Part shown: positions 1-25,873 of the stretch, one piece after another
Layout: each line of letters opens with the position of its first letter
Position numbering within the stretch: the first letter of the stretch is position 1
From: a virus
Strand: one strand, 5' to 3'
DNA length: 25,873 bases
IMG/VR virus record: IMGVR_UViG_3300025301_000098
Coordinates: 1 to 25,873 of that record
The notes under the pieces: generated by a model
Databases searched by the model: none
Told to the model about the DNA's origin: nothing
The model's input: only the letters and a program-made list of their open reading frames with translations
Program-made: the position numbers and the translations under genes

Positions 1-568
1 CGACAACCTCTGGGGCCACTGGAGGCTTCTCCGCCTCGACAACCTCTGGAAGTTTCTTCCCCATCACTTCCTCGTAGGAGTACACCTCCTTCTCGACGGA
101 AGGCTCCGGGAGTTTCTTTCCCATTACCTCCTCGTAAGTGAACGTCTCCCTTTCAGCGGGTTCAACAGCTACGGCCTCCTCGACGGGAGGCTTGCGTAAA
201 AGTTCTGGTGGAGGTTCAACAGCAGGCGGTTCGCGAAGACGCTCTGGCGGAGGCACGACGGCGGGGGGCTTGCGAAGAAGTTCCGATGGAGGCGGAACAG
301 CCGGAGGTTTGCGAAGGGGTTTCGGCGGAGGCGGAGGCGCGGCTATTGCGGCAGCCGCTGCGGGCGGCTCAACCATTGGTCTCCCCATCACCTCTTCAAA
401 AGAAAACGTCTCCTTCTTCTTCTTCTTCTTCTTCTTGGTCCCCATCACCTCTTCAAATGTGAAGGTTTCTTTCTCTTCCTCGGGAACGGCAACATCAACT
501 GACGGGTCCGACAGCAAACCCGTATAGGGAACTCTCTCCGAATATGGATCGAAGATGCCATTAGCCAC
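1..568 (-). CDS. Proline-rich low-complexity repeat protein (3' end beyond window)
   Basis: An open frame starts at GTG 568, overlapping the TAG stop of the upstream gene (TAGTG), and runs off the left edge after 189 codons. It begins MANGIFDPYSERVPYTG. Two repeat types are visible. ETFTFEEVMG-like blocks occur at residues 34-43, 53-62, 141-150 and 161-170. Between them are about four units of the form PPPELLRKPPAV (residues 81-130). A run of eight lysines (45-52) separates the first two EEVMG blocks. No enzymatic motif is visible. The position at the end of a late virion operon suggests a structural or ejected protein, but this is inference. Stop-start coupling with the 694-residue protein upstream suggests they act together. 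The sequence looks disordered, so homology searches may fail. Confidence 0.75.
   Translation of the reverse strand, partial: MANGIFDPYSERVPYTGLLSDPSVDVAVPEEEKETFTFEEVMGTKKKKKKKKETFSFEEVMGRPMVEPPAAAAAIAAPPPPPKPLRKPPAVPPPSELLRKPPAVVPPPERLREPPAVEPPPELLRKPPVEEAVAVEPAERETFTYEEVMGKKLPEPSVEKEVYSYEEVMGKKLPEVVEAEKPPVAPEVV
383..457 (-). repeat. Direct repeat pair in the EEVMG blocks
   Basis: The 18-nt string CCCCATCACCTCTTCAAA occurs exactly at 383-400 and 440-457. It encodes the FEEVMG core. More diverged copies lie near 60-75 and 119-134. This indicates recent local duplication within the gene. Confidence 0.85.
413..436 (-). repeat. (AAG)8 trinucleotide microsatellite within CDS
   Basis: Eight exact AAG codons on the minus strand (CTT x8 on plus) encode eight lysines. 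Slippage here would change lysine number without breaking the frame. Confidence 0.9.
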
Positions 569-2652
569 TAGACAGTCTCAAATTGATTGGTATTGGAATT
601 CCACCGGACCCTTTTGCCGTTGTACATCTTCTCGGCTCCATGAGTAATTCCGCTTTGGCCTCTATCCGGCACTTGCCCTGCTGGCTGCCGTCCTTGTGGC
701 AACGCGAGTGACGAAGGAGGCTGCGATACGGATGCAGGCTCCCTAGCAAGAGGAGGCTCCCCTGTAGCCCCCGCTCCCCTAAGCAGGGCCGTAACTCCGG
801 GAATAGGCGGCAGTCCGGTCTGATTCCCAATTTCTTGGTCCTTACTTACTGTTGCCGGGCTTATAGGTTGCCTGTCAGGTGGCCTGTCATCGGTCTCGGC
901 AGCAGCTTCCCCAGTAGGACGGACGTGCCGTAGAAAGCCCAAGAACTTCTGGACTTCTTCCGACTGGTCTCCATGCTCTAGGCTTTCAAAATTTTGTATC
1001 TCTCGGGTAATAACCCTGAGAATCCTTCTCTTATCGTTCTCATCGGTAGCCGAAGAAAGTTGATTGGCCCACCCTTGCAGGTCTTCCATCTTCGCGGCTA
1101 ATCCAGGATTCTCCGCTTCAACTTTTTTAATGGAAGATTCTCCCTCGATTCTCAATACAGTCTGGTTGTACAAGTCGGGGTACAATTCCCTGATACTCTG
1201 TCGCATTACAGCTTGCGCCTTTGGGTTATCTTCTTTTTCTATCGCTACATAGGCGTCCGTAAAACCCCTGAGCCTTGCAATTTTGTCTTTGGTCTTACTA
1301 CTATCGATCAGATTGATTGCTGTGGTGCCTTCCTTTAACTGTTTCTGCAACGCTGCAATAGTCTTCTCCGCGTTGGGGAGGGCTACCCCTACGGCGTCCT
1401 TAAATACCTGATACTTAGCCTTTTCTTCTCTTTGTATTTGCTCCCATCTCTGGGCTGCCGCCTCACTAGTTTCCCTGTTTTGAGATTTCATTGCTTGCGC
1501 GACGGCATTTTTTTCGTCCAGCAACCTGTCGTAGCTTTGCTTCTCCATCTCAAGCCACTTCTGCCAGTGTTCAGGCCCAGCCTTTATCGTCGCCATCTCC
1601 CTTTCATGCGTCCGCCTGCCCGCAATCGCCTTGTCCACATTCGCTTGGTCCTCCACCATCGCCACATACTCGCCATACCGCATGCCTCTTTGCTTGGCGG
1701 TTTTGATGTCAAGCCTGCGTTGCTCAAGCTGTTCCGGCGTCTCTCTACCTGCCCCGGACCATCGTTTAACGCGACCGGAATCAGGAAGACCAAAGGCTTG
1801 ATCGGGGGGAACTTCCGCCAAACCCGGCCTCGCCTCGAAAATGCTTTGTCCGGCCTGTGGCTCGCCCTCAAACAGTCCACCCTCTGGCGCATCGGATCGT
1901 GGAATGCCTTCAAAAATGCTGGGGCCAGCTTCTACCTGTGCCGCAGCCTGCTGTTGCTGTTCCGGAGTTCTGTACAAACTCTCGCGGGAGAATGGCGTAC
2001 CGGCTAGAGGCTCTGCCCCCGCCACCTCGCCGCCGGGAGGAGGGAATTGGACGCCAGTGCCGGGGCCAGTGCCGGGGAGTGGAGCCGGTGTGACGGCAGC
2101 GTCAGCCTGTTGTTGTATACCGGACTGCGGGACGACAGCGTCAGCCTGTTGCTGGGGTGGCTCACCGCGTAATGCTGCGAGCCTCTCCTTTACAGGGATT
2201 GATTGATCGACCTTTAGATGCTCCCATGTAGCCGCCGTATCACGCCCAGGCACTCCGATTGGGTTTGAATAGAATTTCTCCCTAGCGGTCTGTGGCTGCC
2301 CCGTCGGCACGGCAGCAGCACCAGCTTGGGGAGGTGTCCTGACCGGAGTCCTGTACAAATTCTCGCGGGCGGTAAGTTGCGGGCCTTGGGCTGTTGCTGC
2401 GGTTGGGGCAGCTATTGCTGCCGGGGGCTTCGTCTCCCTCTTGCGGAGCATCGGGGGAGGCCCACCTGCCGCTGACACACCCGGCCTCGGCGGGCCGACA
2501 GCCCGTTTAGCGACCTTTTTCGTAGCCTTGGGCGGGGTCTTTTTCTTTTTCTTGGCCAACAAGGATGACGCAACGCCCGTGGGTGGCAGGTCGAAGGCCC
2601 GGTTTCTTGGGGGCTGTTGATTGCTGCCGTAACGTGAATTATTGATTGCCAC
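568..2652 (-). CDS. Large low-complexity/coiled-coil virion-associated protein (unknown)
   Basis: This 694-residue protein starts at GTG 2652, with AAGGAG seven bases upstream. Residues 1-300 are rich in Pro, Ala and Gln and carry a lysine run (34-38). A short motif recurs as ARENLYRTP (95-103), AREKFYSNP (123-131) and SRESLYRTP (222-230). Related strings QQQADAVV and QQQADAAV occur at about 168-187, and SIFE occurs twice (245-273). Residues about 305-450 are charged and helical, probably coiled coil, with many Glu, Lys and Gln. The C-terminus ends YNGKRVRWNSNTNQFETV, which resembles short terminal tags seen on other phage proteins. Size, helical content and position late in the operon would suit an internal or ejected virion protein. 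No family is recognised. It is followed directly by the repeat protein at the left edge. Confidence 0.8.
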   Translation of the reverse strand: MAINNSRYGSNQQPPRNRAFDLPPTGVASSLLAKKKKKTPPKATKKVAKRAVGPPRPGVSAAGGPPPMLRKRETKPPAAIAAPTAATAQGPQLTARENLYRTPVRTPPQAGAAAVPTGQPQTAREKFYSNPIGVPGRDTAATWEHLKVDQSIPVKERLAALRGEPPQQQADAVVPQSGIQQQADAAVTPAPLPGTGPGTGVQFPPPGGEVAGAEPLAGTPFSRESLYRTPEQQQQAAAQVEAGPSIFEGIPRSDAPEGGLFEGEPQAGQSIFEARPGLAEVPPDQAFGLPDSGRVKRWSGAGRETPEQLEQRRLDIKTAKQRGMRYGEYVAMVEDQANVDKAIAGRRTHEREMATIKAGPEHWQKWLEMEKQSYDRLLDEKNAVAQAMKSQNRETSEAAAQRWEQIQREEKAKYQVFKDAVGVALPNAEKTIAALQKQLKEGTTAINLIDSSKTKDKIARLRGFTDAYVAIEKEDNPKAQAVMRQSIRELYPDLYNQTVLRIEGESSIKKVEAENPGLAAKMEDLQGWANQLSSATDENDKRRILRVITREIQNFESLEHGDQSEEVQKFLGFLRHVRPTGEAAAETDDRPPDRQPISPATVSKDQEIGNQTGLPPIPGVTALLRGAGATGEPPLAREPASVSQPPSSLALPQGRQPAGQVPDRGQSGITHGAEKMYNGKRVRWNSNTNQFETV

Positions 2653-2663
2653 GAGAGTACTCC

Positions 2664-3962
2664 TTAACTGGCACCGATGACCAGAGTTATATTTCTGCCT
2701 AGATTTAGCGTCACATCCGCCATGTTGATCTGATCCAAGTCGATGTCAGGGGTAGCGGAATAAGTGAACTTGGCGTTCGGGTCGTTGATAGTAACCGGAC
2801 CCTTCACGGTAATCTTTTTGCTTATCGTCTTCGTACCCATGGTCCGGCTGTTGTCCAAGACGGCTTCGTCCGCCATGGTGATAAGGGCATCGGTGCCGTG
2901 AGCATAAGAAGCCACCGAGTCCGTATTCAACCGCCCGGTGCCACGGAGAAGAATCGAAGAGGTGATGCCCCCGACCTTCTGGGTATAGACTCCGGCATCA
3001 ACGGTCACTCCGATGGTGCAAGTATGAGCGGTGCAGTAGCCTCCGGTCTGGACGACATTCGGCCCCTTAGTGGTTGTAGTTTGCACCGTGTCGCCCCCGA
3101 TGGTCACATACGCATCACTGGCCTGATTGTCCAGATAGTTGATATTTATGTTGTCCACGCGGGATGTTCCGGTATTGCCGGGTTCAACCCCAAGGCCGAC
3201 GTTGCCCTTGTTGATGTATATGTCGGAAATTGCGGTCCCCTTCAAGGAAAGGCCGTATTGGCCCGTAGTGGGGGTGAATGTCCTATTGATCTCCGGGTCC
3301 ACATTGCTGCTGCCGATGTCGATCCAAGCCTGACCGGCTCCGGCAAAACGGAACACCTTGCCACTGGCTAGGGCAATCTTGAAATAAGCGTTGTCGGTCC
3401 CGCCGATTTGGCCGCTATAGCCCTCATCGACGACAAACTGAGTGTGTGCAGTGGTTTGGGCGGCACCGGTTCCGCTGCTGGTAAGTCCATACAGTATTGA
3501 CCCGGCACCGGCGGCAACGGTAACGGAGTCGGTGTCTGCGGCAATGACCTCGCCATCCCAGTTTTCTGCCTGATGCCAGACATTCGGACCCGAGTTGCTG
3601 GTCGTAGCGGTGGAGGTCCCCCAAGTCGGGGTACTCGATCCGCTAGACGTGGTTGCGGCGACCCGGAACGGCACGCCAGCAGTTTTGGCGGTCAGGGTAA
3701 GGGCGATTGAAGTGTGGGACGCCGTAACCCGCTGCACAACCTCGCTGGGATCGTTGTTCCAGAGACTGGTGAAGTTGGCGAGAAGAAGAGATGTCGCGGG
3801 ATCACTGGTTCCAACTTGCGTGTAAACCACTCGGCTGATCGACCCGTCCTCTCCTGTAGCCGAGATGTACCACTTTACTGCGCCTGATCCGCGAGCAACT
3901 CCGGACCATGTATTAACCTGCTTTATCGCAGGAGCGTTACCTACAAACTTTTTAACAGCCAT
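2664..3962 (-). CDS. Beta-rich, possibly beta-helical virion protein
   Basis: The 432-residue product starts MAVKKFVGNAPAIKQVNTWSG, with AAGGA upstream of ATG 3962. It is dominated by Gly, Thr, Ser, Val and Asn in short alternating strands. The C-terminal third has repeated turns such as VTVDAGVYTQKVGG, GRLNTD and ITVKGPVTINDPNAKF, which fit stacked parallel beta-helix coils. There is no signal peptide or catalytic motif. Such proteins in phages are commonly appendages, baseplate or capsid-associated proteins. It lies 11 bases before the 694-residue protein and probably shares its transcript. The fold is my reading of the strand pattern, not a recognised family match. Confidence 0.8.
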   Translation of the reverse strand: MAVKKFVGNAPAIKQVNTWSGVARGSGAVKWYISATGEDGSISRVVYTQVGTSDPATSLLLANFTSLWNNDPSEVVQRVTASHTSIALTLTAKTAGVPFRVAATTSSGSSTPTWGTSTATTSNSGPNVWHQAENWDGEVIAADTDSVTVAAGAGSILYGLTSSGTGAAQTTAHTQFVVDEGYSGQIGGTDNAYFKIALASGKVFRFAGAGQAWIDIGSSNVDPEINRTFTPTTGQYGLSLKGTAISDIYINKGNVGLGVEPGNTGTSRVDNININYLDNQASDAYVTIGGDTVQTTTTKGPNVVQTGGYCTAHTCTIGVTVDAGVYTQKVGGITSSILLRGTGRLNTDSVASYAHGTDALITMADEAVLDNSRTMGTKTISKKITVKGPVTINDPNAKFTYSATPDIDLDQINMADVTLNLGRNITLVIGAS

Positions 3963-4038
3963 TATTAGGCATCCTTGCCTTGAATTTTGAGTTCCCTATT
4001 GCATAGTAGCATCACAACATCGTGGTTGTCGCCGTTAT

Positions 4039-4356
4039 TCACCGATACGGCAAAAGTCGGTTCAGCTTCTTTTGCCGCTTGCGGCATCCGCCGCACTTCT
4101 TGATCCCCATTTTCGACGTGACCTTGGCTATGCTGTCGCCAAGACCTCTGGATGGCACGTCTGGCACAGAAATCTTAGACTGCCCCGCATCCCCAATCCA
4201 GTGCTTGGCACTGACCTTCTCAAAATCCTCTTGGGTCATCCAGAACCAGTCCCCGGCGGAATCGAATGCCTTGTCTCGTACATCGGACAAGAAGTCCGAG
4301 CGGTGCCGAGGTGCTGCTTCGACGTGAGCCTTCCACGATAATCGGATCTTGTCCAT
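4039..4356 (-). CDS. Small phage protein with C-terminal GCRKRQ/LN motif
   Basis: The 105-residue protein starts at ATG 4356 with GGAG upstream. Residues about 1-60 are mixed charged, with WFWMTQEDFEKVSAKHWIG. The C-terminus has GLGDSIAKVTSKMGIKKCGGCRKRQ in pieces, followed by KKLNRLLPYR. I recognise this last pattern (GLGD.IAK...G...C.GC.KRQ..LN...PY) from many small uncharacterised phage and metagenomic proteins, where it is often a C-terminal tag. The CGGC pair could bind metal or form a disulphide. Function is unknown. It sits between a cysteine-rich pair and the beta-helix-like protein. Confidence 0.75.
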   Translation of the reverse strand: MDKIRLSWKAHVEAAPRHRSDFLSDVRDKAFDSAGDWFWMTQEDFEKVSAKHWIGDAGQSKISVPDVPSRGLGDSIAKVTSKMGIKKCGGCRKRQKKLNRLLPYR

Positions 4357-4364
4357 TATATCTC

Positions 4365-4772
4365 CTATCTGAACGGATCTTCCCCTTTCTCTACAATACC
4401 CTTGACATCTATGGTCGATACCAGCATATTACCGCCACAGGCATACAGAACGCGGTAAACCCCCTGCGGCTCCCAATGCGGGCCAAATCCAGCCCAGATG
4501 TAGTCGTCTAAAGCACAGTGGTCGCATGCAATCTGGAGTATCCATCCGCATTCGTGCTGGTTTGACCTCCGGACGCGAGTGAAGAAGTGGTTAAGACCCT
4601 TGCTATCGAACCTGTTTTGGCTCGGGTTATCGATACGGTATGTGCATCTGGTTTCGTCGTAGTCCCGGAGAATGCCGTTCCAGTCATGATTCCCACCCCC
4701 GTCGCAATCGGAACAGGTAGACAGCCCGGAAATGTCAACCAAGAGCCGCAGGGGGAAATCGCAACATGCCAT
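4365..4772 (-). CDS. Cysteine-rich single-domain protein, paralogous to its neighbour
   Basis: The 135-residue protein starts at ATG 4772 with a GAGG about ten bases upstream; ATG 4767 is close but out of frame. It has cysteines at 3, 4, 20, 23, 43, 75, 83, 86 and 112. The core WNGIL (31-35) followed by CTY (43-45) and a later Cys/Trp-rich stretch matches the layout of two regions in the 350-residue protein just upstream. I infer one domain of the same type. It may be a disulphide- or metal-stabilised virion domain. There is no signal peptide, so oxidation would have to happen outside the cytoplasm or in the assembled particle. No named family is recognised. Confidence 0.7.
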   Translation of the reverse strand: MACCDFPLRLLVDISGLSTCSDCDGGGNHDWNGILRDYDETRCTYRIDNPSQNRFDSKGLNHFFTRVRRSNQHECGWILQIACDHCALDDYIWAGFGPHWEPQGVYRVLYACGGNMLVSTIDVKGIVEKGEDPFR

Positions 4773-4813
4773 CGGTAAATCGCCTCAGTCGCTGCTACAC
4801 GCACGCCCGGTGT

Positions 4814-5866
4814 TCAGTCGTCGCACACTACCTTTCCGCTGCCTGAGTCGGGCCTGAAATCGGTGGTATATCTGAACGAGACGTTGCCAGAATGTCCAGC
4901 ACAATTGCAGATCCCCACGATATTTACAGATGTCCAATTTGATGGCTTGGGGGGGCAGTTTGAGTGACCTGCACAAGCACTATCAGATGGGTAAAAAGGT
5001 TCGTCGTCGTCGTCACTGAGTACCGGCCCCAACTCTGCCGCTGCGGGGTAAGTGACTCCATCTCTGTAAAACCACCTGCCGTCCCCGTTTCCCAAATCTA
5101 CGCAGAGTATATGTGCTTCAGGGCTGACACTGAATGCTGGGTCCCTAGTGAGGTCTTTGGTTGGGTTGGTTGCCCATATACAATCGACCCCATGCGAGTC
5201 CACGACCGCCATCACGCCGTTGAGTGTTGCGCACGAACCGCTAAAGCCCGATACCTCGAATATCCAGCCCGCATAGGTGGATGTGGGGAGGCTGCCGCAT
5301 GCTTCACATTCCGCCGCAGTCGGACAGGCAGACGCGACGTACTCGTTGCAGATGCACCCTTGGGGGGATAGCTTGGTTAGTGTTATTTCCGCCGGGCCAG
5401 TGGCGCATCCTCCAGTCCTCCGTATCGGACTCGCTTCGGGAATACTGCTGTTGCTCTCTCCTTCCCATAACACAATATTGTCCCCGGACGTTGCACATTC
5501 AAGCCTGACGAAGGTTTGGAACGTGGTTATAGACATGTCTCCGCCTGCACCCGGCGTAGACCCAGCCAAAGCCTTGCCATGGGTAGTAAACCCCGAGATT
5601 TCCCCTCCGTTACGACCGAGTGTGTAGCTGCAATGATCCCAGTAAGGGAACCTGAGTTCCCCTACTACCGGAATCACCTCGGGAATATCCGGCCTGAAAA
5701 CTCCGTCCCAAGCGTTGAGGGTTTTTGTGTTAACGGTGGGGCCAGCGGTACAGCTACCGCAACCCGTTACAGGAAAAAGCGTGTTGTGAAAGTCGTCTAT
5801 CGAGTAGCACGGGTGAATACACCCGACCGGCGGATGCCCGTATGTGAATGACTGGGTTAATGTCAA
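4814..5866 (-). CDS. Cysteine-rich two-domain virion protein (unknown)
   Basis: The 350-residue product starts at TTG 5866, with GAGG six bases upstream overlapping the previous stop; no ATG gives a comparable start. It has more than 20 cysteines, mostly in CxxC, CxC or isolated pairs (for example 36/39, 171/173, 187/190, 319/321). Two copies of a pattern are visible: WDGVF (53-57) followed by CSY (79-81), and LNGVM (215-219) followed by CIW (229-231). The same pattern occurs once in the 135-residue protein downstream. An acidic DDDDE stretch (285-289) separates the second domain from a cysteine-rich tail. Position suggests a tail or surface protein. It is not an identified enzyme. Confidence 0.75.
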   Translation of the reverse strand: MTLTQSFTYGHPPVGCIHPCYSIDDFHNTLFPVTGCGSCTAGPTVNTKTLNAWDGVFRPDIPEVIPVVGELRFPYWDHCSYTLGRNGGEISGFTTHGKALAGSTPGAGGDMSITTFQTFVRLECATSGDNIVLWEGESNSSIPEASPIRRTGGCATGPAEITLTKLSPQGCICNEYVASACPTAAECEACGSLPTSTYAGWIFEVSGFSGSCATLNGVMAVVDSHGVDCIWATNPTKDLTRDPAFSVSPEAHILCVDLGNGDGRWFYRDGVTYPAAAELGPVLSDDDDEPFYPSDSACAGHSNCPPKPSNWTSVNIVGICNCAGHSGNVSFRYTTDFRPDSGSGKVVCDD

Positions 5867-5874
5867 TTTTCACC

Positions 5875-6630
5875 TCAACCGTGACATGTGCCGAGATGAT
5901 ATCCGGGCATATTAAAGCAATAAAGCACTGTACCTAGTTGAACAAGCTTGTTCATCAACACTATGGAGTTTTGTTCCGACTGGGGATTATTGGGATTTTC
6001 TGTCCCCACATGACCATGATCATCCATGGGACCCCAGCCAACAGGCTGGTAGTTCGGAGGATACTGATTCTGCTTGATATTGGCCCCGAAAATCCAGTGC
6101 TGCTCGGCCTCGCATACTTCTGAGTCTTGCTTGTGTAGCAATTCCCGCACATTGAAAGCCGCGCCGAACGCCAAGTTCATGTTTCCTTCTGATGGTACTT
6201 GATATTCGCGGCCATGTTCCATATCAAGTACCGCTAGGTACGACCCGGCACCTAAATCCCCCTCGGGGTCGTCTTCGCCCGTCCCAGAATCGAATGATTC
6301 GGCTTTCAACTGCACTTCTTCCCACGCATAAAGCCATTGGTAATTGTGTACCCTGCCACCAACTTTTATATACCGGTCGCACTTGCCGTCAGGTCCGGGA
6401 ATGCCTTCAAGTCCGGGAACAACTGCCTTCTGGGAGCCGATTATTTTGGCCGGGAAAACTTCCGGCTGTTCAGGCGTAAAATCTTCAGCAGTATCTTTAG
6501 CAATGGTTACCCATCCCGGACCCTGACTCACCCCCGGACCATTAAATGCGCGGGGAACAGTAGAGAGCATTTCTCTCAGGTAATCTCGAAGAGTCTCGCC
6601 AGATTCTGGTTCTCGATAGAAGTCGGCCAT
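5875..6630 (-). CDS. Conserved-looking phage protein, function unknown
   Basis: The 251-residue protein starts at ATG 6630, overlapping the upstream stop as TAATG, so translation is probably coupled. The N-terminal half has a Gly-Pro turn region (GPGVSQGPGWVTI) and a later GIPGPDGKCDRYIKVGG. The centre holds YQWLYAWEEVQL and an acidic loop (GTGEDDPEGD). The C-terminal part is rich in Asn, Gln, Pro and His. It reads as a compact beta-containing virion protein. No domain is recognised. Neighbours on both sides are also unknown proteins in the same transcript. Confidence 0.75.
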   Translation of the reverse strand: MADFYREPESGETLRDYLREMLSTVPRAFNGPGVSQGPGWVTIAKDTAEDFTPEQPEVFPAKIIGSQKAVVPGLEGIPGPDGKCDRYIKVGGRVHNYQWLYAWEEVQLKAESFDSGTGEDDPEGDLGAGSYLAVLDMEHGREYQVPSEGNMNLAFGAAFNVRELLHKQDSEVCEAEQHWIFGANIKQNQYPPNYQPVGWGPMDDHGHVGTENPNNPQSEQNSIVLMNKLVQLGTVLYCFNMPGYHLGTCHG

Positions 6631-7424
6631 TATGAAGGGTTACTCGACTGCTCAGTAGGTTCATTCCAACTTTTAGCCTCATACTGGAGTATCTTGTAGA
6701 ATCTCGGAACCACTTTCCCAGTGTATTTGTCTTCCCTTTCCGTTCTCACTATCTTCCAAAACCCGTCCGGTCGGTAATGGTACTGATACCAGCCATGGTA
6801 AGTCACGTCGCCATCTTCGTCCATGTCCATTGTCATATGGAAGCCAGCGTATCTCAACGTGAATTTAGCTAATGCGATTTCTACCCCTGTCGTAGTTTTT
6901 AGTATCCCTTCCTTCTCGTTTATCGTGTTCAAATTTCTTATATGGTCTTGAGACAGAGGTGTGCGGGAAAGGCTAAACGGAACGTCAAGCTGGACGCCCA
7001 TAAAATTCTTTTCATACCCCGCGTTAGTGTGCTTGACATCAGGCATAATGTGGGTCTCTTGGGCCTGGTCGTCAGGAATTTTGAGATCGTACCACCTCGC
7101 CGTCAGACCAATCGAATTGATCTTCATGATGGTCTGCGAAGCGGCTGGGTTATTAGGAGACGAAGAGCCTGATCTGATTCCGTAGTTCTCGGTGACAATG
7201 GCCTGCCCGCCGTCAAGTTTCTTGACAGTCCGAGACATTATGGGAAGAGATGTTCCGGGAAACGTAATGTCGCCCAGTTGTGCCAATGCCTTCAACTCGG
7301 CAGCCGAATCCGCACCGCTGTCTATGAAGTGGGTTCGTGTTGCCCGCGTCTGTTTCCTCTTGGCAAAGTTCTGGGTATACGATGACCCGCTGCCTATGTT
7401 ATTGATATCGGTCTTTTTTGCCAT
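6630..7424 (-). CDS. Virion-region protein, function unknown
   Basis: This 264-residue protein starts at ATG 7424, overlapping the upstream stop as TGATG. The first 40 residues are basic and polar (MAKKTDINNIGSGSSYTQNF). The body looks mostly beta with aromatic-rich segments such as YHGWYQYHYRPDGFWKIV. There is an acidic MDMDEDGD string near residue 200. No signal peptide or membrane segment is seen. Stop-start coupling to both neighbours puts it in a translationally linked block of four genes. No family is recognised. Confidence 0.75.
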   Translation of the reverse strand: MAKKTDINNIGSGSSYTQNFAKRKQTRATRTHFIDSGADSAAELKALAQLGDITFPGTSLPIMSRTVKKLDGGQAIVTENYGIRSGSSSPNNPAASQTIMKINSIGLTARWYDLKIPDDQAQETHIMPDVKHTNAGYEKNFMGVQLDVPFSLSRTPLSQDHIRNLNTINEKEGILKTTTGVEIALAKFTLRYAGFHMTMDMDEDGDVTYHGWYQYHYRPDGFWKIVRTEREDKYTGKVVPRFYKILQYEAKSWNEPTEQSSNPS

Positions 7425-7657
7425 CAGAAAGCTACCGTAATTCCACCCGAGTTAAGGGAATCTATATTCGCGTCGATAGTCTGTAAAAACTGCCGTATCA
7501 ACCGCAGTTCCTCCAAAATTTCCATGTCCTTGTTGCCTGCTTCGACCCCGGTGTTTGGCGATCCTCCGAATACTGACGACCCTGTCGTCTCCATGCCGAA
7601 GAGCGGAAGCCCGCCTCCGCCAAGATTTGGTACTGATGGTTGTCCTAAGATTCCCAC
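7424..7657 (-). CDS. Small protein with C-terminal helix, unknown
   Basis: The 77-residue protein starts at GTG 7657 behind GGGGGT and ends at the start codon of the next gene. The first 40 residues are rich in Gly, Pro and Ser (PNLGGGGLPLFG). Residues about 44-68 form an amphipathic helix (MEILEELRLIRQFLQTIDAN), which may be a short coiled coil. It is probably a virion or assembly accessory factor. It has few residues by which to recognise a family. Confidence 0.6.
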   Translation of the reverse strand: MGILGQPSVPNLGGGGLPLFGMETTGSSVFGGSPNTGVEAGNKDMEILEELRLIRQFLQTIDANIDSLNSGGITVAF

Positions 7658-7672
7658 GTCTGTTACCCCCTA

Positions 7673-8491
7673 TCAATCAAATCTGAATCTGGCCTGGAAT
7701 TTAACTTCCCCGCCTGCCGCCGCGTTGGACATAATCGTGCAGTCGTAAAGTAGGGCTGGCTGGGCAATATTAGCGGTGGCCCCTATATCAAGGGTCAGTG
7801 TATTTCTAGGCGGCTCCCCGCCCAGTGTGTCCACGCCGGAAGGGAAGAGCCATATGTAGTAGTTGCCCGGATCAGGAGTCCAGCTAGACGCCGCCCCATC
7901 AGTCTTAAAGGCAAAGGACATCTCTATCGGGCCACCCTCGCCGAACCTAGCCGACAGCTTTTTCTCTTCGATCACGACCGCTGTGGCCAAGGTTCCGAAG
8001 TTGTCTATCACGAAGGTGGCAGTCGTGCTTATGGGATGGTTTGAGCTATAGGTCATGTCGCTGTCAAACTGTCCTCCAGCCGCAGCGGTTGCATTCCCGG
8101 ACACGCTTCCGGTGACTGACGGCACGGCGTGCAACCACTGTTTCTTCTTGTCGCCTGACCCGGTCACGTCTTTAAGAGGACCCCAAGATTTCCTCAAGGT
8201 CCACGCTTGAGGGTTGATGGCAATCTCGGTATCTGAGGTCGATAGGGAGTTATCTTGGGATAAGGACGAGACTCCGGTAGAATCTATCATCACCGTTCCT
8301 TCGGCATAAATTTCACCAGTGGTCAACCCCTGAATCCAATTTTTCTGAGCGTCAGACCTCCCGTCCTGTGATCCAGTAACGTCATGCGTGGCCGACTGCT
8401 CCACAAGTGCCGCACGCTGTATCGACAAGTTCACGCTTGCGCCTACGTTGAACGATCCGGACTGAGCGATGGGGAATGTAGTAGAAGCCAC
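7673..8491 (-). CDS. Beta-rich virion protein, possible tail-tube-like
   Basis: The 272-residue protein starts at GTG 8491 with AAAGGG upstream that overlaps the end of the preceding gene. It is rich in Ser, Thr, Gly and Ala, lacks cysteine apart from one near the C-terminus, and reads as nearly all beta strand. The opening SGSFNVGASVNLSIQRAAL and the closing GGEVKFQARFRFD are typical in feel of phage tube or shell proteins. Its place just after the two adaptor-like proteins would fit a tube or neck protein. This is inference from composition and order; a decoration protein is equally possible. Confidence 0.7.
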   Translation of the reverse strand: MASTTFPIAQSGSFNVGASVNLSIQRAALVEQSATHDVTGSQDGRSDAQKNWIQGLTTGEIYAEGTVMIDSTGVSSLSQDNSLSTSDTEIAINPQAWTLRKSWGPLKDVTGSGDKKKQWLHAVPSVTGSVSGNATAAAGGQFDSDMTYSSNHPISTTATFVIDNFGTLATAVVIEEKKLSARFGEGGPIEMSFAFKTDGAASSWTPDPGNYYIWLFPSGVDTLGGEPPRNTLTLDIGATANIAQPALLYDCTIMSNAAAGGEVKFQARFRFD

Positions 8492-8496
8492 TTGCG

Positions 8497-9147
8497 TTAG
8501 CCCTTTGATGCCATCGGCAATTCCATTGCCGGTAATGTGTTGTAGGCATAGTACCTTCTTCCACGCTCGATCTCCTGCTCAAATTTCTCCATGGCAGCAG
8601 GAGCGTCCGGATGCCCCGGCGCGCCATAGAGTAGAAACGCCCTCACCCCCCATCGGACTACATTGCCCACGAACTCCTCGTTTATCCTCAATGTCACGCT
8701 ATCTGGAGAAGATGTACCAAGAGTCCATGCCTGCTCACCGACCCAATGCGTTATCGAGATGTTGTACTGCTGGTCCGCCTGCTTGTCGAACTTAGCCAAG
8801 TTGTCCCTCTCAAAGGCGATCATGACCGGCTTGCCCACCGGGGTCTCCCCCTGAAACCTCCTTCGCACAGTCTCGTATGGGACCAGTTTCATCGGAGAAC
8901 CGGATATCTCAGCCCGGATGAATCTTGGAATGGTGAAGTCGCCGATGGAGGAGACTGGATTCAGCGTGCTGTCAGTAGATGCCAAGGCGCATACGGTCGT
9001 GAGAGTGTAGGCTCGCGTTTCCTTCAAGAACCGGTCGCAAGCATCCCTTATGGCCCTGTCGATCTTGGCAAGGCTGAACTGGGTGGTCGTTATGTGAAGA
9101 GCCGATTGGGTTGCGGTCAACCGGGCTTCAGTCAAAGTCATAGCCAT
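8497..9147 (-). CDS. Head-tail adaptor-like protein
   Basis: The 216-residue protein starts at ATG 9147, overlapping the upstream stop as TAATG, with GGAG upstream. The N-terminal region is helical, with a segment IDRAIRDACDRFLKETRAYTL (read in parts) that resembles the opening helices of phage adaptor or connector proteins, followed by a beta region with PRFIRAEI. A later helical part has VVRWGVRAFLLYGAPGH and an EKFEQEIERGRRYYA helix at the end. This layout, a short protein after the capsid block and beside another adaptor-like protein, suggests it closes or extends the portal. The exact family is not certain. Confidence 0.65.
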   Translation of the reverse strand: MAMTLTEARLTATQSALHITTTQFSLAKIDRAIRDACDRFLKETRAYTLTTVCALASTDSTLNPVSSIGDFTIPRFIRAEISGSPMKLVPYETVRRRFQGETPVGKPVMIAFERDNLAKFDKQADQQYNISITHWVGEQAWTLGTSSPDSVTLRINEEFVGNVVRWGVRAFLLYGAPGHPDAPAAMEKFEQEIERGRRYYAYNTLPAMELPMASKG

Positions 9148-9869
9148 TACGAGACTCCCGCATGGGACCAGTTGTAGTTCGTGCTTCCCGTGGGCTTGCC
9201 GACCTGAAGTATGCCGCCACGGGACTGACCCATTATTCTCTGCTGTCCGGAATCCGCCCTCTTCATCGACTGTATCTCGGGAGATGTGACAAGCCTGTCA
9301 ACATGCCCGTGATCATTGGTCCGGTAGTAGGCCCCAAAGGCTCGCACGCACTGGATCAGGGCCATCTCTGCCCACGGCGGCACATTCGCCACAGCAGACC
9401 CCATGGTCATGGTCACCCAACCGGCGATATAGGCAAAGCGTATAGCCCCCTCCTGATCCGTGGCCGGAGTCGGATTAATCTCCAGACGTGGAAGACCAAG
9501 CGGGGACACGGTGTCCGATTGGCTGGGGTAGGCCAAGGCGACGTGATACATGGACGGCGTAGAAACAGCCGAACGCCCCAATAAATCCAGTTCCTGAAGC
9601 GTACTCAGAGCTACATCAAATGTCAGTGCGCCCTCCCTAGTCACGCCCAAGATCGTGCCATTGCCAAAGTCCGGAGGCATTCTCACCCAAGACTGACCCG
9701 CGACGAAGTCCAAGAGAACCGATGGCCTAGCCAGCCATCTCCATGGATGCAGTCCAGCTAGGAACTGACCAGCCTGATTAACGATCTGGTTCTCGTCCAG
9801 CCGCCCGTCGTGTTCCTCTCCAATAACAATATTGAGTTGGTCAACGAGTTGCGCGTATGTGATGGCCAT
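9147..9869 (-). CDS. Head-tail adaptor / tail accessory factor-like protein
   Basis: The 240-residue protein starts at ATG 9869 with GAGGA eight bases upstream. Early residues form helices (YAQLVDQLNIVIGEEHDG and a following NQAGQFLAGL), then HPWRWLARPSVLLDF and a strand leading to VRMPPDFG. The arrangement (short helices, W.WL, then beta with hydrophobic-P-x-DF) is characteristic of podovirus tail-tubular or P22 gp4-like accessory factors as I know them. A second helical region (WAEMALIQCVRAFGAYYRTND) follows. It would bind under the portal and seal the packaged head. Assignment to the class is fairly likely; the precise homologue is not claimed. Confidence 0.65.
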   Translation of the reverse strand: MAITYAQLVDQLNIVIGEEHDGRLDENQIVNQAGQFLAGLHPWRWLARPSVLLDFVAGQSWVRMPPDFGNGTILGVTREGALTFDVALSTLQELDLLGRSAVSTPSMYHVALAYPSQSDTVSPLGLPRLEINPTPATDQEGAIRFAYIAGWVTMTMGSAVANVPPWAEMALIQCVRAFGAYYRTNDHGHVDRLVTSPEIQSMKRADSGQQRIMGQSRGGILQVGKPTGSTNYNWSHAGVS

Positions 9870-9909
9870 GTCAATAGTCCTCGCTGGATTCTATCACTTG
9901 GTAGCAAGC

Positions 9910-10158
9910 TCATCCAGTAGCCGTGGCGTCCAGCCTGGCCTCAAGCCTTGACACTCTGTCCGCCAAAGCGTGATGATCGGTTGTCATCGAGTGGCAAACG
10001 CCCTGCAACGACTCGATGGCTTTCCCGAGTTGTTCTATTTTTGAGGACAGCACGGCAGTCGTAGTCTTGATTGACCCCACTACCCACACCCCGCCAATAG
10101 CAATAGTCACGAGCGTGATAATCAACTGCACCCATTGCGAGACGCTGAAGCTGTCCAT
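9910..10158 (-). CDS. Small membrane-anchored coiled-coil protein
   Basis: The 82-residue protein starts at ATG 10158 with AAGGAAG six bases upstream. Residues about 9-28 form one membrane helix (VQLIITLVTIAIGGVWVVG). The rest is a polar helix with heptad-like spacing (LSSKIEQLGKAIESLQ and DRVSRLEARLDA), probably a coiled coil. This architecture is common among phage holin-like, spanin-like or otherwise uncharacterised membrane proteins. A second protein of the same architecture is encoded on the other strand near 24.4-24.7 kb. Role in lysis is a guess. Confidence 0.7.
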   Translation of the reverse strand: MDSFSVSQWVQLIITLVTIAIGGVWVVGSIKTTTAVLSSKIEQLGKAIESLQGVCHSMTTDHHALADRVSRLEARLDATATG

Positions 10159-10191
10159 GTCTATCTTCCTTGAATAATAATAGCTACTGTT

Positions 10192-10938
10192 TCACAATAC
10201 CCCTCGTCTCGGAGTGTTATCGCGGCGATAGGCCGCGTAAAGACCATGAATCTCGGCAGCGGTAAGGACCTTACCGAACACTGCAACTTCCGATATGTGG
10301 CCAGAGAAGAACGCGGTGGTATTATTCTCCGATCCTATAAACATGCTGGTGGACGCATCATTTGATCTTGATCCAACACCATTAACGGCGTTCTCCATGG
10401 CAACAGCAACGCCATTAAAGTACACCAATGCGTTTGCAGCAGTAGTTGACCCGTCCCATGTGCATGTAACCATCGTCCACACACTCTGGGTCGAACTGGT
10501 GGACAAGGGCAAAGATACGGCAGAGTCATTCCTCAGATTGGTGCTGCCGTGATCAACGAATATGCGAATTTTGCCGGTGCTGGTGAGAACCACTATCTTG
10601 ACCAAGGCTCCCTTTGTGAGAAGACGAGTAGCTACAGCAGTTGGCTTTGCCCAGAAGTTGTAGGAGAAGGTCGTCAGGTTGTCGATATTGGTTGCCGATC
10701 CCAAGGACACAGTGTCATTGCTGGCATCGAACAACACTCCCGAAGTTGACGGGCGAATCCTTCCTATGCCCTCGTTCGCATTTGTTATAGGCCCTCCGGT
10801 ATAGGTTGCGTTTACGGGGGTCGCGCCTGCGGCTGAAGGCATTGACCTGTCAATAGCGACAGTCTCCCCGGAAGGCTCGTCCATGGGGTAATACCGAAGA
10901 GGAATAAGATTGCCGAGTTTGCCTCGTATATTTTGCAT
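10192..10938 (-). CDS. LamG/concanavalin A-like lectin domain protein
   Basis: The 248-residue protein is taken from ATG 10938, which overlaps the upstream TGA (TGATG) with GGAGG 13 bases away; an in-frame GTG at 10959 is weaker. The pattern is that of a laminin-G/concanavalin-like jelly roll: YYPMDEPSG near the start, GVLFDASNDTVSLG, FSYNFWAKPTA, WTMVTCTWDGST, LVYFNGVAV, MFIGSENN, and a final GHISEVAVFGKVLTAAEIHGLY (in pieces). This last stretch is typical of LamG domains. It probably binds carbohydrate and could be a particle surface adhesin. It follows a small coupled gene and precedes the membrane protein. Confidence 0.85.
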   Translation of the reverse strand: MQNIRGKLGNLIPLRYYPMDEPSGETVAIDRSMPSAAGATPVNATYTGGPITNANEGIGRIRPSTSGVLFDASNDTVSLGSATNIDNLTTFSYNFWAKPTAVATRLLTKGALVKIVVLTSTGKIRIFVDHGSTNLRNDSAVSLPLSTSSTQSVWTMVTCTWDGSTTAANALVYFNGVAVAMENAVNGVGSRSNDASTSMFIGSENNTTAFFSGHISEVAVFGKVLTAAEIHGLYAAYRRDNTPRRGVL

Positions 10939-11180
10939 CAGTCGTCTGGAACCTCCCACTTGCTTGGTTCCGCCTTCATGATTGCTATCGACTCGCTCAG
11001 TGGTTTAAGTTTGCCTTCTAGTTCACTCGGAACAGTCTGTGGTTGCCCGCCCACAAACGGCTCAAACTCAACAATAGCAGTCTGGTTATCCAGAGATATC
11101 CGCAGATTTTCGCCTCCATGCGCATCAAGTTCATCCAAGCCGGATTGATTGGGCATGAATGCGTACAGGTATCTGGACAT
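10938..11180 (-). CDS. Small coupled protein, unknown
   Basis: The 80-residue protein starts at ATG 11180, overlapping the previous stop as TAATG, and its own TGA overlaps the next ATG. A longer in-frame start at 11246 would lie inside the upstream gene and is not needed. The sequence opens MSRYLYAFMPNQSGLDELDA and is acidic, with a beta-like middle (NQTAIVEFEPFVGGQ) and a helical end (LSESIAIMKAEPSKWEV). No family is recognised. The double overlap suggests it is made in step with its neighbours. Confidence 0.7.
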   Translation of the reverse strand: MSRYLYAFMPNQSGLDELDAHGGENLRISLDNQTAIVEFEPFVGGQPQTVPSELEGKLKPLSESIAIMKAEPSKWEVPDD

Positions 11181-11731
11181 TACAAGTTTCTCCAGGCGAC
11201 GTTGCATCCAGTACCGGCGGTTGAGCCTGCATCCATGTCGAACCACACGTCCAACTTCTCGAATCCCTTATTGCGGATAATCAAGGCCGCGTTTCCATTA
11301 TCTGCTGGCGAAATTATCTCGTAATCCGATGTGCCGATATTGGTGGTGTCAAGAACGATAGTGTCGCACCAGAATTCACTGTCTGTTACGATACCGCCAG
11401 AGAGGCCATTTCGAGACCCCATCGTGGCCGCAACTCTTATCAGAAACGTAGCCGTCCATTGGTGCGTACTGCTGGTCAAAGAGACAAACCTAGACCAGCC
11501 GTACACATAAGCATGGAAATCATCGTTCGCGGTGTCCGTCCCGAAAAAGTGCATCAGAGTGTCTTGATCTGATGTGGGAATGACCACATGATTTGCGGTT
11601 GGGGTCCCTGAATCAGTGGTTGACGGTTCCGTAGTCGTATCGGCTGGGAACGATACGGCTGTATCGGTAGAGTTATTGGTCAGGCCCCGCCTTAGAATGT
11701 TTCTCTGGGTGTAGAGAGAACTGCTTGACAT
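11180..11731 (-). CDS. Beta-rich virion protein, unknown
   Basis: The 183-residue protein starts at ATG 11731 with AAAGGAG upstream. It is rich in Thr, Ser, Asp and Asn with a low-complexity linker around residues 30-45 (TTTEPSTTDSGTPTAN). The rest reads as a beta sandwich, with FHAYVYGWSRFVSL, QWTATFLIRVAATMG and FEKLDVWFDMDAG. It may be a particle surface or tail protein. It ends in a stop-start overlap with the next small gene. No family is recognised. Confidence 0.7.
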   Translation of the reverse strand: MSSSSLYTQRNILRRGLTNNSTDTAVSFPADTTTEPSTTDSGTPTANHVVIPTSDQDTLMHFFGTDTANDDFHAYVYGWSRFVSLTSSTHQWTATFLIRVAATMGSRNGLSGGIVTDSEFWCDTIVLDTTNIGTSDYEIISPADNGNAALIIRNKGFEKLDVWFDMDAGSTAGTGCNVAWRNL

Positions 11732-11784
11732 GGAAGACTCCTTTCTTCGTTAGTCGGTCTTGAAGTCCGTGTTGTGATGACGGT

Positions 11785-12246
11785 TCAGGTAAACAGCATC
11801 AGCGTGACATCCGCATCTCCTTGACCATTGGCTACGTTTCTCTGCACGACGATACGGTCAAGCAGGGTGGTCGTAGTCTGGACGGTAGTTGAGACGATAG
11901 CCGACGTATTCGCCACGAAATCGTCACTGGAAAATATAAACGGCACGTTAGCGGTAATGCCGATAGCGGCGTAGTCGGGAGTGGTTGCGGTTGATCGGAA
12001 CTCAGCGAGAACTGCCTGATCGGACAAGATTATTCCCACGTCAAAATTAGATACCCCGGAATCTCCGGCGGTCCACATAGTCACGGCGGTGTAATTGTCG
12101 GCCACGATAGCTCTAGCGGAAAAATGCTCATCGTCCGTTGCCTTGATAGTCCTTGGCGCAGCCGTGGACAGGTCACCGATTTGCACAACTTGGCCGTTGG
12201 GAAATACAGCTTCGACGGAACTCCATATATTTACGTTGGTTGACAT
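11785..12246 (-). CDS. Beta-rich virion protein, unknown
   Basis: The 153-residue protein starts at ATG 12246 inside the 3' end of the Rossmann-like gene, with GGAGG seven bases upstream. It is nearly all Val, Thr, Ala, Asp and Ser with an alternating beta pattern (FSARAIVADNYTAVTMW and ALLAEFRST-like turns). No cysteine is present. A compact beta-sandwich structural protein is likely. Nothing ties it to a named family. It lies between the glycan-type enzymes and the LamG block. Confidence 0.7.
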   Translation of the reverse strand: MSTNVNIWSSVEAVFPNGQVVQIGDLSTAAPRTIKATDDEHFSARAIVADNYTAVTMWTAGDSGVSNFDVGIILSDQAVLAEFRSTATTPDYAAIGITANVPFIFSSDDFVANTSAIVSTTVQTTTTLLDRIVVQRNVANGQGDADVTLMLFT

Positions 12247-13001
12247 TGGCGGTCCTCCGTGACCTTTTTAGACATCATAGCATCCTTTTGCTCTTGGGAA
12301 ACAGCAAAATGATCTGCATGACTTGATACGACTGCCGTGGCCATTCGCCTGAAGTGTTCTCGCATCGCAGGTGTATCCGCCTGTTCTGGTGTCATGAAGC
12401 TGATTGGGAACGCCAAGCAGGCCCGGTACGCTGCGGCCAATACTTGATTCGCCAGGGTCTCGTTCTGCTGATAGGCATAGCCGTAGAAGGGCGGCGACCA
12501 CGGGAACGGCTTGGTAAGTTGAGTGTCTCCAAGAATATCCACACGCCTTCTAAGTCCCATGGCGACCCCAAGCCAGAACTCCATGCACGCCTTGTGCTGG
12601 AAGTATTCAATACTGTCGTGTAGATGGTACATGCCACACAGCACGATATGCTCAAGGCCCTCCGTGAGGGCATGGGCCAGCATGTACGCCCCGGTACACT
12701 GGAAATACTGGATATTAGTATTGAATGCCGAGACGACCTCATTCAGGGGAAACGCTTCTGATCTCGGAACTTCAGGCCATGGCTCTCGGCAAATAACCCG
12801 CACGTCTTCGGGCAGGTCGTTAAGTCCATCTATAAATTCTTGGTCGAACTGGTGAATGTTGTCGAAGAAGTAGACTCTGGTCACGCCCGGCTGCCTCATG
12901 AAAGCCCGGTTGATGCACCATATTTCGATGTCGCCAGCATCGTCCTCGTTATAAGCCTCGATCATTCCGACCAGAACGACTTTTTTAGACTTGCATGGCA
13001 T
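12231..13001 (-). CDS. Rossmann-like phage accessory protein (partner of nucleotidyltransferase)
   Basis: The 256-residue product is taken from ATG 13001; an in-frame TTG at 13034 would extend it by 11 residues. The first strand is KKVVLVGMIEAYNEDD, then DIEIWCINRAF and TRVYFFDNIHQFD, a Rossmann-like alternation. Further on, FPLNEVVSAF, YFQCTGAYMLAHALTEG, HIVLCGMYHLHDSIEYFQH and FWLGVAMGLRRRVDIL follow. I recognise this general layout from uncharacterised phage proteins sometimes compared with DUF115/MptE-like folds. The first 17 bases overlap the end of the nucleotidyltransferase gene, so the two are probably made together. Substrate is unknown; a role in sugar or surface-glycan chemistry is inferred from the partner. 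Confidence 0.65.
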   Translation of the reverse strand: MPCKSKKVVLVGMIEAYNEDDAGDIEIWCINRAFMRQPGVTRVYFFDNIHQFDQEFIDGLNDLPEDVRVICREPWPEVPRSEAFPLNEVVSAFNTNIQYFQCTGAYMLAHALTEGLEHIVLCGMYHLHDSIEYFQHKACMEFWLGVAMGLRRRVDILGDTQLTKPFPWSPPFYGYAYQQNETLANQVLAAAYRACLAFPISFMTPEQADTPAMREHFRRMATAVVSSHADHFAVSQEQKDAMMSKKVTEDRQCQPT

Positions 13002-13677
13002 ATCGGGATTCCCATAGGCCCTTGGCCAGTGCAAAAGAATTAGAGTCGTGAATCTCCATCACATCACCCTTCTGGCTTACAACCGGCACGAACGAGTTGG
13101 CCACGCCACCAGAGACCCGCTCGGCCAGCGGGCCTCCGTCCACGATATACCTGTCCGGCATCTCTTCAGACCGTATCGGCATGTCGTCTTCATCGTACCT
13201 CGCGACCCCATCTTTATCTATATAACAGGCATAGAATGGGTGTTCTTGGTCCGCCTTGAACATGGTCCTGGCCCTTGCCGCCCCGCCCTCCATGGCCATG
13301 ATAGTCTCGTCGATCAGCTTGGGCTTCATGATCAGGCAACATCCCATCAGGCGTACAGACACGAAGTCTTCAACTTGACCGTTACGCGACCTCCACTGCA
13401 AAGAATTCCACTCCACGATCTTCTCGTTCTGACCATCAAGATCGTCTTCCTCCTGACACAAGCGGTCATCCCGGTCGTAGAATTCCACGCCAGCCTCTAC
13501 CGCTATCTGCTGGATGTCCGGGCAATTAGTGGACACGACGACATCCGCAGCCAGAGAACTCCCCTTGGCAGCGTCCATAACGTGACGGATGACGGGATAT
13601 CCGTCTATCAGAAGCAGGTGCTTCTTCGGGAGCCTCGTGGACCCGGCCCTAGCCTCGATGAATATCACGCTGGTCAA
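12985..13677 (-). CDS. Cytidylyltransferase-like nucleotidyltransferase (CMP-sugar synthetase family)
   Basis: The 230-residue protein opens with IFIEARAGSTRLPKKHLL (residues 5-22), the nucleotide-binding loop of the SpsF/KdsB/CMP-NeuAc synthetase family, followed by GYPVIRHVMDAA. Further family-like parts are VVVSTNCPDIQQIAVEAGVEF (46-66, in pieces), EDFVSVRLMGCCLIMKPKLID, and a C-terminal DVMEIHDSNSFALAKG. Such enzymes join CTP to an acidic sugar for surface glycans. The start is uncertain: TTG 13677 or GTG 13668, both with weak ribosome binding sites. It directly follows three capsid-block genes and a terminator, an unusual place for a sugar-nucleotide enzyme. Substrate cannot be told. Confidence 0.8.
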   Translation of the reverse strand: MTSVIFIEARAGSTRLPKKHLLLIDGYPVIRHVMDAAKGSSLAADVVVSTNCPDIQQIAVEAGVEFYDRDDRLCQEEDDLDGQNEKIVEWNSLQWRSRNGQVEDFVSVRLMGCCLIMKPKLIDETIMAMEGGAARARTMFKADQEHPFYACYIDKDGVARYDEDDMPIRSEEMPDRYIVDGGPLAERVSGGVANSFVPVVSQKGDVMEIHDSNSFALAKGLWESRYAMQV

Positions 13678-13746
13678 TTATCATTCACCATTCCAATTAC
13701 GCGGACGTAGCGGCGGTCACTGTGCCGGTGGCATAGGTCACTCCCG

Positions 13747-13780
13747 AAAAGTACGGGGGCCACCGTATGCAGCCCCCGTA
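13747..13780 (-). terminator. Intrinsic terminator after the ETHTG-repeat gene
   Basis: On the minus strand a perfect 9-bp stem (TACGGGGGC / GCCCCCGTA) with an 11-base loop is followed by CTTTT. It starts ten bases after the stop codon of the 178-residue gene. Confidence 0.7.
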
Positions 13781-13789
13781 ACAGCGTCT

Positions 13790-14326
13790 TTAAGCAACGC
13801 GGTAGACGATAAACGTATTCGCCGCAGATCGCCGGTAGAAGAACATGCCGGTCGCAACGTTACCGTCCGCATCCTGAGCATCAACAACCGGGTCTCCAAC
13901 GACGGTCACGCCAGAGCCAGCGGTTAAGGTGATGTCACGGCCCGCCCCAGTTGCCAGATTTAAGATGCTCTGAAAGAAACCGTCACCATTAGCAACAGTT
14001 CCGGGCAAAGCAGCTTCAATCTGCGTACCCGTTCGCGTAGTAAACGCTGCCGCAGAGGTAGGAGTAGCCTCGATAATGCGGGCGATCTGCTCGGCAGCAC
14101 TAAACGTCGCACTATCATCAAGACCAGTCTCAGCAGCAGCGATAGAATACATCTGCGGTACCTGCGCCGAGTCCATGTGCTGAAACGTCTCGCGTCCGGT
14201 GTGCGTTTCCGCTCCCGTATGCGTTTCCGCGCCAGTGTGGGTCTCCACACCAGTGTGCGTGTGTGCTACAGTGCTTTTGATAATTTCAGAACCGACAAGT
14301 CGTTTTGTTTCAGTTCTATTAGGCAT
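13790..14326 (-). CDS. Capsid decoration/head-fibre-like protein with His-rich repeats
   Basis: The 178-residue product is taken from ATG 14326 with AAAGG eight bases upstream. An in-frame ATG at 14413 would add a cysteine-rich 29-residue extension but lacks a ribosome binding site and lies just behind a terminator. Residues 23-46 are four six-residue repeats of the form THTG-x-E, placing a histidine every six residues. The C-terminal third (DITLTAGSGVTVVGD, then FFYRRSAANTFIVYRV) matches a beta domain I know from the C-termini of many phage head and structural proteins. It follows the capsid and a smaller decoration-like gene, so a head-surface role is likely. Confidence 0.75.
   Translation of the reverse strand: MPNRTETKRLVGSEIIKSTVAHTHTGVETHTGAETHTGAETHTGRETFQHMDSAQVPQMYSIAAAETGLDDSATFSAAEQIARIIEATPTSAAAFTTRTGTQIEAALPGTVANGDGFFQSILNLATGAGRDITLTAGSGVTVVGDPVVDAQDADGNVATGMFFYRRSAANTFIVYRVA
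14189..14260 (-). repeat. Four 18-bp tandem repeats encoding THTG-x-E
   Basis: Four consecutive 18-nt units encode THTGVE, THTGAE, THTGAE and THTGRE. The DNA copies differ at third positions, so the array is not very recent. Confidence 0.9.
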
Positions 14327-14420
14327 AACTTGGACCTTTCGCGGGGTGATTTCTAAGCAGCAGTTCCCGACCCCATCGCGGGTGCTGCCATGACCACATG
14401 TACAAGCGGCCATAGTCTGA

Positions 14421-14453
14421 TAAAACCACCACTCGCCACGCAGCGGGTGGTGG
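14421..14453 (-). terminator. Intrinsic terminator after the 160-residue gene
   Basis: On the minus strand an 11-bp stem (CCACCACCCGC / GCGAGTGGTGG, one G-T wobble) with a six-base loop is followed by TTTTA. It lies about 50 bases after the stop codon. Confidence 0.75.
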
Positions 14454-14502
14454 CTGACGCAGGTGAATATAGACGCACAAATAATCCTGCGGACAAAGTA
14501 GT

Positions 14503-14985
14503 TTATCCTGAAGCCGAACCGGAGGAGTTAAACGCCCATCCGTCGAACAGGACCTTTATCACGGTTGCCGACCCACCTGTGGTCCCGGCCTCCAACGCAA
14601 ATCCGATCCCAGCATTCCCGTCCGTTCGCTTTGTGGCTATAGCGGAAGCCTGGGGCATAATACTGTCTGTAATAGCCACCGCAGTAGAGGGGGCGACCAA
14701 GCATCCGTGGATGCCGCGAATCAGGAATTTGCCCTGCTTGTCATTGGCCGTTGCCTCCATGGCCAAGCAGAATAGCCAGCCTTCCAGATGGGCCGTGACG
14801 GGTTCGATGACGTTGGCGAAGGGATCGTTCGCGGTGGTCGTGTAAGCGTCCACGTCGCCGTCCGTGCCGCCAAGATCGAAGGCGCACACGTCACCGATGT
14901 CCAGTGTGGCTCCAGTTCTGTTCGTGGCGAAAGTGGTAATCGTCTGAGCTTCCACCCACGAACCCGGTACAGTAAAAAGAGGCAT
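14503..14985 (-). CDS. Small head protein, probable capsid decoration/cement protein
   Basis: The 160-residue product is taken from ATG 14985, with AAGGAG seven bases upstream; an in-frame ATG at 15072 lies close to a terminator and has no good ribosome binding site. It begins MPLFTVPGSWVEAQTIT and is rich in Thr, Ala, Gly and Asp with a beta pattern (ATLDIGDVCAFDLGG and VIKVLFDGWAF). Size, composition and place right after the major capsid gene fit a decoration or head-stabilising protein. It is set off by its own terminator on each side, so it may be expressed at a different level from the capsid. Confidence 0.7.
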   Translation of the reverse strand: MPLFTVPGSWVEAQTITTFATNRTGATLDIGDVCAFDLGGTDGDVDAYTTTANDPFANVIEPVTAHLEGWLFCLAMEATANDKQGKFLIRGIHGCLVAPSTAVAITDSIMPQASAIATKRTDGNAGIGFALEAGTTGGSATVIKVLFDGWAFNSSGSASG

Positions 14986-15011
14986 CTGTGATCTCCTTAT
15001 GCTGCCCCTGC

Positions 15012-15025
15012 CTGCTCCGGAGCAG
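15012..15025. other. 14-bp perfect palindrome in leader of the 160-residue gene
   Basis: CTGCTCCGGAGCAG is its own reverse complement and lies between the capsid terminator and the AAGGAG of the next gene. It could be a protein-binding site or a small leader hairpin; nothing decides which. Confidence 0.4.
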
Positions 15026-15081
15026 TCCCCGGCCAGTAAGGCTGCAACACTCAGGTTGTTGCGGACATCCATGCCCGCGTG

Positions 15082-15114
15082 AAAAAGGCAACTAGGCGGT
15101 TAAGCCTAGCCGCC
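15082..15114 (-). terminator. Intrinsic terminator after the major capsid gene
   Basis: On the minus strand an 11-bp stem (GGCGGCTAGGC / GCCTAGTTGCC, two G-T pairs) with a six-base loop TTAACC is followed by TTTTT. It lies seven bases after the capsid stop codon. Confidence 0.85.
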
Positions 15115-15120
15115 CGTGGC

Positions 15121-16203
15121 TTAACTAGCCTGCAAGTAACCCTGACGCTGCCTCGACAGGCAGACCAAGTTGCAGTAAGTATCGACCCACGCCACCATCG
15201 TGTCCGGCTGATCCGGGAACACTTGCGGAGTTCCGACCTGCATGAACTTCTGGCGGTGGAACACCAACTTGATGTGGCTCATGTTCAGGAAGATGTAATC
15301 CGGGCTTCCTGAAGAGAACGAAGTGGCATCGTCCATACCCTCGTTGTTCACGACGGGGATATTCAGGAACACGGGGTTCCCGTAGGCGGGGTCCTGTGGA
15401 CCCGCTCTGGTGATGTCGTTGTTCGCCCGCACGGCCTTCATGTAATCCTTTCGGCCTTCGCGGTTGGTGAAGATAACCATCCGGCGGAAGTCGTCGTCGG
15501 AGAAATACTCCTGCGAGGATGGCGGACGTTTGAACACGACCAACTGGCTGATCGTGTCGAACCCGGCGATGATGCCGTTGTCGGTATCAAACGGTGTCGA
15601 AGCCGTGTAGGTGGTATTTTGGTTCTGCCACGCAGACTTCGACGACGGGTTGATTCCCAAAACATTCGTGAATCCGGAAGGCGCGAGGCCGTCCGAAGTA
15701 ACGAAAGCAAAGATGGAATACGGATCAGTACCGGTGGCCGCTTCCATGTTTGCGTTGCTGGCGGCGGCTGTCATAAACCGCTCCATCTTGTTGAAGAGCG
15801 AGGTGTACGCCTGCTGGTACTTGAACCTCTTGATTCTCTTGTACTGCTGGAACATGGCGTTCTCGCCGCCACCTTCATTGAGCAGGACTTCCTGCTCGTT
15901 CCAAGTTATGGGAACACGGACGAATCGCCAGTTGGCGGTGAGCGTCGTCGCTCCCTGTATGTTAGACACGCTGGCCTTTTCGCCGGGGAGATAGGCCCCT
16001 GCCGTCAGCGGGTCGTCCAGAAGAATCACATCCTTGATCTGCGAACCGCCTTGCACTTCTTTCTTGGCGGCATAGAACGCAGACAGGGATGCGAAGTTAC
16101 GAAGTTGCGCATCATTGATCACATCGTCGGGACCCGACAGGTACGCGGGACCCGTTCCATCGGTAAAAAAATCAGTAAATAGACTTAGGGCTGCACCGGC
16201 CAT
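15121..16203 (-). CDS. Major capsid protein (HK97-type fold expected)
   Basis: The 360-residue protein starts at ATG 16203 with AAGGAG upstream. Size and position directly after an acidic scaffold and before a decoration-like protein are those of a phage major capsid protein. Visible features include an N-terminal helical arm (FASLSAFYAAKKEVQGG), WRFVRVPITWNEQEVLLNEGG, a long helical region with KRIKRFKYQQAYTSLFNKMER (in pieces), and late beta parts PVFLNIPVVNNEGM and YIFLNMSHIKLVFH. I know similar sequences as capsid proteins of podovirus-like and environmental phages. It assembles the icosahedral shell. A terminator follows at once, so it is probably transcribed most strongly. Confidence 0.85.
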   Translation of the reverse strand: MAGAALSLFTDFFTDGTGPAYLSGPDDVINDAQLRNFASLSAFYAAKKEVQGGSQIKDVILLDDPLTAGAYLPGEKASVSNIQGATTLTANWRFVRVPITWNEQEVLLNEGGGENAMFQQYKRIKRFKYQQAYTSLFNKMERFMTAAASNANMEAATGTDPYSIFAFVTSDGLAPSGFTNVLGINPSSKSAWQNQNTTYTASTPFDTDNGIIAGFDTISQLVVFKRPPSSQEYFSDDDFRRMVIFTNREGRKDYMKAVRANNDITRAGPQDPAYGNPVFLNIPVVNNEGMDDATSFSSGSPDYIFLNMSHIKLVFHRQKFMQVGTPQVFPDQPDTMVAWVDTYCNLVCLSRQRQGYLQAS

Positions 16204-16214
16204 TATTTAACTCC

Positions 16215-17318
16215 TTATCCCTCGGCGGTCTGTCCGAATACCTGACGATACATCTTGCCGAAGTCCAGACGTTCCTGTTCCTCAGACGTGAGATTTCGTT
16301 CTCGGGACCCGGTAGTTGTCGCACGAGGTTGCCCGTTCCTTCTGGAATGGGCGCGTTTTAGCATTGAAGATTTCAGGTCATCAAGTCTTGAGTCAGCCAA
16401 CGTCCACTTCACGGCCTCCCGGTAAACTCCACCTACCGTGTCGAACGCATTGCCGGGGGACTGCACAATGGTGTCGTACCGCTTCAAGACTTCCTCTTGA
16501 ACTTTCCCGTCTTCCAATTGCGGAAACTCTGAGGACATAAGGCTCCTAGCCGCCTCAATCTGATCTGCTACGCGAGCGATCTGAAGACTGTTGATCTTGT
16601 CGTCACGCTCTTTGAGTTCGGTAGAGAACCTGTTAGCTATGTCCGCAGTGAGATGCTCCGCAAGGCCCGACAACGCCTTGGCAATCGGGTCTTTAGCTTC
16701 ACCCAAGAGATCGAGGTTCTCCTCATTCACGAGTGGAGAGAGAGCCTCATCGATCATCTCCTGAACGGATGAAGCATCGACAGCTTCGCTAACCGCAGCC
16801 TGCTGCCGACGAAGGGTGTCGGACTGTTCCGAGCCTTGGCCCTTGAGCCAGTCCCGGTACTCGTTACCGAAGCGGTCTTGATCTGCCTGAGCCTTTGCCC
16901 GCTTTTGGCCATGGGACAAAAACTCTTCAGGCTTATCGTTGTACCACCTCTGTATACGTTCTTCGGGCAGTCCATCCCGAACGAGGGCCGCTATGGCCTG
17001 ATCGAAACCTTCGGGTTGTTCCTCGGTCTTGTCGTCCGACGCTTCGGGTTCGACCGGTTCCTTGGAATCCGAGTCTTCGGCTTCACTAACCTCTTCTTCT
17101 TCCGCTTCTGCCTCCCCGTCTTTTGACTCTTCCTCCGTCTCCTTTGCTTCCTCCGCTACCGTATCATCGCCAGACTCCTGAGAAGCAACCGTTCGGCGAT
17201 ACAGTTCATCAAAAACGGCTCGCTCTTGATCGTCATTAGATTCAACGGGCGCAGCGTCCGCGTTTGATGCCTGATCGCCGGTTACGACTTGTTCTTCTGC
17301 TACAGAGGTCTCTGCCAT
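16215..17318 (-). CDS. Capsid scaffolding protein
   Basis: The 367-residue protein starts at ATG 17318 with AAGGAGG nine bases upstream. The first 110 residues are extremely acidic (runs such as EAEAEEEEVSEAED and DDKTEEQPEGF). The rest is helical and charged, with a coiled-coil-like centre (LKERDDKINSLQIARVADQIEAA in pieces) and a basic patch near the C-terminus (KRAHSRRNGQPRA), typical of scaffolds that bind the capsid through a basic helix. It lies directly upstream of the capsid gene, as scaffolds usually do. It should guide head assembly and then leave. Confidence 0.8.
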   Translation of the reverse strand: MAETSVAEEQVVTGDQASNADAAPVESNDDQERAVFDELYRRTVASQESGDDTVAEEAKETEEESKDGEAEAEEEEVSEAEDSDSKEPVEPEASDDKTEEQPEGFDQAIAALVRDGLPEERIQRWYNDKPEEFLSHGQKRAKAQADQDRFGNEYRDWLKGQGSEQSDTLRRQQAAVSEAVDASSVQEMIDEALSPLVNEENLDLLGEAKDPIAKALSGLAEHLTADIANRFSTELKERDDKINSLQIARVADQIEAARSLMSSEFPQLEDGKVQEEVLKRYDTIVQSPGNAFDTVGGVYREAVKWTLADSRLDDLKSSMLKRAHSRRNGQPRATTTGSRERNLTSEEQERLDFGKMYRQVFGQTAEG

Positions 17319-17390
17319 GTTGTCGGCCTCCTTGCCGTGCCGGGGTTAGAGTCGTCCTAACTCATCCCTGGAAAGGTATATGGATGATTA

Positions 17391-17576
17391 TTACTCGTCA
17401 AAAATCATCTTGTCAAATCGATTATCGAGTTCTGCTTTCAATATCTTGTCATGCTGGCCCAGTTCCTTGCAGGAAAGCTCGCCCGCGTCGGTCGCCTTTA
17501 GCAGTCCATTGCCCGTGGCTGGCCTTGATCGACGCGGGCGAGTTCCCCCGATTCCGGCATCACAGGTCATTTGCAT
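17391..17576 (-). CDS. Small hypothetical protein
   Basis: The 61-residue frame starts at ATG 17576 with GAGGG six bases upstream and overlaps the end of the 117-residue gene by 17 bases. It begins MQMTCDAGIGGTRPRRSRP and ends in a charged helix (ILKAELDNRFDKMIFDE). There are two cysteines. The good ribosome binding site and lack of any other gene in the gap support it, but the protein shows no family. Confidence 0.5.
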   Translation of the reverse strand: MQMTCDAGIGGTRPRRSRPATGNGLLKATDAGELSCKELGQHDKILKAELDNRFDKMIFDE

Positions 17577-17913
17577 TGTAATCCCTCGTGAATCCGTATC
17601 TGCGGCACAGGTCCCTCTCTTCGTGCTGGCTGCGGATGATAACCTTGCCGTAATCCCGCCCCTCCTCTTTTACCCACTCCACATTATTATTTTGCGGCTT
17701 GTTGGGGTCCTGACCGCCGAACTGCGGGAGAGTGGACGATATTTTCGGGTACGACGACAGGTCATAGGCACTGCCGTCAGCAATATTCCTAGACATGACC
17801 CGGCGATACACCTTCCCGCTCCGATTCACGGGCGTGCCGATATCCGGTGCCTTGCTCATGGGTCGGTCAACCTCGATCACCTCTCCGTCATCAGCCATGA
17901 ATTCGTAAATCAT
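17560..17913 (-). CDS. FmdB-like small protein lacking the zinc cysteines
   Basis: The 117-residue protein starts at ATG 17913 with AGGA upstream. Residues 1-40 read MIYEFMADDGEVIEVD, then PMSKAPDIGTPVNRSGKVYRRVMS, which has the outline of the FmdB zinc-ribbon family (MP.YEY.C..CG..E......, then C..CGG...R..S). All four metal cysteines are replaced here. The C-terminal part is polar and ends CRRYGFTRDYNANDL. I infer a zinc-ribbon fold kept without the metal. Role is unknown; it lies between the portal and scaffold genes. Confidence 0.6.
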   Translation of the reverse strand: MIYEFMADDGEVIEVDRPMSKAPDIGTPVNRSGKVYRRVMSRNIADGSAYDLSSYPKISSTLPQFGGQDPNKPQNNNVEWVKEEGRDYGKVIIRSQHEERDLCRRYGFTRDYNANDL

Positions 17914-17921
17914 TACTGGTC

Positions 17922-19763
17922 CTATGATCCAAAAGCCTCGGCGTTCATTCCGCCAGATTCCCTAGCAAGGGCAATGTGGGCGCGTCCTGTCATTGACGAA
18001 GGTATGTTGGCCCTGTCTCCGGGCAATCTCGGGGACGATGCCGAAGCCACTCGGGCCGCTTGGCTTTCCATCTGCTGCTGGGCCGCGCCCGGATTGGCCT
18101 GTTGCATAAGGGCATTGCTCTGGGCTTCCGCAAGTTTCTGGAAATCTATCCAGTCGTCTGCATCGCCCACGTTAAGCGACTGAAACAGTGTTCTGACCGG
18201 CTCCCGCCACTTGATCCACGGTGTCTGCGACATGACTTGGGACAGGCTGGACACCGTCTCGAATGCCAACTGGACTCTTCTCTGGAACATGGCCTGATCG
18301 GTATGCTCCATACTGAGAGGGTCTATCGAAAGACTAAGATCGAAGAAGTTGAAATGCTCGCGTCCGCCTTCAATTCCGCCTTGGAACTCGCTGACGCCAA
18401 GACGCTTGCCTTCCTCTCCTAAACTGGCCGAGAAGTCTTCGCCATAAAACCCGTACCACGCGGCAGTTTTGAATATTGTTGCCACAGCCATGCGGAACTG
18501 ACGCTTGATGCCGCCAATCCGGGCCTTTACGCCGGTATCCGCTATGCTGGCTTCCGTTGCGGTAACACCGCTCGTCTCGCCGCGATAAGCGTCCGAGAGT
18601 CCAGAGACACGGTTCAACCTTTCTCGGGAGAACGATACGAATTTGTACTCGGCCTCAGAGGTTCCGCCGATCTCCATCTGCCCTATCTTATCAGTGTCGT
18701 CCAAAAGGATCACGTCCCCGTTGCTGGCGTGCTTGATCGTCTCCATGTCAGCCGTATTGGACTTCTCTCCATAAGCAAACTTCTTGAACCCTGCGGCATT
18801 TTCAGCAGCCGCTGTGGTATGCGCGTTCAATTCCTCCCACTGCTCTGCCGTTGCCGCCAGAGGAGAGAGCGGATACGGCGAGTTCATGACTTTCATGGAC
18901 CCGTGCATCACATAGGGACCCCATGGCGGCGCGTAGGCTGGCCTCGGGTCCCTAATCATGTACGCTTTCTTGGAGGTTCCCGCCGGGGTATTGGCGACAG
19001 CCACGGTGTATATGGTCCCGTTGTATTCGGGGGCATCGGAAAGCTCGTTCATCTCCGGGACCCAGATGTCCCAAGCCACTATCTCGTTCCTCGTCGGTAT
19101 CGACAGGTGCTTGCGTTCTGCAAGGTAAACCTCAACATCCGCATCAACCGACAGCTTTTCTATCACGTCGGAGTTGTAATCCGGATCATCTACAAGGTCG
19201 TCCTTGTCCGCTATCCACATGTGTCCCATGTACCTAGGGCCATTGGATTGCATCGGATTCCAAGTCATGGCGGCTGGATCGAGAATGAAATGCTGCGGTG
19301 CGATCCTGATGATGTAGGGCTGCTGCGGGGTCATCTCGACCCCTTGGTATCCCGGCTGGTTTCCTATGGTCACCAAGGCCACCATGTGGGCGAACATGAA
19401 GTCCACGGCCATATCGCTCAGTGGCTGGGCCACATTGGAATCTTCGGACCACCTGTTCAGGAACAACTCCAACCCCTGGGCCATGTCGCCCATGGTGGTC
19501 ATGCCGAACGCATCGGTCATGTCCGGCCTGGCTGCCCTTATCTTGCAACGGGGGTTGTCGTAAACAAGTGTCGGCAACATCACCGACTGGTACTCGTAGC
19601 CGTGATTCTCGGTAACGGGCGACCCCGGCTTGCGATCCACCCGATAGAACCGGCCATACGAGCGTCGGATGAGGTCATCCAGACGGTCTAAAAACTTTTC
19701 GCGAAACTCGGTGGCCGCGAGAATTTCCTGCCTCAGGCTATCGGCATCGACTTTAAGCGACAT
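17922..19763 (-). CDS. Portal protein
   Basis: The 613-residue protein starts at ATG 19763 with GGAGG nine bases upstream and overlaps the end of the previous gene. Size and position between terminase and scaffold are those of a portal. Visible portal-like parts are an N-terminal helical region (DRLDDLIRRSYGRFYRV), SVMLPTLVYDNPRCKI, PYIIRIAPQHFILDP, the helical SFSRERLNRVSGLSDAYRGETSGVTATEA (in pieces), and a helical, Gln/Ala-rich C-terminus (NALMQQANPGAAQQQMES). The portal forms the ring at one head vertex through which DNA enters and leaves and to which terminase and adaptors bind. Confidence 0.85.
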   Translation of the reverse strand: MSLKVDADSLRQEILAATEFREKFLDRLDDLIRRSYGRFYRVDRKPGSPVTENHGYEYQSVMLPTLVYDNPRCKIRAARPDMTDAFGMTTMGDMAQGLELFLNRWSEDSNVAQPLSDMAVDFMFAHMVALVTIGNQPGYQGVEMTPQQPYIIRIAPQHFILDPAAMTWNPMQSNGPRYMGHMWIADKDDLVDDPDYNSDVIEKLSVDADVEVYLAERKHLSIPTRNEIVAWDIWVPEMNELSDAPEYNGTIYTVAVANTPAGTSKKAYMIRDPRPAYAPPWGPYVMHGSMKVMNSPYPLSPLAATAEQWEELNAHTTAAAENAAGFKKFAYGEKSNTADMETIKHASNGDVILLDDTDKIGQMEIGGTSEAEYKFVSFSRERLNRVSGLSDAYRGETSGVTATEASIADTGVKARIGGIKRQFRMAVATIFKTAAWYGFYGEDFSASLGEEGKRLGVSEFQGGIEGGREHFNFFDLSLSIDPLSMEHTDQAMFQRRVQLAFETVSSLSQVMSQTPWIKWREPVRTLFQSLNVGDADDWIDFQKLAEAQSNALMQQANPGAAQQQMESQAARVASASSPRLPGDRANIPSSMTGRAHIALARESGGMNAEAFGS

Positions 19764-20292
19764 CTATGACTGCCTCCTGAGGAGACTCCGTGATTGTCTT
19801 CATGGCTGACTGGCGGTTAATGGCTTCCATCGTGTCCGCAACCTTGTCCTTGGGTATGAACTTGAAGTTGGGGCCTTCGCCGATCACCCGCCTGCGATCA
19901 TCCGTCACCACAATCGGAGTGGCGGTATCGCCCCATTCCTGAACATGCGGAAACAAAGCCCGCCACTCGGGATTTACAAGCATCAGGCCCGGACCTTCCT
20001 TGTTTGGGAACTCGGCAGTCGGCATGGTCTTCTCGTATTCCTCGATAATCCTCTTCATGGTCTTTCGCCGAATGTCTGGGTCAAAGGGAATAGACCCGAA
20101 CATCTTGGGCGGAAGCGGCCACAACTGAACAGTGCCATTATCCATCGTAATCATCTGCCATCCCTCTGGCGGCTGGGTTCCGATAGGGACCGTCATTCCA
20201 GAATGAACAGATGTCCGGGTCGGCTGAATGTTGGCCTCTGACTCGGGTACGCTTTTAACCCCAGAAGGGGGTTGCTTCTTCCGTGAAGGCAT
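19753..20292 (-). CDS. Unknown protein between terminase and portal
   Basis: The 179-residue protein starts at ATG 20292 with AAAGGAG upstream and overlaps the portal start by 11 bases. The first 35 residues are basic and polar (MPSRKKQPPSGVKSVPESEA). Then GWQMITMDNGTVQLWPLPPK and a helical IRRKTMKRIIEEYEKTM follow. The end is VADTMEAINRQSAMKT. It may be a packaging or portal-associated accessory factor by position. No family is recognised. Confidence 0.7.
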   Translation of the reverse strand: MPSRKKQPPSGVKSVPESEANIQPTRTSVHSGMTVPIGTQPPEGWQMITMDNGTVQLWPLPPKMFGSIPFDPDIRRKTMKRIIEEYEKTMPTAEFPNKEGPGLMLVNPEWRALFPHVQEWGDTATPIVVTDDRRRVIGEGPNFKFIPKDKVADTMEAINRQSAMKTITESPQEAVIDVA

Positions 20293-20317
20293 AATGAGTA
20301 ACTCCTTTTACTCTGTT

Positions 20318-21886
20318 TCAAATGCGATCTGTAGACCATATTGGCGGGCTTGGCTGTGGCCCGAAAATCTTGTCCATTCCAAGCATAGCCCCAAATGAAT
20401 CCTTCGGCAAGCCTGGAACGCCCGGCTCTTGCCATAAGTTTCTATTATTAGAGAACCCGGCGGCGTAGGCGAGAGCGTCCACCTGATCGTCGTGGGACCC
20501 GTGAGGGAAACTAATCAGTTCAGATTCCAATTCATTGAGCCACGATATCCTCTTTGGGAAAAATATCTTGCCATTTTCGATCCAGATCGATCCGATCAAG
20601 GCTCTGGTAATCTTCTGCCTGTCGGCTTTCATGGACTTTACGGTAATTCCGTCCCGCTTGAACCTCTGAATGGCAGCAGTTCCCGTAGTTCTGTCCTCGA
20701 TTCCGATGAACAGCGGATGCCACAGTTCCTCCATGATCCGCATTTGCTTTTCCACGTCCGGGGCTTGAAGCTGATCCCGGAACTGCTCCACCAGAATCAT
20801 ATCGTTTTCGTTCTTGTCAACGTCCCAGACCTGAATAACCGTGTAATCCGACTGGGTTTTGTCCGTGAAAGCCAGATCGCAGGTCATAAACCGCCAGCAA
20901 TGGTCTTTTTGAATTCTACGGTCAGCCTGGTCTCCCCGCTTCAAGATGTAGTAGTTGTCCTGCTCTTCGTAATACCGGAACCAAGACCGGTTGAACATGC
21001 CGCCACCGGCTGGAACCGGTCTTTGTTGGTACAGGGCGTTCCACGATCTGGTCCCCTCGACCCTCTTGATACGCTCCAAGTCTTCCTTGGTGTAACGCTC
21101 AGGCCAAAGAGGATCGCCAGCTTCCCGCTTCAGTGGATCATCCTCCTCGGCCATGGCTGGCAAGTTCACCAGCCTCCACTTCTCGCCGCCAGCCCTCTCT
21201 TCTGACAGAAGTCTCCCGATAAGATCGTCCTCGTGCCAGCGTGTACTTACCACCACCATGCTGGCCCCCGGCTCAAGACGGGTATACATGACCGACCTGT
21301 ACCAGTCCCATATCTTGTCCCGGACAACTTGGGACTCCGCCTCTTCCTGATTCTTGATCGGGTCGTCGATGATCCCTATATCGCAACCGCGACCGGCGAT
21401 GGGGCCTCCGACACCGGCGGTCATCATGGCCCCGCCTTCCGTAGTCTCCCATCTCTGGGCTGCCTTGGTATCCGTCCGGACATCTATGCCCAGTTTCTTG
21501 GCGTGAAGAACGATGGCGTCACGAACCTTCCGGCCCCACATGGACGCGGTATCAGCTTCGTATGAAGCCAATATGATCCTTTTGCCGGGGAATATCTGGA
21601 AAAACCACACCGGAAACCAGTGGCTTATCAAGTGGCTTTTACCATGACGCGGAGGCAGGGTTATGATCAGACGCCTGTGTGGGTAGTTGCTGGCGTCTTG
21701 AAGTTCCTGCGCCATCAATTCCACATGAGGGGGAATCTTGAATTCGTAATCCGTGAGATACTGCGCGGTGAGAGCGGGATTCAGTCGCCAGTAATTTTCC
21801 TGCATCCACGTCGCATCGAAAGCCACCCCGTCTATGGTGACCGGATCGGATGTGTACATCCGATTTGCGACTTGCGAGGTATCCAT
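20318..21886 (-). CDS. terL: Terminase large subunit (packaging ATPase-nuclease)
   Basis: The 522-residue product is taken from ATG 21886 with AAGGAG seven bases upstream; an upstream in-frame TTG at 21919 is less likely. The ATPase domain has the Walker A motif LPPRHGKS (77-84) and the Walker B motif IGIIDD (170-175). The C-terminal RNase H-like nuclease shows its acidic residues in CDLAF (D337), IGIED (E397/D398) and HDDQVDALAY (D466, D467, D470). It packages and cuts the phage genome at the portal. No small subunit is identifiable next to it. It is the first gene of the long minus-strand operon, behind a sigma70-like promoter. Confidence 0.95.
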   Translation of the reverse strand: MDTSQVANRMYTSDPVTIDGVAFDATWMQENYWRLNPALTAQYLTDYEFKIPPHVELMAQELQDASNYPHRRLIITLPPRHGKSHLISHWFPVWFFQIFPGKRIILASYEADTASMWGRKVRDAIVLHAKKLGIDVRTDTKAAQRWETTEGGAMMTAGVGGPIAGRGCDIGIIDDPIKNQEEAESQVVRDKIWDWYRSVMYTRLEPGASMVVVSTRWHEDDLIGRLLSEERAGGEKWRLVNLPAMAEEDDPLKREAGDPLWPERYTKEDLERIKRVEGTRSWNALYQQRPVPAGGGMFNRSWFRYYEEQDNYYILKRGDQADRRIQKDHCWRFMTCDLAFTDKTQSDYTVIQVWDVDKNENDMILVEQFRDQLQAPDVEKQMRIMEELWHPLFIGIEDRTTGTAAIQRFKRDGITVKSMKADRQKITRALIGSIWIENGKIFFPKRISWLNELESELISFPHGSHDDQVDALAYAAGFSNNRNLWQEPGVPGLPKDSFGAMLGMDKIFGPQPSPPIWSTDRI

Positions 21887-21897
21887 ACATGGACTCC

Positions 21898-21925
21898 TTG
21901 ACCCGTGTAGCGAACACAATACACT
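21898..21925 (+). promoter_or_regulatory. Sigma70-like promoter for the plus-strand operon
   Basis: TTGACC, a 16-base spacer, then TACACT. It would start transcription near 21932 and give a leader of about 125 bases before the 299-residue gene. Confidence 0.45.
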
Positions 21926-21951
21926 GTAAGGCTGATGCGGCGAGGTATCAA
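21923..21951 (-). promoter_or_regulatory. Sigma70-like promoter for the terminase operon
   Basis: On the minus strand TTGATA is followed after 17 bases by TACAGT, about 35 bases upstream of the terminase start. Its -10 overlaps that of the opposite promoter, so the two should interfere. Confidence 0.5.
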
Positions 21952-21992
21952 TTGTCGCGTCTTATAACTTTTGACAGGCGAATGAGTCCCTG

Positions 21993-22016
21993 CGTGTCTG
22001 GTGAAAGCCAGACTCG
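21993..22016 (+). promoter_or_regulatory. Leader hairpin upstream of the 299-residue gene
   Basis: GTCTGG, loop TGAAAG, CCAGAC form a 6-bp stem, extended past a T-T mismatch by CG/CG. A competing pairing GAGTC (21984-21988) with GACTC (22011-22015) is possible. There is no U-tract, so it is not a terminator. Confidence 0.4.
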
Positions 22017-22057
22017 TGGGTTATCCAAAACGAATGGCCAAGAAAAAGGACTCCTAA

Positions 22058-22957
22058 ATGATTCACGCACTGTACGGGACGAGGGCGGGAGCAAAGCGAA
22101 TAAAGAACACGGATCGCGCCGCAAGACCAGCTTCTCTCTGGCCGGACTTGAGGAAAAACGAGTGGCGGAGGCATCAGGACTGGTTTCACGAAGCGGGGCA
22201 GCCCTTTCGACCGCACCTGCACAATCCATTCGGACACAGGATAGAGAGTATTCTGCCCAACGATAAACTCAAATTGGCCGTGATGGACCTAGACGGCTAC
22301 ACGGAATGCCTGAAAGAACCGACACTTGACTGGCTAACCAAGGATTTTTGCGAAAACATGCACAAAATGGTGGATGAATGCGGGATAGAGGTGAACATAT
22401 ACGCGGGCGGATTCGGGACCCCTACGTTCAAAAAGCTGAAATCAAACATCCCTGCCGAGGGCGATTGGTCTGCTCCATGGTCCGGATCAAGCCCATGGTT
22501 CGATCACTTCAACAAAAACACGACCGAAATCTTCGGATTTGCCGATGCGGTCTTCTTCGACGCACTGTCCACGCACAACGCCGGGTCACTGGAAATGAAT
22601 CAGGTTCAGGCCATGGAAGCCCACCCGCTCAACAGGGGAAAGATAGGTGGGGAAACATCCCCGAGGCTGGGGCAGGAGAAGTCATGGGAACGCCTGAACA
22701 TTCTGATCACCACGGTTGGCTGGTTCAAGTGGCTTTACAAGGGAGTCGCGGGGCCATCGAGAAGAGTTGGTGTGGACTTCACCGACGCAAACAACCGAAG
22801 ATACTATGTCCTTGCCCTTAGCAACGTGAAAAGAAACTTGAAGTTTTTCCAGAGAAGACTGCGGGAAGGATACCACGTCATATTTCCGATCCAGTGGGCA
22901 ATAGACCAGAAAGTCAGCTACGACGAGATGATCGACGGCAGTATGCTGGACGAATAG
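22058..22957 (+). CDS. Unknown protein, possible TIM-barrel hydrolase
   Basis: The 299-residue protein starts at ATG 22058 with AAGGA seven bases upstream. After a basic, tryptophan-containing lead of about 60 residues, hydrophobic strands recur with helices between: KLAVMDLDGY (72-81), IEVNIYAGGF (110-119), ADAVFFDALS (162-171), KIGGETSPR (195-203), NILITTVGWF (214-223), RYYVLALSNV and HVIFPIQWAI. Acidic residues sit at strand ends (D77, D79, D168, E199). This would suit a beta/alpha barrel such as a glycoside hydrolase, perhaps a lysin or depolymerase, but I recognise no family and the catalytic assignment is inference. Confidence 0.7.
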   Translation: MIHALYGTRAGAKRIKNTDRAARPASLWPDLRKNEWRRHQDWFHEAGQPFRPHLHNPFGHRIESILPNDKLKLAVMDLDGYTECLKEPTLDWLTKDFCENMHKMVDECGIEVNIYAGGFGTPTFKKLKSNIPAEGDWSAPWSGSSPWFDHFNKNTTEIFGFADAVFFDALSTHNAGSLEMNQVQAMEAHPLNRGKIGGETSPRLGQEKSWERLNILITTVGWFKWLYKGVAGPSRRVGVDFTDANNRRYYVLALSNVKRNLKFFQRRLREGYHVIFPIQWAIDQKVSYDEMIDGSMLDE

Positions 22958-23226
22958 TGACCAGAGAAGACATCGAACAATTTGTCGGAGACCACGATCT
23001 GGGCGGGGACCTCCTGTTCGCGGACGGGTTTGACGATTGCATCATAGGATTGCACTTTCAAGCCTTTAACCACGCGGCCTGTGTGGTCTATGATCGGTCG
23101 AAGATGCTGGAGCAACTTGTCAGTGACGGTATGAAACACGACGAAGCCGATGAATACTTCGACTTCAACATCTCCGGGGCCTATGTCGGCGAGATGACGC
23201 CCATCTACGTCAACACCACCCTGTAA
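22957..23226 (+). CDS. Small conserved phage protein (AYVGE.TP family)
   Basis: The 89-residue protein is taken from GTG 22957, which overlaps the previous TAG (TAGTG). The sequence LLFADGFDDCIIGLHF, CVVYDRSKMLEQLVSDGM, DEADEYFDFNISGAYVGEMTPIYV (in parts) matches a small family found in many tailed phages, with EYF.FN..GAYVGE.TP at its end. Members have no known biochemical role. The strong conservation of the end suggests a defined partner or site. It is translationally coupled to the 299-residue gene. Confidence 0.8.
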   Translation: MTREDIEQFVGDHDLGGDLLFADGFDDCIIGLHFQAFNHAACVVYDRSKMLEQLVSDGMKHDEADEYFDFNISGAYVGEMTPIYVNTTL

Positions 23227-23234
23227 GGTGAACA

Positions 23235-23516
23235 GTGTTGGCAAAACCCGGTGCCACAAAACCAGTTCGCGTTGCCATGACTCCGCCGTCAGACTGGCAG
23301 GGAGGGCCTGGCAACTGCGATTCCGTGTTCGTAACAGCCCTGACTCCGAATACACACGGAGGAATCCGATCTACCAGCCAGATAGGACCCGGAGGGGTAC
23401 TCTACGGGAGTCCCTACTGGAAATGGAAGCAAAAGGCGAAGAAGCACGAAGCGTATGTGAAAAGGAGCAAATTGGATGAAAGTAAAAAGAATTACCGGAA
23501 AAGGAATCGTCCTTAG
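23235..23516 (+). CDS. Small basic protein, unknown
   Basis: The 93-residue protein starts at GTG 23235 behind AAGGTG. The first half is rich in Pro, Thr and Gly (ATKPVRVAMTPPSDWQGGPG). The C-terminus is strongly basic (WKWKQKAKKHEAYVKRSK, then KKNYRKRNRP), likely to bind nucleic acid or membrane. It overlaps the start of the next gene by 41 bases in another frame. No family is recognised. Confidence 0.6.
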   Translation: MLAKPGATKPVRVAMTPPSDWQGGPGNCDSVFVTALTPNTHGGIRSTSQIGPGGVLYGSPYWKWKQKAKKHEAYVKRSKLDESKKNYRKRNRP

Positions 23517-24087
23517 TACCAAGCTGGGAAAATGCACATCAGTCGTCCTATCGGAGGGTCAGGCGGAATACGCATCGGAAATCGGCAGGCAACGCACTGC
23601 GGCTGCGAAGAACGAGAAACACCGGGACGGAGTCCGCGAACCGCGAAGCTGGGACGAGCGTGAGAAGTACGACATCATGGCTGCCAAGGGAGAAATGTGC
23701 GCCCATCTGCTGACAGGACTGCCGTGGACGCGGGCCGTGGGCAAAAGGCCCAAGAACGAAGGCGATCTTGCCACCGGAACCAAGTTCCAGTCGGAGATAC
23801 GCACGGAAGGCAAGCACGGGAAACGCCTGCGGCTGGCCAAGTGGGACTACAGGAGCCAGTGGTTCATACACGTCACCGTAGACGACTGGCGAGAATACCG
23901 GGTGTGGGGCTGCATCTGGGGACAAAAGGCATGGGAAGTCGGCAGGTGGCAGGAGTACGGGACATCCGGTCGGCACTGGATGTTCGTGGACAAGAAACAC
24001 CTGATGCCGATCACTCACCTGACGGACGAGTACGACAAGGACATCGACAATTGGGCGCAGGAACTGGCTGATTTGCCAAAAACATGA
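23476..24087 (+). CDS. Possible PD-(D/E)XK-fold phage protein
   Basis: The 203-residue protein starts at ATG 23476 with AAAAGGAG eight bases upstream. A helix with KGEMCAHLLTG (71-81) is followed by EGDLATGTKFQSEIRT (95-110), then strands LRLAKWDYRSQWFIHVTV and YRVWGCIWGQKAWE. The order E, D, then E-x-R, followed by the two strands, resembles a common phage family with a PD-(D/E)XK nuclease-like core (E73, D97, E107). The C-terminus has WMFVDKKHLMPI. It may be a nuclease or an inactive DNA-binding relative; activity is not shown. Confidence 0.65.
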   Translation: MKVKRITGKGIVLSTKLGKCTSVVLSEGQAEYASEIGRQRTAAAKNEKHRDGVREPRSWDEREKYDIMAAKGEMCAHLLTGLPWTRAVGKRPKNEGDLATGTKFQSEIRTEGKHGKRLRLAKWDYRSQWFIHVTVDDWREYRVWGCIWGQKAWEVGRWQEYGTSGRHWMFVDKKHLMPITHLTDEYDKDIDNWAQELADLPKT

Positions 24088-24199
24088 CTGTCTAATCAAA
24101 AAACAGGAAAAATTGCTATCGAATTTCATCTTGAAGTTCTGGCGAAAGCATCAAGAATAGAAATGTTCGCGTGTGTATAATTACGGCAATGGTGCCGAT
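24088..24199 (+). promoter_or_regulatory. Intergenic gap with a perfect -10 box
   Basis: The 112-base gap has no gene. TATAAT at 24176-24181 is a perfect -10 hexamer, but no good -35 lies 16-18 bases upstream. A start at GTG 24173 would lie on it, which favours ATG 24200 for the next gene. Confidence 0.35.
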
Positions 24200-24517
24200 A
24201 TGGACAGGATCAGCATTGCCGTGGGACTGTACGAACACTTGAGGCGAAAACTCGATGACGGGGACCCTGCATTGGAAAACGGCGTGGACTGGGCGACGTT
24301 CGAGATCGCTGGAAAACTGTCGGGCATATCCGGTGACCAGTTCCCCGATCTCTACAGTATTATCTCGGAGTCCGGTTCACCCGGAATAAACCATGGACAC
24401 CAAGATTCTGACATTCTCGATAGGTCTTCTCGTTCAGGCGGGCGGAATAGTATGGTGGGCCTCCAGTCTCGCCGGGCAAGTAAGGCACAACGACTTCCAG
24501 ATCCAGATGATCTCTAA
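24200..24517 (+). CDS. Hypothetical protein overlapping the holin-like gene
   Basis: The 105-residue frame from ATG 24200 opens MDRISIAVGLYEHLRRKLDD and reads as a normal helical protein for about 60 residues. The rest, which overlaps the next gene in another frame for 125 bases, is low-complexity Ser, Arg, Gly and Asp and may be non-functional. No clear ribosome binding site is seen for this start or for GTG 24173. The first part is probably coding; the true end may be earlier in an ancestral form. Confidence 0.45.
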   Translation: MDRISIAVGLYEHLRRKLDDGDPALENGVDWATFEIAGKLSGISGDQFPDLYSIISESGSPGINHGHQDSDILDRSSRSGGRNSMVGLQSRRASKAQRLPDPDDL

Positions 24518-24683
24518 AGACGTAGAAAAAAATTCCGAATTCGTAGAACTCTGGCCCGCCGGAAAATGGGGTTCAGGCTCCCTGCCCAGTGACGTAAGGC
24601 AGGACCTGAAGATAGCCGCACTGGAGACGCAGGTGTCGAAACTGACAGCAAGGATATTCGAGATGAACGGGTCCCCCCACTAG
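24393..24683 (+). CDS. Small membrane protein with coiled coil, holin-like
   Basis: The 96-residue protein starts at ATG 24393 with a GGA eight bases upstream. Residues about 7-27 form one membrane helix (TFSIGLLVQAGGIVWWASSL), followed by a polar region and a coiled-coil-like end (IAALETQVSKLTARIFEM). The GG.VWW pattern before a coiled coil is common in small phage membrane proteins encoded near lysis genes. It is the last clear gene of the plus operon, followed within 25 bases by two terminators. It shares its architecture with the 82-residue protein of the minus strand. Confidence 0.7.
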   Translation: MDTKILTFSIGLLVQAGGIVWWASSLAGQVRHNDFQIQMISKDVEKNSEFVELWPAGKWGSGSLPSDVRQDLKIAALETQVSKLTARIFEMNGSPH

Positions 24684-24704
24684 GCTTTCCTTCCTTCCTC
24701 TCCG

Positions 24705-24738
24705 CCCCCGTCCCAAGGAAACAAGGGTCGGGGGTTTT
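24705..24738 (+). terminator. Intrinsic terminator 1 of the plus operon
   Basis: CCCCCG-T-CCC pairs with GGG-T-CGGGGG across a ten-base loop (one T-T mismatch), followed by TTTT. Confidence 0.7.
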
Positions 24739-24747
24739 CCCCTGCTC

Positions 24748-24786
24748 CCCTCTGGCCCAGAGAAATCCGGGCCGGAGGGTTTTTTT
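24748..24786 (+). terminator. Intrinsic terminator 2 of the plus operon
   Basis: An 11-bp stem (CCCTCTGGCCC / GGGCCGGAGGG, one wobble) with a ten-base loop is followed by seven T. It is the strongest terminator in the window. Confidence 0.9.
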
Positions 24787-24810
24787 ATAAAAGTACCCTG
24801 CTTAAACGCC

Positions 24811-24839
24811 TTGACATGACCATCCGGACCACTAGGGTA
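24811..24839 (+). promoter_or_regulatory. Weak candidate promoter
   Basis: A perfect TTGACA at 24811-24816 lies just after the double terminator, but the best -10 (TAGGGT, 16 bases on) is poor. It could serve the small frame at 24866. Confidence 0.25.
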
Positions 24840-24865
24840 AGTAATCCTCTTTCGGAAAATCTCTG

Positions 24866-25081
24866 TTGACTCGCCCAGGACCCCACAGCTTGAACCAACC
24901 CCACGGACGGGGGCGTTCCACGCCATCTCCCCAAACTGCCAAGGATGGCACCGGAATAGTGAAAACCTGGGATATCAAAAATCTTAAGCCACAAGCGGAG
25001 TTCAACCGCAGCCTAAGCCCGATAACGGCACGGGAGTCACAGGACCCCCCGATGTTCATGGACAACGAAAAACGGGGCTAG
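24866..25081 (+). CDS. Possible small hypothetical protein
   Basis: A 71-residue frame starts at TTG 24866, with no ATG in frame upstream before a stop. The second half (IVKTWDIKNLKPQAEFNRSL, then PPMFMDNEKRG) looks protein-like. The first half is Pro, Gly and Arg rich. It lies after the operon terminators and only a weak GGA serves as a ribosome binding site. It may be a real small gene or the remnant of a longer one. Confidence 0.35.
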   Translation: MTRPGPHSLNQPHGRGRSTPSPQTAKDGTGIVKTWDIKNLKPQAEFNRSLSPITARESQDPPMFMDNEKRG

Positions 25082-25128
25082 GCGGTCTGGCAGTTGGCTG
25101 GTATCACCGGAGGAATAGAAAGACCCCA

Positions 25129-25143
25129 CCCCCAGTAGGGGGG
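25129..25143. terminator. Weak bidirectional terminator candidate
   Basis: CCCCC, loop AGTA, GGGGG lies between the plus-strand frame and the end of the minus-strand basic gene. U-tracts are poor in both directions. Confidence 0.3.
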
Positions 25144-25174
25144 TTGCGCATTCACCGAGAACCACCAAAAACAG

Positions 25175-25315
25175 TCAGCCTCTAATACCGGCTACACGTC
25201 CGGGACGCCTTACCTCTTCCCGAACTCCTCTCACTGTCGCCGGGCCTTTCACCGGATGCTTTGTCCTATACGTCTTCTTCCGCTTGCTACCGGACTTGGT
25301 CTTTGCCCCAGCCAT
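25175..25315 (-). CDS. Tiny strongly basic protein B
   Basis: A 46-residue frame runs from ATG 25315 to TGA 25175, with AAAGGA six bases upstream. It begins MAGAKTKSGSKRKKTYRTKH and has about a third Lys plus Arg, with few acidic residues and no hydrophobic core. It could bind nucleic acid. Its start region is identical to that of the basic gene just upstream, and its ribosome binding site overlaps that gene's stop codon, so the two are a coupled pair. No family is recognised. Confidence 0.65.
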   Translation of the reverse strand: MAGAKTKSGSKRKKTYRTKHPVKGPATVRGVREEVRRPGRVAGIRG

Positions 25316-25497
25316 GATAAATCCTTTCAAGTAGTGCGAGTCCGCCTCTTACTGGCATTGGCCCTCGCCGTCGCCGATCTTCCGCTGCCACCGGACTTCT
25401 TAGCCTTGTCCACCGCTGCCTTCCACTTCTTCATCCCTGCTGGCGTGTAAGCATACGATTTGCCTTTGGGTCCCTTGGGCATGATAAATCCTTTCAA
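25313..25497 (-). repeat. Duplicated 18-nt translation-start region
   Basis: CATGATAAATCCTTTCAA on plus occurs exactly at 25313-25330 and 25480-25497. On minus each copy holds the AAAGGA ribosome binding site and the ATG of a basic protein gene. Confidence 0.9.
25327..25482 (-). CDS. Tiny strongly basic protein A
   Basis: A 51-residue frame runs from ATG 25482 to TGA 25327 with AAAGGA six bases upstream. It begins MPKGPKGKSYAYTPAGMKKW, continues with a short helix (KAAVDKAKKSGGSGR) and ends ASKRRTRTT. The Gly-Lys-rich ends and lack of a hydrophobic core suggest a nucleic-acid-binding peptide, but this is inference. A sigma70-like promoter lies about 30 bases upstream. Codon use and a clear ribosome binding site support coding. 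Confidence 0.7.
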   Translation of the reverse strand: MPKGPKGKSYAYTPAGMKKWKAAVDKAKKSGGSGRSATARANASKRRTRTT

Positions 25498-25514
25498 TAT
25501 GGTGATGGGACCCT

Positions 25515-25544
25515 ATTGTCCTCCAGAATAGCCCCGAATGTCAA
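25515..25544 (-). promoter_or_regulatory. Sigma70-like promoter for the two basic genes
   Basis: On minus TTGACA is followed after 18 bases by GACAAT, about 33 bases upstream of the start of basic protein A. Confidence 0.55.
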
Positions 25545-25582
25545 GAAATATGGGACCCTAAGAGGAAAATTCACCACTAAAT

Positions 25583-25711
25583 TTAGTTGAAGTTCAATGC
25601 AACAGAGCAGACAGAGGCATACTGAAGACATTACTTAACTTAGTTGAAGTTTTATAAAGACGGCTTCATCTGAGTTTCGGACGATACCGTCCGTGATGCC
25701 TTAGTTGAAGT
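25583..25711 (+). repeat. Three spaced copies of TTAGTTGAAGT
   Basis: Exact copies lie at 25583-25593, 25640-25650 and 25701-25711, spaced 57 and 61 bases. The first sits in a palindrome ACTAAATTTAGT. They could be operator or iteron-type protein-binding sites. Confidence 0.8.
25678..25693. other. Perfect 6-bp hairpin in the non-coding region
   Basis: CGGACG, loop ATAC, CGTCCG lies between the second and third TTAGTTGAAGT copies. No U-tract follows on either strand, so it is not an intrinsic terminator. Confidence 0.5.
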
Positions 25712-25803
25712 CTGGGAGACACAACATGCAGACGATGGGACCCACTACCACTTGGGACCCTAAGCAGGAAAAATTTGGGCTGGGAAGTTGAGAGAGGGAC
25801 CCA

Positions 25804-25832
25804 GAGATATGTAGGAGTTAGTTAATTGTCAA
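25804..25832 (-). promoter_or_regulatory. Upstream promoter candidate in the right-end region
   Basis: On minus TTGACA is followed after 17 bases by TATCTC. Transcription would run through the repeat region toward the basic genes. Confidence 0.35.
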
Positions 25833-25873
25833 TAGTATCGGACCCGGCTGCGGCGGGGGTACGGGGGGTGTGG

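Follow-up and report, generated by a model that had tools for sequence, protein, structure and literature searches.

A diverged cytidylyltransferase-like gene and a partner of predicted GT42-like fold in the head gene block of an uncultured phage

The gene pair within the late block

The window analysed here is a 25,873-nt stretch of viral DNA, comprising positions 1 to 25,873 of IMG/VR record IMGVR_UViG_3300025301_000098. Two longer contigs match it at 99.98%, and their overlap closes a circle of 57,369 bp. The minus strand carries a late block in the order terminase, portal, scaffold-like, major capsid, cement-like and repeat-bearing protein, followed by a nucleotidyltransferase (NTase) and the gene that we term its partner (Table 1). 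Further small genes, a LamG gene and then more late genes lie downstream. An earlier note on this DNA had described two overlapping genes set between the capsid block and virion genes, and this arrangement is confirmed. Both reading frames lie on the minus strand, with the genes for the major capsid protein, portal and terminase upstream on the same strand and virion genes downstream.

Table 1. Minus-strand features around the gene pair, in window coordinates
Feature	Position	Strand	Evidence
Terminase	20318-21919	-	phrog_38, 6e-104
Portal	17922-19763	-	phrog_156, 1.7e-4
Major capsid protein	15121..16203	-	phrog_9953 major head protein, 4.7e-07
Possible decoration/cement protein, candidate acceptor	14503..15072	-	Phage_cement_2, E 0.048, weak
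Late protein with HTGAET-type repeats, directly upstream of the pair	13790..14413	-	ORF; repeat in translation
NTase: NeuA/PseF/KdsB-class cytidylyltransferase-like, diverged	12985..13677	-	230 aa, TTG start; CTP_transf_3
Overlap of NTase end and partner start, 17 nt	12985..13001	-	Sequence read directly
Partner: GT42-sialyltransferase-like fold (predicted), divergent member of a phage head-block family	12231..13001	-	256 aa from ATG
Late protein directly downstream of the pair, 16-nt overlap with the pair	11785..12246	-	ORF
LamG-like (ConA-like lectin fold), virion-type	10192..10959	-	Laminin_G_3, 3e-17; phrog_8510 virion structural protein, 3e-11

The short overlap between the two genes is consistent with translational coupling. 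The likely start of the partner is the ATG at 13001 (MPCKSKK...), with the NTase stop at 12985; an in-frame TTG upstream at 13034 would give a longer partner. Frames on the opposite strand over the pair (for example 13048-13710 on the plus strand, in a list of 141 ORFs) were set aside because homologues exist for the minus-strand ORFs. The products of the genes directly upstream and downstream of the pair have no family match in profile searches of Pfam and PHROGs. The upstream product is rich in Thr and contains tandem HTGVET/HTGAET/HTGRET repeats, and could possibly be an acceptor or decoration protein. The LamG gene lies about 1.27 kb downstream of the pair, as the earlier note had said, and it adds little to the glycan theme for which it had been cited.

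Other features of this genome lie outside the pair. Positions 2-568 of the window (minus strand) are the start of a single late gene of 4005 aa (~12 kb) that runs to 20063 of the joined circle (L011), and has FEEVMG/YEEVMG repeats close to its N-terminus. In the block on the other strand, L010:5566-8782 (plus strand) encodes an AAA ATPase, one ORF and then a DUF2201 metallopeptidase/VWA protein (PF13203, 1.8e-49), the ATPase and DUF2201/VWA genes resembling MoxR-VWA pairs. The successive ORFs at L010:9453-9869 and L010:9961-10221 have the N-terminal peptide MKTNEVVNT in common.

Family and predicted fold of the two proteins

The NTase had been read as an enzyme of the CMP-sugar-synthetase type from its P-loop (EARAGSTRLPKKH), and both profile and structure comparisons bear this out. 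It matches Pfam CTP_transf_3 with E = 5.5e-13 and 49.6 bits (curated cut-off 22.6). This is far above chance, and on its sequence the NTase is a genuine CTP_transf_3 protein. NeuA-type cytidylyltransferases use CTP to activate acidic sugars. The PseF equivalog model matches residues 5-177 (3.4e-11) with 43 bits, under its cut-off of 205.7, and the scores for KdsB and all the other equivalog models are likewise under cut-off. The AF2 model of the NTase has a pLDDT of 87.8, and its top fold match is the CMP-Neu5Ac synthetase of V. cholerae (6ifd, E = 5e-17, TM 0.77). CMP-Neu5Ac, CMP-Kdn and CMP-Pse synthetases rank first, with CMP-Kdo synthetases after them. The same NeuA structures are also picked out by a profile built from the phage NTases, with E from 1e-47 to 1e-57.

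The residues for binding CTP and metal are retained in part. In the P-loop (R..GS.....K) R10, G12, S13 and K19 are present and N20 is replaced by H; R69 is also retained. By contrast the LxPTxPxR motif is gone. This section now reads RLMGCCLIM, with T113 replaced by C, P115 by L and R117 by M at sites that are at least 90% conserved in the set. The metal motif, canonically DID and present as DIN in several phage relatives, is EIH in the window. Glu and His could still bind a metal. In a tree the window NTase is not within the SpsF-like group and branches basally to the NeuA-like group, and since its branch is the longest of the whole tree (2.91) its exact position is unsure. Near-identical contigs carry an identical, intact NTase ORF.

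The partner had been described as Rossmann-like, and this can now be sharpened. On its own it has no family match in single-sequence profile searches of Pfam, PHROGs and equivalog models. A weak tblastn match led to a protein of Microcystis phage Mvi-Yong1342-1 that is labelled 'type 11 methyltransferase' and encoded directly before the terminase genes (L016:5905-6708). That label looks wrong. A motif derived from this homologue, EYxxQRPxxEYx[L]G, was used in an exact scan of the viral contigs of IMG/VR, giving at least 120 partner loci, and a family HMM made from the proteins so found recognises the partner of the window (2.7e-32, one-sequence search). The window partner retains all the near-invariant residues (G12, W28, H50, P85, Y99, E132, E141, G145 and Y175). 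The QRP motif of the family (136-138) is HKA in the window, and conservation of QRP elsewhere is partly selected because it is also in the search pattern. Two GT42-like genes per contig occur in L027, L043, L098, L091, L113 and L122, lying close together in the first three.

When the family profile was compared with the PDB the best nine matches were all GT42 sialyltransferases, each weak (E 0.03-0.4). The AF2 model of the partner (pLDDT 81.2) has no membrane segment. In Foldseek its top five matches are all CstII (probability 0.99-1.00, E 0.001-0.02), with the sixth dropping to 0.21; global TM-scores against CstII are low, at 0.35-0.44. In a viral structure library uncharacterised phage proteins lead, and proteins labelled DUF115, MptE and GT29 come lower down. 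Alignment of the partner profile with MptE-like (PF01973) by hhalign gives a probability of 29% (E 5.9e-4), where unrelated control profiles give 0.2-0.4%. The Pfam model for PF01973 (Maf / MptE-like) does not match the partner family, which as searched is matched by neither Pfam nor PHROGs. Pfam CST-I (PF06002) has no match in ten partner or NTase virus records, in three MAGs, or among 96 family members scanned, and when 395 genomes of one phylum were searched for genuine GT42 sequences, a single sub-threshold match emerged. A weak match of the partner to UPF0374 disappears with the family profile, and was put down to local chance.

Thus only GT42 emerges coherently from the two comparisons, by sequence profile and by AF2 model with Foldseek, and together they point to a partner with a GT42-like fold. 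We use this name, rather than calling it a GT42 member, because the profile and model matches are accompanied by no CST-I match.

Distribution of the family and its gene neighbours

Single-sequence searches of 50,697 phage records gave almost no matches, which by this measure makes the family all but absent from cultured phages. A scan of genome contigs found three MAG contigs only, which may be binned phage DNA. Among its relatives in viral contigs the pair recurs widely. There is an NTase in 27 of the 120 partner loci listed, which average 9.6 kb, and all 27 are on the same strand as the partner; this is weak evidence because 84% of the genes in partner loci share a strand. On whole partner-bearing records CTP_transf_3 is found in 20 of 50 (16 of 46 without four records chosen knowing that it was present), and on those of at least 30 kb in 10 of 15 (8 of 13 minus two that were pre-known). 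In the other direction, 28 of 50 records bearing an NTase (NeuA) carry the partner. Of these, 25 are among the 29 records ranked first by NTase similarity, and 3 are among the 21 records at the end of the list, a group in which several are 60-170 kb long. Many partner genes have no NTase on their record. A NeuA-type gene is carried by 22% of partner loci, compared with a background of about 0.02% (2.9 million contigs gave 329 matching stretches), with the background rate estimated from the sensitivity of the scan (13/27) and not from matched control contigs.

Besides the window, 16 contig entries from about 11 further lineages have tight pairs, separated by at most 500 bp. Such pairs occur in both gene orders, and with NTases of the NeuA-like and SpsF-like groups alike. 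Such repeated pairing, in either order and with NTases of distinct clades, is an argument for a functional link, and shared phage ancestry may lie behind part of the co-occurrence. The sialic-acid synthase NeuB is present in 67 of 77 NeuA loci and, where partner and NeuA occur together, in 18 of 27 loci, its identity being confirmed by Pfam NeuB (up to 6e-78). The GT42-like fold and the NeuB of the relatives both lend substance to the glycan theme of the earlier note and make it more specific.

We surveyed neighbours in 94 non-redundant, diverse partner loci. The nameable immediate neighbours are mostly head-tail adaptors (phrog_442 19 times, phrog_40 14 times) and major head proteins (phrog_10, 617, 15928, 1005, 29 and 267), where one gene can match several phrogs; tail spikes and four CTP_transf_3 genes were also found. 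In L172, L118, L028, L167 and L124 the NeuB-type, NeuA and partner genes lie amid terminase, portal, protease and capsid genes. Transketolase-type genes lie between NeuA and partner in two loci (L022:3805-5067 and L118:5181-6482), with SDR and FkbM methyltransferase genes nearby, and this arrangement may be a more extensive sugar module within the head block.

A possible virion-decorating module and its relation to known systems

We propose that the pair is a reduced and diverged member of a nonulosonic-acid (sialic-acid-like) module in phage head blocks that decorates virion proteins. We regard this as plausible, if somewhat short of probable. The analysis establishes the predicted folds, the family relationships, the co-occurrence and the placement in the head block; the activity, sugar, acceptor and biological benefit are what we infer. 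In the full module NeuB would make a nonulosonic acid, NeuA would convert this with CTP into a CMP-sugar, and a soluble transferase of GT42 fold would add the sugar to Ser/Thr late in infection. Capsid, decoration or adaptor proteins would be the acceptors, modified as Maf does flagellin, and by the same analogy head proteins would be decorated while they are being made.

The ~57 kb genome of the window phage showed no NeuB, so that any sugar, whether Kdo or a nonulosonic acid, would have to come from the host. The specificity of the diverged NTase would have changed, or the enzyme would be failing. Given the motif losses in the NTase, the change of QRP to HKA and the lack of NeuB, the activity of the window pair is uncertain. 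It is a diverged branch of the module, possibly decaying or re-specialised. There is thus good reason, at the level of the family, for the suggestion of the earlier note that the pair may furnish an activated sugar to decorate the virion, but for the window copy the motif changes leave it uncertain. The case for the family in general is better than that for this one copy.

Judging by the relatives of the pair, uncultured phages may cover their own particles (or the surface of the host) with sialic-acid-like sugars, which are known as cell surface sugars. In its widest form, the proposal would be that a broad set of uncultured phages sialylates its own capsids, using a self-contained head-block NeuB-NeuA-GT42-like cassette to O-glycosylate head proteins with a sialic-acid-like sugar, through a transferase family that is almost confined to viruses and lies outside Pfam and PHROGs. 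This we advance tentatively, as possible rather than probable.

As the main alternative, the module could alter host surface glycans (LPS, capsule), for example in a block to superinfection or in release, with the late block reflecting only late expression. This is how NeuA, KdsA and other LPS genes in a marine virus (PMC5332604) and sugar clusters of cyanophages (PMC7824862) have been interpreted, and lipooligosaccharide is the substrate of characterised GT42 enzymes. We nevertheless consider it unlikely, as the partner repeatedly adjoins head-tail adaptor or major head genes in unrelated phages rather than lying in a polysaccharide cluster, the window has no further recognised genes for surface polysaccharides, and the partner model lacks a membrane segment. 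Placement of the genes in the head block thus favours the virion over the host surface as target.

A non-catalytic NTase is also to be weighed. It would be a degenerate or repurposed remnant, leaving the GT42-like protein alone to use CMP-Kdo or CMP-nonulosonate of the host, or the pair to play a structural, chaperone-like role in head assembly. The lost PTxPxR, the change of DID to EIH, the long branch, the genome without NeuB, and the many partner genes without any NTase are all consistent with this. Yet the ORF is intact and identical across near-identical contigs, R10, G12, S13, K19 and R69 are retained, Glu and His could still bind metal, and the fold is modelled at high confidence, and so we think a remnant rather unlikely. 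Modification of phage DNA or another non-virion target by a nucleotide-sugar route to hypermodified bases is highly improbable; DNA hypermodification by viral glycosyltransferases is known (cited in PMC12619734), but the NeuB neighbours and the head-block placement argue against it, and a non-exhaustive scan of ORFs from the 57 kb genome turned up no base-hypermodification genes.

If decoration of the virion is correct, phages would use their own enzymes to put sialic-acid-like sugars on virus particles. Capsids might be shielded in this way, adsorption to mucus or host surfaces might be tuned, or phages might be recognised differently by the immune system. A function would also be found for a head-block gene family that is common (at least 120 IMG/VR contigs) but carries no annotation, and glycoengineering would gain short enzymes for the sialylation of proteins. 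No account of a NeuB-NeuA-GT42-like module in the head blocks of phages was found in the open-licence literature searched, so that its novelty is provisional.

The window NTase has its fold, P-loop and family profile in common with the NeuA, PseF and LegF CMP-nonulosonate synthetases, but lacks PTxPxR, has EIH in place of DID, and is only about 20% identical to characterised enzymes. CstI and CstII of GT42 (PF06002) are the only solved structures matched coherently by both the profile and the model of the partner. The partner differs from them in having no CST-I match and a low global TM-score, and it probably acts on a protein, not on lipooligosaccharide.

Sugar-nucleotide clusters of cyanophages and marine viruses likewise place NeuA-type genes in phage genomes (PMC5332604; L017), but have been interpreted as modifying the host surface (PMC5332604, PMC7824862), and among the last 21 NTase records listed, several of them 60-170 kb long, only 3 carry the GT42-like partner. 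In the marine virus AG-345-L05 (Kyanoviridae) there are consecutive unannotated SDR, NTase, aminotransferase and NeuB-like ORFs (L017:5243-8701). Capsid and tail proteins of mycobacteriophages carry glycans (Freeman 2023, as cited in PMC12619734), where the sections consulted make no mention of a module for nonulosonic-acid synthesis.

A close parallel to the proposed module is found in the Maf flagellin glycosyltransferases with NeuA/NeuB-type nonulosonic-acid genes. The central domain of Maf resembles CstII, and Maf O-glycosylates Ser/Thr of flagellin with CMP-nonulosonate or CMP-Kdo (PMC11339370). The likeness lies in the CMP-nonulosonate donor route, a CstII-like transferase domain, and cytoplasmic O-glycosylation of a self-assembling surface protein (PMC11339370). 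However, Maf is a three-domain cellular protein with a central domain of PF01973, whereas the phage partner is one short domain with no PF01973 match, has its own signature EYxxQRPxxEY, and is located in head gene blocks.
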